Below are positions 1 through 64,000 of a DNA stretch of 64,000 bases, piece by piece. The translations under genes and the position numbers were made by a program. The notes beneath the pieces are model-generated. The model worked only from the letters and a program-made list of their open reading frames with translations. It was not told the DNA's origin and did no database searches. This DNA is from Desulfoglaeba alkanexedens ALDC (GTDB taxonomy: Bacteria > Desulfobacterota > Syntrophobacteria > Syntrophobacterales > DSM-9756): positions 248,001-312,000 of the forward strand of contig NZ_CP040098.1 in the NCBI RefSeq assembly GCF_005377625.1. The letters run 5' to 3'. Every line of letters starts with the position of its first letter. Positions within the stretch are counted from its first letter, which is position 1.

Positions 1-30
1 CAGAACCGCCCGCCACTTCAGAGTCTTCAA
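1..30 (-). CDS. secD: SecD N-terminus (cut by window edge)
   Basis: Only the first ten codons lie in the window, reading LKTLKWRAVL from a TTG start. This resembles the positively charged N-terminus just before the first membrane segment of SecD, the inner-membrane subunit of the SecDF-YajC accessory complex that uses the proton gradient to aid protein export. A GGGAGGGA ribosome site stands just upstream. The order queA-tgt-yajC-secD is a well-known conserved arrangement, and that context carries most of this call. The rest of the gene is outside the window. Confidence 0.7.
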   Translation of the reverse strand, partial: MKTLKWRAVL

Positions 31-147
31 AGTGCTCCCTCCCAGGCCCCGTCTCGCGAAACGATCTTCCCGCCCGACGACCCCGCCGCCGGGTCCGGTC
101 TCCGGACAAGGCCCCACGGCGACCGAACCTTCCCCCGATCACACAAC

Positions 148-182
148 ACAGGGCACCCCGGCGGCAACCGGTCGTGCCCTGT
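148..182 (-). promoter_or_regulatory. Stem-loop between yajC and secD
   Basis: A 9-bp perfect stem (ACAGGGCAC paired with GTGCCCTGT) encloses a 17-nt loop that itself contains complementary CCGG blocks. It lies in the 189-bp gap between yajC and secD. No T-run follows, so it is not a standard terminator. It could be an RNA stability or processing element that adjusts yajC relative to secD. Confidence 0.35.
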
Positions 183-219
183 CATTTTCCCAAGCACCGG
201 CTCACGCCCCCGGTCACGG

Positions 220-561
220 CTATTCCACGGGTTCTCCCCTGGAAACCAAGGATGCGATATACCCCCGATGCACTTTCACCCGTACTTTGTCAGCGATCTC
301 CAGGGTAACCACGGAATCGGTGAGCCCGGTGATTTTTCCCTGAAGTCCACCCTGGGTCAGGACCACATCGCCCTTCTGCAGGTTCTGGAGCATGGCGCGG
401 TGCTGTTTCTGTTTCTTCTGTTGCGGGCGTATCAGGAGGAAATAGAAAATACCCACCATCAAGATCAAGGGAAGGAACGCCGCCAAGCCCCCACCGGCTC
501 CTCCACCGGTCGTTCCCTGGCCTGCCGTGCCCATGGCGTGGGCCAAACTCACAAGATTCAT
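220..561 (-). CDS. yajC: Preprotein translocase subunit YajC
   Basis: 113 residues, the usual size for YajC, the small single-span subunit that associates with SecDF and SecYEG. After a glycine-rich N-terminal stretch (residues 13-25) comes one membrane segment, then the diagnostic FYFLLIRPQQKKQKQH boundary near residues 39-54, then a soluble beta-rich domain containing KGDVVLTQGG. It lies downstream of tgt and upstream of secD on the same strand. The 250-bp gap to tgt contains a possible separate promoter. Confidence 0.95.
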   Translation of the reverse strand: MNLVSLAHAMGTAGQGTTGGGAGGGLAAFLPLILMVGIFYFLLIRPQQKKQKQHRAMLQNLQKGDVVLTQGGLQGKITGLTDSVVTLEIADKVRVKVHRGYIASLVSRGEPVE

Positions 562-663
562 CCAGTCTTCTCCTTTTTGTCCCGATTCATCATCGGTCTG
601 CTTTCACGGGCCCCAGGGTCTTGACGCCCCTTCCAACGGGATATCCTCCAAAACAGGTATGCA

Positions 664-692
664 TGTAAACGATATTTTCAGCCCCTTGTCAA
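664..692 (-). promoter_or_regulatory. Possible sigma-70 promoter for yajC-secD
   Basis: On the minus strand a perfect TTGACA -35 box (687-692) is followed after 17 bp by TTTACA (664-669) as a weak -10. It lies in the unusually long gap between tgt and yajC, about 100 bp before the yajC start, and would allow the Sec genes to be transcribed apart from queA-tgt. The weak -10 makes this tentative. Confidence 0.4.
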
Positions 693-811
693 TCATCTTT
701 GCCGAAATGTCACCCGGCGGCGGCCACTTAGAGGTTTCTTTCAGCGGGAGGCGGCGCGGGAAATGGGGACGAACCGTCCGCATCGCCCTCGCCCGCGGCG
801 GTGCAGACACC

Positions 812-1924
812 TCATGAAGACCCGCCCGAACGCCTTTCATAAAAGTCCTTCCTCCAGGATTCGAAGCTTCCCGCTTCGACGGCGTTTCGAATGTCGGCCA
901 TGAGCTTCAGGTAGTAGTGGAGGTTATGGAGCGTGTTGAGCCGGTAGGCCAGCAGTTCCCGGGCGAGAAAAAGATGGCGGAGGTAGGCCCGGGAGAAGCG
1001 GCGGCAGGTATAGCAGGTGCACCCCCGTTCGATGGGCTCGGAATCGTCGGCAAAGCGGCTGTTCTTGATCTGAAGATTTCCGCTGGATGTGAAGAGCGCC
1101 CCGTTTCGAGCGTTCCGGGTCGGCATGACGCAATCGAACATGTCGATGCCGAGGCGCACGCCTTCCACCAGGTCTTCGGGGGTCCCGACGCCCATGAGAT
1201 AGCGCGGGCGTTCTTCGGGGAGGCACGGCGCCAGTTCTTCCAGGACCGAAAGCATCGTTTCTTTCGGTTCCCCCACCGAAAGACTTCCGACGGCATAGCC
1301 TTCGAACCCGATCTCCTGCAACGCTTCCAGGCACGCCTTTCTCAAGTCGGCAAACACACTGCCTTGGACGATCCCGAAGACCGCCTGATGATCGCCCGTT
1401 CGCGACCGCCGGCACCGTTCGGCCCACCGCACGGTGCGCCTCATCGATTCTTCCGCGTAGTCGCGGGTTACCGGATAGGGCGTGCATTCATCGAAGCACA
1501 TGGCGATGTCGGAACCCAGAAGGCGTTGAATCTCCATGGCCGTTTCCGGCCGGATAAAATGCGAGGACCCGTCGATGTGGGACTGAAACCTCACGCCCTC
1601 CTCTTCGACGGCGCGGGTCCGGGCCAGGCTGAACACCTGGAATCCCCCACTATCGGTGAGAATCGCCCGATGCCACGCCATGAAGCGGTGGAGTCCTCCC
1701 AGGCGCGCCACACGCTCGGCACCGGGACGCAGGTAAAGGTGATAGGTGTTTCCCAGGATGATGGAGGCCCCCAGCGACTCCAGTTCGTCCGGAGAAAGGC
1801 TTTTCACCGTCGCCTGGGTACCGACCGGCATGAAAACCGGTGTCTCCACCGTCACACCGCGTGCCGTGACCAAGCGCCCCCGTCGCGCCCTGCCGTCACG
1901 AGCCACCACACGAAACTCCAGCAT
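812..1924 (-). CDS. tgt: Queuine tRNA-ribosyltransferase (TGT)
   Basis: 370 residues, normal for bacterial TGT, which exchanges guanine-34 for preQ1 in GUN-anticodon tRNAs. Visible signatures are DSGGFQVFSL (substrate pocket and catalytic aspartate region), CFDECTPYP, the MGVGTPEDL loop, DCVMPTRNARNG, and the C-terminal zinc site CTCYTCRRFSRAYLRHLF. The ATG start follows a GAGGG ribosome site and lies 9 bp after the queA stop, so the two queuosine genes are co-transcribed and probably translationally coupled. Confidence 0.97.
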   Translation of the reverse strand: MLEFRVVARDGRARRGRLVTARGVTVETPVFMPVGTQATVKSLSPDELESLGASIILGNTYHLYLRPGAERVARLGGLHRFMAWHRAILTDSGGFQVFSLARTRAVEEEGVRFQSHIDGSSHFIRPETAMEIQRLLGSDIAMCFDECTPYPVTRDYAEESMRRTVRWAERCRRSRTGDHQAVFGIVQGSVFADLRKACLEALQEIGFEGYAVGSLSVGEPKETMLSVLEELAPCLPEERPRYLMGVGTPEDLVEGVRLGIDMFDCVMPTRNARNGALFTSSGNLQIKNSRFADDSEPIERGCTCYTCRRFSRAYLRHLFLARELLAYRLNTLHNLHYYLKLMADIRNAVEAGSFESWRKDFYERRSGGSS

Positions 1925-1933
1925 GGTTTTCCC

Positions 1934-3004
1934 TCAAACGATCAGCATGGCGTCCCCATAGCTGTAAAACCGGTATTCTTTTCGAACGGCTTCCGCGTAA
2001 GCGGCCAGGATGGTTTCCCTCCCGGCGAAGGCCGACACCAGCAGGATCAACGAAGACTTCGGAAGGTGGAAATTGGTCACCATGGCATCCACAACGCGGA
2101 ATCGGAAGCCGGGATAGATGTAATGGTCGCAGAACCCGGCAAAGGGTGAAACCTCGCCGAACCGGGCGGCCGTGTACTCCAGCGCGCGGACCACCGTGGT
2201 CCCCACCGCCACCACCCGCCGGCCCGCCCGGCGGACTTCCCGAATCCTCTGAGAAGCCTCCTCACCGATCTCGGTCCATTCGGCGTGGATTCCATGTTCC
2301 CGGATATCCTCCACTCGGATGGGTGAGAAGGTGCCGTAGCCCACGTGGAGTGTCAGGCGGACCGTTTCCACGCCTTTTCCCTCGAGGCATCCCAGGAGGT
2401 TTTCGGTAAAGTGGAGGCCCGCCGTCGGCGCCGCAACGGCGCCCGGCTTCGCGGCATAGATCGTCTGATAATCCTTTCCGTCCTCGAAAGAAACCGCATC
2501 GTCGTTCCGCCGGATATAAGGCGGAAGCGGCACCCTTCCGGCCCGTTCCAGGATCTCCATAAGCGGGGACCCGGTTTCGAACCTGACGGTGACCCGGCCC
2601 TCGCGAACCTCTCCCATCACCCGCGCCATCACTTCCTGTTCCAGGAAAAGCCGGCTCCCCCGCCGCGGCGGCTTGGATGCCCTCAACAGGCAGCGATACC
2701 CTTCGCGGACCCCCACGTCAGGATCCTTGTAAGGGTCCAGCACCAAGAGTTCCACTCGGCCTCCGGTGTCTTTCCGTCCCAGAAGCCGAGCCGGAACGAC
2801 CCGCGTATCGTTTAGAACCAGAACGTCCCCCGCTTGCAGGTAATCCGGAAGGTCCCTGAAGGATCGATGTTCCAGGCGGCCGGATGCGCGCTCCAGCACC
2901 ATGAGCCGGCAGCGGTCTCTTTGGGGAGTGGGCGACTGGGCGATCAGCCGGCCGGGAAGCTCATAATCATAGTCGTCCAACCGGTACGTCGGTCTATCCG
3001 CCAT
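1934..3004 (-). CDS. queA: S-adenosylmethionine:tRNA ribosyltransferase-isomerase QueA
   Basis: 356 residues. QueA converts preQ1-34 in tRNA to epoxyqueuosine using the ribosyl part of SAM. Family blocks seen are YELPGRLIAQSP near the N-terminus, VLNDTRVVPARL, AAPTAGLHFT, LHVGYGTFSPI, VGTTVVRALE and NFHLPKSSLILLVSAF near the C-terminus. The reading frame stays open far upstream, but the ATG at 3004 matches the family start and overlaps the stop of the preceding small DUF2065 gene by 11 bp. Confidence 0.97.
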   Translation of the reverse strand: MADRPTYRLDDYDYELPGRLIAQSPTPQRDRCRLMVLERASGRLEHRSFRDLPDYLQAGDVLVLNDTRVVPARLLGRKDTGGRVELLVLDPYKDPDVGVREGYRCLLRASKPPRRGSRLFLEQEVMARVMGEVREGRVTVRFETGSPLMEILERAGRVPLPPYIRRNDDAVSFEDGKDYQTIYAAKPGAVAAPTAGLHFTENLLGCLEGKGVETVRLTLHVGYGTFSPIRVEDIREHGIHAEWTEIGEEASQRIREVRRAGRRVVAVGTTVVRALEYTAARFGEVSPFAGFCDHYIYPGFRFRVVDAMVTNFHLPKSSLILLVSAFAGRETILAAYAEAVRKEYRFYSYGDAMLIV

Positions 3005-3188
3005 GACGGCGCCCCACGTAAACGAAAAACAGCCCCACCACCATGAGCACTCCGCCCATGACCCGGAGCTGTGCGGGAGGCATCTGGACGACCTGGCGGA
3101 GCCAGCGCTTGATCTGCTCGGGAAACGCCAGATAGGGCAGTCCTTCCAGAAAGCAGATGAGTCCCACAACGGTGAGCCAGTATTCCAT
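2994..3188 (-). CDS. DUF2065 small membrane protein
   Basis: 64 residues with two hydrophobic segments (about residues 4-22 and 42-58) joined by a basic linker containing EQIKRWLRQV. This matches the DUF2065 family of small inner-membrane proteins of unknown function. The ATG was chosen because AAAGGA lies just upstream and because the family is about 60 residues long. The stop overlaps the queA start, so it is the probable first gene of the queA-tgt-yajC-secD operon. Confidence 0.8.
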   Translation of the reverse strand: MEYWLTVVGLICFLEGLPYLAFPEQIKRWLRQVVQMPPAQLRVMGGVLMVVGLFFVYVGRRHGG

Positions 3189-3370
3189 GGATCGTGATTC
3201 CTTTCGATGGGAAGGCCCCACCCGCACACGCGGGCTGCGGCTTCGATCCGCTTGGCAACGGCGCGTGGATCGCCTATCATAAATGTTCGATTTTTGCAAA
3301 GGATTGACGGGCGCTCCCCGGACGTCCCCGCTGAAAGACTTTTGAAACCCACGGCAATGGAGAACCCGGC

Positions 3371-4525
3371 ATGCCCATGAACTGGGTGGAAGTGGACCTG
3401 GCGGCTCTGCGCCACAATTTTTCCCAGCTTCGCGAACGGCTCCTCGTGAATACCGAAGTCATGGCCGTGGTGAAGTCGGACGCCTACGGCCACGGCATGA
3501 TCCCGGTGGCCCGGGAACTGGTCCGGCTGGGGGTCCGTTTTTTCGGTGTGAGCACATTCTGGGAAGCGGTGGAACTTCGCTCCCACGGGATCGAAGGGCC
3601 CGTGGTGGTGCTTCTTGGGATCGAAGAAGCGGACCTGGAAGAGGCCGTGATCCAGGGCATCCGCCCGGTCGTCTACAGGCTGGACCATGCCCGGAAACTC
3701 AGCGAAACGGCCGGCCGCCTGGGCCGCACGGCCCCCTTCCACTTGAAAGTGGACACCGGCATGGGGCGGCTCGGCATCCCCATGGATCAACTGGGGCCGT
3801 TCCTGGACATTTTGCTCAAGCTTCCTCACCTCAGCCTGGAAGGCATCCTGTCTCATTTCGCAACGGCCGACGAGGAGGACAAAAGCTATTCCGACGTTCA
3901 GTTGGAGCAGTTTCGAGCGGCCATCGAAAGCCTGAAGGAACGAAACGTCCCCGTCCCGTACGCTCACATCGCCAACAGTGCCGGGATTCTCGGTCTGCCC
4001 CACGCCCACTTCCAGCTGGTCCGCCCCGGCCTCATGCTCTACGGATCCCCCCCTTCCATGGAACTGCCGCAGCCTGTATCGCTCCGACCTGTGATGACCT
4101 TCAAGTCCAAGATCATCCAGCTCAAGGTGGTGCCGCCGGGCCGCGCCATCGGCTACGGCCGCACCTTCTTCACCCAGCGCACGAGCCGCATCGCGACCGT
4201 TCCGGTGGGCTACGACGATGGCTACGCCCGGTGTCTTTCCAACCGGTCTCAGGTTCTCGTGGCCGGCCGAAGAGTCCCCGTGGTGGGCCGCGTTTCCATG
4301 AACATGATCACCATCGACGTGACCGACGTACCGGAAGCCCGAACTGAGCACGAAGTGGTGCTCCTTGGACCCCAGGGAACCGAAAGGATCACCGCCGAGG
4401 AAATCTCCCGTTGGCAGGGTACCATAAGCTACGAGATCTACTGCAGCATCGGGCGCAATCGCTTCAAGCGTTTCCTGAACGCGACCCCGGAGGGATCTTC
4501 CGAAGCCGCGCCCCCGCGTCCTTGA
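3371..4525 (+). CDS. alr: Alanine racemase
   Basis: 384 residues. A PLP-dependent enzyme that interconverts L- and D-alanine for peptidoglycan. The PLP lysine lies in AVVKSDAYGHG (about residue 36), and the second catalytic tyrosine region is seen in GRVSMNMITIDVTDVP. The IGYGRTF and VPVGYDDGY blocks are also typical. It begins a plus-strand run with argS, diverging from the queA operon with about 180 bp between them. Confidence 0.97.
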   Translation: MPMNWVEVDLAALRHNFSQLRERLLVNTEVMAVVKSDAYGHGMIPVARELVRLGVRFFGVSTFWEAVELRSHGIEGPVVVLLGIEEADLEEAVIQGIRPVVYRLDHARKLSETAGRLGRTAPFHLKVDTGMGRLGIPMDQLGPFLDILLKLPHLSLEGILSHFATADEEDKSYSDVQLEQFRAAIESLKERNVPVPYAHIANSAGILGLPHAHFQLVRPGLMLYGSPPSMELPQPVSLRPVMTFKSKIIQLKVVPPGRAIGYGRTFFTQRTSRIATVPVGYDDGYARCLSNRSQVLVAGRRVPVVGRVSMNMITIDVTDVPEARTEHEVVLLGPQGTERITAEEISRWQGTISYEIYCSIGRNRFKRFLNATPEGSSEAAPPRP

Positions 4526-4628
4526 CCCAACCGTTTCAGGGCATTATAAATGCGCCTTTCGTCCATCGGCGACCCGGCCCATGGCCCTTGCTCCCGGTTT
4601 CACTCTTTGCAGGAGGCACCGACTCGAC

Positions 4629-6302
4629 ATGGCTGTAATCCGAAGGCAACTTCTGGAAATGCTGGAAGGCTCCATCAGGCGGCTGACCGGCCCGAACATT
4701 GAAGAAGATTCCGTAACGCCGGAGGTGCAACTCGAGATCCCCAAGCATCCGGAATACGGCGACTACGCCACCAACGCGGCCATGAGTCTCACGCGGATAC
4801 TGAAGCGAAGTCCCAGAGAGATCGCGAAAGCCGTCGTGGAGTCCCTCGATGACCCGGCTGGAATCCTCCACAAGGTGGAAATCGCCGGACCCGGCTTCAT
4901 CAACTTTTTCATCCGCCCGTCCGCCTGGCATCATGTTCTGGAAACCATCATGGCGGACCCGGACGGTTACGGGCGCCAGGACCTGGGCCGGGGTCGCAAG
5001 GTCCAGGTGGAATTCGTGAGCGCAAACCCGACGGGACCCCTCCACATCGGTCACGGGCGAGGGGCCGCGACCGGCGACGTCCTGGCGAACATTCTCGAAC
5101 TCTGCGGCTACAAGGTGGACCGGGAGTACTACATCAACGACGCGGGAAAACAGATGGACACCCTAGGGCGCAGCCTCTTTTACCGCTACCGGCAACTGCT
5201 CGGGGAAGCGGTTGATTTTCCGGAAGACCATTACAAGGGCGCGTACTTGCTGGACCTGGCGCGCCGGTTCCGGGAAACGTTCGGCGACGGCTACCGCGAC
5301 GCCTCCGAGGATCAGGTGCTGGAGATCTTCACCCGGTACGCCGGCGAACGCATTCTGGAAGGCATCCGCGAGGACCTGGAGGTCTTCGGCGTCACCTTCG
5401 ACGCTTGGTTCAGCGAAAGGAATCTGCACCGGGAAGACGCCATTCGAAAGACCATCGAAGAACTGGAGGCCCGCGGTTACATTTACGAGCACGAAGGGGC
5501 CAAGTGGTTCCGGAGTACGGCGTTCGGCGATGAAAAAGACCGGGTGGTTGTACGAGCCAACGGCGTCAGCACCTACTTCGCGGCGGATCTGGCTTACCAC
5601 AAGAACAAGTTCGACCGGAACTATGAGCTGGTCGTCGATGTGTGGGGGGCGGACCATCACGGCTACGTGCCGCGGATGCTGGCGGGCGTGCAGGCGCTGG
5701 GACGAAACAGGGACGATCTTCGGATCGTTTTGGTCCAGCTGGTGAACCTGCTGCGCGGCGGAAAGCCTGTGGCCATGTCCACCCGAGCCGGCGAATTCGT
5801 CACCCTTCGAGAAGTCATCGACGAAGTGGGAAAGGACGCCGCCCGATTCATCTTCCTCACCCGCCGCTCGGACAGCCATCTCGATTTCGACTTGGAAGTG
5901 GCGAAGATGCAGAGCAACGACAACCCCGTCTATTATGTGCAATACGCTCACGCGAGGCTTTGCAGCGTCTTCGAAGTGGCGCGGGAACGGGGCGTCCCGT
6001 GCGAGTGGCGCCGGCCCCCGGACCTGGATCCCCTCACCGGACCCCAGGAAGTGGATCTCATGAAGCTTCTCGGGGAATACCCCGAGGTCCTGGCCAACAG
6101 CGCCCGGTACCTGGAACCGCACCGGATCCCCTACTACCTGAACGAACTGGTCGCGCTGTTTCACAGCTACTACAATCACAACCGGATACTCGGTGAAGAC
6201 GAAGCTGTGACCCAGGCGCGGCTGTACCTGGCGGCGGCCCTTCGCGTCGTCATCCGAAACGGGCTGTCGGTGCTGGGAGTGACCGCACCCGAAAAAATGT
6301 GA
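4629..6302 (+). CDS. argS: Arginyl-tRNA synthetase
   Basis: 557 residues, standard for bacterial ArgRS. The N-terminal Add-1 tRNA-binding domain is followed by the class I HIGH motif in NPTGPLHIGHGRGAATGD and by MSTRAGEFVT in place of KMSKS, as usual for ArgRS. The C-terminal helical DALR domain contains YVQYAHARL and ends with LSVLGVTAPEKM. The ATG at 4629 follows an AGGAGG site at 4611; upstream in-frame starts lack one. It lies about 100 bp downstream of alr. Confidence 0.97.
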   Translation: MAVIRRQLLEMLEGSIRRLTGPNIEEDSVTPEVQLEIPKHPEYGDYATNAAMSLTRILKRSPREIAKAVVESLDDPAGILHKVEIAGPGFINFFIRPSAWHHVLETIMADPDGYGRQDLGRGRKVQVEFVSANPTGPLHIGHGRGAATGDVLANILELCGYKVDREYYINDAGKQMDTLGRSLFYRYRQLLGEAVDFPEDHYKGAYLLDLARRFRETFGDGYRDASEDQVLEIFTRYAGERILEGIREDLEVFGVTFDAWFSERNLHREDAIRKTIEELEARGYIYEHEGAKWFRSTAFGDEKDRVVVRANGVSTYFAADLAYHKNKFDRNYELVVDVWGADHHGYVPRMLAGVQALGRNRDDLRIVLVQLVNLLRGGKPVAMSTRAGEFVTLREVIDEVGKDAARFIFLTRRSDSHLDFDLEVAKMQSNDNPVYYVQYAHARLCSVFEVARERGVPCEWRRPPDLDPLTGPQEVDLMKLLGEYPEVLANSARYLEPHRIPYYLNELVALFHSYYNHNRILGEDEAVTQARLYLAAALRVVIRNGLSVLGVTAPEKM

Positions 6303-6348
6303 CGGGTGAAAAATAGATTTCCGTCGGCCGAGGCGGCCCAGCGATTCC

Positions 6349-7038
6349 ATGAAACACCGGAAACCGAACAAGCGCTCGGAAGGACAAGGAAAGCGGAAAC
6401 GTTTTCGGTTCGAACTGGGCCCGGGGCAGATCCTGGCGCTGGCTACCGGGGCCGTCGCGGCCCTGGCATGGATGTTCCTTTGCGGCATTCTGGTGGGGCG
6501 AGGACTACCCCCGCCGTCCACCGACCGGACGCCGCTCGCCGCTCGACTCTACGCCTTCCTGGGTCTGGACCGGCACGATGACCCCACTGCCGAAAACGCC
6601 GCGGACACCTGGGAGGATCCCCAGGAGATTCTGCAGTCCCTCCAGTACCACGAAGCCTTGACTCAGCCGCCTAAGCTCACCCAGCCCGTTCCCCACGAGC
6701 CGTCGGCCCCGACGGAACAGCGCCCCGCCTCGGACGAACCCCCGGGCGAATCCCCCGTCCTCGCGGAACCCCCCCCGACTTCCATCGAAGAAAAGGCGGG
6801 GAACTACACCCTCATGGCGGCATCCTTCAAGCACCCGAACAACGCCGAAAACCTGGTGCGGCGACTCCAGGACAAAGGCTACGCCCCCAGGATGGAAACG
6901 GTCCACACCGGAAGCGGAGAACTCTGGCACCGCGTGCTCGTCGGATCTTTTGAAACGCGCGAACAGGCGCAGGCGTTCGCCGCCCGGTTCAACCGGGAAG
7001 AAAACTTGGAAGGACTGGTGATCCGGCTGGAACGGTGA
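6349..7038 (+). CDS. SPOR domain membrane protein
   Basis: 229 residues: a basic cytosolic N-terminus (about 1-22), one membrane helix (about 25-50), a long proline- and acid-rich periplasmic linker, and a C-terminal SPOR domain (about 150-229) starting YTLMAASFKHPNNAENLV with two repeats of the fold. SPOR domains bind denuded septal peptidoglycan, so a role in division or wall remodelling is likely. It starts 46 bp after argS, a pairing also known from other Deltaproteobacteria. Confidence 0.85.
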   Translation: MKHRKPNKRSEGQGKRKRFRFELGPGQILALATGAVAALAWMFLCGILVGRGLPPPSTDRTPLAARLYAFLGLDRHDDPTAENAADTWEDPQEILQSLQYHEALTQPPKLTQPVPHEPSAPTEQRPASDEPPGESPVLAEPPPTSIEEKAGNYTLMAASFKHPNNAENLVRRLQDKGYAPRMETVHTGSGELWHRVLVGSFETREQAQAFAARFNREENLEGLVIRLER

Positions 7039-7119
7039 CCGGCGACTCGCCATCGGCCGCCTCTGCGTGCAGGCTACACCGTTTCCGGCCGAGCCGCCCG
7101 CGGGAGGCATCCTCCGGCG

Positions 7120-8292
7120 TCAGAACCTTCGCTCGCCTTTGCTGGAAACCTCGCCGGCTTTCGCCCTCGCCTGCATCCTTTCCAGGACCGAATAGGCGAA
7201 TTTTCGTTCTTCGTCGCCGTAAAACTTGATGTAGTGCGAGGCGGGAACCACTTCGAATCCCCGAAACAGCTTGTGCTCCCCTCCGAATCCCGGATCCAGC
7301 ACCTGGTACCCTTCGCCGATGGCATAGCGGATGGGATGATAGTAGCAGGTGGCGAAATGAAGGAACGGATAGTCTTCGAAAGCTCCCCAGTACCGGCCGT
7401 ACAGCTGCTTTCCCTTGTGATAGAAAATGGCCATAGCGACGGTTTCACCGCTTCGGGAGGCGATACTGAAGGCGCACCGGTGCCGAAAGCGCTCGTGAAG
7501 CAGTCTGAAAAACTGTTGATTGAAGAAGGGACGAAGGTCCGATCCCATGTGCTTGGTCCATGTCTGCACATAGAGCCGGTACATGTCGTCGAACAGGGAT
7601 TCCGGGGCCTCACGGCCCTCGACCATGCGGATGTCGATGCCCGCCGCAGCGATATCGCGAAGCTCGCGTTTGATCTTATGCCGCCTCGAAGAACGAAAGA
7701 CCTTCAGAAAGTCGTCGAAACTTCGGTATCCGCGGTTGAACCAGAGGCAGTATTCGCTCTTGAGGTTCACGTACCCCTTGCCGACCAAAAGCCGGTGCAG
7801 GTCCTGCCGCGAACGGGCATCGCCGGCGGCCGTTTCCATGGCGGTGAAATACATACGGGAAGTTACGAGTTTCTGCGTGTCACAAAGGAAATCGATATAA
7901 TCGAGGAGCGCTTCATGAAGACGCAAGGGATTGGGACTGCCATGACACAGAAACTGATAACCCGGAACCGGGGTCAGGGGCACGGCGGCCAGCAGCCCCA
8001 CATGGTACGGGTAGCCGGTCAGTTCGGCCAGAAACTGAAGCAGCCCGCCGTCGCCGAACTCCACCCACGACCGCTCCCTCTGGTAAAGCGGAGCGACGGC
8101 CACTGGATTCCCGTCCTGGTACAAGACGAGGTGCCGAGGCCGGTAGCCCCGTTCCGGGGAAGCCGATCCCGATTTTTCCAGTGCATAGAAATAGCCCCAT
8201 TCCATGATCGGCGACGCCTGCCAGCTCAGCCGGTTCCAGAGTTCCGGATCGATCCGGGAAATTTCGGATACCACATCGAAACGCAGTGCCAT
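7120..8292 (-). CDS. COG3146/DUF482 family acyltransferase-like protein
   Basis: 390 residues with a GNAT-like fold, as in the COG3146 (DUF482) family often named peptidogalycan biosynthesis/recognition protein. Typical blocks are SPIMEWGYFYALEKSGSA at the N-terminus (about 27-44), HKIKRELRDI near the middle, MYRLYVQTW, and the C-terminal GRYWGAFEDYPFLHFATCYY and DPGFGGEHKLFRGF. Substrate and physiological role are unknown. It is convergent with the SPOR gene and divergent from the M20 peptidase gene. Confidence 0.8.
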   Translation of the reverse strand: MALRFDVVSEISRIDPELWNRLSWQASPIMEWGYFYALEKSGSASPERGYRPRHLVLYQDGNPVAVAPLYQRERSWVEFGDGGLLQFLAELTGYPYHVGLLAAVPLTPVPGYQFLCHGSPNPLRLHEALLDYIDFLCDTQKLVTSRMYFTAMETAAGDARSRQDLHRLLVGKGYVNLKSEYCLWFNRGYRSFDDFLKVFRSSRRHKIKRELRDIAAAGIDIRMVEGREAPESLFDDMYRLYVQTWTKHMGSDLRPFFNQQFFRLLHERFRHRCAFSIASRSGETVAMAIFYHKGKQLYGRYWGAFEDYPFLHFATCYYHPIRYAIGEGYQVLDPGFGGEHKLFRGFEVVPASHYIKFYGDEERKFAYSVLERMQARAKAGEVSSKGERRF

Positions 8293-8456
8293 GTCCGCCC
8301 CATGCTCCTTTCCGTTCTTGAGAATCGTAGTTTAACGGAACCCGCACGGTCAAAGCAAATGAACACAAACCCGTTGCGTTGGGATCCAAAGGCTGTATGC
8401 TAGCGGGAAACCGCCGCCCCTGCGGATGTTCCCACGGAAAAGCTCAGGAGATCGGC

Positions 8457-9824
8457 ATGATTCCCAAAGAGATTCTCGACAAGATCGACAGCAACCGGAA
8501 GCGTTACGTGGACGAATTGGCCGGCTTTCTCGCCATTCCCAGCGTCAGCACCTATTCCCACCATCGAGCGGACGTACGGCGGGCCGGCGAGTGGGTGCTG
8601 CACCAGGTGAAACGCCTGGGCTTTCAAGGCGGGCTTTTCGAAACGGGCGGACATCCCGTGGTTTTCGCCCAGCGCTGCCCTCATCCGGACCGCCCGACCC
8701 TCCTCGTTTACGGCCATTACGACGTGCAGCCCCCCGAACCGAAAGACGAGTGGGTGTCGCCGCCTTTCACACCCAGCATTCGCGATGGATACATCTACGC
8801 ACGAGGTGCCAGTGACGACAAGGGCCAGTTTTTCACCTACATCAAGGCGGTGGAAGCGGTGCTCGCCGTCGCGGGAGAACTGCCCATCAACGTGAAGATC
8901 CTCGCGGAAGGCGAAGAAGAGATCGGAAGTCCCAATCTGCCGGCATTTCTGAAAAAGCGACGTGACGATCTGAAAGCGGACGCCATGGCCGTTTCGGACG
9001 GCGCCCAGTTCGCCCGCGGCGTCCCCGCCATCACCTACGGACTGCGAGGCCTTTCCTATTTCCAGCTGGACGTCCGGGGGCCGCGTTTCGACCTGCATTC
9101 TGGAAGTTTCGGCGGCCTGGTGACCAACCCCGCCCTGGCGCTTTCCTCCATCCTCGCCAAGCTGAAGGATGAAAACGGAGCTGTGGCTCTACCGGGGTTT
9201 TACGACGACGTGGTGGAACTGGAGGAATGGGAACGGCGGGAAATGGCCTCCCTTCCCTTCGACGAAGAGGACCTGAAACGATACCTCGGCGTGAAAGAAC
9301 TGGACGGCGAAAAGGGCTACACGCCCCTCGAACGAAAAACCGCCCGTCCCACGCTCGACGTGAACGGCATCTGGGGAGGTTTCGCGGGAGAAGGGGCCAA
9401 GACCATCATTCCCGCCAGGGCCGGAGCCAAGATCAGCATGCGCCTCGTACCCAACCAGACGCCGAAACGGGTGAACGCCCTTTTCGAGGGCCACGTCCGG
9501 ACGCTGGTTCCTTCCGGCATTCGCGTGGACGTGAAGGAACTTCACGGAGCGGAGCCGGTGTTGATCGCGAGGGATTTAAAAGAAATTCAAGCGGCTTCGC
9601 GGGCCATCCAGGTGGGGTTCGGCAAAACGCCGGTCTTCATTCGAGAAGGCGGGTCCATACCTGTCATCAACATCTTCAAGGAGCGACTCGGGCTGGAAGC
9701 CATCCTGATGATGGGATGGGGAAGCCCCGACGACGGCGCCCATTCCCCCAACGAACGCTTTCACTTGGAGGACTTTCACCGGGGCATCCGCGCCGCCGCG
9801 GCCCTGCTTTACGAACTACTCTGA
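8457..9824 (+). CDS. M20 family dipeptidase/carboxypeptidase-like metallohydrolase
   Basis: 455 residues. Dinuclear zinc ligands of family M20 are visible: LVYGHYDVQPP (His/Asp), YARGASDDKGQ (bridging Asp), EGEEEIGS (catalytic Glu pair), VSDGAQFARG (Asp) and the C-terminal GSPDDGAHSPNE (His). The lid/dimerisation domain lies between. It most resembles the cytosolic nonspecific dipeptidase subgroup. The ATG at 8457 follows CAGGAG; the longer upstream reading frame lacks a ribosome site. The exact peptide substrate cannot be told. Confidence 0.9.
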   Translation: MIPKEILDKIDSNRKRYVDELAGFLAIPSVSTYSHHRADVRRAGEWVLHQVKRLGFQGGLFETGGHPVVFAQRCPHPDRPTLLVYGHYDVQPPEPKDEWVSPPFTPSIRDGYIYARGASDDKGQFFTYIKAVEAVLAVAGELPINVKILAEGEEEIGSPNLPAFLKKRRDDLKADAMAVSDGAQFARGVPAITYGLRGLSYFQLDVRGPRFDLHSGSFGGLVTNPALALSSILAKLKDENGAVALPGFYDDVVELEEWERREMASLPFDEEDLKRYLGVKELDGEKGYTPLERKTARPTLDVNGIWGGFAGEGAKTIIPARAGAKISMRLVPNQTPKRVNALFEGHVRTLVPSGIRVDVKELHGAEPVLIARDLKEIQAASRAIQVGFGKTPVFIREGGSIPVINIFKERLGLEAILMMGWGSPDDGAHSPNERFHLEDFHRGIRAAAALLYELL

Positions 9825-9957
9825 ACAATGAACAAAGGTTTCGCGAGCCGTCCGGGCCCGGCTCGTGAAACCCTCGGAAATCTCACCTCTGAGCCACCAC
9901 CCGGGCTGCACTTCACCCGCCGAAGACGCGCCGCCCGCATCCAAACCGCCCGGCGCT

Positions 9958-10251
9958 TCAATGCCACTCGCCTTCGTAAATGCTCGGGAACGCGTCCCCG
10001 CTCACCGACGCTCGGATCTCTTCCAGAAGCTGATTGGTCGCTTCCTCGATCCGATGAATGTCCTTTGCGTCCACCGAATCTTCGTTCACGTGGCGGAGCG
10101 ATTCCTTCAAGCGCTCGAACTGCTGGATGATTTCCGGCTTGATCGCCCCTTCACCCAGCTTGCGGTTGAGTTCCAGAACCGTGCTCACACAACTTTCCAC
10201 CCGCGCCCGAAAATGACCCGTCGGCTCCGATCGGCTGGAACGCCTGAACAA
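9958..10251 (-). CDS. Small hypothetical protein, third gene of Ntn-hydrolase operon
   Basis: About 97 residues from a TTG start, mostly helical and charged (for example QQFERLKESLRHVNEDS and IEEATNQLLEEIRA). I do not recognise a family. A CTG at 10275 is an alternative start: it overlaps the stop of the upstream gene as CTGA, has a GGGGGG run just before it, and would give MIKKSLGSLF at the N-terminus. That tight junction supports translational coupling to the pseudoreceiver gene. Confidence 0.55.
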   Translation of the reverse strand: MFRRSSRSEPTGHFRARVESCVSTVLELNRKLGEGAIKPEIIQQFERLKESLRHVNEDSVDAKDIHRIEEATNQLLEEIRASVSGDAFPSIYEGEWH

Positions 10252-10271
10252 GGAACCCAGCGACTTCTTGA

Positions 10272-10928
10272 TCAGAGATCCCCCCTTTTCTCCATTTCAT
10301 CCCGAAAGACCTTGTAGAACTCCTGGTGTTCCCGGAGGGTCCGTTGGACGACGACCCGCAACGTGTCCAGGTCCCCCGGATGCACCACCAGATCCGCCTG
10401 CAGCCGAAACCCTTCCATGGCATCCATGGTCTTGGCCCGTCCACTCAACACGCACAGCACCGTCCGGCGGCGAACCGACATGGGAATGGTTCGAAAATGG
10501 TCGAGCACGCTGCGGTTCGGCGAATCCTCGAGGTCCGCTTCTCCAACCACCACCACGTCGAAGGTGTTCCGCCGCAGGCGACCCAACGCCCGCTTGGGCG
10601 TGTGGGCCACGCTGACGAAGCAGTTGAGCTCCTTCAGCGCCTGTTCCACCCGGGCGGCGTGTCCCGGGTCCGCAGAGCACACCAAAGCCGTCGGGACGCC
10701 TTCATCCACCAGTTCCAGGGGCGTCCAATCTTCGTCACTGTCGGCTTCCAGCCATGCCGGCCGCCCCGCCTCGATGGAAGAACCCTCCTTGGAGGCCGCG
10801 TCGTCTTCCACCGCGACCTGCATGGGAGTCTGGCACTTGGGACACGCCAGCCGCACCGACTTTCCCTTGGGAAGCTTTTCTTCGGGCACGGAAAACACCG
10901 TGCCGCATCCCGAACACGTGAGCTTCAA
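10272..10928 (-). CDS. Zinc-ribbon plus degenerate receiver-domain protein
   Basis: 218 residues. The N-terminal zinc ribbon (CxxC at 5-8 and 29-32, MJ0042/zinc_ribbon_5 type) is followed by an acidic linker (41-75) and a CheY-like fold from about residue 78. The receiver seems inactive: the usual phosphorylated Asp after the third strand is Gly (FDVVVVGE, about 129), and the Lys of the KP motif is His (VVHP, about 183). TTG at 10928 was chosen because GGGGAGG precedes it and the zinc ribbon begins there; the longer frame upstream is low-complexity. A protein-protein regulatory role is inferred. Confidence 0.65.
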   Translation of the reverse strand: MKLTCSGCGTVFSVPEEKLPKGKSVRLACPKCQTPMQVAVEDDAASKEGSSIEAGRPAWLEADSDEDWTPLELVDEGVPTALVCSADPGHAARVEQALKELNCFVSVAHTPKRALGRLRRNTFDVVVVGEADLEDSPNRSVLDHFRTIPMSVRRRTVLCVLSGRAKTMDAMEGFRLQADLVVHPGDLDTLRVVVQRTLREHQEFYKVFRDEMEKRGDL

Positions 10929-11032
10929 ACCAAACCTCCCCGCCTTCCGGCCCCCTCCACCACCGGCGGTCGCCGCCGGGCCGGTGTTCGATACGCGCGC
11001 CGGGCCTTCCCGACCCTGTTCCCACGATGCCT

Positions 11033-11662
11033 CTACCCGCCGAGCCGGGAAAGCCCGTCTTTTGTGATTTTCGCATAATAAAACGGCGGTCCCACATCTT
11101 CCTTGTACCAGGTGAGCGATTCCATGTTCTCCTTCACCTGGGCGAACACCTCGTCCAGCGGCGCCCCCCTCTGGCACATCTTGTTTAATCGGTACTCCAG
11201 GGACATGCGGCGCGGAACAGTGTAGGCGTGGGCGATTTCATCGCCGTCCAGCTGCGGGAGTTTTTTCTTGGTCCAGATGAGGTAGAGCCGGAAGGGCTTC
11301 CGGTCGTCCTTGGCCGTATGCCCGGCCAGGATGAAATGCACGTGGTGAACCGGGTCGAGGGGAAGCCGTTCGCATTTTTCCCTCATGAAACGGTCGTATT
11401 GAGAACCCAGAAAAGGCAGTCCGGCCGAGTAGATGTCGTCCACATGGATCAGCCCTTCCTCGCGGACAAACGATGCGAAAGCCCGACACATGTCGACTCC
11501 ATCGGCCGCTCCACCCGCCAGGATCGCCGCATGGGACCCCAGAGGCACCAGGCGCTCCACCTGGTAGTGCAACACGCTGCCGTCCGCATCGAAATCGATC
11601 GCCTTGCCGTCGGCGGCGACCACGATCCCTTCTGCCGTCTGGCATGCAAAGAGCTGCGACAT
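11033..11662 (-). CDS. Proteasome-like Ntn-hydrolase family protein
   Basis: 209 residues. The beginning MSQLFACQTAEGIVVAADG and the strand pattern that follows resemble the N-terminal fold of proteasome beta/Ntn hydrolases, where a strand like GIVVAADG follows the catalytic nucleophile. No clear N-terminal Thr, Ser or Cys is exposed; a Cys at residue 7 is the nearest candidate after processing. It is the likely first gene of a three-gene minus-strand operon with the zinc-ribbon/pseudoreceiver protein. Function unknown. Confidence 0.6.
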   Translation of the reverse strand: MSQLFACQTAEGIVVAADGKAIDFDADGSVLHYQVERLVPLGSHAAILAGGAADGVDMCRAFASFVREEGLIHVDDIYSAGLPFLGSQYDRFMREKCERLPLDPVHHVHFILAGHTAKDDRKPFRLYLIWTKKKLPQLDGDEIAHAYTVPRRMSLEYRLNKMCQRGAPLDEVFAQVKENMESLTWYKEDVGPPFYYAKITKDGLSRLGG

Positions 11663-12363
11663 GATGGAGGTACCTCCGTGTTGCGGGCAGCCGGCGAAAC
11701 CGATCCCACCCGTTCCCGTGCCGTCACACTCCTGAAATCCTCGTCCTTTCCGTCAATAAATACAAATTCGGCGGGTTGAGCAAGTCAAAAGCTCTTCAGA
11801 AGCTCCCAGCAATGGTGGAGGCCGATGCTCATGCCCAGGCCGTCCGCGGGGTCCCTCGGCAGGTCGAGGTCGCGAACAATATCCAGCCTGTTGGCCAGGG
11901 TATCCACCTTATTGCCAAGCTCCAGGATCCACCTTGTTCCCAAGCTCCAGCTTGGGAACACAACGGTGCAGAAGCTCCAGCTTCGATTTCATCGCGGCGG
12001 GGGCACCGCTCCTACAAGGGGCTATCCACCTTATGGTTTACCTCTAGACCCTTAGAAGTCAATGACACCTAACGAATAAGGATAGATCGTGAGAGCGAAG
12101 CGAACCACGCTCTTATCCTGTAGTTCGAAAGGCCGCCTCCGGTGGCCTGAAGAACAGGCGCTGGAGCGAAGCTCAGCTCGCCCCGTTCGCGGCGCGCCGG
12201 AGGCGTGCCGCGAACGACAAACTAAGCCGGAGCAGCGCCCCTGGCGCTGCGATCGGCTTGAGCGACTGGTTCGCATTTTAGTCTGCTACCCATCGATACT
12301 CAAAATCACCTGTTTCTAAACCCAAAGCATCCTGGATGCGATTGTTAGCTTCCAATCCTAACT
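11663..12363. other. Gene-free boundary of the accessory island, with repeats
   Basis: No convincing protein gene. It holds an inverted repeat (GTTCCCAAGCTCCAGCTTGG and onward, near 11935-11960) of a kind seen again near 49945, a fragment of the REP-like unit (near 12005-12020), a 63-bp attC-like site (12067-12129) and further palindromic DNA up to about 12275. Composition shifts from GC-rich core to AT-richer island here. Confidence 0.6.
12067..12129 (-). repeat. attC-like site 1
   Basis: Read on the minus strand, the site ends in GTTAGGT, a perfect match to the attC R' core GTTRRRY. It begins with TTCGAAC, which keeps the AAC of the R'' core. Between them GGATA/TATCC and GCGTG/CACG pair with bulges around a short loop, as in attC folded-strand recombination sites. 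The 63-bp length is normal. Orientation agrees with the other four sites in the island. Confidence 0.5.
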
Positions 12364-14763
12364 TTAGAACAGAATCCGCAGGCCACCGCCTAGTCCGTAA
12401 TCGGAGTTCCATTGAACCACGAAAGATAATCGCTTGTGCACCAGGTAGGACACACCTGCGCTTCCTTCCCATTTATCATGGGTGTCGTATTGGGCTTCGC
12501 CCAACAGAGCGAGACGCGGCGTCAATTCTAAGGATTTTCCCAAGTTGAACCTCGCACCGCCGTCGGTATCAATCCACACCCTAGATTCCAAGTTGAGCGG
12601 CAGCAGATAGCGAAATCCAAACACACCTCGAGTATCGTCGAGATCATCCCCTTCACCCAATAGGTCAGCACCAGCGAGGATAGTGAAAAACCGGTTGATA
12701 TAGCGATCGTAGGTGAAGATCCCTTCCCACTCGGTGTCGTCCACCTCCCGCCACCCCGCTTCCCACCCTGCGGTCAGGATGTTGCGAGTGTTAGAAAGCA
12801 TCAGAAAGCCCTCAGTCATGTTACTGAGGGCATTAGCCTGGCCCCAATAATACCAGGAATCCTTGTAGAGGTTAGGCCGGACTGCCGCTAGTTGTGGGTC
12901 GAGCGTAAAGCCCTCATAGTTCACGACTCGGGCCATCCCGCTCTCCATGTGGTAGAGCAAGTGACAGTGGAAGAACCAATCGCCGGACTCGTTGGCGTCG
13001 AATTCGATGACGGTCGTTGACATGGGGGCGACGTTGACGGTGTGTTTGAGTGGGGCGTAGTCGCCCTGGCCGTTGATGACTCGGAAGAAGTGGCCGTGCA
13101 AATGCATCGGGTGGTGCATCATGGTGCGATTGATCATGATAAAGCGTGCGACCTCGCCCTCGCGGATGCGGATCGAATCGCTCTCTGAGAGAGGCTTATT
13201 GTTGAGGAACCAGACATAGCGTTGCATGTCTCCGTCAAGAGTGAGGCGGATTTCCCGGACGGGTTTGTCCTTGGAAAAAGCAGTAGGCCTGGTGGCCCGC
13301 AGTTTGGCGTAGGGTGGCCATGGGCGGCTCGGGTCCATGCCATCAACGGCGAGGTTTTTGGATGCAGACACATCAGCAGCGAGTAAGCGAAAATCGGTGC
13401 CATAGTGTTTGCCGATCCTTGAGGTCTGAGGAGATATCGGCATAGAATGGCCGCCGTGTTCCATACCTTGGGCGGGGGAGGTGTGGTGCTCCATCGGCAT
13501 ACTGGCATCGTGTGATGTACCCCCAGTGCCTGCACTCGATGTGTGATCCATACTGCCCATTTTCACTTTGGAAGGGTCTGCGCCATGGTCCATGCTTTCC
13601 ATGCTGCTCATACTGCCCATATCCATCGAGCCCATGCCCATCATTCCGGGCTGATCGAATTTGCCGGCTTCAATCTCACGATCGGACATGCCCATGGTGC
13701 CAGCGGGGGTGAGGGAGAAGATCTGTTTCAGGCTGATATCACCCATGGTGTGATAGAGGTTTGGTCTAGGCACATCCTGGGCACGGTGGTGTTCGCCGGA
13801 ACCTATCCAGGCCGACGCGTAGCCCGAGCCGTCGTGGGCAGTGGCTCGGAATTCGTAGGCCCCGGACGCGGGGACTCGGACGAGCACATCATAGGTTTCA
13901 GCGACGCCAATGAGAAAGCGATTTTCTTTGAGCGGTTCCACGTCAAGGCCGTCCGCAGCGACGATGGTCATCGGGCCACCGGCGAATTCAAGGTGGAAAT
14001 AGGTGGTGGCAGAGCCGTCAATAATACGCAGCCGGATGATTTCATTTGGCTCCGCATGGAGGGTTGATTCAGGCTCGCCGTTGGCGAGGAAGCGGTCGTA
14101 GGCCACGTCAGCGATGTCCATGGCCGGCATGCGTTGGAGCTCTCGCTTGAAGTAGTCGCCGAGCATTCCGAGGCGGGCGGCACCGAGGATGCTCTGGGAA
14201 CTGCCCTTTTCGAGGGCATACCATTCACTACCTCGCTTGAGTGTTCGAATCACTTCGTGCGGATCCTCGTCGGTCCAGTCGGAGAGCAAAACAACATAGT
14301 CACGGTCGGGCTTCGGGCTGTTCTGGCGCGGCTCTATGACGATGGCACCGTAAACCCCGCTTTGCTCCTGCAGGCTGGTGTGGGAGTGATACCAGTAGGT
14401 TCCGTTCTGGCGAATGGGAAATTCATAGGTAAAGGTTGTTCCGGGCCTGATCGGAGGATAGGTAACATACGGGACACCGTCCATATGGTTCGGGACGAGC
14501 AAACCGTGCCAATGGATGGAGGTTTCCACGCTCATCTTGTTGTGGACGTGGATTCGGGCGATGTCTCCCTCTTTGAAATGCAAGGTTGGACCCGGAATAG
14601 CACCGTTTATGGTCATACCATATACAGGCTTTCCGGTGATGTTGACCTCCTGCTGGACGATCGTGAGTTGGTATTCGACGCTTGATGCTTTGGCGGGTGT
14701 ACAGGTGAAGAGGATAGCAAAAGTCAGACAAACAATTTTGATGTTTCTTACCAGCCACATCAT
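12364..14763 (-). CDS. copA: Multicopper oxidase CopA fused to CopB-like domain
   Basis: 799 residues: signal peptide (about 1-27), a CopA/PcoA-type three-cupredoxin multicopper oxidase (about 28-625), then a C-terminal domain (about 630-799). Copper ligands are complete: HWHG (84), WYHSH (124), HPMHLHGHFF (551) and HCHLLYHMESGM (599). A Met/His-rich segment at 355-440 should bind Cu(I). The C-terminal part has amphipathic strands and motifs such as NILTAGWEAG, FTYDRYINRFF and GVFGFRYLLPL, and ends in a terminal Phe, as in outer-membrane CopB/PcoB, which is normally a separate gene. Periplasmic copper oxidation and tolerance is inferred. It lies in the AT-richer island, downstream of a small membrane protein. 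Confidence 0.9.
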   Translation of the reverse strand: MMWLVRNIKIVCLTFAILFTCTPAKASSVEYQLTIVQQEVNITGKPVYGMTINGAIPGPTLHFKEGDIARIHVHNKMSVETSIHWHGLLVPNHMDGVPYVTYPPIRPGTTFTYEFPIRQNGTYWYHSHTSLQEQSGVYGAIVIEPRQNSPKPDRDYVVLLSDWTDEDPHEVIRTLKRGSEWYALEKGSSQSILGAARLGMLGDYFKRELQRMPAMDIADVAYDRFLANGEPESTLHAEPNEIIRLRIIDGSATTYFHLEFAGGPMTIVAADGLDVEPLKENRFLIGVAETYDVLVRVPASGAYEFRATAHDGSGYASAWIGSGEHHRAQDVPRPNLYHTMGDISLKQIFSLTPAGTMGMSDREIEAGKFDQPGMMGMGSMDMGSMSSMESMDHGADPSKVKMGSMDHTSSAGTGGTSHDASMPMEHHTSPAQGMEHGGHSMPISPQTSRIGKHYGTDFRLLAADVSASKNLAVDGMDPSRPWPPYAKLRATRPTAFSKDKPVREIRLTLDGDMQRYVWFLNNKPLSESDSIRIREGEVARFIMINRTMMHHPMHLHGHFFRVINGQGDYAPLKHTVNVAPMSTTVIEFDANESGDWFFHCHLLYHMESGMARVVNYEGFTLDPQLAAVRPNLYKDSWYYWGQANALSNMTEGFLMLSNTRNILTAGWEAGWREVDDTEWEGIFTYDRYINRFFTILAGADLLGEGDDLDDTRGVFGFRYLLPLNLESRVWIDTDGGARFNLGKSLELTPRLALLGEAQYDTHDKWEGSAGVSYLVHKRLSFVVQWNSDYGLGGGLRILF

Positions 14764-14823
14764 GTCGAGCCCCTTTTTTGGCTAAGCCAGGATTGAAAGG
14801 ACCTTTCAGGCTCGTCTCAATCC

Positions 14824-15168
14824 TTATCTGTTAGACATTCTTCTCTTTCTCTTGTGGGCCAATGCACAGATTCGTGCACCAGAAAGAACCATGAAGAGCG
14901 CACCCAGACCTAATGTAACCCTGAGGGCCCGCACGAGGTGTCCGCCGTGATGGTGAATGATCTGAAGTGCATTGTCAGTTGAGTTTGGCTCGCCAGTATC
15001 GTGGTTGGAATCTCTGACATCGTGTGCGGAAATTTCGGCGTCAACATAGTGTCCATGCCCTAGAAATTCATCGAACGCGATTATGGTTCCGGTGCCGATC
15101 TGGACGAGAAGAAAGATCGACAATATGACACCCACTGTGGCGTCAACTCTGCGAACAGGTAGTGTCAA
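14824..15168 (-). CDS. Small membrane protein upstream of copA
   Basis: Up to 114 residues with two hydrophobic segments (about 10-32 and 85-105) separated by an acidic, His-rich loop (IIHHHGGH at about 70-77). It probably belongs to the same transcript as copA, 60 bp downstream, so a copper-related role is plausible but unproven. The TTG start lies inside sequence resembling an IS256-type end, so the native N-terminus may have been replaced or may begin later, near VGVILSIFLL. Confidence 0.45.
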   Translation of the reverse strand: MTLPVRRVDATVGVILSIFLLVQIGTGTIIAFDEFLGHGHYVDAEISAHDVRDSNHDTGEPNSTDNALQIIHHHGGHLVRALRVTLGLGALFMVLSGARICALAHKRKRRMSNR

Positions 15169-15190
15169 CCGTTTTGTGTAAATTCATAAC
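15150..15190. mobile_element. Possible IS256-type terminal sequence remnant
   Basis: The stretch GGTAGTGTCAACCGTTTTGT, continuing GTAAATTCA, resembles the inverted-repeat ends of IS256-family elements. No transposase of that family remains nearby, so this would be a solo end. It separates the toxin gene from the copper genes. The identification rests only on my recognition of the end pattern. Confidence 0.3.
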
Positions 15191-15220
15191 CCCTCCAACC
15201 GCTTCCAAAGGGGCAGATTT

Positions 15221-15571
15221 TTAGCGACTTTTCCGAGAGGATTGGACCTCCAATGGAGCTCCATCTTCAATGCAATGAATGCAAGGTGTTCCTCTGGCTG
15301 CATGCCAAACCCTTGCAATCTCAACGACACACTTTCTGCGATCCACCCTGTAGACGATCGTACATGGCTTACGAATCACCTCACGGATAGCAGGATCATT
15401 GAGTTCGGGTACGATTCGCCCCGATTCTGGGAAATCGGCTAATCTCTCTACAGTATGGAAAATGCTCTTGACGAATCGTTCAGTTGCCGAAGCACTGTTC
15501 TCCGCTATAAAGGCCGCAATGTCCTTAAGATCAAATTTTGCCGTCGGAGACCAGATTAGCCTATAAGCGAC
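15221..15571 (-). pseudogene. ParE/RelE-type toxin lacking a start codon
   Basis: The frame encodes about 116 residues typical of the ParE/RelE superfamily: AYRLIWSPTAKFDLKDIAAF, then RLADFPESGRIVPEL, IREVIRKPCTIVYRVD and EIARVWHAARGTP. It overlaps the antitoxin stop in another frame, as usual for such pairs. No ATG, GTG or TTG exists at the N-terminal end of this frame. A strong AAGGAGGAG ribosome site sits 8 nt before GTC at 15571, exactly where GTG would be expected. This is either an inactivated toxin, use of a rare start, or a base error. Confidence 0.7.
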
Positions 15572-15741
15572 TCGCTGAACTCCTCCTTGATCCGCTCGTG
15601 AGGAATACCCTTACCTTCATCGAGCTCACGAAGTGCTTTGCGCACACCAGCCACGAAATTTATCCTTTCCTGGATATCTTTCCACGTGGCCTCTTCCGGA
15701 AGTTCTTGAATAGTCCTTATGGCAAGTTCTTTTATACTCAT
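15556..15741 (-). CDS. Antitoxin of ParE/RelE-type module
   Basis: 61 residues, MSIKELAIRTIQELPEEATW onward, strongly charged and helical, like the small addiction-module antitoxins paired with RelE/ParE toxins. The ATG at 15741 follows GAGGTTTGA; an upstream in-frame TTG adds two residues. It begins 48 bp after the end of an attC-like site and precedes the toxin frame with a 16-bp overlap. Toxin-antitoxin pairs are common integron-cassette cargo. Confidence 0.7.
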   Translation of the reverse strand: MSIKELAIRTIQELPEEATWKDIQERINFVAGVRKALRELDEGKGIPHERIKEEFSESLIG

Positions 15742-15788
15742 TTTCAAACCTCATTTCTTTTTCTGTTATTGCAGCCACACACCTTCCC

Positions 15789-15966
15789 CGCTAACGCGGC
15801 GCTCACCTGCGGGGTGGACGGCAAGCCAGAGGCTTGACGGACACCACGTCAGGTGAAGCAGCCTGGTTCCGAGGCGCGCTTCGCGCGCCTCGGAACCAGG
15901 CTGCGAACGAAGTGAGCGCCGCGTTCCTCCGGACGCGCGAAGCGCGTCCGGAGGAACAAGTTATTA
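15789..15966 (-). repeat. attC-like site 2 with large internal hairpins
   Basis: On the minus strand the right end reads GTGAGCGCCGCGTTAGCG, close to the classic attC L'-R' end, and the left end contains TAATAAC. A perfect 14-bp inverted pair (AACGCGGCGCTCAC with GTGAGCGCCGCGTT) and two long near-perfect palindromes (15868-15902 and 15924-15958) lie inside. At 178 bp it is long for attC. The antitoxin gene starts shortly after it, in the cassette orientation. Confidence 0.5.
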
Positions 15967-16249
15967 GCTAAACGGCTGCTTCTGGCTAATACACAATGAA
16001 CGGGTATTAGCTATAAAAGCAAGAAACATGCCTGTCTGATATTATGTTTTTTCATCGGTGTATTTCATCTCACATTTCGCTTGTTGTACTGGCGAACTTT
16101 TTTGTTTTTCAAAAAACGGCTGAATATAAGAGTTAGTGAAAGCACAACAAAGAAAGAGCACGGCAATCGCGCCACGTCATCCCAAGCCGGGCTGGACAAC
16201 GCTTTTTCTATTTGGCATGTTGGTGTCCCAAAAGACCGGGAGGGACATC

Positions 16250-17941
16250 ATGCCAGACGTTGTCATGAAATCAGTGCACACCGAGGGAGTGGGTTTTGCG
16301 CCTATCCTTCGATGCTATTTCGACAAGTGTCGTATTCAACAGATCATAGACGACAATGTGCCTCTTGACCCCAGGCGGAAAGTCCTTAGCCATGGCGAGG
16401 CTTGTGTGGCCATGATCACGGGCATCCTCTTCCAAGTACTTCAACTCTACCGGCTTTGCCGTTTCGCCTTCGATACAACCGTGCTGAGCGTGATCTTGCC
16501 CCATATCGCTCCTCATGAATATTTCGATGACCGCTTAGCCGACACACTGGATGCCATTTATGATTATGGCATCGGCAATCTAGAAATGCCCATCACCAGA
16601 GAAATGATCGCTCAATTTGACATCGACAACCACGTCTGTCACAACGACCCGACATCAGCCTCGGTTTATGGGGAATACAACAATAAAACCTCTGAAGGCA
16701 TCAAGATCACCTACGGGCACAGCAAAAAGCATCGCCAGGACTTGAAACAATTCGTTTGGTCTCTGTCTGTAAGTTCCGACTCCGCATTCCCACTATTTCA
16801 GCAGGCCTACAACGGCAATACGGCCGATGTGAATACGTACGTCGAACAATGGACCCGTTTGGTTGACCTGTTGGATCGGGAGGATTTTCTCTATGTCGCC
16901 GATTCAAAGCTCATCACCAAAGAGAACATGGCTCACATCCATGATCATGATGGATATTTCATCGCCCCGGCCCCCATGTATGAGTCCTACAAAAAAGCTT
17001 TTTTTGCCGCACTTGAGAACCACCATCAGGAACGGCTCATCCCTTACAAAGATCAGACAAACCGAGGGTTTGAAGCGCCCTTCTCGTTCTCCCATAACCA
17101 GAAAGAATATGAATTCCGCATGATCATCCTCTATGATCAAGGTTTGGCTTCCAGAAAACGAAATGCCCTTCACAACCGGGCCGAAAAGACCCGTCAAGCA
17201 TTTGCGGAACTCACCCCCAGGTTAAATGCCTATCAGCTAAAAACCAGGGAGTCTATCGACAAAGCCTGCAATGACATTTTGCGCAAATATCAAAGCGCTG
17301 AGTTCTTCACCTATACTATCTCCAATGAGCCCGTCGTCACTTACAAAAACAAGAAAAAGGGCCGCCCTAAAAATGGGGAAGAGCCGGAGAAGGTCGAAGT
17401 CATTACCGATCATTTTAGCGTAGCGCTTCATTTTAATGAGACCGCCTTTGAAGAGGCCCTGTATCGGTGCGGCTATTACCCTCTGATCACCAACAAATCC
17501 CAAGAAGACCTGTCCATCGAAGAAGCGATGATGGCCCATAAACACCAATACAAACCCGAGCATATCAACCGCAGGGCCAAGAGCGGATTCAAGTTGGAAC
17601 CTGTTTACATCCACACGCCCAAAAGGATCGAAGTCTATTTGTTCCTTTTCAAGATAGCCCTGCAGCTCGTTATCCTTATTGAAAGAACGGCTAGAAAAAA
17701 CCTCCAGGCCCGGGATAAGGGACTGGATAACTTCATGCCCAATAGAAAGGATGTTCGCAATCCACGGGCCGAGAACATGCTCAAGGCCTTCGAATACGTG
17801 GTACGCGGGCACATGCAGCTTCCCGATGGTACGTCTTGCGGGTTTGTCTCGGAACTAACCCCTTTGCAAAGGGAAATCCTGAAAATCCTGGAAGTACCCG
17901 ATCACTTTTTTTCCTACGATTATCTTTTCGATACAAGTTAA
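16250..17941 (+). CDS. IS1634-type transposase (DUF4277)
   Basis: 563 residues. The N-terminal half matches the DUF4277 domain (GVGFAPILRCYFDKCRIQQI, ILFQVLQLYRLCRFAF), followed by an RNase H-like DDE core (FLYVADSKLITKENM gives one acidic strand) and a C-terminal LPDGTSCGFVSELTPLQREI typical of IS1634 relatives. ATG at 16250 follows GGGAGGG. The frame is intact. AT-rich flanks of about 250 bp on the left and 100 bp on the right belong to the element or to disrupted cassette DNA; I could not define its inverted repeats with confidence. Confidence 0.85.
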   Translation: MPDVVMKSVHTEGVGFAPILRCYFDKCRIQQIIDDNVPLDPRRKVLSHGEACVAMITGILFQVLQLYRLCRFAFDTTVLSVILPHIAPHEYFDDRLADTLDAIYDYGIGNLEMPITREMIAQFDIDNHVCHNDPTSASVYGEYNNKTSEGIKITYGHSKKHRQDLKQFVWSLSVSSDSAFPLFQQAYNGNTADVNTYVEQWTRLVDLLDREDFLYVADSKLITKENMAHIHDHDGYFIAPAPMYESYKKAFFAALENHHQERLIPYKDQTNRGFEAPFSFSHNQKEYEFRMIILYDQGLASRKRNALHNRAEKTRQAFAELTPRLNAYQLKTRESIDKACNDILRKYQSAEFFTYTISNEPVVTYKNKKKGRPKNGEEPEKVEVITDHFSVALHFNETAFEEALYRCGYYPLITNKSQEDLSIEEAMMAHKHQYKPEHINRRAKSGFKLEPVYIHTPKRIEVYLFLFKIALQLVILIERTARKNLQARDKGLDNFMPNRKDVRNPRAENMLKAFEYVVRGHMQLPDGTSCGFVSELTPLQREILKILEVPDHFFSYDYLFDTS

Positions 17942-18060
17942 CAAAGCCGAATCGATATCATCCAGGCAATAGTGCACCAGTAAAACCCTCAACCAAAATT
18001 ATAAAAACACCCTTTTTCAAAGAGCGAAATGTGAGTAATAATTCCTCTGTTTTATCATTT

Positions 18061-18119
18061 GCCCTAACGTTACGGATCAGGCGCCGCTTTCAGCGGTCGC
18101 CTGCAACCGATGGTTGGCT
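18061..18119 (-). repeat. attC-like site 3
   Basis: Minus-strand reading runs from AGCCAAC (R'' core, one mismatch to RYYYAAC) to GTTAGGG (R' core, one mismatch to GTTRRRY) over 59 bp. The inner part GCAGGCG/CGCCTG and CCGC/GCGG forms a bulged hairpin around a short loop, as in true attC sites. It overlaps the last codons of the preceding cassette ORF. Confidence 0.65.
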
Positions 18120-18407
18120 TGTCATTTCTTTGCTCTTCTCTTCCCGAGGAAGCAATTTCTTTTTCCGCCTATCTTTGATGATCGTTTCGATTGACCTGAC
18201 ATTGTCCGGCTGTACCTTGCCGAATTGCTTGAAATATATTTCTTCAATAAACTCCGGGAGCGGAGCTTTCCACGGTTCTTGTCGATGATTTGCCAAACTC
18301 CCGAGTTTTTTCGGATTCAAGCCGAGTTCTCTTGCCATTTGGATTTGTGCGTCAGACATGTGATAGCGTTTGTGTGCATCGATCCAGATTGTCAAATCCT
18401 TTGCCAT
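18090..18407 (-). CDS. Cassette-borne hypothetical protein
   Basis: 105 residues starting MAKDLTIWIDAHKRYHMSDA, with ELGLNPKKLG and HRQEPWKAPLPEFIEEIYF following. This is a widespread small family of unknown function that I recognise from integron-like contexts. The ATG lies 18 nt beyond the R' end of attC-like site 4, and the stop falls inside site 3, which is the standard layout of a gene cassette. The C-terminal third is lysine-rich. The ribosome site is weak, as is common in cassettes. Confidence 0.75.
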   Translation of the reverse strand: MAKDLTIWIDAHKRYHMSDAQIQMARELGLNPKKLGSLANHRQEPWKAPLPEFIEEIYFKQFGKVQPDNVRSIETIIKDRRKKKLLPREEKSKEMTSQPSVAGDR

Positions 18408-18424
18408 TTCCGATTTCTTTCGCA

Positions 18425-18512
18425 AGCCAACGCCGCAAATCACCGCTGGCAAAAAGCAGAGCCACTAAGGAGCGCCACTTTTTGTCGTCCGAGTGCATTT
18501 GCCTTGTTATGC
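18425..18512 (-). repeat. attC-like site 4
   Basis: The site runs on the minus strand from GCATAAC to GTTGGCT (88 bp). GGCAAATGCAC pairs with GTGATTTGC leaving one bulged G, and CAAAAAG pairs with CTTTTTG nearer the loop. Bulged extrahelical bases are a hallmark of attC bottom-strand folding. It lies directly before the conserved cassette ORF that starts at 18407. Confidence 0.65.
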
Positions 18513-18695
18513 GATCATTGCGTTGGTCATCTGTGCCAAGCCACCATTGATATGTCACCAGAGCAATCGAATCGCCAGGGCGATTGGTTAAAAACACGCA
18601 ACCCAAAGAATAACAGGGCCGGAGGCGCCCCGAAACTTGAACCCCATGACCTCGAACTCGATGGGACCAGACTGAGACCTTAAGATGGTTATAAC

Positions 18696-18959
18696 CTACA
18701 GCGCGAGGATACCTGCCATCGGAAGACCAATTACCGCCGCGAAATGATCCCGCATGACTCCTGCAGAGATAAGTCTTATATCGCCGATTGAAATCCAGCG
18801 GTGCGCGCCACTCGGATTGACAGCCCACTGCCCAAGGGCGGCGACAAGAAGCACGGCTGGACCAAGATAAAGTGCACAGAACGTGATAAACCGTGCAGCC
18901 CGACCTTCACTTTGTTGATTTCTTTGTTCTTCTTGGTCTTGTTCTTCTGGCGTTGTCAT
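18696..18959 (-). CDS. Cassette-borne small membrane protein
   Basis: 87 residues: a hydrophilic N-terminus (EEQDQEEQRNQQSEGRAARF) followed by a membrane segment (about 26-45) and a second weaker one near the C-terminus. The ATG lies 12 nt after the R' end of attC-like site 5, as expected for a cassette start. No family recognised. About 180 bp without a clear gene separate its stop from site 4, so it may have been longer or frameshifted. Confidence 0.5.
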   Translation of the reverse strand: MTTPEEQDQEEQRNQQSEGRAARFITFCALYLGPAVLLVAALGQWAVNPSGAHRWISIGDIRLISAGVMRDHFAAVIGLPMAGILAL

Positions 18960-18971
18960 AATCGTTTGTCC

Positions 18972-19033
18972 GCATAACGCCGCTTTTCAGCAGAGGGGGC
19001 TTTTTGCGCTCGGCTGCAAAAGCCTTTTTGGAC
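18972..19033 (-). repeat. attC-like site 5
   Basis: Minus-strand reading runs from GTCCAAA (one mismatch to RYYYAAC) to GTTATGC over 62 bp. GCTTTTGCAGC pairs with GCTGAAAAGC around one bulged G. It begins 4 bp after the stop of the ORF at 19038 and ends 12 bp before the start of the ORF at 18959, the spacing of a cassette junction. Confidence 0.6.
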
Positions 19034-19037
19034 ACTA

Positions 19038-19460
19038 TTAAGTGTCGAGCATGTCCCATTCCTCGCCGAGAACCCAGCGAACCGCAGAAAGCTTGCCATT
19101 GATCATTCCCCACTCAAATTCGTCCCATGGGCCAAGGTTCTTTTTGCCATAAGAACGTTCTACGTTTCTCGCGGATTTCAAAGCTCCTTTCCAGATATCC
19201 CGCTGAACGGTTTCTCGCGCACCGGCTCGATGGGGATACGTCTCTTTATCTACCACTTTGACCCTGCCTTCCTCAACGGCAATTCGGAGATTCCAGTGAT
19301 GGTTGTACCAAACCTGATGAGACAACAGCAATTTCCGGAGCCCCTGTAAAGCCTTGAAAACCGGGCCTTGAAGGATTTGGTTTTCGCCAACCCAGGGGGT
19401 GATTTCGGTCTCCAAAGGGGGTTTCGGAGGTGAATTTTTTCGACTATTTTGCTGTTTCAT
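19038..19460 (-). CDS. Cassette-borne hypothetical protein, 5' end disturbed by IS
   Basis: Up to 140 residues. The C-terminal part (KSARNVERSYGKKNLGPWDE onward, ending VLGEEWDMLDT) resembles small cassette proteins in which an acidic WDEFEWGMINGKLSAVRW stretch is conserved. The first 35 or so codons run into the left end of the neighbouring transposase element, so the native start has probably been lost and the protein may be chimeric. Function unknown. Confidence 0.5.
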   Translation of the reverse strand: MKQQNSRKNSPPKPPLETEITPWVGENQILQGPVFKALQGLRKLLLSHQVWYNHHWNLRIAVEEGRVKVVDKETYPHRAGARETVQRDIWKGALKSARNVERSYGKKNLGPWDEFEWGMINGKLSAVRWVLGEEWDMLDT

Positions 19461-19499
19461 GCTGGACAGCCGCCCGCGTCTCTGGTAGGCTATTTTGCC

Positions 19500-20381
19500 A
19501 TGAAGCCCAGCAAAGACGCTCCTTCATCCAAGATCCGACTTCGCAAGCATCTGAATGCAGATGCCCTGGTGAGAGCGGTGCGCCGTGAGTTCGAAAAGAT
19601 CCCCGATCCCCGCAAAGGCAGGCCGCAGATCTCCTTTGCGGATGCGGGCATGAGCGCCTTCGCCATGTTTTCTTTGAAGGATCCCTCTCTTCTGGCCTTT
19701 GAAAAACGCTGGTTGGCTCGGGATCACAACCTGCACGCGCTCTACCACATCGAGAAGATCCCTGCCGACAGCACCATGCGGGAGATTCTCGATGAGGTTT
19801 CGCCCTATGTGTTCCGACCCGCCTTCCGCGAGACCTTCTCACGGCTTCAGCGCGGCAAGGCGCTGGCTCAGATGACCGTGCTGGACAGCCGCTACATCCT
19901 GGCCCTGGACGGCACGGGCTATTTTTCGATCAAAACCCTCAAGCCCTTCGACTGCCGCTTCGTCCTTACGGTTAAACCCGGCGATCACGCCTTCCTCTTC
20001 GAAAAGGCCGACGAGGCCATCGCCGAGGGCCGGGCTGTGGAGTTCTGGCACGCAGCGGAAGACAACCCCGAAACCCTCCATTACTTCCGCTTCGTGAACG
20101 ACCTTCCCCTCAACAAGTCCCATCCCGACCTTCGAGTGAACCTCCTCGAATACCGGCAGGTGACCCCCAAGGGGCTTCTGCGGTTTTCCTGGGTCACCGA
20201 TATTCTCATCCGCCGGGAAAACACCGTCACCTTGATGCGGATCGGCCGGGCGCGCCGGCGCATCGAAAACGAAACCTTCAACACCTTGAAAAACCAGGGC
20301 TACCACCTCGAACACAACTACGGCCTGGGCCGAAAACACCTTAGCGCCGTCTTCGTCACCCTCCGCTCCGGGAATTGCTGA
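19500..20381 (+). pseudogene. Transposase remnant with internal and C-terminal deletions
   Basis: 293 residues of a DDE transposase: LRKHLNADALVRAVRREFEK, DAGMSAFAMFSLKDPSLLAF and LDSRYILALDGTGYFS at the N-terminal half, then FVLTVKPGDHAFLF and NTLKNQGYHLEHNYGLGRKH. From memory of the family, roughly 70-80 residues between GTGYFS and the FVLTVKPGDH block are missing, and the protein stops soon after HLSAVF where relatives continue. It is therefore a non-functional relic that keeps its frame. It marks the right end of the island. Confidence 0.75.
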
Positions 20382-20410
20382 CTTCCGCGCACTCAACCTC
20401 TGGATGCAAC

Positions 20411-20749
20411 TCAAAAACGAGGAATGTCCGCACGCTTCTCGCACCGGATGGCCGATTTGCTCGCCGGATCGTTGGGGATCCGCCCGAAAAGGTTCATCTT
20501 CGCCTCGTCGACCCTCCCCTGCATTTCCAGCTCGATGAACTCCATCCGTCCGTACACGGATTCCGGTTCGCCGCTGAAATGCGTGATTTCCATCTTCACC
20601 GACAAGGTCTCCCCTTCGACCCGGTACTCCCCCAAGTAATAGTATCGGGCGTCTCCCCCATAAATGCGATTGTTCCAGAACACCAGGACCCCAGCTCCCG
20701 TTGCTCCACTGCTGGAAACGAACTTGATGGTCCAGAGGCCGTCTACCAT
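20411..20749 (-). CDS. GrlR-family small regulatory protein
   Basis: 112 residues. MVDGLWTIKFVSSSGATGAG, the NRIYGGDARYYYLGEY segment and alternating strands resemble the GrlR/T3SS negative-regulator fold, a small calycin-like beta-barrel found well outside secretion loci. No type III genes are seen here, so the name gives fold, not role. The stop lies only 30 bp from the truncated transposase, so the C-terminus (KRADIPRF) may have been altered by that insertion. Confidence 0.5.
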   Translation of the reverse strand: MVDGLWTIKFVSSSGATGAGVLVFWNNRIYGGDARYYYLGEYRVEGETLSVKMEITHFSGEPESVYGRMEFIELEMQGRVDEAKMNLFGRIPNDPASKSAIRCEKRADIPRF

Positions 20750-20845
20750 CGGAGATTCCTCCTTACTCGGGCTCGTGAATCCGTTCCAGTGGCCTCAGCC
20801 CTCTAAAAAGGCCCAGGCCGGCCGCTCACGAAGCGCTCAGCGGAT

Positions 20846-21949
20846 TTAAGGCGGTATCTTGGGAAGCTTGATCCGCACCTGATTCCCCTTGCCTTCTTCC
20901 ACGCACATGAAAAGACCACCACCATGTCCGGTGACGATCCTTTCCAAGGCTTCCAGGGTGAAGGCTTCCGCCCGCGTTGTCGGCCGGTCTTTGCGGTATT
21001 CCGTTCCTTCTTCGCTCAGATCGAAAAGCTTCAAGTCCTCGGGATACACTCCTCGGCCTTCAGCGACGAAAATCACCGTAAGGTCCGTTTCCGAGTCTTC
21101 CACACTCACGCGGACGGCATCCCCCTTGTCCGAATTTTTGACGGCCTTTTCGAGGAAATACGCAAAGACCCGTCCCAGCCGCACCGGATCCGCCTCGATC
21201 TCCTGGAACGCTTCGGGGACCTGCAAAGACAGATGCACCCCGCGCCGGTCCGCCCTTTCGCGATACGCCTCCAGCAGGCGTGTCAATTCCTCTCCGACGC
21301 GGAACGCCTTGAAATTCAGCCTGATTTTCCCTTCCTGCAGGTTCGCGTAGTCCAGCAACTCATCGATCATGGACTGCAACTTTTCAGATTCCTCGGAGAT
21401 CACGTCCAGGTAGTTCATGACCTTCATGTCCTGGAATTTCTGGAGCTTGTTGCGCAGCCGCACCGCAAACCCCTGGATGCACACCAGCGGATATTTCATG
21501 TCGTAGGCGAACATGGAAAGCACATAACTCTGAAAGCGCTCCATGCTCTTGAAGCGCGTGATGTCCCGAAAACACTCCAGTCCGCCTACGACGTTCCCGT
21601 CCTTGTCGAAAAGCGCGGCAGCGCCCAATGCAACCGGCACTGGGTTGCCGGACTTGTCGAGAAGGAACGTCTCGGTTTGCACCTTGGGGTTCCGGCGGTT
21701 GATGACCGTTTCGAGAGGGCATTCCTTCTCGCAGAGGGCGGATCTCAGGATCTTTGAGCACGGCTCTCCGATGGCTTCCTGGGCCGAATAGCCGGTGATT
21801 CTTTCGGCCCTCGGGTTGAACTCCGTGATCCGGAGTTCCGGGTCGACGGTCACCACCGCGATGGGGAGGCTTTCTACCACGAACCGGTAGAATTCCGCGC
21901 TTTCGTGGATCCGCGATGCCTCGAACTCAGGGTTTCCCTTCCCAGTCAT
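20846..21949 (-). CDS. PAS-domain histidine pseudokinase
   Basis: 367 residues: PAS domain (about 20-130), HisKA-like helices (about 135-205) and a HATPase-like domain (about 215-365). The H-box reads MFAYDMKYPL, so the phospho-accepting His is Tyr149. The N-box LEKAVKNS carries Lys268 where Asn binds Mg-ATP, and the G1 box is AEGRGVYPEDL. Kinase activity is therefore unlikely. The PAS domain has Cys64, Cys73 and Cys77, which could bind metal or sense redox state. No response regulator is adjacent. It probably works by binding partners. Confidence 0.8.
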   Translation of the reverse strand: MTGKGNPEFEASRIHESAEFYRFVVESLPIAVVTVDPELRITEFNPRAERITGYSAQEAIGEPCSKILRSALCEKECPLETVINRRNPKVQTETFLLDKSGNPVPVALGAAALFDKDGNVVGGLECFRDITRFKSMERFQSYVLSMFAYDMKYPLVCIQGFAVRLRNKLQKFQDMKVMNYLDVISEESEKLQSMIDELLDYANLQEGKIRLNFKAFRVGEELTRLLEAYRERADRRGVHLSLQVPEAFQEIEADPVRLGRVFAYFLEKAVKNSDKGDAVRVSVEDSETDLTVIFVAEGRGVYPEDLKLFDLSEEGTEYRKDRPTTRAEAFTLEALERIVTGHGGGLFMCVEEGKGNQVRIKLPKIPP

Positions 21950-22130
21950 GGGACTCTCCTTTCACCAGGCATCCAAAAAAAACCGCGCTCGGACCGAAAC
22001 ATGAGCGAACAGCGGTCTACACTTGATTATGAAGCCCGGGAACCGGAAAGACAATCGAGCGAGCGGAATTTTCGGGCACGCTTTCGCATGGTACCGTGCG
22101 GCACCTAGTCGCCGAGGATCCAGGAGAGAA

Positions 22131-22160
22131 AAAAAGCCGGGCGGTTTCCGCCCGGCTTTT
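22131..22160 (-). terminator. Rho-independent terminator after tRNA-Val
   Basis: On the minus strand a 10-bp GC-rich stem (CCGCCCGGCT with AGCCGGGCGG) has a 3-nt loop and is followed by TTTTTTT. It lies 11 bp beyond the 3' end of tRNA-Val. Confidence 0.85.
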
Positions 22161-22170
22161 CCGTATGCGC

Positions 22171-22246
22171 TGGTGGGCGGGGGGGGATTCGAACCCTCGA
22201 CTTCCACCGTGTGAGGATGGCACTCTCACCGCTGAGTTACCCGCCC
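22171..22246 (-). tRNA. tRNA-Val (CAC)
   Basis: 76 nt including an encoded CCA. The acceptor stem GGGCGGG/CCCGCCC pairs fully, the D-arm contains GCGGTGAGAGTGC, and the anticodon loop CTCACAC gives CAC, which reads GUG valine codons. The T-arm holds GGTTCGAAT. The T-stem has one A-C mismatch (GAGGG with CCCCC) within a run of eight Gs on the plus strand, where a base miscall would be easy. Confidence 0.95.
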
Positions 22247-22260
22247 TGGGTTCGGAGTGC

Positions 22261-24192
22261 TTATAGAACAACCCCGCTCGATTTGCAAGCATAAAGGACG
22301 GTCTTCCCGCCAAGGTCGGTCCTCCCGCCGCCGAGCAGTAACATGCGCAGGCGGAGGTAATCGTCTTTGGCCTGGCGGTCTCCCGGGTCCAGCTTGAGAA
22401 TGGCTTCGGTCTTTTTCAGGGCCTCGTCATACTGCTTCAGGCTCTCGTGGAGCTGGGCCGCCTGGCGGAGGTATTTTTTCTCTTTGGGTTTGAGTCGAAC
22501 CAGATTTTCCAGGGCAACCAGGGCTTTCCGCTTGTCGCCCAACTTGAGTGAACCCAGGAGCACGTACTGGTGGAAGGCCGCCACGTTCGGCCGCTCTTTG
22601 GCCGCCTTTTCGAAAAAAGCGACCATCTTTTTATAATCTCCGGAATTGTTGAGAACGGCGAAATAGGTATCGTAATAGCCCAGGTTGTCGGGTTCCAGGC
22701 CGACCAGTTCCTCGAGCACCCGTGTTTCGGCCTTGCGGTTTCCCGCCTTCTGATAGAGATCCAGCAGGTATTTGCGGGAAGGAACGTCCCGGGGATCCAT
22801 TCCGGCGACCTTTTCGAACGCTTTCGCCGCCTCCTTCCACTTTTCCTGTTCGTAATAGAGCAGCGCCAGGTTGTGCCAGGCCACCTTGTCTTCAGGCCTG
22901 AGCGCAACGAGGCTCTCGTAAGCGGAAGCCAGGGCGGTCTTGTCCTTTTCCTTTTCGAGCAGGGCGATCAATCGGAGCAGGGCCTGCTCGTTTCCTGGGT
23001 TGCTCTTGAGAAGCTCCTGGTAGACCCGCCGGGCTCCTTGCACATCCTTCTTTTCCTCCAGAAGCGCTCCCAACCTCAACCGGTTGTTCACGTCCTTGGG
23101 GTTGGCTTGCAGATACCGTTCAAGCGCCTGAACCGCATGGTCGAGATTCCCCGCCATCTTGTGGGCCACGGAAAGATTGTAATGGACGTTCGGGTCCTTC
23201 ACGCCCGCTTTCAGGGCCTTGCCATACGTCTTCGCCACATCGGCCCACAGCCCCGCTTCCGTTTGGAAGTCAGCCAGCGCCAGATAGTAGGCACCGAGGA
23301 AGGCCCGGGGGATCGCTTCCTCCTGCCGAACCAGGAAAGCCGCCGCCTCTGGAGCCTTCTTGTGGCGTCGCAGGAAGCCCAAGAGTGACTCGAACACCTT
23401 GGGATCCTGGGTGAGTTGAAGCAGTTCCATGTGCACGCCCAGGGCCGCGTCCACCTTTCCCTGCCGCGTATGGATCTCCAGCAGCTTTTCGAGCATGGGC
23501 CTCGACCGGCCCGTTTCGAGGATCTCCCGATAGATCTTTTCCGCCTCGGTCAGCCGGCCTTCTTCAGCATAGAGGCCCGCGAGGTGGGTCCTTGCCAGCA
23601 CGTTTTTCGGATCCGCCTCCACGACGCGTTCGAGAAGCGCGATCTTGGCCCGGGGGTCCTCCGTCTCGGCCGCCTTCTCCAGCCAATCCCGGGCGTCCCA
23701 TTCGACGACCACCGTAAACGAGCCCAACGGATGACCCCGCCAGAAGACCTCTACGGGGACCCGCCGGGGTTCCTCGAAAGCTTCTCCCGGCCACAGATCC
23801 TGGACGGCAACCGGAGCCTCGCGGGCCCGTTCGAAATCGACGCCAACGCTCACGATCTCCAGGCCCCATGGGATCCAGCCGTCGGTCTTGACGGTCTCTA
23901 TGTGGAAGGTGTCTTTGGGGTTCAGTTTGAGGGTGCCGCCCGGAGGCACGGAAACCGCCCGTCCGTTTTGGACCACCTCCACCCCCTGGAGCTCCTTGGG
24001 AACCGGAAGGTAAGGCAGCAGCCGGTCTTCCACGCCCTTGGGGCCGACCAGTACAAAAACGCCTGCGGCCACCACCGCCAAGACGAGCAGCCATTTGGCC
24101 GCGCGCACCCCGGCCTTGGGCCGCTCCCTTCGCGGCCTGAACAGCGTAGCGTCGTAGCGACGCCCGTAGTCTCGCTTCCTGCCGCTCAACAT
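22261..24192 (-). CDS. Membrane-anchored TPR-repeat protein
   Basis: 643 residues: basic cytosolic N-terminus, one membrane helix (about 33-50), a beta-rich domain (about 60-165), then about ten tetratricopeptide repeats to the C-terminus (for example NVHYNLSVAHKMAGNLDHAV and AWHNLALLYYEQEKWKEAA). Such proteins scaffold periplasmic or envelope complexes. The start overlaps the end of rluB by 7 bp, so the two are coupled. The last residues (CKSSGVVL) reach to within 15 bp of the tRNA. Confidence 0.8.
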   Translation of the reverse strand: MLSGRKRDYGRRYDATLFRPRRERPKAGVRAAKWLLVLAVVAAGVFVLVGPKGVEDRLLPYLPVPKELQGVEVVQNGRAVSVPPGGTLKLNPKDTFHIETVKTDGWIPWGLEIVSVGVDFERAREAPVAVQDLWPGEAFEEPRRVPVEVFWRGHPLGSFTVVVEWDARDWLEKAAETEDPRAKIALLERVVEADPKNVLARTHLAGLYAEEGRLTEAEKIYREILETGRSRPMLEKLLEIHTRQGKVDAALGVHMELLQLTQDPKVFESLLGFLRRHKKAPEAAAFLVRQEEAIPRAFLGAYYLALADFQTEAGLWADVAKTYGKALKAGVKDPNVHYNLSVAHKMAGNLDHAVQALERYLQANPKDVNNRLRLGALLEEKKDVQGARRVYQELLKSNPGNEQALLRLIALLEKEKDKTALASAYESLVALRPEDKVAWHNLALLYYEQEKWKEAAKAFEKVAGMDPRDVPSRKYLLDLYQKAGNRKAETRVLEELVGLEPDNLGYYDTYFAVLNNSGDYKKMVAFFEKAAKERPNVAAFHQYVLLGSLKLGDKRKALVALENLVRLKPKEKKYLRQAAQLHESLKQYDEALKKTEAILKLDPGDRQAKDDYLRLRMLLLGGGRTDLGGKTVLYACKSSGVVL

Positions 24193-24944
24193 GGGGAAAT
24201 CCCCCGCTGCGTCTCCTCTTCACCGAAGGCCGCCCGGCGAAGGCCGCGGACCTCTTCCCGGCTCAGATGCCGCCATTTCCCGGCCGCCAGCCCTTCAAGC
24301 GATAGGGGACCGTAGCCGCTGCGGTGGATCTTGACTACGGGATGGCCCACGGCTTCGCCCATGCGTTTGATCTGCCGGTACCATCCCTGGTGGATCACTA
24401 TTTCGAGCCACGTGGCCTTGGGAAGCTCCTTCAGGCGCCTCACCCGGGCCGGAGCCGTCCTTCCTTCCGGGAGCATCACTCCGCGCCGGAGCAGCTCGAG
24501 CGTTTCGTCGGAGGGACGCCCCTGGACCTTGACTTCGTATTTCTTCGGAATCCCATGCCGAGGGTGCATCAGCCGGTGAGCCAGAGGGCCGTCGTTGGTG
24601 AGCAGCAGCAGTCCCGAGGCGTCCCAGTCCAGACGGCCCACGGGAAAAAGTCGAACTTCGAAATCCGGCAGGTGATCGAAAACCGTGGGCCGCCCGCGCG
24701 GATCCCTGGCCGTCGTCAGGCAGGATCTCGGTTTATTCAATAGGACATACAACCGGGTCGCCGCCGGCGAGACGGGGTGCCCGTCCACCCTCACCTCGTC
24801 GCAGTCCGGGTTCACCCGGACACCCATTTCGGTAACCCGCTTTCCATTCACGGTCACCCGCCCCTGGCGGATCCAGTCTTCCGCAGCCCGCCGGGACGTC
24901 AGACCCGCATCGGCGAGGAACTTCTGCAGCCGCACGGTTTTCAT
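24186..24944 (-). CDS. rluB: 23S rRNA pseudouridine synthase, RluB/RsuA family
   Basis: 252 residues. An N-terminal S4 RNA-binding domain (RLQKFLADAGLTSRRAAE, about 5-65) is followed by the catalytic domain with GRLDWDASGLLLLTNDG, where the Asp of GRLD is the nucleophile region, and then KKYEVKVQG and the RQIKRM block. It most resembles RluB, which modifies 23S rRNA near position 2605. It follows trpS on the same strand with 9 bp between. Confidence 0.9.
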   Translation of the reverse strand: MKTVRLQKFLADAGLTSRRAAEDWIRQGRVTVNGKRVTEMGVRVNPDCDEVRVDGHPVSPAATRLYVLLNKPRSCLTTARDPRGRPTVFDHLPDFEVRLFPVGRLDWDASGLLLLTNDGPLAHRLMHPRHGIPKKYEVKVQGRPSDETLELLRRGVMLPEGRTAPARVRRLKELPKATWLEIVIHQGWYRQIKRMGEAVGHPVVKIHRSGYGPLSLEGLAAGKWRHLSREEVRGLRRAAFGEEETQRGISPC

Positions 24945-24953
24945 GCCATTCCA

Positions 24954-25958
24954 TCAGACAAACGATCCCGAAAGCCCTACTGCTTCCAATACCCGTTCCA
25001 TGGTGGCCGAAGATTCCTTTCGGGCTCTTTCTATCCCGTCCTTCAGCCCCGCACGCACCTCTTCCACGTTCCGTTCCAGTTGCAGGCGTCTTTCACGGAT
25101 GGGGCCGAGCCGTTTCAGAAGATTCCGGATCAAAATCCCTTTGCAGTCAACGCATCCGATCCCCGCCGTACGGCATCCATGCGCCGCTTCGGCGACTTCT
25201 TCCTGGCTGGAATACAGCTTGTGATAGGCGAAGACCGGGCAGACTTCCGGGTCCCCGGGGTCGGTCCGCCGTTTCCGCGCGGGGTCCGTCATCATCTGCA
25301 GCACCTTTCGGCGGATGTCTTCTTCCGGTTCGGTAATAAAGATGCAATTCCCGTAACTCTTGCTCATCTTCCTCCCGTCGGTTCCCGGAAGCACCGGCAC
25401 CTCGGTCAGCAACGCATCCGGCACGGGAAAGACCTCGCACTCGTACAGGTGGTTGAAACGGCGGGCGATCTCCCGAGTCAACTCGATGTGCGGCAGCTGG
25501 TCCTTGCCCACGGGAACGCCGTTCGCCCGGTAGATGATGATGTCCGCCGCCTGGAGTACCGGGTAGCCCAAAAAGCCGTAGGTGGAAAGATCCTTGGCCT
25601 GCAGCTGCAGCTGCTGCTCCTTGTAGGTCGGGTTCCGCTCCAGCCAGGCAAGCGGCGTGATCATCCCGAGAAGCAGGTACAGCTCCGCGTGCTGCTTCAG
25701 TTCCGACTGCACGAAAAGCGTGGACTGCTTGGGATCCAAACCGGCCGCCAACCAATCGAGAACCATCTCCCAGCTGTTGCGCCGGATATCGCCCGGCGCG
25801 GCGTAGTCGGAGGTGAAGGCATGCCAGTCGGCGACGAAAAAGAAGCAATCGTATTGACTCTGGAGGCTGATCCAGTTTTCAAGAGCGCCATGAAGATTTC
25901 CGAGGTGGAGCCGCCCCGTCGGGCGCATTCCACTGAGAATCCGCTTCTGCTGGTTCAT
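24954..25958 (-). CDS. trpS: Tryptophanyl-tRNA synthetase
   Basis: 334 residues. Class I motifs are PTGRLHLGNLHGAL (HIGH equivalent) and GRKMSKSYGNCI (KMSKS). Also seen are DWHAFTSDYA and FVQSELKQHAELYLLLGMI. ATG at 25958 was preferred over the TTG three codons upstream because GAGGAG lies 9 nt before it. It lies between the M50 protease and rluB in a minus-strand operon. Confidence 0.96.
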   Translation of the reverse strand: MNQQKRILSGMRPTGRLHLGNLHGALENWISLQSQYDCFFFVADWHAFTSDYAAPGDIRRNSWEMVLDWLAAGLDPKQSTLFVQSELKQHAELYLLLGMITPLAWLERNPTYKEQQLQLQAKDLSTYGFLGYPVLQAADIIIYRANGVPVGKDQLPHIELTREIARRFNHLYECEVFPVPDALLTEVPVLPGTDGRKMSKSYGNCIFITEPEEDIRRKVLQMMTDPARKRRTDPGDPEVCPVFAYHKLYSSQEEVAEAAHGCRTAGIGCVDCKGILIRNLLKRLGPIRERRLQLERNVEEVRAGLKDGIERARKESSATMERVLEAVGLSGSFV

Positions 25959-26006
25959 GCGAAACAACTCCTCTGCTTTCCAGCCGTCACGTTGAGCCCA
26001 AGGTCC

Positions 26007-26684
26007 TCATCGCCCCAAAAGCACCCGCAGAAAAAGGCTGAGTACCGGGTCCAGCAGGTTGCCCCACATGCCCGTGGCGATGAGCAGCAAGATGATGATC
26101 ATGCCGTAGCGCTCGAGGGCCGCCACCCGGTAGGCCCAGTTCCGGGGAAGCAGCCCCGTCAGGATCCGCCCACCGTCCAGCGGAGGAACGGGAAAAAGAT
26201 TGATCACCATGAGCACGACATTGAACACCACGGAAAAACGGGCCATCAGGAAAACCGGTTCGGCGATGCTGACCAGTAGGCCCGAATGGTGAATCCAATC
26301 CGTGGCGTAAAGCAGCACCACCGCCCGGTAGGCCAGCGCGCTCAGGCAGGCCAGCATGAGGTTGGTGAGGGGCCCCGAGACGGCGACCCACGCCATGCTG
26401 CGCCGGCCGCCACGCAGGTTGGCGAAGTTTACCGGCACAGGCTTGGCCCAACCGAAAAGGAAGGGGGCGTTCATCAACATGAGCGCGACAGGCAGAATCA
26501 CCGTACCCACCGGGTCGATGTGCACTAGTGGGTTAAAGGTGATGCGGCCCATGAGCCGGGCCGTGGGATCGCCGAGCTTTTCCGCGACCCAGCCGTGAGC
26601 CACTTCGTGGGCCATGACCGCGAGCAGAAGCGGGAGGGCAAAGATGCTGATACTGCGAAGAAATTCAGAAATACTTGCTGTCAT
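26007..26684 (-). CDS. Site-2 protease family (M50) membrane protease
   Basis: 225 residues with five to six membrane segments. The zinc motif HEVAH (in AVMAHEVAHGWVAEKLGD) and the distal LFPVPPLDGGRIL aspartate motif are both present, so the protease should be active. It belongs to the compact YwhC/Rip-like group without a PDZ domain. Its substrate is unknown. ATG at 26684 aligns with the first membrane helix; a longer frame upstream overlaps the next gene and looks non-coding. Confidence 0.9.
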   Translation of the reverse strand: MTASISEFLRSISIFALPLLLAVMAHEVAHGWVAEKLGDPTARLMGRITFNPLVHIDPVGTVILPVALMLMNAPFLFGWAKPVPVNFANLRGGRRSMAWVAVSGPLTNLMLACLSALAYRAVVLLYATDWIHHSGLLVSIAEPVFLMARFSVVFNVVLMVINLFPVPPLDGGRILTGLLPRNWAYRVAALERYGMIIILLLIATGMWGNLLDPVLSLFLRVLLGR

Positions 26685-26733
26685 GACTTTCCTGGCCGGA
26701 AGTCCATTGCCGGCGGGCGTCCCCCGCGGGTTT

Positions 26734-29385
26734 TCACGACCCGTTGCTTGCCTTTTCCAAAACCGGCCAGCGGGCCTTGACGAACTCCAACTCTTCGGCA
26801 CGACTCCTTACCTGGCCGTTCAACCGCGCGTCCAGCAGATCGTTTAGTATCCGGGAATATAGAGGACCCGGCGGAAATCCCATGGCCTTGAGGTCTCTTC
26901 CCTTCAGTTCGGTCTGAACGTGGCGGTACCTGTGGCAGTAATGGCTCACGATGCGGCGCACGTCCTCACAGGTCGCCTGGACCATCAGGAAGAGCAGTTC
27001 TTCCGGCCGAAACGGCTGAAGTGCCCGATAGATATCACTGGGTCTGGGATCAGGCAACCGGAAAAACGTTCCGAGCAGGTGATCGACCCGGTTGTAGGTC
27101 CAGACGATTCTTTCCTGCCGGGACAGAGGTATTTCCAGCCGATCCAGCACCTGCTTCAGCTCTTTGCGGGACAGCCGCGAAAACAAAACCAGGAAGTACA
27201 CCCACCAAGACTCCAGCGGCTCATCGAGAAAGCTCAGTTCGTACCAGGAGATCACTTCCTTGACCCGGGCGAACAGCGCCTGCATGTGGGCGTCGTAGCG
27301 GAGCGAAGGATGAAACGCCGCCAGCAGCTCGAATTCGCCCATCCTTCGGATCGCCGGAAGCGGATCCTCTTCCATGAGGATCTGTTGGAGTTCGTGAAAG
27401 AGCCGGTGGCCGCCTAGCTTGGAAAGGAGCCCCATTTTGACGGTGTTCCGCATCAGCCCCGCCGTTTGTTTCCCCACCTTGAAACTGAACCGCTGTTCAA
27501 ACCGGACGGCCCTCAGGATCCGGGTGGGATCTTCCACGAAGCTCAGGTTGTGCAGCACCCGCACGGCCTTGTCCTTGATGTCCTTCTGGCCCCCGAAGAA
27601 GTCGATGAGCTCGCCGAACTCCTCCGGGTTCAAGGCAACCGCCAGCGTGTTGATGGTGAAATCCCGACGGTAGAGGTCCATCTTGAGCGAACCGAACTGC
27701 ACCACGGGAAGCGCCGCGGGGTACTGGTAGTATTCGAGGCGGGCCGTGGCCACGTCCACCTTGAGTCCGTCGGGGAAGATCAGCACGGCCGTGTTGAATT
27801 TCTTGTGGCAGCGAGCCCGGACGCCGTACTTTTCCGCGAACGCGCGGGCGAACCTTATGCCGTCGCCTTCCACTACGATGTCGATGTCCAGGTTCGAACG
27901 CCGCAGGAGCAGGTCGCGGATAAAGCCACCCACCGCATAGGCTTTGTAGCCCAGGCCTTCCGCCAGCTCGCCGAAATCCTTCAGGAGCTGGATCACGTCC
28001 CTCGGAAGCTGCTCGGCCATGACGCCCGTGACGTTCTTGCGCCGCCCCAGTTCGTCCCCGACCAGATCGTCCCGAAGCGCCCTCGGAACGTTTGAATGAT
28101 CCCTCACGAGAAAATTCAGCAGGTCCTTGCGGGTGATGACGCCCACCAGCCGGTCGCCTTCCAGGACGGGAAGGATCCGCTGCTGGTGTTCCACCAGGTG
28201 CTTCTGGATTTCAAGAAGCGGCGTTTCCGGAGTCACCGTGGAAAAATCGGGGTTCATGTAGTCCTTGACCCGCTGCGATTTGAGCCCGTGATAAATGGCC
28301 TTTTCGACCACCTGCCGGTTGATCAGCCCGACCACGACCTCGCCGTCCACCACCGGCATGGCGTTGATGTTGTACCGGAGCAAGAGTTCTTCCGCGTCGC
28401 CGAGGCGATGCTCCGGCCCGATGTGGATCACGGGGCGGCTCATGAGGTGGCGCGCGGTGACGGCGGGCTTGATGACGCTTTGAAGTACTTCGAACAGCCG
28501 ATCCTCCGCCTGGATGAGCGTGAGATCCCGGATGGTGGCCGACGCCGCCGTCGCGTGGCCGCCTCCTCCGAAGTAGGCGGCCACCTCCCCCACGTTCACC
28601 TCCTCGATGCGGCTTCGAGCCACCAGGTAGATGCGCTCATCCATGCGGGCCAGGGCGAAGACGACATCGAGGTTTTCCATGTCTTTGAGCTTGTGCACCA
28701 GGACGGCGAAGTCCCCCACGTATTTGTCCGTTGAGACCGTTGCGACGCAAACGTCGACACCTTGGATGTTGTATTTTCTGGCTGACTTGACCAGCTCGTT
28801 CAGCAGGGCCACCTGTTCCGCGGTGAGTTCGCGGGTCAGCAGGTCTGCCACCACGTTGAGGTCCGCGCCGGAGCGCAGCAGAAACGCCGCGGCCTCGAGA
28901 TCTTCGGGGGTCGTGGAACTGAAGGTGAAAGACCCTGTATCCTCGAAGATGCCGAGGATCATGATGGTTGCTTCCTCGGGGGTGATCGGCAGGGCCCGTT
29001 CCCGGATGATTTGCGTGAGCAGCGTCACCGTGGCGCCCACGGGCCGCACCAGTTCAAACCGCCCCCGCACATCGTCTTCCGCATCGGGGTGATGGTCGTA
29101 GATATGGATTTCCAGGCCGGGCCGCCCCACGATTTCGGCAAATCGCCCGATGCGCGACATCTGCCGGGTGTCCACCAGGATCAGCCGTTCGACCTGATCC
29201 AGGTCCAAGTTTTTCAGCCTGGCGAAATTATAGAGATAGCTTGCGGCGCTCACGAAAAATTCACGAAGCGTCCGCTCTTGGGATCCCGGGAACACCATGA
29301 CGGCTTCGGGATAAAGCTTTTTCGCGGCCACCATGGACGCCATGGCGTCGAAATCCGCGTTGAGGTGCGTGGTGATGATCTCCAT
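26734..29385 (-). CDS. DHH-CBS-tRNA nucleotidyltransferase fusion
   Basis: 883 residues with four parts: a DHH phosphoesterase domain ([12 protein letters not shown] at 5-16, [11 protein letters not shown] near 94), a DHHA1 region with a [11 protein letters not shown] block, two CBS motifs (about 315-430) and a class II poly(A) polymerase/CCA-adding domain ([10 protein letters not shown] and [12 protein letters not shown] near 480-510). In relatives such fusions are A-adding tRNA nucleotidyltransferases. Several tRNAs here already encode CCA, which suggests a repair role. Function of the DHH part is unknown; nanoRNA or nucleotide turnover is possible. Confidence 0.92.
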
Positions 29386-29452
29386 CGACAGCTATCCATC
29401 GGTCCCTTCCTCGAAAAGGCTGCGGCCGGCGCTCGAGCCGCCGGAGGTCCCA

Positions 29453-30340
29453 TCAGGGCCGCGGGTGGAACCTCCGGTGGATTTCCTTCAGCCTGACCCG
29501 TGCCACGTGGGTGTAAATCTGGGTGGTTGAAATGTCCGCATGGCCGAGCAGCGCCTGCAGGACCCGCAGATCCGCCCCGTTTTCCAGGAGATGCGTGGCG
29601 AACGAATGCCGCAGCATGTGCGGCGTGATGGGCTGTTGAATACCGGCCCTCACGGCGAGCGCCCGAATCAGTTTCCAGACGCCTTGCCGGCTGAGCGGTC
29701 GGCCCCGGTGATTGACGAATACGTGAGGCGGTGAAGGCCGGCCGACCAGCTGCGGGCGGCCCTGTTCCAAGTACACACGGAGCGCCTCCGCCGCCCAGTC
29801 GCCCAGCGGAACAAGTCGTTCCTTGTTTCCCTTTCCGCGGACGACCATCGCCCCTTCTTCCAGGTGCAGCTGCTTGAGAAGGAGCTCCGTCAGTTCAGAA
29901 ACCCGTAACCCCGTGGCGTAGAAGACTTCCAGGAGCGCCCGGTTTCGCCGGCCGAGAGCGGTCGTCGGATCGGGGGCGGCCAGGAGTCTTTCCACCTCCT
30001 CAGTGGAAAGCACCCGGGGAAGACGCTGATCGCCCCGGGGCGTTCTGAGCCTCGCCGCCACATTCCCCTTCACCACCCCCCGCCGTTCCAGAAACCGCAT
30101 GAACGACCGGAGGCTCGCCATCCGCCTGGCTCTGCTTCCGGCGGAAAGGTGTGCGGCCTCCAGTTCACGGAAGTAGCCGCGAAACGTTTCCAGGGACGCG
30201 TCTTCCCACCGGTTCACGCCGCGGTCCTTCAGGTAGGCCGTGAGTGCCGCAAGGTCCCCGCCGTAAGCGTAGAGGGTGTTTGCACTCAGCCCGCGCTCGA
30301 TCCGCAAATGGTCCAGGAACTGATCGACCTCGTGGTCCAC
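29453..30340 (-). CDS. xerD: Site-specific tyrosine recombinase XerD
   Basis: 295 residues. The N-terminal SAM-like DNA-binding domain (FLDHLRIERGLSANTLYAY) is followed by the catalytic domain with GLRVSELTEL (first Arg), the conserved Lys strand GKGNKERLVPLG, HMLRHSFATHLL (HxxR), LGHADISTTQIYTH (His and Tyr nucleophile). Length and motifs fit the housekeeping dimer-resolution recombinase rather than a phage or integron integrase. It lies upstream of the DHH-CBS gene. Confidence 0.93.
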   Translation of the reverse strand: MDHEVDQFLDHLRIERGLSANTLYAYGGDLAALTAYLKDRGVNRWEDASLETFRGYFRELEAAHLSAGSRARRMASLRSFMRFLERRGVVKGNVAARLRTPRGDQRLPRVLSTEEVERLLAAPDPTTALGRRNRALLEVFYATGLRVSELTELLLKQLHLEEGAMVVRGKGNKERLVPLGDWAAEALRVYLEQGRPQLVGRPSPPHVFVNHRGRPLSRQGVWKLIRALAVRAGIQQPITPHMLRHSFATHLLENGADLRVLQALLGHADISTTQIYTHVARVRLKEIHRRFHPRP

Positions 30341-30405
30341 GGAACGGAGATCCCTCTATGCGGCGGGTCCTGTGGCGCCGCCGAATCCCCCCCCCCCCGC
30401 ACGAT

Positions 30406-32064
30406 TCAGCCGTTTTTCTGCTGCGACCGAACGGGGATGGAGAAAGTCCTGAAGTGATAGTCCACCAGAAGAGACGTGTCGACGGTGTCGCCTCTCCGGT
30501 GCGTGGAGATGATGTCGATGTGATGGGTTTTGCCGTCCTCGTCCGGGAAGGTGATCCGGGTGCTGTTTTCGAAACCGCCTTGGCGGTACCACACGTCGGG
30601 AGGAAGCAGCCAGGCCTTGCCGTACGTTTTCTCAAAACGGAAATAGCCCAAGGCGTCCATGGGAAACTGTAGGTAAAGGCTGAGGGCCTCGTCGTCCACG
30701 GGCCGGCCCAGCTTCTTTTCCATTTCCAGGCGCCGGGCTTCCAGGTCTTCGTCGGGCACCTGTTGCAGCCCCCCTTCTTCGGCGAGGATCTGGTACCACT
30801 TCTTTCCGTCCCGCCGTCGGTGCTCGAGCACCTTTTCGTAGATCCATTCCTGGGGTTCGTAAAAGGGAAAGGGCCCGTAGCGGCCCAGCAGCAGCCGCTT
30901 CAAATCGTCGGAAGGCTGATTGTAGCGGCCATGGATCACGTTGTTCACGGCGATGGTCCAGAGGATCTGGCTGCCGGGAGTCACAGACCAGATGTTGCCC
31001 ATCTCGCGGTTCACTTCCATCAATTCGCTGAAGATTTCGTCGATCCGGTCCAGCAGGTTCAGCTTTTCCGCCTGTTCGAAAGCGATGCTCGCCGCGCCAC
31101 CCGTCAGCTTGTGGCGCTTCACGGTGGGATCGAAACTGCGGTAAGGGGTTTCAAATTTCTCGTAATACGTTCTTTCCCGCCGCAGCAGGTTCGACGCCTC
31201 CACTATGGGCTGGACCTTGAGCCCCGGAGCCCGGTAGCCGTAATCATGAAGCGTCTGGATAAGACTCAACCCTGGCGCCTGGGAAAACATCCCGCCATAG
31301 CCGTGATCGGCCACTTCGACGATCTTGACGCCGGCTTCCACCGCCGCCACTATGCGCCCCAGGTCGTTCCCATCGGTGTTGTGGCCGTGGTAGGCGAGCG
31401 GCACATCGGGAACCGCGCGGCGAAGCGCACCGACCAGGTCGGAAATCCGCTTGGGCGATCCCAGCGCCGAATGGTTCTTGATGCACAGAATGATGTCTTC
31501 TCCGAAGGCACCCACGATTTCCCGGGCCTTGGCGGCATAATATTCGTCCGTATGGCCGCGGCCGGTGTTGAAACAGAGGCAAGGCATGAGGAGCCTTCCG
31601 GCCGCCTTCACTTCTTCCCCCACGACCTTCAGGTTCGGCACGTGGTTCAGAAAATCATAGACCCGCCAAACATCCACCCATCGGGCGAACTGCCGGACCA
31701 CCAGGCGCAGCACGTTGTCCGCGTAGGGCCGATAGCCGAAAAGATTCCGCCCCCGGCACACCGTCTGAATCAGCGTGCACGGCATGGCCCTCCGAACAAG
31801 CTTCAGCTTTTCGAACGGGTTGACCTGCTTGTACATCAGGTCCACGTGCACCGACGCCCCGCCTGAAACCTCGAAAGCGAAATACCCGGTGTCATCCCGG
31901 TACGGCGCCACCCTCAAGGTCGTCCGCGGCAGGATGCGGCACTTGAAATCGGATTGGGAGACATCCCGCTCGTTGTTTGTGAGGAAATACCCCGGGGTCT
32001 CCCGAAGGAACGAAAGGATGTGCCCGGGGGACATGTCGGGGGTGATACGCTGTCTGTCGGCCAT
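30406..32064 (-). CDS. Pyruvate-carboxylase-like carboxyltransferase subunit
   Basis: 552 residues: an HMG-CoA-lyase-like TIM barrel with PYC/OADA conserved carboxylase region. Blocks include TLIQTVCRGRNLFGYRPY, the carbamylated-Lys region ILCIKNHSALGSPKRISDL, metal-binding HGHNTDGND, EVADHGYGGM and the C-terminal LGRYGPFPFYEP. No biotinyl domain with an MKM motif is present. It follows a biotin carboxylase gene with 23 bp between, so the two form a split carboxylase whose biotin carrier must be encoded elsewhere. Confidence 0.85.
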   Translation of the reverse strand: MADRQRITPDMSPGHILSFLRETPGYFLTNNERDVSQSDFKCRILPRTTLRVAPYRDDTGYFAFEVSGGASVHVDLMYKQVNPFEKLKLVRRAMPCTLIQTVCRGRNLFGYRPYADNVLRLVVRQFARWVDVWRVYDFLNHVPNLKVVGEEVKAAGRLLMPCLCFNTGRGHTDEYYAAKAREIVGAFGEDIILCIKNHSALGSPKRISDLVGALRRAVPDVPLAYHGHNTDGNDLGRIVAAVEAGVKIVEVADHGYGGMFSQAPGLSLIQTLHDYGYRAPGLKVQPIVEASNLLRRERTYYEKFETPYRSFDPTVKRHKLTGGAASIAFEQAEKLNLLDRIDEIFSELMEVNREMGNIWSVTPGSQILWTIAVNNVIHGRYNQPSDDLKRLLLGRYGPFPFYEPQEWIYEKVLEHRRRDGKKWYQILAEEGGLQQVPDEDLEARRLEMEKKLGRPVDDEALSLYLQFPMDALGYFRFEKTYGKAWLLPPDVWYRQGGFENSTRITFPDEDGKTHHIDIISTHRRGDTVDTSLLVDYHFRTFSIPVRSQQKNG

Positions 32065-32087
32065 CTTCTTTGAACTCCCTGCCGCCG

Positions 32088-33530
32088 TCAGCGGGGTTCC
32101 GCGTACGGGTTGAAGCCGTAGCTGTTGATTTCGGCCACAAGTCGAGCCAGCCGTTCCATATCGGGCACCGCCTCTTCGTATTCCAACAGGTGCGGGTGCG
32201 TTTCAATGTAAGACGTGTCGAAACGCTGATCGATGAAATCCGGATCATCCACAATCTGCCGGTAGAACGGGATGGTGGTCTGGACCCCCACGATGTTAAA
32301 CCCGTTCAACGCCCGCCGCAGCCGATCCACCGCTTCGCGCCAGCTGAAACCGTACACGGTGAGCTTGACCAGCATGGAATCGTAATACTGCGGGATTTCG
32401 TAGCCCTGGTAGATGGCGCCGTCGAGCCGGATGCCGTGGCCGCCGGGAGCCTGATAGACTTGGATGATCCCCGGACTGGCCATGAAATGGTTTTTGGGGT
32501 CTTCCGCGTTGATCCGCAACTCGATAGCGTAACCGCGCAGCTGGACATCCTCCTGCCTCAGCGAAAGCTCGCTCCCCGCCGCCACCCGAATCTGCTCCCG
32601 AACGATATCGATCCCGGTGATCATTTCCGTCACAGTGTGTTCCACCTGGATCCGAGTGTTCACTTCCAGAAAGTAGTACTGATCATCGTGGTCCACCAGG
32701 AATTCCACCGTCCCCGCACTCACGTACCCGGTCTTTCGAGCCGCCGTCACCGCATCCTGGCAGATTCTTTCGATGACCAGCTTCGGCAGGCCTGCCGGAG
32801 CGATTTCGATCATCTTCTGATGGCGCCTTTGGATCGAGCAGTTTCGAGTCCCCAGATGGATCACGTTTCCGTGGTTGTCGGCCAGGATCTGCACTTCGAC
32901 GTGCCGGGCGCGTACCAGAGCCTTTTCCAGATAAATAGCGTCATTTCCGAAGGCCATGCGCGCTTCGCTTCGAGCCATCTTGAGGCCCTTGATCAGCTCG
33001 TCGCGTGACTTCGCCGGGCGGATGCCGCGCCCTCCACCCCCAGCCACCGCCTTGATCATCACAGGGAAACCGTACCTTTCGGCAAATGCCAGTGCCTCCC
33101 CTTCCCCGCGCTCGCCTTCCGCCAGCACCGAAGAACCGGGAATCACCGGAACTCCCGCTTCCGTCATCAGGCTGCGGGCCACCACCTTGCTTCCCATGTC
33201 AATGATCACCTGGGCAGGGGGCCCCACGAAGGCGAGCCCGGCGTCCGTGCATTCCTTGGCGAAAAGAGGGTTTTCGGCGAGAAATCCGTAGCCCGGGTGG
33301 ACCGCTTCCGACCCGGTGGCTCGGGCCGCCTGGATGATCCGGTCGACGCTCAGGTAGTCCTTTCGAGGACCTGAGCCGATGCAGACCGCTTCGTCCGCCT
33401 TCATGATGTGCTGCGCCGTTTTGTCGGTTTCTTCATATACGGCGACCGTTTTAATGCCCAGTTCCCGAGCCGAACGAATGATGCGGATGGCGATTTCGCC
33501 GCGATTGGCCACCAGGATCTTTTTGAACAT
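32088..33530 (-). CDS. accC: Biotin carboxylase subunit
   Basis: 480 residues. ATP-grasp enzyme that carboxylates biotin. MFKKILVANRGEIAIRIIRS starts the N-domain; the Gly-rich lid MIKAVAGGGGRGIRPAKS, EKALVRARHVEVQILAD, the NCSIQRRHQKMIEIAP stretch and FLEVNTRIQVEHTVTEMITG are all present. The family often has MNTRLQVEH; NTRIQVEH is a mild variant. It is paired with the carboxyltransferase gene, so pyruvate (or another 2-oxo acid) is the more likely acceptor than acetyl-CoA; no accABD genes are near. Confidence 0.93.
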   Translation of the reverse strand: MFKKILVANRGEIAIRIIRSARELGIKTVAVYEETDKTAQHIMKADEAVCIGSGPRKDYLSVDRIIQAARATGSEAVHPGYGFLAENPLFAKECTDAGLAFVGPPAQVIIDMGSKVVARSLMTEAGVPVIPGSSVLAEGERGEGEALAFAERYGFPVMIKAVAGGGGRGIRPAKSRDELIKGLKMARSEARMAFGNDAIYLEKALVRARHVEVQILADNHGNVIHLGTRNCSIQRRHQKMIEIAPAGLPKLVIERICQDAVTAARKTGYVSAGTVEFLVDHDDQYYFLEVNTRIQVEHTVTEMITGIDIVREQIRVAAGSELSLRQEDVQLRGYAIELRINAEDPKNHFMASPGIIQVYQAPGGHGIRLDGAIYQGYEIPQYYDSMLVKLTVYGFSWREAVDRLRRALNGFNIVGVQTTIPFYRQIVDDPDFIDQRFDTSYIETHPHLLEYEEAVPDMERLARLVAEINSYGFNPYAEPR

Positions 33531-33591
33531 GGCGTCTGCCCCCGGTTTGGGATCCTTTCCGGCTGAGAACCGGAACCGCTGAAAGTTCTTA

Positions 33592-33767
33592 GAGCTTGTC
33601 CAAAAACAAGCTCATGAAAGTCCGGCCCTGAGGTTCCTTGTTCCTGTAGGAGCGGGCTTGCCCGCGACCCGCAAAACCGGCAATGCCGCGTTGACCTTGA
33701 TCGCCTGCAAGCCGGCTCCTACAGGGCATGAGTCACCTATAGGTGTAGGGGCGCAGCGCCCCTACAC
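33592..33767. repeat. Composite REP-like element, copy 1
   Basis: Three hairpin modules lie in the 435-bp gap upstream of the biotin carboxylase: GAGCTTGT/ACAAGCTC (33592-33613), a unit bounded by inverted CCTGTAGGAGC/GCTCCTACAGG ends (33643-33725), and a perfect palindrome GTGTAGGGGCGC/GCGCCCCTACAC (33743-33767). The first two modules with the linker between them recur near 47741-47851 and 54945-55186. No protein gene is seen in 33531-33965. Confidence 0.75.
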
Positions 33768-33965
33768 GAGAAAACAGACCCTCAATCCCCAGAAGGGTGA
33801 AGGGCATTCTCAGACAGCATCTTAAAACAGAAAAAACCTGCTTTCCTGTTTAAAGAAGCTTTTTCATATCACAGCGAGTGGCGACCGATCAACGGCGGGA
33901 TGTTGTCGGGCGAGATGGCGCAAAACCGCGTCGGACGAGTCGAGCTTTGTCTTCAGCAATCACTT

Positions 33966-34229
33966 TCAGGCTAGACCCGAAACGCTCCGTCTCCGGGAAC
34001 GGCGCCTCAGGTTCATTTCGTTCAGGTACTCGCGGTCCAGCAGGCTGCACTTGAAGGGCTTGATCACTTCGCTCACTTCCCACTTGGGTCGATTCACGTC
34101 CTGGAGCAATTCCTTGATACTGTTCCACTGCGCGGGGCTGTAGAATTCGCACTTGGGCCCCTCGTTGAAAAATTCGCAGTGCTGGGCGCTCACGTACTTC
34201 TCATATTTTCGGCAATACTTGATTTTCAT
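33966..34229 (-). CDS. Small Cys-containing hypothetical protein
   Basis: 87 residues beginning MKIKYCRKYEKYVSAQHCEF, with four Cys in the first 60 residues (C6, C18, C27, C60) and a basic C-terminus containing RRRSRRRS. A clear GGAGGTG ribosome site precedes the ATG. The Cys spacing could bind a metal, but I recognise no family. It stands alone between repeats and tRNA-Trp. Confidence 0.5.
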   Translation of the reverse strand: MKIKYCRKYEKYVSAQHCEFFNEGPKCEFYSPAQWNSIKELLQDVNRPKWEVSEVIKPFKCSLLDREYLNEMNLRRRSRRRSVSGLA

Positions 34230-34403
34230 CGAACACCTCCTTTCTCAAACCGCCTCTCACCTAATCAGTCGGTAAGTCTTGGCATTATTTTAAAACCTAA
34301 TCACAAGCCTCGAGGTTGACAACCGGGTTCCCGGCACATTCGCGCGTCCCGAGACATTTCCCTTTACAAACCGGGAAAAACACGCTAAACAAATTTTAAT
34401 CCT

Positions 34404-34480
34404 AGGCCAGTAGCTCGAACGGCTAGAGCACCGGACTCCAAATCCGGGGGATGGGGGTTCGAATCCCTCCTGGCCTGCCA
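34404..34480 (+). tRNA. tRNA-Trp (CCA)
   Basis: 77 nt with encoded CCA. The acceptor stem AGGCCAG/CTGGCCT pairs fully, the anticodon stem CCGGA/TCCGG encloses CTCCAAA with anticodon CCA, and the T-loop region is GGTTCGAAT. Confidence 0.95.
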
Positions 34481-34492
34481 GAGACATCCAAA

Positions 34493-34550
34493 AAAACTCG
34501 AGAGATTCCACTGAGCCGCATACATGGATGAAACTCTCGGGTTTTCCTTT
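34493..34550 (+). terminator. Probable terminator after tRNA-Trp
   Basis: A 12-bp stem (AAAACTCGAGAG with CTCTCGGGTTTT, allowing G-T pairs) with a long 29-nt loop ends in a T-rich tract TTTTCCTTTT. It lies 12 bp after the tRNA. The long loop is unusual, so confidence is moderate. Confidence 0.5.
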
Positions 34551-34935
34551 TGGGGACCGACGGCTCACGCCCAAGTGTCAGCAAAAGTGCGGCAACCCTT
34601 ATCCACCGGAAAAAATCGACGCGATCATGGAGAATCTTTCCCCGGCCTCACCGGGGTTCCAAACGTTTGCAGCTCCGGGAGGCCGGTGCGTCCGCGACTT
34701 TCATGCATCCTACCCTATGAGTTGCTTCACGTGAGCGGCCTCTGGGACTCCGCGCCCATCGTGGGGGGCGAAGCCGGGGTCAAACAGCTGGTCGGCCTGC
34801 CGGAACCCCGTCATCAATGGCTAAAGCATGAAGCCTTGCCGGCCGATGCTTGAAAGGGACCCTCGGGCGAAAATCGAGCCTTTCGGCAAGGGCTTCAGGC
34901 AAGCCCCGGGCGCACTTGGGCTTTCTTGGGTAATC
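34551..34935. other. Gap between tRNA-Trp and DUF5658 gene, no clear gene
   Basis: An ORF of 68 codons at 34528-34734 (plus strand, with KCQQKCGNPYPPEKIDAIME) looks partly protein-like but starts inside the terminator and has no family I recognise. Nothing else is supported here. Confidence 0.4.
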
Positions 34936-35397
34936 ATGGATCAGCGACCTTTCGTGGAACGACGATCGGGAAAGGATCGGCGTGCGCGGCCGACGTCGCC
35001 TCTGAGTCTCGCCAGCCTCATGGGGCGAAGGAGGCATGCCCGCCGCCGGGAAGACCGCACGGTGTATGTCTACGTGGACCGATACGGGTGGCGGTCGGTC
35101 TTCGCCGTCGTGTCCACGCTCATCCTCTGCATTGCGGACGCCTTCCTCACCCTCACCTTGCTTCAGCGTGGAGCCATGGAAGCCAATCCCGTAATGGACT
35201 TTTTCATCGGCCTGGGACCCCTCCCGTTTCTCCTCGTCAAATATATCCTGACGGCGTTCGGGCTCGGCACCCTTCTCATCCACAAGAACCTCGCCATCTT
35301 CCGCGGGAGGCTCCCCGTCAAAACGTTGCTCCTCGCCCTCCCCGTGCTCTACGGAATCCTCATCGCTTACGAACTCTTCCTCGCCACTTTCGTTTGA
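34936..35397 (+). CDS. DUF5658 family small membrane protein
   Basis: 153 residues: a basic N-terminus with RRSGKDRR (about 9-16), then four membrane helices (about 60-150) containing ILCIADAFLTLTLLQRG and NPVMDFFIGLGPLPFLLVKY, as in DUF5658 proteins. Function is unknown. The ATG at 34936 begins the recognised N-terminus; the upstream extension lacks a ribosome site. The next gene on the strand is a flippase-like protein. Confidence 0.7.
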   Translation: MDQRPFVERRSGKDRRARPTSPLSLASLMGRRRHARRREDRTVYVYVDRYGWRSVFAVVSTLILCIADAFLTLTLLQRGAMEANPVMDFFIGLGPLPFLLVKYILTAFGLGTLLIHKNLAIFRGRLPVKTLLLALPVLYGILIAYELFLATFV

Positions 35398-35557
35398 CGG
35401 AGGGAACCCCGCGTTCCCGAGGCGCCCGGCGGGCACCGGAGCGCCTCTCGGCTTTTCAACGACTTCAAAGTCTGATAAGTACGTCACGGTTGCCACCACG
35501 CTCGGACCCTTTCCGTGGCCGCCCGTATCCCGTTCGGATGGAGAAACGCTTCTACGC

Positions 35558-36628
35558 ATGAACTTCGGCCGACGCAGATTCTGGTTCGCCGGCCTTGTCG
35601 GGCTTGCCCTGTTCGCCGCTACGCTTGTCCAGGCGGACTTGAAAAGCCTGAGACAAGGCCTCGCCCAGGTGGATCCCTTCTGGACCGGCATGGCGCTTGC
35701 CGCCGGTGCGTTGAGTTATCTCTGCATCGCCGGGGTCCTCGCCCAACTTCTCAAAGAAATGAAGCACCCTCTGAAATTCGCCTCCGTCCTCCGCATCACC
35801 CTCCTTGCCTGCACGCTCAACCACCTCATGGCCCTCGGCGGCTTGAGCGGTGTGGCCGCAAAGGTCTACATGCTGGCTCAGAAGAAAATTCCCCCCAGCC
35901 GCACCCTTTCCGTTTCCATGGTGCACGGGTTCTTGACCAATACGGTGGCCGTGGTGATGATCTACCTGGGGTTTTTCTTGCTTTACAGCCAGTACAAAAT
36001 GAACCGCAAAGAGATGGGGATCGGGGGAGTAGTCCTGGCGGTTGCATTCGCGCTGACCTGGATCACCGTCAAGGTGATCGTGGATGGGCGTTTCCGGAAA
36101 AAAGCGTGGAGGATTTCGCTGCGGGCCTACGAGCGTGTCTGCCTCATGATAAAGAAACCCCACTGGCTGCAGCGGCGGCGGGCCGACGCGTTTTTCGAGA
36201 ACTTCGATGAAAGCATGAACCTGTTCATGGCCGACCCCCGGAGGTTGTGGGGCGCGGCGTCCTTCGCCGCGCTGGATTGGATTTTCATGTTTCTTTGCCT
36301 CAAAGGGTCCTTCCTCGCAGCCAACCACCCGGTGGACAACCAAACCCTTCTGGTGGGATTCGCTGTGGGGATCTTCACGGGGATTTTTTCCATCACCCCG
36401 GCGTCCATCGGAGTCATGGAAGGTTCCATGGCGGGGTCCTTTTACCTCATGGGCGTGGACTACGAGAGCGCGCTCCTTGCGACCCTGATCTACCGCTTCG
36501 CTTACTATATTCTTCCGCTGGCTGTCAGCATCCCGCTCCTTCGGACCCTTTCCCCCGAATCCACTTCCCGCGGTGCCCATGAGGCGCTGCCCGAAGGCAT
36601 CAAAGAGACGAAACTTCCCAATGTTTGA
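35558..36628 (+). CDS. UPF0104/LPG-synthase-type TM protein (flippase-like)
   Basis: 356 residues with about eight membrane segments. Blocks such as NHLMALGGLSGVAAKVYML, SMVHGFLTNTVAV, GFAVGIFTGIFSITPASIGV and GSMAGSFYLMGV match the lysylphosphatidylglycerol synthase transmembrane region (UPF0104). Stand-alone members are thought to move lipid-linked molecules across the inner membrane. The stop overlaps the start of the next TPR gene (ATGTTTGA), so the two are translationally coupled. Confidence 0.85.
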   Translation: MNFGRRRFWFAGLVGLALFAATLVQADLKSLRQGLAQVDPFWTGMALAAGALSYLCIAGVLAQLLKEMKHPLKFASVLRITLLACTLNHLMALGGLSGVAAKVYMLAQKKIPPSRTLSVSMVHGFLTNTVAVVMIYLGFFLLYSQYKMNRKEMGIGGVVLAVAFALTWITVKVIVDGRFRKKAWRISLRAYERVCLMIKKPHWLQRRRADAFFENFDESMNLFMADPRRLWGAASFAALDWIFMFLCLKGSFLAANHPVDNQTLLVGFAVGIFTGIFSITPASIGVMEGSMAGSFYLMGVDYESALLATLIYRFAYYILPLAVSIPLLRTLSPESTSRGAHEALPEGIKETKLPNV

Positions 36629-37160
36629 CCAAGAGGACAAAGACCGCCAACAGATCGGCCTGTGGGTTCGGAAGGCCGAGGAGTCCCTCATGGCCAGGCA
36701 TTTCATCGCCGCCATACACTTGTACGAAAAGGCACTGGCCGATTCGCGCCGCGTCGGCGCATCTTCGCTTCGAGCCCGAATCTGCCGGGATCTCGCTTAC
36801 CTTTACCTGCACCACGGCGCAACCGAAAAGGCCAAAGGACTCATCGAGGAAGGGCTGCAGCAGGAAGCGGACGATCCGGTGGTCCGACTGGGGTTACTCA
36901 GCAACGCCGCCTCCGTCCACATCCGCGAAAAGAACTATGCGGAGGGGCTTCGCGCACTGAACCGGGCCGTTGAAACCTTCGACCGGGCCTACAGTGGGGC
37001 TGAAGCGGCCCCTTTCGCCGTCGCGACGTCTTTTGCGGCCCTTTACCGGCTTCGCCGAACCCTCAACCGCATCGTGGATCTGATGGCTTCCGGCATCAAC
37101 CCCGAACGGATCCAGGTCGATTTTCAGCCGGCGCCCCCTTTCTGGGACGGGAAATCCTGA
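36621..37160 (+). CDS. TPR-like helical protein
   Basis: 179 residues, largely helical, with two or three TPR-like units (MARHFIAAIHLYEKALADS, RICRDLAYLYLHHGATEKAK, LLSNAASVHIREKNYAEGLR). No signal peptide. Overlap with the flippase-like gene stop suggests a partner role. Its 3' end overlaps by 37 bp the convergent gene on the other strand. Confidence 0.7.
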   Translation: MFDQEDKDRQQIGLWVRKAEESLMARHFIAAIHLYEKALADSRRVGASSLRARICRDLAYLYLHHGATEKAKGLIEEGLQQEADDPVVRLGLLSNAASVHIREKNYAEGLRALNRAVETFDRAYSGAEAAPFAVATSFAALYRLRRTLNRIVDLMASGINPERIQVDFQPAPPFWDGKS

Positions 37161-37672
37161 TTTTTCCAGCCGGACCAAAGCGTTCGAAGCGGCCACAGGA
37201 TCGCGGGCTGCCAGCCGGTTTCCACCTTCAGAAATTCACCCGCCTCGAAGAGCGCATCCAGTGGAATATCCGGCTGGCTCTGCCAGCGCAGCAGAGGAAC
37301 GTCCGCCCCCGAAACGGCCAACAGGGGGAGCGGGCCGTCCATGGAAGGCGTCATGCGCCCCTTCCAATCGAACCGGTACCATTCTTCCACAGGCTCGCCT
37401 TTCGGGAGCGTTCGGTAGCAGATCCGGAAGGAACTCCAGGGAAGCACGGGCCGCTCCAGGATGAGGCGCCCCGCCGGCCAGGATTCAAACCGCACAAAAG
37501 GAAGAGGAACGGCCAGGACGACCGCCGCCGCGATCATGACCAGCCTGTCCCAGACCCTGGCCCGCCTCTCCAACTCCGCATAGCGAACCGGAGCTCCTTC
37601 CGATGCGGCGAAAACCGGCGCAGGATCTCTTGACGTTTCTTTCCCGGTCATGTTTTGAGCCGACCGAAGCAT
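37124..37672 (-). CDS. Single-span hypothetical protein, distantly DUF1850-like
   Basis: 182 residues: a cytosolic N-terminus, a membrane helix (about 43-60), and an exported domain with FRICYRTLPKGEPVEEWYRF. That segment recalls the DUF1850 core, a small beta-sandwich often beside TRAP-TAXI transporters, but the rest does not match well and no transporter is adjacent. The start (ATG 37672 or 37651) is uncertain. Function unknown. Confidence 0.45.
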   Translation of the reverse strand: MLRSAQNMTGKETSRDPAPVFAASEGAPVRYAELERRARVWDRLVMIAAAVVLAVPLPFVRFESWPAGRLILERPVLPWSSFRICYRTLPKGEPVEEWYRFDWKGRMTPSMDGPLPLLAVSGADVPLLRWQSQPDIPLDALFEAGEFLKVETGWQPAILWPLRTLWSGWKNQDFPSQKGGAG

Positions 37673-37780
37673 GATCAACCGCTCAGATAAGGATGATCCC
37701 TCATGCCGCACCGTGGATGAAAACCCGTGCCAAACCCGATGGCATCGCAGCCGCATCCCAAACGCCAAAGCAGCTCGGAG

Positions 37781-38680
37781 TCATAGCTCGTCGAAGGCGC
37801 TTTGCAGGTGTTCCAGCCAGACATCCACCACGCCGGAAATTTCCCCGGTACCCACAAAGACGGGTTCCGCCTGGATGTTTTCCCGTTCCAGGACGCTCTT
37901 CCAGCTGTCCGGCCCGGGTCCCGCCATGTCGTTCCGGGCGTGATCTCCCGCAACGAGCATAAAGGGAACCAGGTAGGCCTTGGTCGTCTTTCTCTCCTTG
38001 AGCTTCGCCAGCACCCGTTCGAAGGGCGGGTGACCGTCCACGGTGGCCAGGTACACGTCGGGATCCGTCTCCTGCCAGAGCGCGTTCATGGCTCCGTAGA
38101 TGGCGTCTGCGGGATGATGGGCCGAACCATGGCCCATGAACACCACCGCGTCGCCGGGCCGGCGGGACGCCGGCAAGGCGTTCACCATCGCCGCCGCCAC
38201 CCGCTCCATGTCCTGCTGGGAAGAGAGCAGAGGGCGAGCCACGGCGACCTTCTGGAAGCCTCCGGCCATAAGCGAAAAGAGTCGGGCGTTCTGATACAGG
38301 TCGTGGAATTCCTTGCCCGGGATCGTGTGGAGCGACAGGATCGCCACGTGGGTGAACCGATCGTCCATGAGTCCGGCCATGGCCGTTTCGGGGGAATCGA
38401 CGGCAGCGCCTTCTTCGGCGAGCTTCCTTCGAACGATCGATGACGTATAAGCCCAACGCACCTCGACCCCCGGGAAAGCGGCCCTCACCCTATCTTCGAT
38501 GATTTCATAGGGTTTTTGAGCCTCGGGCAGACTGGTTCCAAACGCCACCAGCAGGACGGCCTTCTTGGCCGGGCATTCCTTGTGCTTTTTGGCCAGGGCT
38601 TCCGTCCTTTCGAAAAGACAGACCATCGACATCAGAATCGCCAAACACACCGTAACCCGCATAGCACGAACCTTCGGCAT
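37781..38680 (-). CDS. cbiK: Exported sirohydrochlorin cobaltochelatase CbiK
   Basis: 299 residues. A signal peptide (about 1-29, MRVTVCLAILMSMVCLFERT) precedes a CbiK chelatase fold: AVLLVAFGTSLPEAQ, ILSLHTIPGKEFHDL (catalytic His), VFMGHGSAHHPAD and LVPFMLVAGDHARNDM (metal-binding His). Periplasmic CbiK forms are known in sulfate reducers, where they may insert iron or cobalt and bind haem. ATG at 38680 follows AAGGAG. It is the second gene after a cobalamin riboswitch. Confidence 0.92.
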   Translation of the reverse strand: MPKVRAMRVTVCLAILMSMVCLFERTEALAKKHKECPAKKAVLLVAFGTSLPEAQKPYEIIEDRVRAAFPGVEVRWAYTSSIVRRKLAEEGAAVDSPETAMAGLMDDRFTHVAILSLHTIPGKEFHDLYQNARLFSLMAGGFQKVAVARPLLSSQQDMERVAAAMVNALPASRRPGDAVVFMGHGSAHHPADAIYGAMNALWQETDPDVYLATVDGHPPFERVLAKLKERKTTKAYLVPFMLVAGDHARNDMAGPGPDSWKSVLERENIQAEPVFVGTGEISGVVDVWLEHLQSAFDEL

Positions 38681-38705
38681 TTTCCAACTCCTTTCTTGCT
38701 CTGCG

Positions 38706-38957
38706 TTAGCCGCACAGCCTGAGCGGCGGCCCGAGGACCTGCAGCCCTTCGGACGCCTCATCCATTTTGGCCCTCACGCAGACCACTTCCTGCATCCCCC
38801 GGGTCACCAGCTCCCACCAGCCGTAGGTGACGTCGAACTCGGAAGAGGCGACACGCAGGGCGTCGGCCCGGTAGTGGCACCGAAGCCGCTGCAATCCGGA
38901 ACTGTCCTCGGAACACTGCCCGCCTTCGGTTACGTAAATGATCAATCCTCGCTTCAT
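38706..38957 (-). CDS. Small hypothetical protein in B12-controlled operon
   Basis: 83 residues beginning MKRGLIIYVTEGGQCSEDSS, with RLRCHYRADALRV and VTYGWWELVTRG. Compact, probably soluble, with three Cys. An AAGGAG site precedes the ATG. It lies between the cobalamin riboswitch and cbiK (25 bp upstream of the cbiK start), so a part in cobalamin or cobalt handling is likely, but I recognise no named family. Confidence 0.7.
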   Translation of the reverse strand: MKRGLIIYVTEGGQCSEDSSGLQRLRCHYRADALRVASSEFDVTYGWWELVTRGMQEVVCVRAKMDEASEGLQVLGPPLRLCG

Positions 38958-38991
38958 GAACAACTCCTTCTGCAATGCGAAAAGAATAGGG

Positions 38992-39022
38992 CATCCGGGG
39001 AGCCCCTGGGGCTCCCCGGATG
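38992..39022. repeat. 15-bp perfect palindrome before the B12-operon gene
   Basis: CATCCGGGGAGCCCC and its exact complement are separated by one base, giving an extremely stable hairpin about 35 bp upstream of the small gene. It has no T-run. It could protect the mRNA 5' end after riboswitch read-through or block a cryptic start. Confidence 0.6.
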
Positions 39023-39083
39023 GTCTAGGGTTAATGGAAGCGATGAGGAGGGCCACATGGTGCCAATGGGGTGGGCTTTCCCC

Positions 39084-39119
39084 AAAAAAAATCCCTGAAG
39101 CCCGAAAGCTCCAGGGATT
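39084..39119 (-). terminator. Attenuator terminator of the cobalamin riboswitch
   Basis: On the minus strand AATCCCTG..CAGGGATT form an 8-bp stem, lengthened inward by AGC/GCT with mismatches, and are followed by eight Ts. It lies about 65 bp after the riboswitch aptamer and before the first gene, so B12 binding would favour premature termination. Confidence 0.75.
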
Positions 39120-39183
39120 GCACCCAGTTTTGCTTGATCCCACATGGAGACTAGCGGCATACTTCCGTGCCGGTTTCTCCCTC

Positions 39184-39344
39184 GGTCAGGCAGGTCTTCT
39201 GGCTCACGGATCGTCCTACTCTCCCGGCCTTCCCACCGCGCTCACGCGCGGCAGTGGCGCTTCAAGGATTTCGTCCCCGTTCACAGCGGCGGGACCGCTC
39301 CCGATTTCCACGGGATTCCCTTTTAAGCGTTCTCACACCTGACC
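39184..39344 (-). promoter_or_regulatory. Cobalamin (AdoCbl) riboswitch
   Basis: On the minus strand the P1 arms GGTCAGG and CCTGACC close a region containing the conserved GCCACTG, GGGAAGGC and the B12-box sequence GAGCCAGAAGACCTGCC. These are the signature elements of the cobalamin riboswitch. It precedes the small hypothetical gene and cbiK, with a terminator between, so it should switch the operon off when cobalamin is plentiful. Confidence 0.9.
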
Positions 39345-39366
39345 GCTTCAGCAGATTGTCGAGAAA

Positions 39367-39396
39367 CTTCTATCAATCTCCGTCGAGTCCTGTCAA
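39367..39396 (-). promoter_or_regulatory. Promoter for the B12-controlled operon
   Basis: A perfect TTGACA (39391-39396 on the minus strand) is followed after 18 bp by TAGAAG (39367-39372). It sits about 25 bp before the riboswitch, the right place to start the leader RNA. Confidence 0.5.
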
Positions 39397-39579
39397 TAGG
39401 ATTTTTGCACCCGTTCTATCCCATCGTGAAACGGCAAGCCGGGAAACTTACGGGCCGTCGCCAAAAAACCTGGAAACCGACCTCTCCTTTGTGAAATAGT
39501 ACATTTCCCGAGCGGTTTTGATCGGGATTCGGCGATCATTGCTTTCCAGAACCAGCCACCAGACCGTTGGAGTCTTGCC

Positions 39580-39864
39580 ATGAGCCATCACCAACACGGC
39601 GGCCGATCCCACCACGGGCCGCACGCCCACGATTCGCACTCACACGGCGAAGAGCTGTCCGAGCGGGAGAAGCTCCGAAAAATAATCGAACACTGGATCC
39701 ATCACAACGAAGATCACGTGCAGTCCTATCGGCAATGGGCGGGGCGGGCGGAAAAGCTCGGCGAAAGGGCTGTCGCCGAGGTCCTTGAAGAAGCGGCGGG
39801 CGTTTCCGCTCAAATGAACGCATTGTTTGAAAAGGCCCTGAGCCGTCTGGACGAGGCATCCTGA
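39580..39864 (+). CDS. His-rich small metal-binding-type protein
   Basis: 94 residues: an N-terminal His-rich stretch with eleven His in the first 22 residues (MSHHQHGGRSHHGPHAHDSH), then a helical domain with KLRKIIEHWIHHNEDHVQSY and VLEEAAGVSAQMNALFEKAL. GGAGT precedes the ATG. Similar small proteins occur near cobalt/nickel or cobalamin genes. Here it diverges from the B12-controlled operon, so storage or delivery of a divalent metal is a reasonable guess. Confidence 0.65.
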   Translation: MSHHQHGGRSHHGPHAHDSHSHGEELSEREKLRKIIEHWIHHNEDHVQSYRQWAGRAEKLGERAVAEVLEEAAGVSAQMNALFEKALSRLDEAS

Positions 39865-40066
39865 CGCCCCTTGCCCCAGGTTTCCAACCCTGGTTTTCCT
39901 CCGGTCATGGGAACGCCGCGGCTGCGCGGCATCCCCTGCCGAATCGAGAAGGCGTGAGCGAGGCCGCGGGAAGCTCGGAACCTCGGGACCCGTTTCCGAA
40001 AAATCCATTGATTCCGCCGACCCTCCGGGAGTTCGACCCCGTGCGCGCATCCCGCGGTCCCGGCGG

Positions 40067-40597
40067 TCACCAGTCGCGGCCATAGTAGAAGTGCCACCAG
40101 ACGGGCGGATAGTCGTACCATGGATCGTAGTAATAGTAGCGTTCTTCGGGCCACAAGTAGATTTCGAGCACCCGGAGCACAGGATAGCGGTAGGTGATCT
40201 CGCCCATGGGACGGGTTTCGTACCCGGTGATTTCACCGGCCACAGTGACCAACCGCCCAGGTGCGAAAAGGGCTCCGTCGAGAAAGCGTGAATCCACCGC
40301 CAGGAAACGCCCCCGGGATTGGTTCAGGTCCTTGGGCTTTCCACGCGAATCGGCCGGATGCTCCAGGATTTCCAGCCAGGTGCCTCCGGGCTTGTTTTCG
40401 ACCTTCAAGATCCTTCCGGACCAGATCACCACCTTCCCCCGGTAGTGGTGGGGAGCGTCCTGCACCTCGGAAAGGCTCAGGTTGAGCACCGCCTGCTCCC
40501 TCACCGAAGAAGAAATCACCGGAGCGCAGCCCGAAACGAATCCCGACAGAAGGATCCATACTGCGAAGAACCCTGCCGCACGGTGGGTCATTTTCAT
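40067..40597 (-). CDS. Slp-family outer-membrane lipoprotein
   Basis: 176 residues with a lipoprotein signal peptide and lipobox LSGFVSGC (Cys at about 24). The mature part resembles the Slp/YeaY starvation lipoproteins: HHYRGKVVIWSGRI, WLEILEHPADSRGKP, RFLAVDSRFLD, GRLVTVAGEITGYE. The C-terminus is an unusual aromatic tail rich in Tyr and Trp (YYYYDPWYDYPPVWWHFYYG). Outer-membrane location is inferred from the family. Confidence 0.85.
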   Translation of the reverse strand: MKMTHRAAGFFAVWILLSGFVSGCAPVISSSVREQAVLNLSLSEVQDAPHHYRGKVVIWSGRILKVENKPGGTWLEILEHPADSRGKPKDLNQSRGRFLAVDSRFLDGALFAPGRLVTVAGEITGYETRPMGEITYRYPVLRVLEIYLWPEERYYYYDPWYDYPPVWWHFYYGRDW

Positions 40598-40700
40598 CGT
40601 TCTTTCCTTTCAAGTTGAAAGGATCATGGCCTGCAGGTTTTCTTTTTAATATAACTATCTTGGTCACGCTTGGACCAGGCTCACTTTCACATCAACGGAA

Positions 40701-40860
40701 AAATTTTGGTAGCGTTCCAAAGTGGAGACCTTAAGCAAAAAGGATAACGAAGGTCAAAAAATCCCCCTCTCCCCCTCCCCTTAATCCCCTCCCACAAGGG
40801 GAGGGGAAATAGAATTAGGCATCAAATATTAGGTCTATTATTTTCTACGCTGCCAAATTT
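40701..40860. mobile_element. MITE-like element, copy A
   Basis: 160 bp bounded by imperfect terminal inverted repeats: AAATTTTGGTAGCGT at the left, ACGCTGCCAAATTT at the right. It contains an internal GC-rich hairpin (CCCCTCCC/GGGAGGGG). It shares its ends and much of its interior with copy B at 45248-45459 and carries no ORF. It fills most of the 418-bp gap between slp and the methyltransferase gene. Confidence 0.7.
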
Positions 40861-41015
40861 TTGCTCGGCATCGGTTCGCTGTCGATGCCGGCTTCTCACC
40901 CTGCGGTGGACTCCGGCCTTGAAGTAACCTTTTCAACGGGCGCCCCCTTGTGCTATGGAAAAAAAATGATCCGTATCGAAAGTCAGCGAACCCTTACCGT
41001 CCTGGGAGTCCAAAC

Positions 41016-42020
41016 ATGGAACCGAGTTCCGTCGCCGCCCTGGAAGATGCGCGTGCCTTCACGAGAAGCCGCGTGATCCTCACCGCCGGGGAGCTGGATC
41101 TTTTCACCTTTTTGGGGGACAACCCGTCCACCGCTCAGGAAATCGCCGATATCTTCGAGCTGGACCTGAGGGCCGCCACTCGTCTGTTGGACGCCCTGGT
41201 GGCGCTGGAACTGCTTCGAAAGCACGACAGCCGCTATTCACCGACCCCCAAGGGGGCGCCGCTTTCCGCGCACCACCCGGAAACGGTGCTTCCCATGGTT
41301 CAACACCTGCTGCATCTGTGGGACAGCTGGAGTCATCTCACGGAGAGCGTCCGGCGGGGAGTCAATCCCTACCGAAAGCCCATTTCGGAATCGGGAACGG
41401 ACAATCAGAAGGCGTTCATCAGGGCCATGCACGTTGCGGGCCGGGACCTGTCGCGGGAAATCGCCCGAAGCTACGATCTTTCGCCCTTCAGGAAGCTGCT
41501 GGATGTGGGCGGCGCGTCTGGAACCTATACCATCGCTTTCCTGAGAGAAAACCCCTCGATGAGGGCGGTCATTTTCGACCTGGAGTCCGTCCTTCCACTA
41601 GCGGAGGAACGCCTGCAGCAGGAAGGATTGCGGGACCGGGTCGAGCTCGCCGCCGGTGACTTCTATCGTGACCCCCTGCCCCGCGGGTGCGACCTGGTCC
41701 TGCTTTCCGCCATCATTCATCAGAACAGCCCGGAAGAGAACTTCGAACTCTACCGCAAGGTTTTCGAGGCGATGGAACCCGAGGGCACGATTCTCATCCG
41801 CGACCACATCATGGAACAAGACCGATCGCGACCGCCTGCCGGAGCTCTTTTCGCCCTGAACATGCTGGTGAACACGGCGGGAGGCGACACGTACACCTTC
41901 AGGGAAATCAAGGAAAGCCTGGAACGCGCGGGGTTCACGAAGGTGCGGCTCGCCCGGAGCGGCGAGCGCATGGACGGACTGGTGGAAGCCCGCAAGCCCG
42001 TGGACAGAGCAGCGGCGTAA
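41016..42020 (+). CDS. O-methyltransferase, acetylserotonin/COMT-like family
   Basis: 334 residues. A winged-helix dimerisation domain (about 10-95; TAQEIADIFELDLRAATRLL) is followed by a class I SAM domain: LLDVGGASGTYTIAFL (motif I, about 165), FDLESVLPLAEERL, AAGDFYRDPLPRGCDLVLLS and HQNSPEENFELYRKVFEAM. ATG at 41016 follows GGGAG. The substrate is unknown; such enzymes methylate hydroxyls of aromatic or tetrapyrrole-like compounds. Confidence 0.85.
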   Translation: MEPSSVAALEDARAFTRSRVILTAGELDLFTFLGDNPSTAQEIADIFELDLRAATRLLDALVALELLRKHDSRYSPTPKGAPLSAHHPETVLPMVQHLLHLWDSWSHLTESVRRGVNPYRKPISESGTDNQKAFIRAMHVAGRDLSREIARSYDLSPFRKLLDVGGASGTYTIAFLRENPSMRAVIFDLESVLPLAEERLQQEGLRDRVELAAGDFYRDPLPRGCDLVLLSAIIHQNSPEENFELYRKVFEAMEPEGTILIRDHIMEQDRSRPPAGALFALNMLVNTAGGDTYTFREIKESLERAGFTKVRLARSGERMDGLVEARKPVDRAAA

Positions 42021-42074
42021 AGCCGAAGGTCCCACGGATCCCAACCCGCGTTGTTTTTTTAGAAAGGATCAGGC

Positions 42075-42731
42075 ATGAGTCACGCGGCGAACTCGACGAA
42101 AAGCTCTCCCGATCCCCTCATCTATCAGGTCAAAGTCACCCTGCAGGACATCCGTCCGCCCATCTGGCGAAGGCTGCTGCTGCGCAGCGATACCCCACTG
42201 GACGAATTCCATTCCATCATCCAGATCGCCATGGGCTGGGAATTCTCCCATCTCCACGAATTCCTGAGAGGCAACCGCAATGATCTGGAAAGGTACGGAG
42301 CTACAGACCTCGACTGGGATTTCAAGGACGTGAAGGACGAAACCCGCTTCAAACTGCGGGACCTGCTGCGGGAAGAGAAAGACAAGGCGTTGTACATCTA
42401 CGACTTCGGCGACGACTGGGTCCATGTACTGCTGCTGGAAAAGATCCTTCCCTGGGATCCCAAGGCCGAGCTTCCGCGATGCATTAAAGGCAAACGCGCG
42501 TGCCCTCCCGAAGACGTCGGGGGACCTTATGGCTACGGCGATTTTCTGGAAGTGTTGGCGGACCCTGAGCATCCCAACCACCTAGAGATGGTCGAATGGG
42601 TTGCCGGGCCTTTCGATCCCGAAGCCTTCGACATGGAGGCGGTGAACACGGCGCTTCGTACCGCCTTCAGCCCTAAGCCAGGGAAGCCGACGAAACCTGG
42701 AAGACAGAAAAAATCCGGCCGAGAAAGCTGA
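42075..42731 (+). CDS. Plasmid pRiA4b ORF-3 family protein
   Basis: 218 residues with the family signature: YQVKVTLQDIRPPIWRRLLL, DEFHSIIQIAMGWEFSHLHE, YIYDFGDDWVHVLLLEKILP, CIKGKRACPPEDVGGPYGY and DPEAFDMEAVN. The family is often found as passenger on mobile elements and has no assigned biochemical function. AGAAAGGA precedes the ATG. It converges with pfkA (10-bp gap). The basic C-terminal tail is lineage-specific. Confidence 0.88.
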   Translation: MSHAANSTKSSPDPLIYQVKVTLQDIRPPIWRRLLLRSDTPLDEFHSIIQIAMGWEFSHLHEFLRGNRNDLERYGATDLDWDFKDVKDETRFKLRDLLREEKDKALYIYDFGDDWVHVLLLEKILPWDPKAELPRCIKGKRACPPEDVGGPYGYGDFLEVLADPEHPNHLEMVEWVAGPFDPEAFDMEAVNTALRTAFSPKPGKPTKPGRQKKSGRES

Positions 42732-42741
42732 AGGTCTTGGA

Positions 42742-44934
42742 TCAGACGGTGGCACCGGGCCCGTGCTTGGCCAGCGCTTCGGCGACCGGGAGCAGCTCGA
42801 GAAACCAGGGGTTTTTCGGCCGAGTCAGTCCTTCATCCATTTCCGCCAGGGCCTCATGGAGGTCGAACGCTCCGATGCCCCGGCCCTGCAATCCCAGCAC
42901 CCGCACCCCGGTGTACTTCTGTTCCATGGCGTCCGCAAGGCTGAAGGCGGCAAAGGCGCCCATGCGGCTCGCCAGGATTCGATCGAAAGCCGAAGGCGCG
43001 CCGCCGCGCTGGAGGTGCCCCAGGATGGCGGTGCGGACTTCGAATTCGTCACGGCTTTCTTCTTCCAGCAGGCGCCGGATGAAATCCGTCGTGTAATGGC
43101 GGGATGCCTCCTCGTTTCTGAGGAAAATCACCATGCGTTTGCCGCTCCGGAAGCTTTCTTGGAGCATGTCCACGTCACGGCTCAGGTCGCGGAGGCGGAT
43201 CCCCAGTTCCGGCAGGTAGGCCTTTTCGGCCCCTGAAGCCAGGGCTCCCAGAAGCGCCAGGAACCCGGACCGGCGGCCCATCACTTCAACCACGAAGGCC
43301 CTCCGGGTGGCACCGGCGGTATGACGGATCTTGTCCAGGACCTGGATGACGTTATTCAAGGCGGTGTCGGCCCCGATGGTGAATTCGGTGCAGGGCAGGT
43401 TGTTGTCGATGGTCGCGGGAAGAACCACGATGGGGATATCGAGTTCGGGGAACCGGCGGCGGTTTTCCACCATCCGGGCCACGTTGAGATAGCTTCCCAG
43501 GCCGCCGATCACGATGAGTCCCTTCAAGCCGTGACGCGATATGTTTTCGGCGATTTTCGCCAGGTCCTCTTCCCTCACATCGTGACGGAGCGTACCGAGT
43601 TCCGAACTGGGCCGGTTCAGCCAGCCGGTCAGTTCGTTCCAGCCGAGTTCCCGCAGGCGCCCGTGGATCAATCCCGGAAACGATTCCAAAACCCCGTAGA
43701 CGGCGATGCCCTGGTTCAGCAGGCAGCGGGCCGCCACGCTCACCGCCGTGTTCATCCCCGGAGCGTCCGCGCCGCCGGTGAGGATCCCCACGCCTCCTTC
43801 CCCCTGGGATTTCTCGGCGGGCTCGATGCGCGACAGCGTCTTCACAAGTTCCAAGCCACGGGTGAAACTTTCCCCTCTCAGTTCCTGAGCCTTACCGTAA
43901 CTGCCGTTTTCGATCTCTTGCGCCACCCTGCGGCTCTGTTCCACGACTTCGGCCAGCGGCGTAGCCGTCACCCGGTTTTTCTGGAGTCCCAGCATGTGCC
44001 GGAGCTTCCCCGGCGGCTCCTTCACCAGCAGATCCACGGCGGCCACGCCGAGCCGTGTTGCGAGAATTCGGTCGAAGGCCGTGGGCGAGCCGCCCCGCTG
44101 AACGTGACCCAAGACCGTGATCCGCACATCGATGGCCAGTTGCTCGCAAAGGATCCGCCGGATTTCTTCGGCTCGAATGGGAAGCCCGTCGGGGTGGCGG
44201 GCTCCTTCCGCTACCACCACCATCTGGTGAGGCCGCCCGATTTCCCTGGATTTTCGCAGTGAACGCACCATCTTCTGATGCCAGCGAAGTTCCAACTCCT
44301 CTTCCGGAACCAACACCCACGACGCTCCGCCCGCCAGCGATCCCATGAGAGCCAGGTAACCGCAGTGGCGCCCCATGGTTTCCAAGACGAAGGTCCGCTG
44401 GTGACTGGCGGCGGTGGAACTCAAATCATCGATGGCCTGCACGATGTGATTCAGGGCCGTGTCCGCGCCGATGGACATATCGGTTCCGAACAGGTCGTTG
44501 TCGATGGAACCCGGAAGACCGATGACCTGGAGAGCCTCCGGCGCCTCTTCCAGTCCCAGCGACGCCAGATGCTCCGGCCATTCCGAAGCCAGCACGTGAG
44601 CGCCCATGAGGGAACCGTCGCCGCCGATCACCACCAGCGCCCCGATTCCGCGCTCGACCAGGTTGGCCACCGCCGCCCGGCGTCCCTCGGGCAGCCTGAA
44701 ACGCTCGGACCGGGCGGTTCCCAGAAACGTTCCACCTCTGGGTAGAATCCCACCCACATCCTGCCACCCCAACAGCCGGATGCTGTCGCCGCCTGCCACC
44801 AACCCCTCGTAGCCGTTGAACACACCGTGGACCGGAACGCCGCAGTCCAGCGCACGCCTCACCACAGCGCGGACGGCGGCGTTCATCCCGGGAGCATCAC
44901 CGCCGCTGGTGAGAACCGCGAGAGAACGGATCAT
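42742..44934 (-). CDS. pfkA: Tandem 6-phosphofructokinase with degenerate C-terminal half
   Basis: 730 residues, about twice the bacterial norm: two PFK domains (about 1-360 and 378-725). The N-half is catalytically complete: TSGGDAPGMNAAVR, GGDGS (104-108) and PGSIDND (141-147), the ATP-type rather than the PPi-type (K) version. The C-half keeps the fold (GGADAPGMNTAVS, IGADTALNNVI, ILGHLQRGGAPSAFDR) but has GGLGS (477-481) for GGDGS and PATIDNN (506-512) for PGTIDND, losing the Mg-binding Asp and the second Asp. This mirrors eukaryotic PFK, whose C-half has become regulatory. Confidence 0.92.
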   Translation of the reverse strand: MIRSLAVLTSGGDAPGMNAAVRAVVRRALDCGVPVHGVFNGYEGLVAGGDSIRLLGWQDVGGILPRGGTFLGTARSERFRLPEGRRAAVANLVERGIGALVVIGGDGSLMGAHVLASEWPEHLASLGLEEAPEALQVIGLPGSIDNDLFGTDMSIGADTALNHIVQAIDDLSSTAASHQRTFVLETMGRHCGYLALMGSLAGGASWVLVPEEELELRWHQKMVRSLRKSREIGRPHQMVVVAEGARHPDGLPIRAEEIRRILCEQLAIDVRITVLGHVQRGGSPTAFDRILATRLGVAAVDLLVKEPPGKLRHMLGLQKNRVTATPLAEVVEQSRRVAQEIENGSYGKAQELRGESFTRGLELVKTLSRIEPAEKSQGEGGVGILTGGADAPGMNTAVSVAARCLLNQGIAVYGVLESFPGLIHGRLRELGWNELTGWLNRPSSELGTLRHDVREEDLAKIAENISRHGLKGLIVIGGLGSYLNVARMVENRRRFPELDIPIVVLPATIDNNLPCTEFTIGADTALNNVIQVLDKIRHTAGATRRAFVVEVMGRRSGFLALLGALASGAEKAYLPELGIRLRDLSRDVDMLQESFRSGKRMVIFLRNEEASRHYTTDFIRRLLEEESRDEFEVRTAILGHLQRGGAPSAFDRILASRMGAFAAFSLADAMEQKYTGVRVLGLQGRGIGAFDLHEALAEMDEGLTRPKNPWFLELLPVAEALAKHGPGATV

Positions 44935-44989
44935 GTCTTCGCCTCCCGAAATGGCGGAAAATCCCGCCGTTCGTAGATTCCTTCGCCGT

Positions 44990-45235
44990 TCATGCCGGTT
45001 CCCGGTTTCGGGCCACCATATACGAAAGGCTCAGGTTCGCCTGGAACACGAAATGCTTGAAGCTTTCAAAGCTCTGTTCATCCAGTTCACGCCGACTGCT
45101 CCACCGGTCGGCGTAGATCACGCCGATCCCCGGTGAGCCTCTTCGACAAGTCGCGGAGGATTTCCAGCTTAAGCAGCGGGTCCCGGTCCCTATCGTTGGC
45201 TTCATCGGCAGAACGGTTGTGACACAAAACAGCCG
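44990..45235 (-). pseudogene. Possible disrupted gene beside MITE copy B
   Basis: Two overlapping frames look protein-like in succession: RDPLLKLEILRDLSKRLTG (from about 45200) and then, in another frame, IGVIYADRWSSRRELDEQSF running to a stop at 44990. A single frameshift near 45120 would join them. The 5' part would be cut by the MITE-like repeat. No family recognised. Confidence 0.25.
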
Positions 45236-45247
45236 GGACGCAAAAAC

Positions 45248-45459
45248 TTGGTAGCGTTCTAAAGTGGAGACCTCAAGCAAAAAGGATAACGAAAGTCAAA
45301 AAATCCCCCTCTCCCTTGATGGGAGAGGGTTGGGGTGAGGGTGAAAAAACTAAGGTATGTCAATCAGTTACATTCCCCTCCCCTTAATCCCCTCCCACAA
45401 GGGGAGGGGAATTAGAATTTGGCATCAAATATTAGGTCAATTATTTTCTATGCTACCGC
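45248..45459. mobile_element. MITE-like element, copy B
   Basis: About 212 bp sharing with copy A the left end (TTGGTAGCGTTC), the block AAAGTGGAGACC and onward, the CCCCTCCC/GGGAGGGG hairpin and the right part ending ATGCTACC. It has an extra stretch with a second hairpin (CCCTCTCCC/GGGAGAGGG). It ends a few bases from the AOR stop codon, so it may have trimmed that gene. Confidence 0.7.
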
Positions 45460-45463
45460 AAGG

Positions 45464-47341
45464 TTACCCCCGCGTCACCTCCAGTGCGAAATCCAGCCCC
45501 AGCCGCTCGAACACCGCACGGTGCGGAACGCCCGTCTCCGGGTCCCAGCCCATGGCTTCGTAATAGTCGCGGATCTGGCTGTCGTTGTCCACCGTCACGC
45601 CCTGAGTGGGACCGCTTGGAAGCGGCGGGTTCCCGAGAACGCGACCTGGAAGCCGAAAACGTTCGACGTTTCGAATGCCCTCGCGCAGGTTGAAGGCGAT
45701 CCTGATGTTCGCGATCCGCTCTCCGACGGCGAGCACATCCTCCAGCGTGAACGGGCGCCCCAGGGCCAAGGTCAGGTATTCGGATAGCACCCGGCCGGGC
45801 GTGATCAGGGACGCGAACATGCAGACACCGGCCGCATTCACCACATGACCGAAACAGGACGCAAATTTGTGCGCCTCACCCTTTCCCCGGTAGACGTAAC
45901 GACCGGCGATCTTCGGGACATCCAGATCTTCCGGCAGCATATTGCCTTCCACGAACCACGAACCGTACTGGGTGTGTCGGCCGGGCGTCGCGTCCGCCAC
46001 ATAGCTCACGCCCAGACCCGGAAAACACCTCGGGTCGTGCATGGGCAACTCCTCGCCGCCGCATTCCATGCCGGCCGCCTCAGCGCCGCCGCCGATCCGT
46101 TCCGCGGCCCGGCGAACGCCGTCTCCCAGCACCTTCCCGCCGAAGCCCTCGCCGCGGGCGATTTGCTCGGTGAGCTCCACGACCGCTTGGTGATTTCCCC
46201 ACGCGAGCTTCAGTCCGCCGGTGTCCGCCTCCGAAATCAGCCCTTTGTCAAAGCACTCGAAGGCAAAGGCCACCACGGCGCCGGTGGAAATGGTGTCCAG
46301 GCCGAAGTCGTTACACAGGTTGTTTACGCGGCAGATGGATTCCAGGTTGTCGTTGAGGCACATGGCGCCGAAGGCCCCGAGCGTTTCGTATTCCGGCTTG
46401 TGACCTTCTCCCGCGTAGGGTCCCGCCTCGACCTTCACGCGGCCGCCGCAAGCGATGGGACAGCGCCAGCAGCTGTACGGTTTCACCTGAATGCGCCGCA
46501 CGGCTTCGCCGCTGATCCGATCCGCGCCGGCAAAGGCCTCCGGCGGCGCCATCCAGTTCTTGATGGGGGTATCGCCCATGCGGACCCTGGATTCCAATCC
46601 GCCCGGCGTTCCGTAATTGTGGTAAAATTCGTACATGGGGTTCGTGACCTGATAATGGGTGGATAGAATCTCCTTCCGAAGCGCTTTCAGCTTCTCGTCT
46701 TCCGCCACCGGGACCTCGCCGCCGCCCACGGCCACCACCGCCTTCACCCGTTTCGATCCCATAACGGCTCCCAGCCCTGACCGTCCGGCCGCCCGCCCCC
46801 CATCGTTGATGATACAAGCAAGCAGTGAACGCCTTTCACCCGCCGGGCCCACCACCGCCGATCGTGCGTTCTTCCCGTGCCGGTCCTTCAGTCTCTCTTC
46901 CGCTTCGCCGCATGGGAGCCCCCACAGATCCGAGGCGTCATGGAGCGTCACCCGGCCGTCTTCCACCACCACGTATACCGGTTCTTCCGAAATGCCGGAA
47001 AAATAGACCGCATCCAGTCCAGCCTGCTTGAGAGCGGGCCCGAAGGTTCCGCCGCAATTGGCGTCGCCCCATCCGCCGGTTTTAGGAGATTTTCCGACCG
47101 CCGTAAACCGGTTTCCCGTGATGGCGGCGGTTCCGGTGAGCGGGCCCGTGGTGAGGCCGAACACGTTTTCCGGGCCCAGCGGATCCACACCCGGGCGCTG
47201 GCGGGTGTACAGCAAATACGCCGCCAATCCGTAGCCGCCCAGGTACTTCAGGTAGAGTTCATCCGGTGGTGCTTCAATCTTCGTCTCTTGGCTTGCCAAA
47301 TCCACCCACGCAATCCGTCCTCGTACTCCTTGAAGACTCAT
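45464..47341 (-). CDS. Aldehyde:ferredoxin oxidoreductase (AOR) family
   Basis: 625 residues. Tungsten/molybdenum-bis-pterin enzyme of the AOR family, which oxidises aldehydes (or performs related reductions) with ferredoxin. The N-terminal domain has YLGGYGLAAYLLY and TGPLTGTAAITGNRFTAVGK; the 4Fe-4S ligands begin at CWRCPIACGG (about 291), and a FGLDTISTGAVVAFAFECF block follows. ATG at 47341 follows GGAAGGAGG. No ferredoxin or pterin-synthesis gene is adjacent. The end of the gene lies next to MITE copy B. Confidence 0.92.
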   Translation of the reverse strand: MSLQGVRGRIAWVDLASQETKIEAPPDELYLKYLGGYGLAAYLLYTRQRPGVDPLGPENVFGLTTGPLTGTAAITGNRFTAVGKSPKTGGWGDANCGGTFGPALKQAGLDAVYFSGISEEPVYVVVEDGRVTLHDASDLWGLPCGEAEERLKDRHGKNARSAVVGPAGERRSLLACIINDGGRAAGRSGLGAVMGSKRVKAVVAVGGGEVPVAEDEKLKALRKEILSTHYQVTNPMYEFYHNYGTPGGLESRVRMGDTPIKNWMAPPEAFAGADRISGEAVRRIQVKPYSCWRCPIACGGRVKVEAGPYAGEGHKPEYETLGAFGAMCLNDNLESICRVNNLCNDFGLDTISTGAVVAFAFECFDKGLISEADTGGLKLAWGNHQAVVELTEQIARGEGFGGKVLGDGVRRAAERIGGGAEAAGMECGGEELPMHDPRCFPGLGVSYVADATPGRHTQYGSWFVEGNMLPEDLDVPKIAGRYVYRGKGEAHKFASCFGHVVNAAGVCMFASLITPGRVLSEYLTLALGRPFTLEDVLAVGERIANIRIAFNLREGIRNVERFRLPGRVLGNPPLPSGPTQGVTVDNDSQIRDYYEAMGWDPETGVPHRAVFERLGLDFALEVTRG

Positions 47342-47591
47342 CGATTCCTCCTTCCAAGCGTTACGACTCCCACCTTGCCATGACGGCATTCGGCGACACT
47401 CTTTGGATCCAACCTAACCCGCCAATCCCCAAAGTTCCAGAGCCCCCCCGGGTCTGAAACGTCCGCCACGCAAGCGGAGTGGCCGGCGCAAGCGAACACC
47501 CTCCGTTCACAAAGGCACCCCGAAGGCGCTTCCAGACGGAAAGCCGCAATTTGGCCTTGCCAACCCTCAAGCTCTACAGTAGAAATAATAT

Positions 47592-47614
47592 TGTAATTAA
47601 ACTCTTTAGTTACA
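47592..47614 (-). promoter_or_regulatory. Palindromic candidate operator upstream of AOR
   Basis: Minus-strand TGTAACTAAA, GAG, TTTAATTACA form a 23-bp dyad with one mismatch, within an unusually AT-rich stretch 250 bp before the AOR start. It looks like a dimeric regulator site near a promoter. The regulator is unknown. The rest of 47342-47914 holds no clear gene. Confidence 0.4.
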
Positions 47615-47740
47615 TTAACGATCATGGGGCTGAATGGGACACCGCCGCAGGGATGAAACACCCCGCCAGACAAATGGGGCTTTGCTCTAGGAACCGTGGA
47701 TCCGAGTCTTTGCTATAGGAGCCGGCGATCCCAGTCTTTC

Positions 47741-47851
47741 TTGTAGAAGCCGGCTTGCCGGCGATTAGCATCGCTGCCAAGGCCGTTCCTACAGGGTCAA
47801 GGAACCTCATCAGCGCCCGACTTTTATGAGCTTGTTTTTTGGACAAGCTCT
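47741..47851. repeat. Composite REP-like element, copy 2 (inverted)
   Basis: The TGTAGAAGCCGGCTTGCCGG unit and its partner GCCGTTCCTACAGG are followed by the linker CAAGGAACCTCATCAGCGCC and the GAGCTTGT/ACAAGCTC hairpin. The order is the reverse complement of copy 1 at 33592, linker included. Confidence 0.75.
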
Positions 47852-47914
47852 TACAAGCAACGCAAAGCAGGACTCTTTTACGGCAACAGAAGGCGCCCGG
47901 AACGGGAGGACCTC

Positions 47915-48097
47915 ATGAAGCAGGAGCCGTCTACAAGGTCGGACAAGTGCCCGGTTTGCGGCAGGATCCCCGAAACCTTCTATTCCATTTGCGAAAGTTG
48001 CGTGGAAAAGCTCAAAGACAAGGGAATTCTTTCGAAAACGCGATCTCAGGTCTCGTTCACGCCCCCCTCGAACGCGCGAGAAAAAGCTTCGAATTAG
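47915..48097 (+). CDS. Small zinc-ribbon protein
   Basis: 60 residues with two Cys pairs: CPVCG (12-16) and CESC (26-29), in a typical short zinc ribbon. GGGAGGACC precedes the ATG. The C-terminus is basic. No family is recognised; it stands alone between a repeat and tRNA-Pro. Confidence 0.5.
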   Translation: MKQEPSTRSDKCPVCGRIPETFYSICESCVEKLKDKGILSKTRSQVSFTPPSNAREKASN

Positions 48098-48407
48098 CCT
48101 CGGAAGGTTTACGGCATCCTCTGCGGATTGCTCAAACCGCCACGATCGCCGCTACCCGTCGTTGTTCGCGTCGGGCGGCCGTCACGTCCGCAAGCGGAAA
48201 GAGCCCAGCCGTTACCATCGTACTGTGCATGAAATAGTAAAGGGACACCGCTACGCCGTAGACGCTGAAAAGACCGATCCCGGCAAGAAGGATTCCCGAA
48301 AGGCATAGAGCGTCACAGCGCCGATTCGAGGATTTTTCGAGAACGGGGCCCGTGGAATCCGCTGTGAACGGGGTCGGGAAGGGCCGTTCGATGTGATTGA
48401 TTCAATA
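48098..48407. other. Gap before tRNA-Pro, possible gene fragment
   Basis: On the minus strand a frame ending at 48132 reads LCLSGILLAGIGLFSVYGVA followed by a charged tail, like a membrane-protein C-terminus, but it has no start or ribosome site. It may be a relic. Nothing else is supported. Confidence 0.3.
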
Positions 48408-48485
<78 letters not shown>

Positions 48486-48936
48486 ATCGGTTGAGCGATG
48501 ATAGGTAGCATGAATCCCTGTGAGCATCAAGATTTAAGCCGCGGTAAATTAGCTAAGTTAGGCATAACTTAGGGACAGGTGAATTATGATTTCCACTGCC
48601 TGCACAAGAAGGAGCGGCGGGCTCACCGGGCGGCGGGCGTGGAAGGGGTGTTTTCGCTTCGGCGATTGACGGCGGCGGCGTGAGGGCTGTGGCAGGATCG
48701 CCCGAAGTGATAGGGTCCCGATGGGCCGGAAACGCAGCTCTTTCGATTCCGGTCGAGACGGAAAACAACCGAGGATGGCTGCGAAGGGATGGGGCGGGAC
48801 GCGCGATCGCCCGGGTGACGGGGGATCGCGCCCTTTGCTCGCGTCGGCCGTGATGCGCGTGGAGGGGCGGTCCGCGGACCGCCCCGGCGCCTGGAATAAC
48901 GACCCGCGAGTTGGAACAGCAGTCTCCGGGATCTCA
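48486..48936. other. Gap between tRNA-Pro and Rpn-like gene A, no clear gene
   Basis: Reading frames here are GC-rich shadows with no ribosome sites or recognisable protein. The first unit of the long direct repeat begins at about 48937. Confidence 0.4.
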
Positions 48937-49920
48937 CGGGGAACGACCCGTTGGCCATCCCCGGGGACTGTGATATTTTCAAGCCGTATCCGGAAACTTT
49001 CGCAAGGAGTCGCCATGGGTGGCTACGATGCCGCCATGAAGGTCATCCTCGCCCACTGCCGTGAGGCGGCGCTGGAGTTTTTCCTGGGCCTCCACGTGGA
49101 AGAATCGGAGATTTTGGAACTTCCCCAGGAGACGGCTTCGGTTCGCCGAAGCGACTTTCCCATCCGGGTGCGGGCTTCCGACGGGCGGGTCTTTATCGTA
49201 TTGCTGGAAGTGCAAAGCCGGTGGGAACCGAACGTACCGTTGCGGCTTCTGGAATACGACGCGCGGTATCGTCTGAAAACGGGCCTCTCGGTCTTGCCGG
49301 TGGTGATGCTTCTCACCCCCAGCGGGAACGTGGTGGAAAGCTTCGAAGACGGCGGCATCCGCTACCGGTTCCAGGTGATATCCCTTGCCGCCATGGACGC
49401 CCAAAAGGTGCTGGAATGGGGAAATCCGTGCCTCATGCCCTTTGTGGGGCTCATGCGGGGAGGGTCGGAGATCTTTCAAATGGCCGAAGAGGCCGTCTAT
49501 GGCTCGAGCCTCGGCCGAAGCGACAAGGCGGATCTTTTGACCGGCATGGCGCTTCTTTCGGGTCTTGTGGACAAGGATCTACCTCGCCGGCTGCTGGAGC
49601 GCAGGAGGGACATAATGATGGAATCCTATGCCTATGAACTGATCAAGAAGGAAGGCTACGAGGAAGGCGTCCGCTCGGGAATAGAACAGGGACTGCAGCA
49701 GGGAATGCAGCAGGGGACGCTGGAGGCCACACGGGAACATATCCTGGAGACCTTGGAAGCGCGCTTTAAGGATGTTCCCAAGGATATCTTTCAGTCCCTT
49801 CGGAAGATCCAAGATCCGGATGCGCTGAAACTCGTCTTCAGGAAAGCTCTTCGTGCCGACTCCCTGGACGAATTCCGCAAAGCGCTGTCAAGCTTTTTTG
49901 ATTAGGCAGCCATTCCCGCA
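48937..49920 (+). repeat. Long direct repeat, unit A
   Basis: About 980 bp, from GGGGAACGACCCGTTGGCCA upstream of the first Rpn-like gene to just past its stop, recur at about 50215-51175 in the same orientation. The copies include the upstream leader with its ribosome site as well as the coding region, so the unit was duplicated with its expression signals. Confidence 0.85.
49015..49905 (+). CDS. Rpn-family PD-(D/E)XK nuclease-like protein, copy A
   Basis: 296 residues. The family (transposase_31/Rpn/YhgA-like) is a PD-(D/E)XK endonuclease that promotes RecA-independent recombination. The core is seen in FFLGLHVEESEIL, DFPIRVRASDGRVFIVLLEVQSRWEP (E-V-Q in the catalytic strand) and PLRLLEYDARYRLKTGL. 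The C-terminal part has a G-L-Q-Q-G-M-Q-Q-G repeat tract (about 223-234) and a helical end. ATG at 49015 follows AAGGAGT. Confidence 0.85.
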   Translation: MGGYDAAMKVILAHCREAALEFFLGLHVEESEILELPQETASVRRSDFPIRVRASDGRVFIVLLEVQSRWEPNVPLRLLEYDARYRLKTGLSVLPVVMLLTPSGNVVESFEDGGIRYRFQVISLAAMDAQKVLEWGNPCLMPFVGLMRGGSEIFQMAEEAVYGSSLGRSDKADLLTGMALLSGLVDKDLPRRLLERRRDIMMESYAYELIKKEGYEEGVRSGIEQGLQQGMQQGTLEATREHILETLEARFKDVPKDIFQSLRKIQDPDALKLVFRKALRADSLDEFRKALSSFFD

Positions 49921-50214
49921 GGTTCTGTAAAGCTTTTCCCCTCGTTCCCAAGCTCCGGCTTGGGAACGGCCTGCCCGGGAAGCTCCAGCTTCCATACCCG
50001 CGCTATCCTTGGACCATGCCCCCGCGGCGCTCCATCAGGGTGGTAACCCTAATGGACATCCACAGATTACACAGATTGACACAGATTAAAAGAATCAAGG
50101 CGCTTGATGGAAAATCCAATCATCTTTCGCCATCGGTGAAATCTGTGGATAAAATTATAACTAAGGCCGCCGTGGCGGGATGACTTCGTGTGACAAGTAC
50201 CCTGATACAGCGGG
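49921..50214. other. Spacer between the duplicated Rpn-like genes
   Basis: No gene. It contains a GTTCCCAAGCTCCGGCTTGG inverted repeat like that near 11935, a related GGAAGCTCCAGCTTCC palindrome, and CAGATTACACAGATTGACAC with an inverted partner near 50140 (AATCTGTGGAT). These are dispersed-repeat types. Confidence 0.5.
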
Positions 50215-51175
50215 TGGGGAACGACCCGTTGGCCATCCCTGGGGACTGTGATATCTTGAAACGGTATCTCCGGGAACTTTCGCAAGGAGTCCGCCATGGG
50301 TGGCTACGATGCCGCGATGAAGGTCATCCTCGCCCATTGCCGTGAGGCGGCGCTGGAGTTTTTCCTGGGTCTCCACGTGGAAGAATCGGAGATTTTGGAA
50401 CTTCCCCAGGAGACGGCTTCGGTTCGCCGAAGCGATTTTCCCATCCGGGTGCGGGCTTCCGACGGACGGGTGTTTATCGTGTTGCTGGAAGTGCAAAGCC
50501 GGTGGGAACCGAACGTACCGTTGCGGCTTCTGGAATACGACGCGCGGTATCGTCTGAAAACGGGCCTCTCGGTCTTGCCGGTAGTGATGCTTCTCACCCC
50601 CAGCGGGAACGTGGTGGAAAACTTCGAAGACGGCGGCATCCGCTACCGGTTCCAGGTGATATCCCTTGCCGCCATGGACGCCCAAAAGGTCCTGGAATGG
50701 GGAAATCCGTGTCTCATGCCCTTTGTGGGGCTCATGCGGGGAGGGTCGGAGATCTTTCAAAGGGCCGAAGAGGCCGTCTATGGCTCGAGCCTCGGCCGAA
50801 GCGACAAGGCGGATCTTTTGACCGGCATGGCGCTTCTTTCGGGTCTTGTGGACAAGGATCTACCTCGCCGGCTGCTGGAGCGCAGGAGGGACATCATGAT
50901 GGAATCCTATGCCTATGAACTGATTAAGAAGGAAGGCTACGAGGAAGGCGTCCGCTCGGGACTGCAGCAGGGGACACTGGAGGCCACGCGGGAACATATC
51001 CTGGAGACCCTGGAGGCGCGCTTTAAGGATGTTCCCAAGGATATCTTTCAATCCCTTCGGAAGATCCAAGATCCGGATGCGCTGAAACTCGTCTTCAGGA
51101 AAGCTCTTCGTGCCGATTCACTCGACGAATTCCACAAGGCGTTGTTAAGCTTTCTCGATTAGGCGGCCGTTCCCG
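50215..51175 (+). repeat. Long direct repeat, unit B
   Basis: The second unit of the roughly 1-kb direct repeat. It differs from unit A by scattered substitutions and by a 24-bp shorter QQG-coding tract. Confidence 0.85.
50296..51162 (+). CDS. Rpn-family PD-(D/E)XK nuclease-like protein, copy B
   Basis: 288 residues, nearly identical to copy A (I count only a handful of substitutions, such as SFEDGG to NFEDGG and FQMAEE to FQRAEE) apart from lacking eight residues in the G-L-Q-Q-G tract. Catalytic residues are the same. The length change in the QQG repeat is typical of this family, where the tract varies between paralogues, probably by slippage. Confidence 0.85.
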   Translation: MGGYDAAMKVILAHCREAALEFFLGLHVEESEILELPQETASVRRSDFPIRVRASDGRVFIVLLEVQSRWEPNVPLRLLEYDARYRLKTGLSVLPVVMLLTPSGNVVENFEDGGIRYRFQVISLAAMDAQKVLEWGNPCLMPFVGLMRGGSEIFQRAEEAVYGSSLGRSDKADLLTGMALLSGLVDKDLPRRLLERRRDIMMESYAYELIKKEGYEEGVRSGLQQGTLEATREHILETLEARFKDVPKDIFQSLRKIQDPDALKLVFRKALRADSLDEFHKALLSFLD

Positions 51176-51239
51176 GAGGCTCTCTTTGAGTGGCATGGCC
51201 AGAGACGGTGTGAAGGCCAAGCCTGTCTCACGACCACAG

Positions 51240-51400
51240 CTGGTTCGGCGCCGCGGCACAGTAGCCTTTCGGATGCGTGCTCACCCCCGGCTTCGGCCAG
51301 CGCTTTCTCCTTGCGGTGCAGCTCGCGTTCGATTTGGCGGACACGCTTGCGATCCGGCTTCTGCTCGCTTTTTAACTGGGGGTTGGCTTCGCGGACCCAG
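51240..51400 (-). pseudogene. Remnant of a transposase OrfA-like coiled coil
   Basis: On the minus strand NPQLKSEQKPDRKRVRQIER followed by ELHRKEKALAEA resembles the leucine-zipper segment of IS3/IS21-type OrfA proteins, where RKEKALAEAAALLVL is common. The frame degenerates afterwards and no OrfB or inverted repeat remains. Probably IS scar; it lies between the Rpn copies and the riboswitch. Confidence 0.35.
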
Positions 51401-51569
51401 TCGTTGGGCGTTTCGTGGACTGGTACCTCGCTTACTACAAAACGAGACCTACTGAAATCCTCAAATTTTCCTACAGTTCCGCCGCCCGCCGCCCGATAAC
51501 AACCGTGGACGGCGGCGCGGAAGCCCACATGTTTTCCGCCCCCACGCACGATCGACATCCATTAACCGG

Positions 51570-51656
51570 CGTTTCCGAAAGGGCAAAACCGTCGTGAGGC
51601 GGTGACGCAAAGCCACGGGTCCGCGTGGAGCGGGCAGCCGGGCTGCCGAAGAAACG
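51570..51656 (+). promoter_or_regulatory. Cyclic-di-GMP-I (GEMM) riboswitch
   Basis: The P1 arms CGTTTC (51570) and GAAACG (51651) enclose the conserved core: AGGGCAAAACC, then GTGACGCAAAGCCACGGGTC, then GGCAGCCGGGCTGCCGA. These match the GEMM-I aptamer. By eye the position equal to G20 of the Vc2 aptamer is G, which favours c-di-GMP over cGAMP. The P1 3' strand can pair instead with GCTCCGTTTC at 51688-51697. It stands 79 bp before a secreted protease gene. Confidence 0.88.
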
Positions 51657-51734
51657 GGAGCAACCTCCAGGGACTATGCCTTGCGGCTCCGTTTCTCTTC
51701 GGAATCGTCTTCAACTTCCAAGGAGGTGTCCGTC

Positions 51735-53576
51735 ATGTTTTTCAAAACGCCACACCGCAGCGGTACTTCATGGCTTTTGCCTTTCAACTTCGGGACCCGT
51801 CGCGAAAACAGGCGGCGGGCTTTGGCCGTGCTTCTCACCTTCTTGCTTTTCGCGCTCGTGTACCCGGCGGCCTGGGCGGATCCGCCCCAGTGGGCGCCCG
51901 GAAGGATCCTGGTCCAGGCCCGATCCGGCGTGGACGATTGGCGGCTGGAAGACGTCCTGGCCCGGCACGGTGCTCGAACCGTGAGCATACTGGAAAAGAT
52001 CAAGGTGCACATCGTGTCCGTTCCGCCCCAGGCGGAAGAAGCCGTGGCCCGGGCCCTCGCTCACAACCCCAACATCGCCTTCGCCGAACCCGACCGGCTG
52101 CTGCCGCCCGGCGAAATCCATCCCGACGATCCCCAGTACCCGAACCAGTGGCATCTCCCGCTCATGAACGCTCCCGGCGCCTGGGATTACACCCTCGGCG
52201 ACGGTGTCGTCGCGGCCGTCCTGGACACCGGGGTCGACGCCACCCACGCGGACCTCGCAGGAAAGCTGGTCCCGGGCTGGAACATTTACAACAATAACGC
52301 TGACACCTCCGACATCTACGGTCACGGCACCAAGGTCGCCGGAGTGATCGGCGCCGCCGCCGACAACGGCCTGGGCGTGGCCTCTCTCTCATGGAACACG
52401 ATGATCATGCCGGTCCGCATCAGCCGCGACGACGGCTACGCCTACTACAGCACCATCGCGAGCGGCCTCACCTGGGCGGCGGATCACGGTGCTCACGTCG
52501 CCAACATCAGCTACATGGTCACGGGAAGTTCCACGGTGGGGAGTGCGGCCGCTTACTTCCGGGAAAGGGGCGGGGTAGTGTTCGCCTCGGCGGGAAACTC
52601 CGGCGCCCTGGAGTCTGTCCTCGACAGTGAAACCATCATCAGTGTTGCCGCCACCACCAGTTCCGACGACCGGGCCAGTTGGTCCTCCTACGGGGACTTC
52701 GTGGATCTGGCCGCTCCCGGTGCCGGCATCGTGACTACGATGCGAGGCGGCGGCTACGCGAGCGTTTCCGGAACGTCCTTTTCGAGCCCGGCGGCAGCGG
52801 CCGTGGGGGCGCTTGTGCTCGCGATCAACCCCGTCCTTTCACCCAGCCGGGTGGAACAGGTCATAGAAAGCACCCCCGTGGATCTGGGAACCACGGGTTG
52901 GGACATCTACTACGGGCACGGCCGGGTGGACGCGTTGGCCGCGATCCTCGCGGCACTGGAGACCTCGGAAACGGCGGACACCCAGGCTCCTTCGGCCGCC
53001 ATCCTTGCGCCGACGGGCGGCACCGTTTCCGGTGACGTAGCGGTAGACGTGAGTGCTTCCGACAACGTAGGGGTCATCAACGTCGCGCTCTACGCCGACG
53101 GTTCCTTCGTGGCCGAGGATACGGAGCCGCCTTTCCAGTTCACGGTGGATACGCTGCTCCACGGCGACGGTTCCCTCACCCTGACCGCCACCGCACTGGA
53201 TGCCGCCGGAAACCAAGGGAACTCCGAACCGGTCACCGTCACCGTGGACAATACGCCCGACCCCGTGGATACGGAAGCACCCGCAGTGGTGATTCTGAAC
53301 CCTTCCGACGGCACCACCCTGGAGAAACTGGTCCGCATCCAGATGAGCGCCTCGGACAACGCGGGGGTGACGCGCCTTGGCTGTTACGTCGACGGGAAAC
53401 TCTTGGGCGAGACGGAGGGAGACTTCCTTTCCATAAACTGGAACACGTGGAAAGCCGCCGACGGGAACCACACCATTACCGGGGAAGCCTGGGACGCAGC
53501 GGGAAATCTGGCCGAAACCACCATCACCGTGGTTAAACCGGCCGACACGTTGAAAACATCCCAAAACAGCAACTGA
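51735..53576 (+). CDS. Secreted subtilisin-like S8 protease with Ig-like repeats
   Basis: 613 residues: signal peptide with long n-region (about 1-48), an I9-like propeptide (about 55-120), the S8 catalytic domain (about 130-430) with Asp164 (VLDTGVDATH), His197 (GHGTKVAGVIG), oxyanion Asn288 (ASAGNSG) and Ser348 (SGTSFSSPAAAA), then two Ig-like beta-sandwich repeats (about 435-520 and 530-605; each starts with APSAAIL or APAVVIL). ATG at 51735 follows AAGGAGG. A GEMM riboswitch in the leader suggests c-di-GMP control of its production. Confidence 0.93.
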   Translation: MFFKTPHRSGTSWLLPFNFGTRRENRRRALAVLLTFLLFALVYPAAWADPPQWAPGRILVQARSGVDDWRLEDVLARHGARTVSILEKIKVHIVSVPPQAEEAVARALAHNPNIAFAEPDRLLPPGEIHPDDPQYPNQWHLPLMNAPGAWDYTLGDGVVAAVLDTGVDATHADLAGKLVPGWNIYNNNADTSDIYGHGTKVAGVIGAAADNGLGVASLSWNTMIMPVRISRDDGYAYYSTIASGLTWAADHGAHVANISYMVTGSSTVGSAAAYFRERGGVVFASAGNSGALESVLDSETIISVAATTSSDDRASWSSYGDFVDLAAPGAGIVTTMRGGGYASVSGTSFSSPAAAAVGALVLAINPVLSPSRVEQVIESTPVDLGTTGWDIYYGHGRVDALAAILAALETSETADTQAPSAAILAPTGGTVSGDVAVDVSASDNVGVINVALYADGSFVAEDTEPPFQFTVDTLLHGDGSLTLTATALDAAGNQGNSEPVTVTVDNTPDPVDTEAPAVVILNPSDGTTLEKLVRIQMSASDNAGVTRLGCYVDGKLLGETEGDFLSINWNTWKAADGNHTITGEAWDAAGNLAETTITVVKPADTLKTSQNSN

Positions 53577-53690
53577 CGAAACCCATCGAACCATCACCCG
53601 AACCAGCTTCCGTAATTGACTGCTGATCTGAATTCGTGCGCTCTCTTCCGGCATTTCGAGATTCAGCCGACTATTCCCAAGAAAACTCAA

Positions 53691-53719
53691 AAGGGCTTGG
53701 CATAGGATGGCAAGCCCTT
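53691..53719 (-). terminator. Terminator downstream of the PEP-CTERM gene
   Basis: A 9-bp stem AAGGGCTTG/CAAGCCCTT with an 11-nt loop is followed on the minus strand by a T-rich TTTTGAGTTTTC tract. It lies between the convergent protease and PEP-CTERM genes and may serve both. Confidence 0.6.
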
Positions 53720-53779
53720 CACCATTTTCGCAACCAAAGAACGCCGGCTATGGCCCAAGCCGGAGACAGCCTCTTTCCT

Positions 53780-54589
53780 TCAACGTTTTCTGCGCCAGCG
53801 CCCGACCGCCCCGGCCCCGATCAACCCGGTCCCGACCAGGAGGAGGCTCGCCGGCTCCGGGATGACTTCCGATGGCGGTTGTCCACCATCACCACTGCCA
53901 CCATCGTGGGAAAACGGACTGAAGACAGAATGTATCTTGTGATTCGTCTTCACAATGTGGTCGTAGGCCACGATATCCATCCACGTGTAGCCTTCGCCAA
54001 CGTTCACATGGAAGACTTTCGTCTCACCCACCGCCGTATCGCCCCACTCCTCCCCGGGAATAAAATTCATCACCGTCTCACCAAGGCCAAAGTCCCCTAC
54101 CATATATTCATAGTAGGATGTAGGAAAGACCCCATGTGGAGGTACCGAAGTTCCATCCCCCATAACGGGAGTCCCGTAGGAAACGAACTTGTAATTTTCA
54201 TCCAGGTAAACATCCCCGGTTCCTTCGTGCAGTAAATCGTGATTACCCGCAATTCTTGTGGCGACTCCGGTTGAATTATAGCTGGGTTCGGAAGACGTTC
54301 CATCAACCCACGTAATATCAATGGTGCCGTCCTCATCGGTTGAGACCGCCAAAGCGATTTTAACATCAAAGATTTCTTCCTGGGCGCCGATCACCCAGAG
54401 ATCATACTCCAGGCTTTCCATGATCCAGGTTTCCGTGTCCGTGTCGTAGGTCGCCCCAGGAATATAAATCTGCAATTTGGGGACCGCCCAGACGGGAGCA
54501 TACAGGCCGGCCGTCAGTGGCAATGAGGCCAGAAGGAACATGAAAAGCCAGACCACCCCCCAACGTTTTCTTTTCGCTTCTTTCAGCAT
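53780..54589 (-). CDS. PEP-CTERM sorted exported protein
   Basis: 269 residues: signal peptide (about 1-36), a beta-rich extracellular domain with TDTETWIMESLEYDLWVIGA and DIVAYDHIVKTNHKIHSVFS, and a C-terminal PEP-CTERM signal (IPEPASLLLVGTGLIGAG then RWRRKR). The domain resembles the choice-of-anchor type proteins of PEP-CTERM systems. The signal implies an exosortase elsewhere in the genome and, by family knowledge, a link to exopolysaccharide. ATG at 54589 follows GGAGGGA. Confidence 0.88.
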   Translation of the reverse strand: MLKEAKRKRWGVVWLFMFLLASLPLTAGLYAPVWAVPKLQIYIPGATYDTDTETWIMESLEYDLWVIGAQEEIFDVKIALAVSTDEDGTIDITWVDGTSSEPSYNSTGVATRIAGNHDLLHEGTGDVYLDENYKFVSYGTPVMGDGTSVPPHGVFPTSYYEYMVGDFGLGETVMNFIPGEEWGDTAVGETKVFHVNVGEGYTWMDIVAYDHIVKTNHKIHSVFSPFSHDGGSGDGGQPPSEVIPEPASLLLVGTGLIGAGAVGRWRRKR

Positions 54590-55245
54590 GACATCCCTCC
54601 AGCACCGGAGCCTAATGAGCCGCAAGAAAACTCGTCGGAGAACGTGTTGAAGCAACCAACATGCCAATACGGCCGTCCAGCGTTCATGTCTCTAACCAAT
54701 TGTATCGACTAGATAATTTTGAGACAGAAGTGAGCGTTTTGATCTGTATCGGGACAGGTGTGCAATAGGCTTCCACTCGGGGATGCAACCCCCGTCTCAG
54801 ATCGGTAATCCATTGCACATGCCTTTTGGGGTGGGATTGGACCCTAAGAGCCGATCTGAGATTACCCCGCACCCTTTGGGGATTGAGTGTCCGTTTTTTC
54901 GCGTAGGGGCGGATCGCGAACGGCGGTTAAGGAGCGACTCATGCCCTGTAGGAGCCGGCTTGCCGGCGATCAGGGTCAACGCGGTATTGCCGGTTTTACG
55001 GGTCGCGGGCAAGCCCGCTCCTACCGACAACGGAAAACCGGGCCGATGGGGCATGGCGTTGGGGTTGGTTCATCGCGGCGAGGGCGCCACTCCCACAGAT
55101 GGTTTGCATCGCGGCCAAGGCCGCTCCTACAGGAACACGGAACGTCAGGGCCCGACTTTCATGAGCTTGTTTTCGGACGACATCTAAGCCCATGGGCTTC
55201 CGAAGACTCCATGAGGTGCCTCCGGCTTATCCGCTCCAATACGCC
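54590..55245. repeat. Repeat-rich gap with composite REP-like element, copy 3
   Basis: No gene is supported. It holds an inverted repeat CTCAGATCGG/CCGATCTGAG (54796-54860), a REP-like unit bounded by CCTGTAGGAGC/GCTCCTACC (54945-55024) nearly the reverse complement of that at 33643, and a second partial unit leading to CCCGACTTTCATGAGCTTGT (to 55171). The last hairpin is broken: TTTCGGACGACATCT replaces its second arm. Confidence 0.7.
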
Positions 55246-56361
55246 TCACAGCACGAACCACTCGTTCCGGCTCAGACTTTCGCACCCCGTCTCGCTCACC
55301 CGGACCATGTTTTCCAGGCGCACACCGCCGAGACCTGGAAGATAGATGCCGGGTTCCACGGTGAGGACCATGTTTTCCTGGAGGATCACGTGGTTTTTCC
55401 TGCCGTAGCCGGGTCTTTCGTGGACCGCGAGTCCGACGCCATGTCCCAGGCCGTGGCCGAAAGCGTCGCCGTAGCCCGCCTTTTCGATGATTCCCCGGGC
55501 GATGCGGTCCACTTCCAGCGAATCCACACCGGGGCGGACGGCGTTCATGGCCGCCAGCTGAGCTTCCCGTACGATGCGGTAGATCTCCTTCATTTTTTCC
55601 GGAACCCGCGGACCCAGCCAGGTTCGGGTCATGTCGGAACAGTAGAGGCGCAGCCGGGAACCCAGGTCAAGGACCACCGCATCGTCTTCACGGATCGCCC
55701 GGCTGGTGGGAACCGCGTGCGGGAGCGCCCCGTTGGGCCCACTCGCCACAATGGGCGGAAACGACACAGCTTCCGCGCCCGCTTCCCGAATGCCCCGTTC
55801 GATGGCCCAGGCCACATCCTTTTCCCGGAGGCCCGGCCGGAGCGACGCCCAGACCTCGTGGAGCACCCCTTCGGTCACGGCGATGGATGCGCGAATCCGC
55901 TCGATTTCCCCGAGTTCCTTTATCATGCGGCCTTCTTCCACGAATCCCTTTTCGGCGACGAGCACCGCGTCCGGCTGAGCCGACCGCAGCATGTCCTGGA
56001 TCTCCACGTAGAGTTGATGCGTCAGGTGGTGCGATTCCACGCCCAGGCGTCGCACCGCAAGTGTTCGAAAGATATCGGGCAGTACCTGGTCCAGTCCTTC
56101 CCGGTGGATCAGCGTTTCGTAGCCTCGGGCTTCGGCTTTCGCCTCTTCTTCGTAGCGGAAGTCCGTTACGAGGACCTGCCTAGAGCCGGTGATCACCAGC
56201 AAGCCGGAGCTTTCGGTGAGCTGCACGTCTTCCGCTTCAAAGCCGCTCAGGTAGTAGCGGTTTTCAGGGACCGAAACCAGAAAACCGTCCAGCTCCCGTT
56301 CTTCCATCTTCCGCCTCAACGCCCGCAGTCTTTGTGCATAAGGATCCGGAACTCCGGTCAT
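55246..56361 (-). CDS. M24 Xaa-Pro peptidase family protein
   Basis: 371 residues. The creatinase-like N-terminal domain (QRLRALRRKMEERELDGFLV) is followed by the pita-bread metallopeptidase domain with ligands in VVLDLGSRLRLYCSDMTRTW (two Asp), DAFGHGLGHGVGLAVHERPG (His), VLTVEPGIYLPG (Glu) and GVRLENMVRV (Glu). ATG at 56361 follows GGAAGGAGG. Cleaves Xaa-Pro bonds by family; substrate not determined. Confidence 0.93.
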   Translation of the reverse strand: MTGVPDPYAQRLRALRRKMEERELDGFLVSVPENRYYLSGFEAEDVQLTESSGLLVITGSRQVLVTDFRYEEEAKAEARGYETLIHREGLDQVLPDIFRTLAVRRLGVESHHLTHQLYVEIQDMLRSAQPDAVLVAEKGFVEEGRMIKELGEIERIRASIAVTEGVLHEVWASLRPGLREKDVAWAIERGIREAGAEAVSFPPIVASGPNGALPHAVPTSRAIREDDAVVLDLGSRLRLYCSDMTRTWLGPRVPEKMKEIYRIVREAQLAAMNAVRPGVDSLEVDRIARGIIEKAGYGDAFGHGLGHGVGLAVHERPGYGRKNHVILQENMVLTVEPGIYLPGLGGVRLENMVRVSETGCESLSRNEWFVL

Positions 56362-56506
56362 GATTCCTCCTTCCACCACTGTCCTTGCGTTGGACACTCA
56401 CCGGAACCAGGAGATGTGTTGCGCGAAACACTCGCTTCCTTATCTATAGCGCGGGAGCCCGGCCGAAGCACCCGAAAAGATCGGGCGGCGGCAATGGACG
56501 CAGAGA

Positions 56507-56531
56507 AAACTTGACAAGACTAGTCAGGTAT
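56507..56531 (+). promoter_or_regulatory. IscR type-1-like operator overlapping a -35 box
   Basis: AAACTTGACAAGACTAGTCA continuing GGTAT matches the E. coli IscR type 1 consensus at 21 of 25 positions by my count, including TTGAC and AGTC. It overlaps a TTGACA -35 element, so a bound Rrf2 regulator would block transcription. It lies 136 bp upstream of the NIL-ferredoxin gene, whose operon encodes an IscR-like protein. Confidence 0.6.
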
Positions 56532-56666
56532 TTTAAGCACAACCACGCTCCGCGCCTTCGAGCGGACGTGGGGGGACATCCTTTCCTCGATGGAAGGTGC
56601 CGGCGCCTGTTCCTGGAAGCTCACGCGGGAAGCCAGGTCCAAAACGAACGACCACAAGGATGTGCC

Positions 56667-57104
56667 ATGTACGCGAGAATGCTTCTACTTCGTTTCCCCA
56701 GGGAGATCGTGGATAAACCCATCGTGACCAACCTGGTCCGAACCTACGATCTCTCATTCAATATCCTCAAGGCGCAGATTTACCCCCGAAAAGAAGGCCT
56801 GATGGTGATGGAACTGCGCGGCAACCGCAAGGACTACGAACGCGGCATCCAGTACCTCCATGACATCGGGGTAATCATTGAATCCATCGCCCAGGGCATC
56901 CGGCGGGACGACGAGAGGTGCTACCAGTGCGGCGCCTGCACGGCGGTCTGCCCCACGGGCGCGCTCCACATCCAGCGCCCGGAAATGCAAGTGATCTTCG
57001 ATCCAGAACGCTGCAGCGCCTGTGAACTGTGCGTCAAAGCCTGTCCGTCGCGGGCCATGATCGTGACTCTGGACCGGTCGCTCGACCTGGAAGAGGCGGT
57101 CTGA
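56667..57104 (+). CDS. NIL-domain ferredoxin
   Basis: 145 residues: an N-terminal NIL domain (about 1-75, RMLLLRFPREIVDKPIVTNL) followed by two 4Fe-4S motifs, CYQCGACTAVCPTGAL and CSACELCVKACPSRAM. NIL-ferredoxins are known in sulfur metabolism, including homocysteine synthesis in anaerobes. ATG at 56667 follows AAGGAT. It is the first gene after the IscR-type site and 47 bp upstream of iscR. Confidence 0.88.
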   Translation: MYARMLLLRFPREIVDKPIVTNLVRTYDLSFNILKAQIYPRKEGLMVMELRGNRKDYERGIQYLHDIGVIIESIAQGIRRDDERCYQCGACTAVCPTGALHIQRPEMQVIFDPERCSACELCVKACPSRAMIVTLDRSLDLEEAV

Positions 57105-57151
57105 CGGCTTCCGGTGGATGGCAGGGTTGGAGAAACCTCGGGAGGTAGGAT

Positions 57152-57616
57152 TTGAGACTGTCCACGCGGGCTCACTACGCCGTCCGGGCGGTTCTGGACC
57201 TAGCGATTCACGCCGTGGACCGGCCGGTACCCATTCAGGAAATAGCGGAGCGGCAGGCGATATCCCAGGCGTACCTGGAGCAGTTGTTCGCCAAGCTGCG
57301 GCGCGGAAGGATCATCCGGAGCGTCCGCGGACCCCGGGGCGGATATCTGCTGGCGCGCCCCGCCGCGGAAGTGACTCTGGCCGAGATCATGGAATGGGTG
57401 GACGAACCCTTGGAACCGGTGGCGTGTCTGGACAAAGACGGGCACTGCGACCGCGAAGGCGGGTGCAACACGCATCAGATCTGGCGGGACCTGGGCCGCC
57501 ATATCCGAAGTTTCCTGGAATCGCTTACCGTGGAACAGGCGCTTCGCGACGCGCAGGTGGAAGAATCCGTGAACGCGACCGACACCGGTCGTCAGTCCCT
57601 CAGTTCTGGAGGATAG
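57152..57616 (+). CDS. iscR: Rrf2-family Fe-S regulator, IscR-like
   Basis: 154 residues from a TTG start after GGGAGG. The winged helix MRLSTRAHYAVRAVLDLAIH and the recognition region VRGPRGGYLLAR are typical. Three Cys and a His (CLDKDGHCDREGGCNTH, about 92-108) match the CxnCxnC plus CxxH cluster ligands of IscR, with the first spacing one residue longer (x6, x5) than in E. coli. It probably senses Fe-S status and represses its own operon through the site at 56507. Confidence 0.88.
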   Translation: MRLSTRAHYAVRAVLDLAIHAVDRPVPIQEIAERQAISQAYLEQLFAKLRRGRIIRSVRGPRGGYLLARPAAEVTLAEIMEWVDEPLEPVACLDKDGHCDREGGCNTHQIWRDLGRHIRSFLESLTVEQALRDAQVEESVNATDTGRQSLSSGG

Positions 57617-57621
57617 AAGGC

Positions 57622-58128
57622 ATGAATTACAGCGACATTGTCATGGATCATTTCATGAACCCGAGAAACGTAGGCGAACTGGAGAGTCCCGACGGCATCG
57701 GTCAGATCGGAAACGTAAGCTGCGGGGACATCATGCGGATGACCATCAGGGTACGTGAGGAACGCATCGAGGACGTGCGGTTCAAGACCTTCGGCTGCGG
57801 TGCGGCCATCGCCGTGAGTTCCATGGTGACCGAGATGGTCAAGGGGAAATCCCTGGAGGAAGCCGTGGCCATCAACCGGGACGATGTCGCGCAGGCCCTG
57901 GGCGGGCTTCCTGAAAAGAAGCTTCACTGTTCCAACCTGGGAACGGACGCGCTCAAGGCGGCCATCAACGACTACTGGCGGAAGACGGGGCACCCGGAAA
58001 AGGTGGTCCCGCTGGAAGACCAACACCTGGAGCATGAATCCGAAGAAGCGAATGCGTGTTGCGGTAGCAATGAGCGGGGGTGTCGACAGCCTGAAGACGG
58101 CGGCGTTTCTCAAGGCACAGGGGCATGA
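57622..58128 (+). CDS. iscU: IscU/NifU-like Fe-S scaffold protein
   Basis: 168 residues. MNYSDIVMDHFMNPRNVGEL and the three cluster Cys with the Asp are present: NVSCGD (Cys-Gly-Asp), TFGCGAAIAVSS and KLHCSNLGTDAL. The scaffold core ends near residue 130; the remaining tail (EESEEANACC region) carries additional Cys. This tail overlaps the start of mnmA by up to 95 bp in another frame. No cysteine desulfurase gene is adjacent. Confidence 0.9.
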   Translation: MNYSDIVMDHFMNPRNVGELESPDGIGQIGNVSCGDIMRMTIRVREERIEDVRFKTFGCGAAIAVSSMVTEMVKGKSLEEAVAINRDDVAQALGGLPEKKLHCSNLGTDALKAAINDYWRKTGHPEKVVPLEDQHLEHESEEANACCGSNERGCRQPEDGGVSQGTGA

Positions 58129-59143
58129 CGTCTTCGGCGTCCACATGCGGGTGCTTCCCGAATCGCGAAACGGGCGGTGGGACGCTCGGAAGGTGAACCG
58201 GGAGAAGGAAGACGCCGTGCAACGGCTGGCATCCCGCCTGGGGATCGAACTGCGCGTGGTGGATCTCAGGGAGGCCTTCGATCGGCTGGTGATTCAGCCG
58301 TTCCTCACCGCTTACCGGAACGGGCTCACGCCCAATCCCTGCACGCTCTGCAACCCCGCAGTGAAGTTTGGAATACTCTTGGAAAAGGCCCTGGAAGGGG
58401 GCGTAGATCGGCTGGCCACGGGCCATTATGCGCGGGTCCTTCCGCCGGACGACCGTTTCCCCGGGTACCGGCTCCTTCGAGGACGCGATCCCGCCAAAGA
58501 CCAGTCGTATTTCCTGTTCGGACTGGACCGGAAAAGCTTGGCGAAGGCCCTTTTCCCCCTGGGCGAACTCCGCAAAGACGACGTTCGCCGCTGGGCCGCC
58601 TCCGAAGGTTACACAGACCTCCTTTCCGCAGAAAGCCAGGAAATCTGTTTCGTTCCTTCCGGCCATTACGTGGAATTCTTAGAAGAACGCATAGGTGATG
58701 CGGCGTTTTCCGTTCCCGGACCCATTCTGAACACCGACGGAACCGTCCTGGGCGAACATCGGGGGGTGTTTCGCTACACCGTGGGGCAGCGGCGGGGGCT
58801 GGGGCTCCCGTCCACCGAACCCTACTACGTGGTAGCCATCGAACCGGAAAGGAACGCCGTGAGAGTCGGCCGGGCTCGCGACCTGGAGCGGGACCGGCTG
58901 ATCGTCGAAAAGGTGAACTGGGTATCCATGGACCCTCCGGATCGACCCATCCGGGCTTGTGTGCGCATCCGCTATCGGCACCGGGCTGCGCCGGCCTTCG
59001 TGATTCCCCGCGATGACGCAAGCGCGGCCGTCCGTTTCGATCGGCCGCAGAGAGCCGTGACTCCGGGCCAGGCGGCGGTTTTTTACGACGGCGACACGGT
59101 CCTGGGGGGCGGAACCATCGCGCGCGAAGGGACGCAGGGGTGA
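58034..59143 (+). CDS. mnmA: tRNA-specific 2-thiouridylase MnmA
   Basis: 369 residues from ATG 58034 (363 from ATG 58052). It adds the 2-thio group to U34 of Lys, Glu and Gln tRNAs. The PP-loop AVAMSGGVDSLKTAAFL, NPCTLCNPAVKF (first catalytic Cys), SAESQEICFVPSGHY (second Cys), GRDPAKDQSYFLF and GQRRGLGLPSTEPYYV are present. The start lies within the 3' end of iscU, indicating tight coupling to sulfur delivery on the scaffold. Confidence 0.93.
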   Translation: MNPKKRMRVAVAMSGGVDSLKTAAFLKAQGHDVFGVHMRVLPESRNGRWDARKVNREKEDAVQRLASRLGIELRVVDLREAFDRLVIQPFLTAYRNGLTPNPCTLCNPAVKFGILLEKALEGGVDRLATGHYARVLPPDDRFPGYRLLRGRDPAKDQSYFLFGLDRKSLAKALFPLGELRKDDVRRWAASEGYTDLLSAESQEICFVPSGHYVEFLEERIGDAAFSVPGPILNTDGTVLGEHRGVFRYTVGQRRGLGLPSTEPYYVVAIEPERNAVRVGRARDLERDRLIVEKVNWVSMDPPDRPIRACVRIRYRHRAAPAFVIPRDDASAAVRFDRPQRAVTPGQAAVFYDGDTVLGGGTIAREGTQG

Positions 59144-59285
59144 GCGTGCCGTCGCTTTACGGTACGGATCTGGACGGAAACCCGCTCGTTCGGCCGGGGA
59201 AGCGATGGCTTCCGCGGCGGACGCGGGCCGTGTTTCACAATATGGCGGAAGCCGAGCACACTGTGCCGACCCGAGGCGGGTTGTG

Positions 59286-60593
59286 ATGCATCTTCGAGCG
59301 GCCGTCGAAACCTTGGGCTGCAAGGTCAACCAGTACGAGTCGTCCTTTTTTCAGGAACGCCTGGAAGACGCCGGCTTCCGGATCGTCTCCTTCAAGGAGC
59401 GGGCGGACCTTTACCTGGTGCATGGCTGCGCGGTCACCTCGCGGGCCTGCTATCAGACCCGGCAGCTTCTTCGGCGCGCCGTGCGGACGAACCCCGACGC
59501 CCGCATCGTCGCCGCCGGCTGCAGCGCTCAACTGGAAGGCGACCGGTACGCCGCCGAGGGCATCGCGAGCCACGTACTGGGGACGGTAGACAAGTACCAT
59601 CTGCTGCAATGGCTTGAGAAACCAGCTGACCTCAACCGGCCGCTCGTGGCTCGGAGCGACCCGCGGCGGAGCCCGCCGCTTCGCCCTCTCACCATCGGCA
59701 GGATGCTGGACAGGCGGAGCCGGGCCTTCCTCAAGGTGCAGGACGGCTGCAACGCTTTCTGCACCTACTGCATCGTGCCGTGGACCCGAGGGCGAAGTCG
59801 CAGCCTTCCCCTGAACGACGCGGTGGGGCAGCTTCGACGCTTCGTTTCCGAAGGCTACGGCGAAGTGGTGCTTTCGGGGATCCACTTGGGCCAGTGGGGC
59901 CGCGACCTTCATCCGCCCGGAACCCTTCCCGGTCTGCTGCGGGCCTGCATGGATGCAGCCGGCGGCGCCCGGCTGCGCCTCAGTTCCTTGGAACCGCACG
60001 AATGGACCGACGAACTCCTGAACGTGCTCGGCGACTCACCCGGGGTCTGTCCCCACTTCCACGTACCGCTTCAGAACGGTGACCCGAAAATCCTCGAAGC
60101 CATGGGGCGGCCGTACACGCCGGACGAATATGCAGCGCTCGTGCTGGAGCTTCGGCGTCGCTTTCCGGATGCGGCCATTGGAGCGGACGTGCTGGTGGGG
60201 TTTCCCGGGGAAAGCGAAGCCCGTTTCCGAAACACGCTGGAACTTATCGAACGGCTCCCCCTCACCTACCTGCATGTCTTTCCCTTTTCCCCGCGGCCGG
60301 GAACCCCGGCGGCCGGCTTCAGGGACCGCCCTCACGGGGCGGCCGTCAAGCGGCGGGCCGAAGTGTTGAGAAACCTGGGAAGGGAAAAACGGCGGCGGTT
60401 CGAAGCCGGCTTTGTTGGGAGCCGCGTGGAAGTCCTCGTGGAGTCGGAAGCCTCCCCTGGGTGGCTCCGGGGGACTTCGGAGAATTATCTTTCGGTGAGG
60501 TTCGCCGCCGCGGCCGCGCCGCCCACCGGCGCTCGGGTGGGAGTCCGCGTGGAAAGGACCGGCCAGCAAGGGCTTATCGGCATCATCGATTGA
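59286..60593 (+). CDS. mtaB: tRNA t6A37 methylthiotransferase MtaB
   Basis: 435 residues. Radical-SAM enzyme that makes ms2t6A at A37. An N-terminal UPF0004 domain with Cys ligands (VETLGCKVNQYES, HGCAVTSRA, AAGCSAQLEGD) is followed by the radical SAM core CNAFCTYCIVPWTRG (CxxxCxxC) and a C-terminal TRAM domain (FVGSRVEVLVE). ATG at 59286 follows GAGGCGG. It is 142 bp after mnmA, so two tRNA sulfur modifications sit with Fe-S assembly genes. Confidence 0.93.
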   Translation: MHLRAAVETLGCKVNQYESSFFQERLEDAGFRIVSFKERADLYLVHGCAVTSRACYQTRQLLRRAVRTNPDARIVAAGCSAQLEGDRYAAEGIASHVLGTVDKYHLLQWLEKPADLNRPLVARSDPRRSPPLRPLTIGRMLDRRSRAFLKVQDGCNAFCTYCIVPWTRGRSRSLPLNDAVGQLRRFVSEGYGEVVLSGIHLGQWGRDLHPPGTLPGLLRACMDAAGGARLRLSSLEPHEWTDELLNVLGDSPGVCPHFHVPLQNGDPKILEAMGRPYTPDEYAALVLELRRRFPDAAIGADVLVGFPGESEARFRNTLELIERLPLTYLHVFPFSPRPGTPAAGFRDRPHGAAVKRRAEVLRNLGREKRRRFEAGFVGSRVEVLVESEASPGWLRGTSENYLSVRFAAAAAPPTGARVGVRVERTGQQGLIGIID

Positions 60594-60617
60594 ACGACCT
60601 CGTTTCGGCTCAGACCC

Positions 60618-62306
60618 TCATCCTTCGAAGAGAAACCAGGAAACCAGGCGCGGATCCGGCGGGTTTTCGGGGTTGAAGGGGGATATTTCGGATTCGTAGG
60701 CATCGTACAGAGCGTCCAGGTATCGGTCGGCGGCGCGCCGCCATCTGGTTTCGGAAAGTATGGATTCTTCCAGGGACCGGATGGCGCTTCGGATGTTTTC
60801 GGGCGCGGCGGAGCGGAAAACGTCCGGCCAGTCGCCGACTGGTATGGGTTCCACCCGCCAGCCGCCTTCGCGAAGAAAACGAAGGGAAGCGGTGAAAAGA
60901 AGCGTGCCCAGGGTCACGTCACGGAGCTGCCGGACCTGGCCTTCCGGCCAGAGCCGTTTTTCCAGGTCTTGAGGGGACAGGCGCAGGGCGTCGAAAAGGG
61001 GTCCGAGCGCCATGAGGGTATGCAGCAGCTGCTTTCCCCGCTTCAGGTCCGCCCGATCCCGGAAGAAGTCTTCCTGGGGCGGACGCCGGGGGTCCGAAGA
61101 CGGGCGGAGCAGCCGGGGCGTTCTTTCCAACACGATTTCCACGGCCTTCAACCAGTCGGCGTCGAGGCAATCGATCCCTGCCGGCCAGCGGCGGATCCAT
61201 CCCCCTTCCACGACCTGGCGGATCTTCCGCTGCAGCCGCCTCAGGCGGTACTGTCCGTACCGGAAGAGTTCCTCCAGGAAGGCGTTTCTCAGATAGAGCT
61301 GTGCGGCCGTTTCGTCGCCTCCGGTCAGCAGGTCCAGGGCCAGGTTGACGGTGGCGGCCACCTTGCCAGTAGCGGCAAGCAGGTGCTCGGGTTCGTCGGG
61401 AGCCAGTTCGTCGGCCACGACCACCTTGTTGGCGAGCGAGGCCAGTTCCAGCTGGAGCGAATCGATTTCTCTCGCATCCGAGAGATTCCGGATGGCTCGG
61501 TTCAGGAGGGTCCCGGCGGGCACCTGCATCAGGGCGAACGACGGGGGCGGGGCATCCTGAAGGCGATCGAGCGCCATCACCTTGTCGCCGGAAATCTCGT
61601 CCGGGCGGATGGGCCGGTAGATTTCCAGGGCGTCGTAGAAATCGGGGATGGCTCGGTCTTCCAGGCGGCCCCGATGGAACCGGTACGCTTCTTCTTCCAC
61701 TTCCGCTTCCAACTGCGAGATGACGTGGTGCATCAGTTCCTTGTAAAAGCCGTAATGCGCCTCGAAGAGAAAGCTCAGGACGTTCCGGATCAGGTCTTCG
61801 TACTGAGGGTAGCGCACTTCCCAGAAAAACTGGTCGTCCAAGGTCAAGGGAGGCAGAAGATCCCTGGCTTCGACGGGATCCAGGTCCTCGGGCTTCAGAA
61901 CCACCCGGATCCATTTCTTGAACAAGGTCACCAGCAACTCGAAGTCCGCGTGATAAAGCCAGGCCAAAACCTTTCGGCCGCTGGCTCGAAAGAGGCGGTC
62001 CATCCATTCGATGGCCCGCGTCGGCTGGATCCGATCCTTGCGCCACCACTCCAAGTCGAAAATATGGTCGAGCTGTTCCACGCGGGCCATGGCCAGGAGG
62101 GGGAGCGCATCGTCGGGCCCGATTTCTTTGACCGTAAGATAGAAATCCTGCGCCGGGAGCGCCGCCGCCACCGCTTCCCCGTCCTTTCGGCCGAGAAGCA
62201 GGTTCATGCGTTCCCGGGCGGGAAGCACCATCAGATGGCGCGAAACCTCGCGAGGTTCCGCCTTCTCCAACCACTTGGCACCGAAGTCGATGATATTTTG
62301 ATCCAT
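60618..62306 (-). CDS. DUF6178 family protein
   Basis: 562 residues, mostly helical, soluble. Blocks such as HLMVLPARERMNLLLGRKDG, IFDLEWWRKDRIQPTRAIEW, FFWEVRYPQYEDLIRNVLSF and LALDLLTGGDETAAQLYLR fit the DUF6178 family, known mainly from Deltaproteobacteria and without known function. The first membrane-free start is ATG 62306, whose ribosome site is 14 nt away. It is divergent from sufC and convergent with mtaB. Confidence 0.75.
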   Translation of the reverse strand: MDQNIIDFGAKWLEKAEPREVSRHLMVLPARERMNLLLGRKDGEAVAAALPAQDFYLTVKEIGPDDALPLLAMARVEQLDHIFDLEWWRKDRIQPTRAIEWMDRLFRASGRKVLAWLYHADFELLVTLFKKWIRVVLKPEDLDPVEARDLLPPLTLDDQFFWEVRYPQYEDLIRNVLSFLFEAHYGFYKELMHHVISQLEAEVEEEAYRFHRGRLEDRAIPDFYDALEIYRPIRPDEISGDKVMALDRLQDAPPPSFALMQVPAGTLLNRAIRNLSDAREIDSLQLELASLANKVVVADELAPDEPEHLLAATGKVAATVNLALDLLTGGDETAAQLYLRNAFLEELFRYGQYRLRRLQRKIRQVVEGGWIRRWPAGIDCLDADWLKAVEIVLERTPRLLRPSSDPRRPPQEDFFRDRADLKRGKQLLHTLMALGPLFDALRLSPQDLEKRLWPEGQVRQLRDVTLGTLLFTASLRFLREGGWRVEPIPVGDWPDVFRSAAPENIRSAIRSLEESILSETRWRRAADRYLDALYDAYESEISPFNPENPPDPRLVSWFLFEG

Positions 62307-62498
62307 GAGCTTTCGTGAAGCCTCCTGCAAACGACAGGGAACCCGCTTTCTTATTTCGCGGACCGAGCAAGAAGTCAAGATCGGAGCCATCGGAGCGGAA
62401 GGCTTGGAAACACTTGCTTAAAAGCCGGCAAATGCTTAGGTAAGAGGCACGACGGCGGCGCTCGGATGTACGAACCAACACCACTCCAGGAGACCGAA

Positions 62499-63266
62499 AT
62501 GCTTCTCATCGAAGACCTTCAAGTGGAACTGGCCGGAAACGTGATCCTCAAACATATCGATCTCGAGATCAAGCCGGGGGAAACCCATATACTTTTCGGA
62601 CCCAACGGCTCGGGAAAGACTTCGCTCCTCATGACCATCATGGGTTACCCGCAGTACAAGGTGATCGCGGGGCGGATCGTCTTCAGAGGGGTGGACATCA
62701 CGGACAAACCCATCAACGAGCGCGCCCGGATGGGAATCGGCATGGCTTACCAGCGCCCGCCCACCATCCACGGCCTCAAGACGCGCCAGATGGTTCAGAT
62801 CTGCGCCGGGCGGCCGGACCTACCGGTGGATGAGCTGGCCCGCAAGGTGAACTTCAGCGACTTCTTGGAACGGGATATCAACGCCGGCTTTTCGGGAGGC
62901 GAAATCAAGCGATCCGAACTCCTTCAGCTGATGGCCCAGAACCCGGACCTCCTGCTCTTCGACGAACCGGAATCGGGGGTGGACCTCGAAAACATCTCGC
63001 TCGTTGGAAACACCATCGCTCAGCTGCTGGAAAAGGAATTCGTGCCTTCCCAGGAAAAGACCATGCTCCAGAAGAAGCGCGAACGGCGTAAGATGGGACT
63101 CATCATCACCCACACCGGCTACGTACTCAACTACCTGAACGCCGACAAGGGCCAGGTGCTCTATAATGGGATTTTGAGCTGTGCGGACAATCCCCGCGAC
63201 ATTCTGAAATGCATCAGCGAACTGGGATACGAGGAGTGTGTGCGATGTACGCTCGCGAGCAACTGA
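62499..63266 (+). CDS. sufC: Fe-S assembly ATPase SufC
   Basis: 255 residues. ABC-type ATPase: Walker A FGPNGSGKTSLL (about 34-45), signature FSGGEIKRSELLQL, Walker B DLLLFDEPESGVD and a His switch in GLIITHTGYVLNYL. The FSGGExKR form of the signature and the DEPESG(V/L)D motif are typical of SufC rather than importers. ATG at 62499 follows CCAGGAG. Its stop overlaps the sufB start, giving the minimal SufCB module of anaerobes. Confidence 0.93.
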   Translation: MLLIEDLQVELAGNVILKHIDLEIKPGETHILFGPNGSGKTSLLMTIMGYPQYKVIAGRIVFRGVDITDKPINERARMGIGMAYQRPPTIHGLKTRQMVQICAGRPDLPVDELARKVNFSDFLERDINAGFSGGEIKRSELLQLMAQNPDLLLFDEPESGVDLENISLVGNTIAQLLEKEFVPSQEKTMLQKKRERRKMGLIITHTGYVLNYLNADKGQVLYNGILSCADNPRDILKCISELGYEECVRCTLASN

Positions 63267-64000
63267 GGGAGAAAGCCCTGAAGGCGGTGAACAAGGCGGC
63301 CGCTATCGGACCCGACGTTCATCTGGAAGAATTCGACAAGCGACCGGTGGCGCATGAATACATGCCCGACGAGAAACTGCGGATGCTTCCCGCCGAAGAG
63401 CAGAAGCGGCTGATCATGGCGGGACTCGACCTTTCCGAAAAGGAACGGGCCGGGACCTATTTTCAGAAGGACAGCACCGTGGTTCACTGCAAGTCGAAGC
63501 AAAAGGGCATCGAGGTCATGTCCATCCGCAAGGCCCTGGAAAGCCACGAGTGGATCTACGACTACTACTGGAAACTGATGGCGGTGGATACAGACAAGTA
63601 CACGGCGGCCGCCGAGTTGGACCTTCACGACGGCTACGTGATCCGGGCCCTTCCTGGGGAAAAGTCCGTCTATCCTGTCCAGGCGTGCCTTTATATCGAC
63701 AAGGAAGGCCTGCAGCAAAACGTCCACAACATCATCATCGCGGAAGAAGACTCGGAGCTCCACATCATCACGGGGTGCTCCACGTCGCCTCACACCCGGA
63801 GGGCCGCCCACGTGGGCATTTCCGAGTTCTTCGTCAAGAAGAACGCCAAGTTGACCTTCACCATGATTCACAACTGGGCCGAAGAGATGATCGTGCGCCC
63901 CCGATCGGTGGCCCAGGTGGAAGAAGGCGGGCTGTTCATCAACAATTACATCTGCATGAGGCCCGTTCGATCTTTGCAGATGTATCCCACCACGCACCTG
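63245..64000 (+). CDS. sufB: SufB/SufD family Fe-S assembly protein (cut by window edge)
   Basis: The frame is open from ATG 63245 to the window end (252 codons). It overlaps sufC by 22 bp. The N-terminus (MYAREQLREKALKAVNKAAA) leads to the SufBD core: YFQKDSTVVHC, SHEWIYDYYWKLM, DGYVIRALPGEKSVYPVQAC, HIITGCSTSPHTRRAAHVGI and KLTFTMIHNWAEEM. Together with SufC it should form the ATP-driven cluster scaffold. The rest lies outside the window. Confidence 0.9.
   Translation, partial: MYAREQLREKALKAVNKAAAIGPDVHLEEFDKRPVAHEYMPDEKLRMLPAEEQKRLIMAGLDLSEKERAGTYFQKDSTVVHCKSKQKGIEVMSIRKALESHEWIYDYYWKLMAVDTDKYTAAAELDLHDGYVIRALPGEKSVYPVQACLYIDKEGLQQNVHNIIIAEEDSELHIITGCSTSPHTRRAAHVGISEFFVKKNAKLTFTMIHNWAEEMIVRPRSVAQVEEGGLFINNYICMRPVRSLQMYPTTHL

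Follow-up and report, generated by a model that had tools for sequence, protein, structure and literature searches.

The window analyzed here, a stretch of 64,000 nucleotides from the genome of Desulfoglaeba alkanexedens ALDC, carries a gene for a tandem 6-phosphofructokinase (PFK). Judged from its sequence, the product is probably an ATP-dependent PFK with a catalytic N-half and a regulatory C-half that binds sugar phosphates, arising from a duplication that is shared with animal and fungal PFK-1 and that took place in bacteria.

Results

The gene is located at 42742..44934, on the minus strand, as are all its parts listed below; the original prediction had given this open reading frame without a strand. 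It encodes 730 amino acids, with an ATG start at 44934, a stop codon at 42742-42744 and, by inspection of the sequence, a probable ribosome-binding site, GGGAGG, at 44942..44947 of the same strand, i.e., 8-13 nt 5' of the ATG. The N-half (residues 1-378; 43801..44934) is predicted to be catalytic and of the ATP type, from its equivalents of G104 and G124 in E. coli PfkA. The C-half (residues 379-730; 42745..43800) is catalytically degenerate and is predicted to be the sugar-phosphate effector half. The Pfam PFK model matches two stretches of the protein, for a total of 635 bits, and the two halves are 41% identical when aligned with each other.

The proposal of a bacterial tandem PFK at this position is also borne out by the family model TIGR02478 (NCBIfam, 6PF1K_euk), which scores 804.9 bits relative to a cut-off of 708.4 and aligns over residues 4-724 of 730 and model positions 2-742 of 744. 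In a search of PDB sequences, human and rabbit PFKM were the top matches, at about 600 bits each and as one full-length alignment; human PFKM scored 608 bits, compared with 268 bits for the Geobacillus PFK, the best single bacterial PFK. An AlphaFold2 model, built from a 15-sequence alignment, had a pLDDT of 90 and a pTM of 0.91. In a Foldseek search with this model the best 36 matches were chains of eukaryotic tandem PFKs, with a top TMq of 0.96, and single bacterial PFKs followed after them at a TMq of about 0.4; the superposition on 8w2g, which has the human PFK-1 fold, gave a TMq of 0.96 and an rmsd of 1.8. Because the family score, the PDB sequence matches and the fold matches all agree, we conclude that the window protein has the eukaryotic PFK architecture proper, and does not merely resemble it. 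It thus has the full-length score, the human PFK-1 fold and, as described next, the common duplication of the TIGR02478 type; the combination of a catalytic N-half with a non-catalytic C-half is seen in the residues alone, in the loss of D103 and D129 from the C-half.

The history of the duplication was assessed with two trees. A careful tree of 82 rows included the halves of 31 of 91 bacterial and 5 of 7 eukaryotic tandem proteins together with 10 single PFKs, and a quick tree of 141 rows included 50 bacterial and 7 eukaryotic tandem proteins; the eukaryotic sequences are from animals and yeasts only. A phylogeny of bacterial and eukaryotic halves had been proposed along with the original prediction, and it demonstrates that the halves are duplicates: in the careful tree every N-half falls in one clade (100/96) and every C-half in another (100/100). 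Both half-subtrees then separate a clade I from a clade II plus the eukaryotes (100/97 in N, 100/98 in C). Clade I consists of the window's order, locus L015 and the Chloroflexota loci L020, L023 and L143. The quick tree agrees on the grouping of clade II with eukaryotes (98 in N, 97 in C), while the clade I C-halves are unresolved there. AU tests in which the halves were held together reject a duplication of its own both for clade I (p 7.5e-8) and for eukaryotes (p 7.8e-52).

The junction between the halves tells the same story. The window protein has an insert at residues 340-356 (EIENGSYGKAQELRGES; 43867..43917) that is common to eukaryotic PFKs and not found in single PFKs. Its R353 is present in 88/88 bacterial and 7/7 eukaryotic tandem proteins, and the insert motif as a whole in 94 of 98 tandem rows (L016 and three Actinomycetota lack it) and in 0/27 single PFKs. 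Based on the trees of both halves, the AU tests and this common insert, a single duplication and fusion is the sole reading that fits the data. The original prediction had described the bacterial enzyme as parallel to eukaryotic PFK, leaving open whether its origin was independent or shared; since the N- and C-clades each mix bacteria with eukaryotes and the AU tests reject separate duplications, the word parallel does not hold, and of the two origins it is the shared one that stands.

Locus L016 (G071; 1204-3555, minus strand), from the window's phylum, encodes a divergent tandem PFK that scores 449 bits to TIGR02478, i.e., below the cut-off. Its C-half evolves very fast, with IGSNMAY and PADTNCN at the motif positions, and a C-terminal extension is present. 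It was omitted from the careful tree because the end branch of its C-half has a length of 3.62 and because its N-half lies outside the N-halves and single PFKs in the quick tree. It is possibly a second, independent tandem PFK.

To compare active sites, we mapped the window protein onto E. coli PfkA and numbered residues accordingly. The active-site numbering is one that we assume for E. coli, and it was used in place of the 19 residues that contact F2,6BP. Residues were counted in 88 bacterial tandem proteins, including that of the window, and in 7 eukaryotic ones; the 88 were obtained from 96 tandem open reading frames (window included) by removing 5 duplicates of named loci, L016 and 2 short frames (L032, L038).

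The N-half of the window protein has the expected residue at 16 of the 16 active-site positions compared, counting a Ser at the T125 position that almost every tandem relative has too, as do the 7 eukaryotic sequences, and this active site is conserved nearly without exception across the 88 bacterial and 7 eukaryotic proteins. The Mg/ATP loop GGDGS (residues 104-108; 44611..44625) and the catalytic loop PGSIDND (residues 141-147; 44494..44514), both assigned from sequence and PfkA mapping, are those reported in the original prediction. ATP rather than PPi is the phosphoryl donor of PFKs with Gly at positions 104 and 124 (E. coli numbering). As the window N-half has G107 and G142 at these two positions, ATP is its predicted donor.

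The three C-half motifs were likewise where the original prediction implied. The loop GGLGS (residues 477-481; 43492..43506) is without the Mg-binding Asp, D103 being replaced by L479; the loop PATIDNN (residues 506-512; 43399..43419) keeps the equivalent of D127, the catalytic base, as D510 and has N512 in place of D129; and LGHLQRGG (residues 638-645; 43000..43023), in the sugar-phosphate pocket, keeps H249 (H640) and R252 (R643). A third loss is that of G11, now A389. Also retained are R162 (R545), R171 (R554), E222 (E608) and R243 (R634). Thus the claimed losses of the Mg-binding Asp and of one active-site Asp, and the claimed retention of a sugar-phosphate pocket (R162, E222, R243, H249, R252), are all seen, and the residues lost support an inactivated C-half. 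The further statement that eukaryotic C-halves carry a PAT..NN loop is correct, in that PDB sequences read PATVSNN, PATISNN or PATLSNN.

These features extend to the family. D103 is absent from the C-half in all 95 tandem proteins (88/88 bacterial, 7/7 eukaryotic), and in the 88 bacterial proteins this position is never acidic, with mostly Trp, Leu or Phe instead. Because the window halves are 41% identical and D103 is lost in 88 of 88 bacterial proteins, the tandem pattern is, at the level of sequence, far beyond chance. R162 is conserved in 95/95 C-halves and E222 in 94/95; among bacteria the counts are 88/88 for each of these two, 87/88 for R243 and 75/88 for H249, which is lost in 11 clade II members that have Pro at that position. 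The clade I C-halves keep the D127 equivalent in 24/26, R171 in 21/26 and R252 in 26/26, and have lost D129 in 26/26. At R252, Arg is found in 0/62 clade II proteins, where Gln is the residue in 57, and Gln is found in 7/7 eukaryotes.

The proposed mechanism is that the N-half would phosphorylate fructose 6-phosphate with ATP, while the C-half would be a former active site that is incapable of catalysis but has retained its fructose-phosphate pocket. The probable ligand of the C-half is a sugar phosphate, either F6P, fructose 1,6-bisphosphate or one like them, and it may tune the affinity of the N-half. It is from the conservation of the pocket that we infer a regulatory half. According to the available part of a 2025 review, human and yeast PFK bind F2,6BP in this same pocket, and the structure of human PFKP (4XZ2) has fructose 1,6-bisphosphate in the C-half pocket and a lost ATP pocket (PMC12203962).

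We assessed whether F2,6BP could be the ligand by searching for PFK-2 (PF01591, Pfam 6PF2K). The window genome has only a sub-threshold match, at 19.9 bits relative to a cut-off of 27, and none of the 67 tandem-bearing genomes outside the window's order has a match over the cut-off; F2,6BP is therefore an unlikely ligand of the bacterial C-half. Within the order, 7 of 39 genomes do exceed the PF01591 cut-off. A comparison that covered one of these seven (L113) and L100, the sub-threshold match of the window genome, gave far higher scores for AAA_33 (90.8 and 112.3 bits, respectively), so that PFK-2 was rejected for these loci, and the seven matches look like another P-loop kinase family. L100 (451-2124) and L113 (472-2115) each encode a two-part protein of about 550 amino acids whose C-terminal AAA_33 kinase weakly resembles 6-phosphofructo-2-kinase; as it exceeds the Pfam 6PF2K cut-off, L113 is a trap for automated annotation.

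The classical ADP/PEP effector site of E. coli, which we take to consist of R21, R25, R54, R154, E187, K211 and K213, is intact in neither half. The N-half keeps R21 and R25 and has W, S, S, I and R at the other five positions, respectively; the C-half has S, R, W, R, E, S and K at the seven, so that R54 is W in both. Control of the E. coli type by ADP and PEP may thus be gone. Because this site is altered in both halves, control of the window enzyme probably differs from that of the textbook bacterial PFK.

We next consider how widespread the tandem gene is. In the window's order, 30 of 39 genomes have a protein over the TIGR02478 cut-off, 3 a partial one and 6 none, and we count this as support for vertical inheritance within the order. 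Across phyla, the genomes over this cut-off number 11/297 of those sampled in the window's own phylum, 27/251 in that of a Caldilineales locus, 15/296 in that of Scrofimicrobium, 11/240 in that of Lentisphaerae WC36 and 1/296 in that of a Cyclobacteriaceae MAG. Related tandem genes occur in Chloroflexota, Actinomycetota, Verrucomicrobiota/Lentisphaerota and others; among the matches listed for the C-half alignment against named genome contigs, there are also tandem frames in Holophagae, Deltaproteobacteria and UBP9 MAGs. Eukaryotic contamination is ruled out, as the hosts include isolates and complete genomes (Scrofimicrobium canadense; Lentisphaerae bacterium WC36).

The window genome, a single contig of 3.37 Mb, has two additional single PFK genes (L003, L004). 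One is of the PRK06830 type (637 bits); the other reads GGDDT/PKTMDND and, by the residue rule given above, would use PPi. In six other loci (L025, L127, L131, L135, L137, L140) a single PFK frame of 386-389 amino acids lies near the tandem gene; five of the six are from the Chloroflexota sample, and L025 is from a Caldilineaceae MAG.

Directly upstream of the window gene, on the same strand, is an aldehyde ferredoxin oxidoreductase (AFOR_N and AFOR_C; 45464-47389, minus), which is not beside the PFK in relatives within the flanks compared. A tblastn comparison of the three flanking window genes with 36 loci (flanks of about 1.5 kb, up to 6 kb for named loci) found no conserved neighbor, and gene context therefore gives no clue to function. 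Two riboswitches were also noted in the window, c-di-GMP-I-GGC at 51573-51651 (plus strand) and cobalamin at 39172-39357 (minus strand).

Lastly, the direction of the shared history was assessed with a concatenated alignment rooted, for the N- and C-halves alike, on single PFKs. In the resulting tree the first branch is clade I, and clade II groups with eukaryotes (100/99). AU tests on this set reject a placement of eukaryotes outside all bacteria (p 0.0003) as well as one with clade I (p 0.0002). Since a placement of eukaryotes outside every bacterial tandem PFK is not rejected when the N-half is taken by itself (p 0.079), the position of the root leans on the concatenated set. The R252 character of the C-half agrees with it, Gln being common to eukaryotes and most of clade II, and Arg being found in clade I. 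The place of eukaryotes within clade II differs by half: they are nested in N (99/93) and sister to the clade II bacteria in C (91/88). Because the clade of the window is the first branch of the tandem family, we conclude that both events, the duplication and the inactivation of the C-half, most likely took place in bacteria and predate the presence of the gene in eukaryotes; the rooting supports this order of events, though it does not prove it.

Discussion

In its full-length tandem organization, predicted fold and junction insert, the window protein is like eukaryotic PFK-1 (human PFKM, PFKL and PFKP; yeast PFK1 and PFK2), and so it is in its intact N-half active site, a C-half without D103 and the conservation of the C-half F6P pocket. 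It differs in that it is 39-43% identical to these enzymes, in that its C-half is less degenerate (the equivalents of D127, R171 and R252 are kept, whereas the 7 eukaryotes have Ser, Gly and Gln), and in that its genome has no PFK-2 match over the cut-off for making F2,6BP. In addition, its frame begins at the PFK domain, whereas yeast PFKs have an extra N-terminal domain, according to the available part of the review (PMC12203962). The clade II bacterial enzymes (Chloroflexota, Actinomycetota, Verrucomicrobiota/Lentisphaerota and others) belong to the same family and have the same C-half loss. They are 41-50% identical to the window protein, have replaced R252 as eukaryotes have (Gln in 57/62) and, in the trees, are nearer to eukaryotes than the window's clade is. 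Single bacterial ATP-PFKs such as E. coli PfkA and the Geobacillus PFK share the active-site residues of the N-half, but consist of one domain of about 320 amino acids, without the junction insert and with other residues at the effector site.

Could the tandem gene of this bacterial lineage instead come from a duplication and fusion separate from that of eukaryotes? In favor are the 41% identity of the halves within one protein and the single PFK genes that tandem-bearing bacteria also have. Given the AU rejections of separate duplications, the common junction insert and the loss of C-half D103 throughout, however, parallel evolution is exceedingly improbable. A more serious alternative, if an unlikely one, is an origin of the tandem gene in an early eukaryote, followed by at least two transfers to bacteria. 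The patchy spread across phyla (from 1/296 to 27/251 genomes) suggests horizontal transfer, the eukaryotes sampled are opisthokonts only, and the N-half alone tolerates eukaryotes outside bacteria. Yet rooting on single PFKs separates two bacterial groups at the first split, a single bacterial clade beside the eukaryotes is rejected by the AU test on the concatenated set (p 0.0003), and the gene appears to have spread vertically in the window's order.

Other alternatives concern what the C-half does. It might only complete the four-domain assembly and bind nothing, as the losses of D103, D129 and G11, and of H249 in those 11 clade II proteins that have Pro there, would permit. This is doubtful, because a pocket under no selection would not stay so strictly conserved, from R162 and E222 in every bacterial C-half, through R243 and H249 in most, to R252 in every member of clade I. 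Conversely, the C-half might still be catalytic, acting on another substrate or with its metal arranged differently, given that clade I so largely keeps D127, R171 and R252 and the window protein keeps H249 too. We consider this very unlikely: the D103 position is non-acidic in all 88 bacterial proteins and mostly has Trp or Leu, either of which would obstruct the site for Mg-ATP, and D129 is gone from the whole of clade I. Our preferred reading is therefore that of a C-half that would no longer catalyze but would still sense a sugar phosphate.

In the available part of the 2025 review, the duplication is described for eukaryotic PFKs only, as eukaryotic history (PMC12203962). We found no publication on tandem or eukaryote-type bacterial PFK or on TIGR02478, which is weak evidence of novelty, as many journals lie outside the search. 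The TIGR02478 family entry itself presumably names one bacterial exception, Propionibacterium acnes, and so bacterial members of the tandem family are not wholly new; what does appear to be new is how widely they occur, together with the deep clade I and the position of the root.

Among gene duplications that yielded an allosteric half, PFK-1 is a textbook example. On balance, we lean slightly toward a history in which bacteria duplicated the gene, lost catalysis in the C-half and turned it into a sensor of fructose phosphates, all before there was F2,6BP signaling; the eukaryotic ancestor would then have taken a copy from clade II and later added the ligand made by PFK-2, and clade I would represent the early state, its C-half retaining D127, R171 and R252 and sensing F6P or FBP itself. 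If the double enzyme is indeed bacterial, its regulatory half is older than the well-known ligand F2,6BP, and what eukaryotes received was an enzyme whose regulation was already in place. The less degenerate C-halves of bacteria make this order of events testable, i.e., that catalysis was lost, sugar binding was retained, and the ligand was changed later.

Follow-up and report, generated by a model that had tools for sequence, protein, structure and literature searches.

A c-di-GMP-I riboswitch with a predicted translational OFF platform precedes a secreted subtilase gene beside a PEP-CTERM gene in Desulfoglaeba alkanexedens

Several described systems come close to the locus analysed here. Vc2 of Vibrio cholerae, whose reported ligand contacts are G20, A47, A48 and C92 (PMC3764141), is described as a translational OFF switch in which P1 is the pivot and a distant ribosome-binding site is masked (as cited in PMC9262584). 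In Clostridioides difficile, c-di-GMP turns off the protease ZmpI (CD2830, PPEP-1) via a class I riboswitch (Cdi1_12), and ZmpI cleaves CD2831, an adhesin whose gene adjoins its own (PMC4591827). The subtilisin-like OzpA of Geobacter matures OmcZ, which is encoded beside OzpA (PMC9473688), and in Methylophaga nitratireducenticrescens GP59 c-di-GMP riboswitches are listed before PEP-CTERM genes (PMC12530212).

Within a stretch of 64,000 nucleotides from D. alkanexedens ALDC (hereafter the window), a c-di-GMP-I (GEMM-I) aptamer ends 84 nt ahead of the start codon of a secreted protease gene on the same strand (Table 1). It resembles Vc2 in having a GEMM-I aptamer with G20, A47 and C92 but stands before another gene, and its P1 is followed directly by a conserved anti-Shine-Dalgarno (anti-SD) that a competitor helix encloses. 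With the C. difficile locus it shares a c-di-GMP-I riboswitch on an exported protease and an adjoining gene for a surface-sorted protein; however, ZmpI is a zinc metalloprotease under transcription control, with a sortase substrate and proven cleavage, whereas the window has a subtilase, predicted translation control and a PEP-CTERM neighbour as candidate substrate. The likeness to OzpA and OmcZ lies in a subtilisin-like protease gene beside an exported-protein gene, but the substrate there is a multihaem cytochrome and no cytochrome was found beside the window subtilase; a relation to that pair was set aside, none of the neighbourhoods read having shown a multihaem (CXXCH-rich) protein. As in Methylophaga GP59, a c-di-GMP riboswitch is linked to PEP-CTERM proteins, although there it precedes the PEP-CTERM gene itself and here the neighbouring protease gene. 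We consider it likely that this canonical c-di-GMP-I riboswitch is an OFF switch, repressing translation of the subtilase when c-di-GMP is high.

Table 1 Features of the riboswitch, its expression platform and the adjoining genes (window coordinates)
Feature	Position	Strand	Basis
P1 5' strand CGUUUC, then C576-G577	51570..51577	+	Rfam alignment register and coordinates
c-di-GMP-I (GEMM-I) aptamer core	51573..51651	+	RF03167 66.9 bits, RF01051 69.9 bits
P1 3' strand GAAACGGGAGC, common to P1 and the competing helix (Palt)	51651..51661	+	
Anti-Shine-Dalgarno ACCUCC	51663..51668	+	Complementary to 51722-51727; covaries with the Shine-Dalgarno in 8 leaders
Competing hairpin (Palt) 3' arm GCUCCGUUUC	51686..51695	+	
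Shine-Dalgarno AAGGAGGUG, core GGAGGU 51722-51727	51720..51728	+	Sequence; 6 nt before ATG 51735
Secreted S8 subtilase: signal peptide, fervidolysin-like prodomain, Peptidase_S8, two Big_7 Ig domains	51735..53576	+	Pfam
Choice-of-anchor N protein with PEP-CTERM tail	53780..54667	-	NF038141 141 bits, TIGR02595 19.3 bits, PF07589

The aptamer was identified with covariance models. Across the whole window, cmscan matched RF03167 (c-di-GMP-I-GGC) to the core on the forward strand above its gathering threshold of 59 (E 1.3e-13), and RF01051 (c-di-GMP-I) matched the same interval against a threshold of 35, so that the GEMM core claimed by an earlier sequence-only reading, which had proposed such an Infernal/Rfam search as a check, is borne out by both models. 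E-value order puts RF03167 first; the bit score is higher for RF01051. The locus is thus like c-di-GMP-I-GGC in its score and unlike it in the A47 column (below), and RF01051 fits at least as well. Neither model found a second GEMM-I copy in the 3.37 Mb genome. The 5' strand of P1 pairs with 51647-51648 and 51651-51656, leaving a 2-nt AA bulge, and the outward extension of the helix joins CGTTTC (51570-51575) to GAAACG (51651-51656). In two related genomes (G022 and G023; L118 and L119) a small hairpin, absent from the window, stands just 5' of P1 and shows a compensated change, GGGCC/GGCCC versus GGGUC/GACCC. Many of the class-wide GEMM-I matches (for example, L040, L043 and L050) have C21-G46 (AAAGCC...GACGGAAAG) rather than G21-C46 and keep G20; this swapped pair appears to mark a second GEMM-I subtype in the class. 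Elsewhere in the window, a cobalamin riboswitch lies at 39172-39357 (-) with 114 bits, and a near-identical tandem gene pair with no Pfam match over threshold (48721-49905 and 50296-51162, +) lies directly 5' of the c-di-GMP-I riboswitch.

The ligand was assessed from the contact positions and from the signalling enzymes of the genome. The first rank of RF03167, together with the use of GEMM-Ib for cGAMP in Geobacter (PMC6456294), would suit an aptamer that senses another cyclic dinucleotide, be it 3',3'-cGAMP (GEMM-Ib) or whatever the c-di-GMP-I-GGC variants bind. However, the positions of the ligand contacts, hand-mapped on the alignment, are all canonical (G20 = 51582, A47 = 51609, A48 = 51610 and C92 = 51646). 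The cGAMP riboswitch has an A (A14) at the G20 position (PMC6274999), where the window has G and so lacks the A that marks GEMM-Ib. In the cmscan alignment, the RF03167 consensus GACGCGAA has G in the A47 column, presumably the source of the c-di-GMP-I-GGC family name, and the window (GACGCAAA) has A; on these two positions, neither the cGAMP nor the GGC type fits. Hypr cGAMP enzymes carry Ser in GHxxGS where canonical GGDEF has Asp (PMC6456294). The genome has four GGDEF matches. Three (L080, L081 and L083) keep the Asp, in GHMVGD, GHQAGD and GFDHGD, and the fourth is degenerate; no Hypr-type Ser was found among the GGDEF domains of this ~97% complete genome, and an EAL domain is present. Set against these observations and the higher bit score of RF01051, another ligand is improbable, and cGAMP in particular was set aside on the G20 and GGDEF signatures. 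Canonical contacts, GGDEF Asp and EAL together make c-di-GMP the expected ligand of the aptamer.

Downstream of the aptamer, two further pairings can be drawn. The anti-SD (ACCTCC in the DNA) stands immediately 3' of P1, and the 3' strand of P1 (GAAACGGGAGC, 51651-51661) can instead pair with GCTCCGTTTC (51686-51695) in the helix that we call Palt, of 10 bp with one bulged G. The sequence-only reading had placed a hairpin competing with P1 at 51688-51697; the hairpin is real and conserved in eight leaders, but those coordinates are 2 nt off. Its statement that the two pairings exclude each other stands, given that strand 51651-51661 is common to P1 and Palt and that both pairings are conserved. 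In the window alone, a pairing as good as Palt arises in 82 of 2,000 dinucleotide shuffles of the downstream sequence, the Palt hairpin has z = -2.0 (p = 0.03, mononucleotide shuffles) and the anti-SD:SD pairing is matched by 150 of 1,000 shuffles, which is not significant. No intrinsic terminator, U run or terminator-like site was found in the window leader, and a consensus scan found no promoter.

To these single-sequence figures we added a comparison of eight leaders from several lineages in two phyla (the window, G022, G023, G025, G367, G384, G080 and Nitrospiraceae), in a 46-column alignment hand-cut around the pairings; the leaders are related, so cells that covary do not count as independent events. 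In the 8-bp Palt helix, 98.4% of cells are paired; slid registers reach at most 59%, and one pair is compensated. For the anti-SD:SD helix the proportion is 80%, best at register 0 and compared with 47–58% in slid registers, and five pairs have changes on both sides; shuffles were as good in 0 of 500 cases for pairing, 1 of 500 for the covariation score and 0–1 of 500 for cells changed on both sides. Palt is therefore convincing because it is conserved across leaders, being only modestly above chance in the window alone, and covariation supports the anti-SD:SD helix, with no formal probability attached because the segments were hand-cut and the sequences are related. As anatomy, the eight leaders conserve both pairings of an arrangement in which P1 is excluded by a second helix that keeps the anti-SD from the SD. 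All leaders form Palt as a stable hairpin, and in most of them the anti-SD lies largely within its paired parts, the exceptions being the window, with only 1 of 6 nt so placed, and G025, with 2 of 6. In G080 (L107 and L115), the same riboswitch and platform precede a secreted Big_7 Ig protein without a protease domain, the rest of which has no Pfam match, and the anti-SD CCACCUCU fits an altered SD AGAGGUGG.

From this anatomy a mechanism can be proposed. At low ligand, the P1 3' strand would leave P1 and pair with 51686-51695 once 51695 has been transcribed, and the Palt hairpin would keep the anti-SD inside, leaving the SD open so that the protease is made. At high ligand, c-di-GMP would lock P1 while the ~40 nt up to 51695 are being transcribed; the anti-SD would then be free to pair with the SD and turn translation off. 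The sequence-only reading had a switch between expression states, and its competitor pairing holds, but it gave no mechanism linking the competitor to expression and missed the anti-SD:SD pair, which supplies the output and the predicted direction.

Folding calculations agree in part with this scheme. In a set of seven leaders (G080 left out), forcing P1 gave a predicted anti-SD:SD probability of 0.90–1.00 in five, including 0.98 in the window, and forcing Palt gave 0.00 in all seven; G022 and G025 did not give the expected fold with P1 forced. In the growing RNA, Palt is ahead of P1 by ~7 kcal/mol at 51696 and then by 5–12 kcal/mol, before the SD is transcribed; because Palt wins over P1 before the SD is made, the SD should stay open without ligand. 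At equilibrium, the full-length window leader shows no clean two-state switch, and anti-SD:SD forms even when P1 is not forced, for which reason kinetic trapping is assumed. This equilibrium result, the marginal window pairings and a degenerate-looking copy in Nitrosomonas (36.2 bits) could also point to a decayed riboswitch whose aptamer may bind while the weak window pairings do not regulate. Such a loss of switching is very improbable, however, in view of the high aptamer score and of two pairings conserved in register with covariation.

The opposite direction of control has to be weighed on the same structures. If ligand-free Palt itself blocked expression, by transcription attenuation or by a pseudoknot between its loop and the SD, and P1 relieved the block, the element would be an ON switch, as other class I riboswitches are (for example, Bc2, quoted in PMC6366702). 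The stability of the Palt hairpin in all leaders would suit this, as would the Nitrospiraceae leader, in which UUUUUUUU, a U run, adjoins the Palt hairpin, which could be a terminator there. However, no U run was found in the six other leaders, and the window leader has neither a U run nor a terminator-like site, so a transcription terminator was rejected as the output here. The anti-SD is mostly paired inside Palt in most leaders, which speaks against the pseudoknot (the window and G025 having few such nucleotides), and in the folding P1 leaves the anti-SD available to the SD. We therefore judge an ON switch rather unlikely. For the OFF switch, we infer c-di-GMP as the in vivo ligand, repression in its presence and kinetic control, the direction following from modelled folds, and production of the protease is probably confined to low levels of the 'stay attached' signal.

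The regulated gene fits the description of an exported protease with Ig repeats that the sequence-only reading had given it. It encodes a secreted S8 subtilase in which the Asp, His and Ser motifs are present, with thermitase 1THM and AK.1 protease 1DBI as the nearest solved structures. A riboswitch stands ahead of its orthologues in G022 and G023 (same family, 66–67% identity), G025 (another family of the order, 45%), G367 and G384 (elsewhere in the phylum, 38–39%), a Nitrospiraceae MAG (51% over the part present) and Ca. Nitrotoga, and weakly in Nitrosomonas; in Ca. Nitrotoga the platform is different, and the degenerate-looking riboswitch of Nitrosomonas Nm132 also has another platform. No riboswitch was detectable before the relatives in G290, G348 and an Acidobacteria MAG. 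Searched as a pattern, the aptamer with P1 occurs in 7 of 395 genomes of the phylum, at six subtilase loci (the window included) and before one related Ig protein (G080), compared with none of the 395 for the reversed pattern. On a tree of 78 aptamers, which has few columns and weak resolution, the subtilase-linked sequences need 3 changes versus 9.7 in shuffles (0 of 500 as low), and the G025 subtilase copy groups with G080, G367, G384 and Nitrospiraceae (support 99/98), not with the other GEMM aptamers of G025. The protease tree shows no clustering of the riboswitch label (3 changes; all 500 of 500 shuffles were as low), so that losses or repeated gains of the riboswitch are both possible. 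Across distant bacteria, these comparisons show, sensor, on/off hairpins and enzyme have stayed together.

The gene next to the subtilase encodes a choice-of-anchor N protein, which its neighbourhood makes a candidate substrate or partner of the protease. Of the 11 loci that could be assessed, 10 have a PEP-CTERM gene (tail defined by TIGR02595 over cut-off) close to the subtilase: the window, G022, G023, G367, G384, G348 (where one gene stands between), G299, Ca. Nitrotoga, Nitrosomonas and the Acidobacteria MAG. Near the G025 subtilase no such gene was observed, and the loci of Nitrospiraceae, G290 and G074, which end too soon, were left out of the 11. The two genes are convergent or co-directional, and the neighbouring proteins span several families, choice-of-anchor N being found in four (the window, G022, G023 and Nitrotoga). 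Choice-of-anchor N proteins are rare (32 of 395 genomes), and G018, G019 and G021 carry them but not the subtilase. In the window's genome, which is ~97% complete, this protein is the sole PEP-CTERM match, and no EpsH-type exosortase was found. Beside the PEP-CTERM gene, at 54940-55140, are repeated inverted motifs (GTAGGAGC..GCTCCTAC) resembling REP-type elements.

Gene adjacency suggests that the protease may act on PEP-CTERM surface proteins. Our broader proposal is tentative: the locus may belong to a conserved, mobile Gram-negative module, a convergent counterpart of the sortase/ZmpI system, whose c-di-GMP OFF riboswitch would govern a secreted subtilase dedicated to shedding or maturing the neighbouring PEP-CTERM protein, which would be released as c-di-GMP falls. 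On this view the subtilase might even take the place of the sorting protease in the window's genome, given its lone PEP-CTERM gene and the lack of a detected exosortase. It is plausible that attachment signalling and extracellular proteolysis are joined here, as the sequence-only reading had it, and the general idea has precedent, because the window pair resembles ZmpI and CD2831. In the literature searched, outside which most subscription journals lie, we found neither a c-di-GMP riboswitch before a subtilase nor a conserved riboswitch–subtilase–PEP-CTERM association; the GEMM-I class is already known, and it is this gene association that is newly seen.

It is seldom that sequence alone reveals a clear output logic for a c-di-GMP riboswitch. 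In the present case, an output set by anti-SD against SD and backed by covariation yields a precise and easily tested prediction, and the recurrent pairing of riboswitch-subtilase with PEP-CTERM genes offers a candidate substrate. Together, these may provide a way in to how Gram-negative bacteria release exosortase-type surface proteins as c-di-GMP falls.
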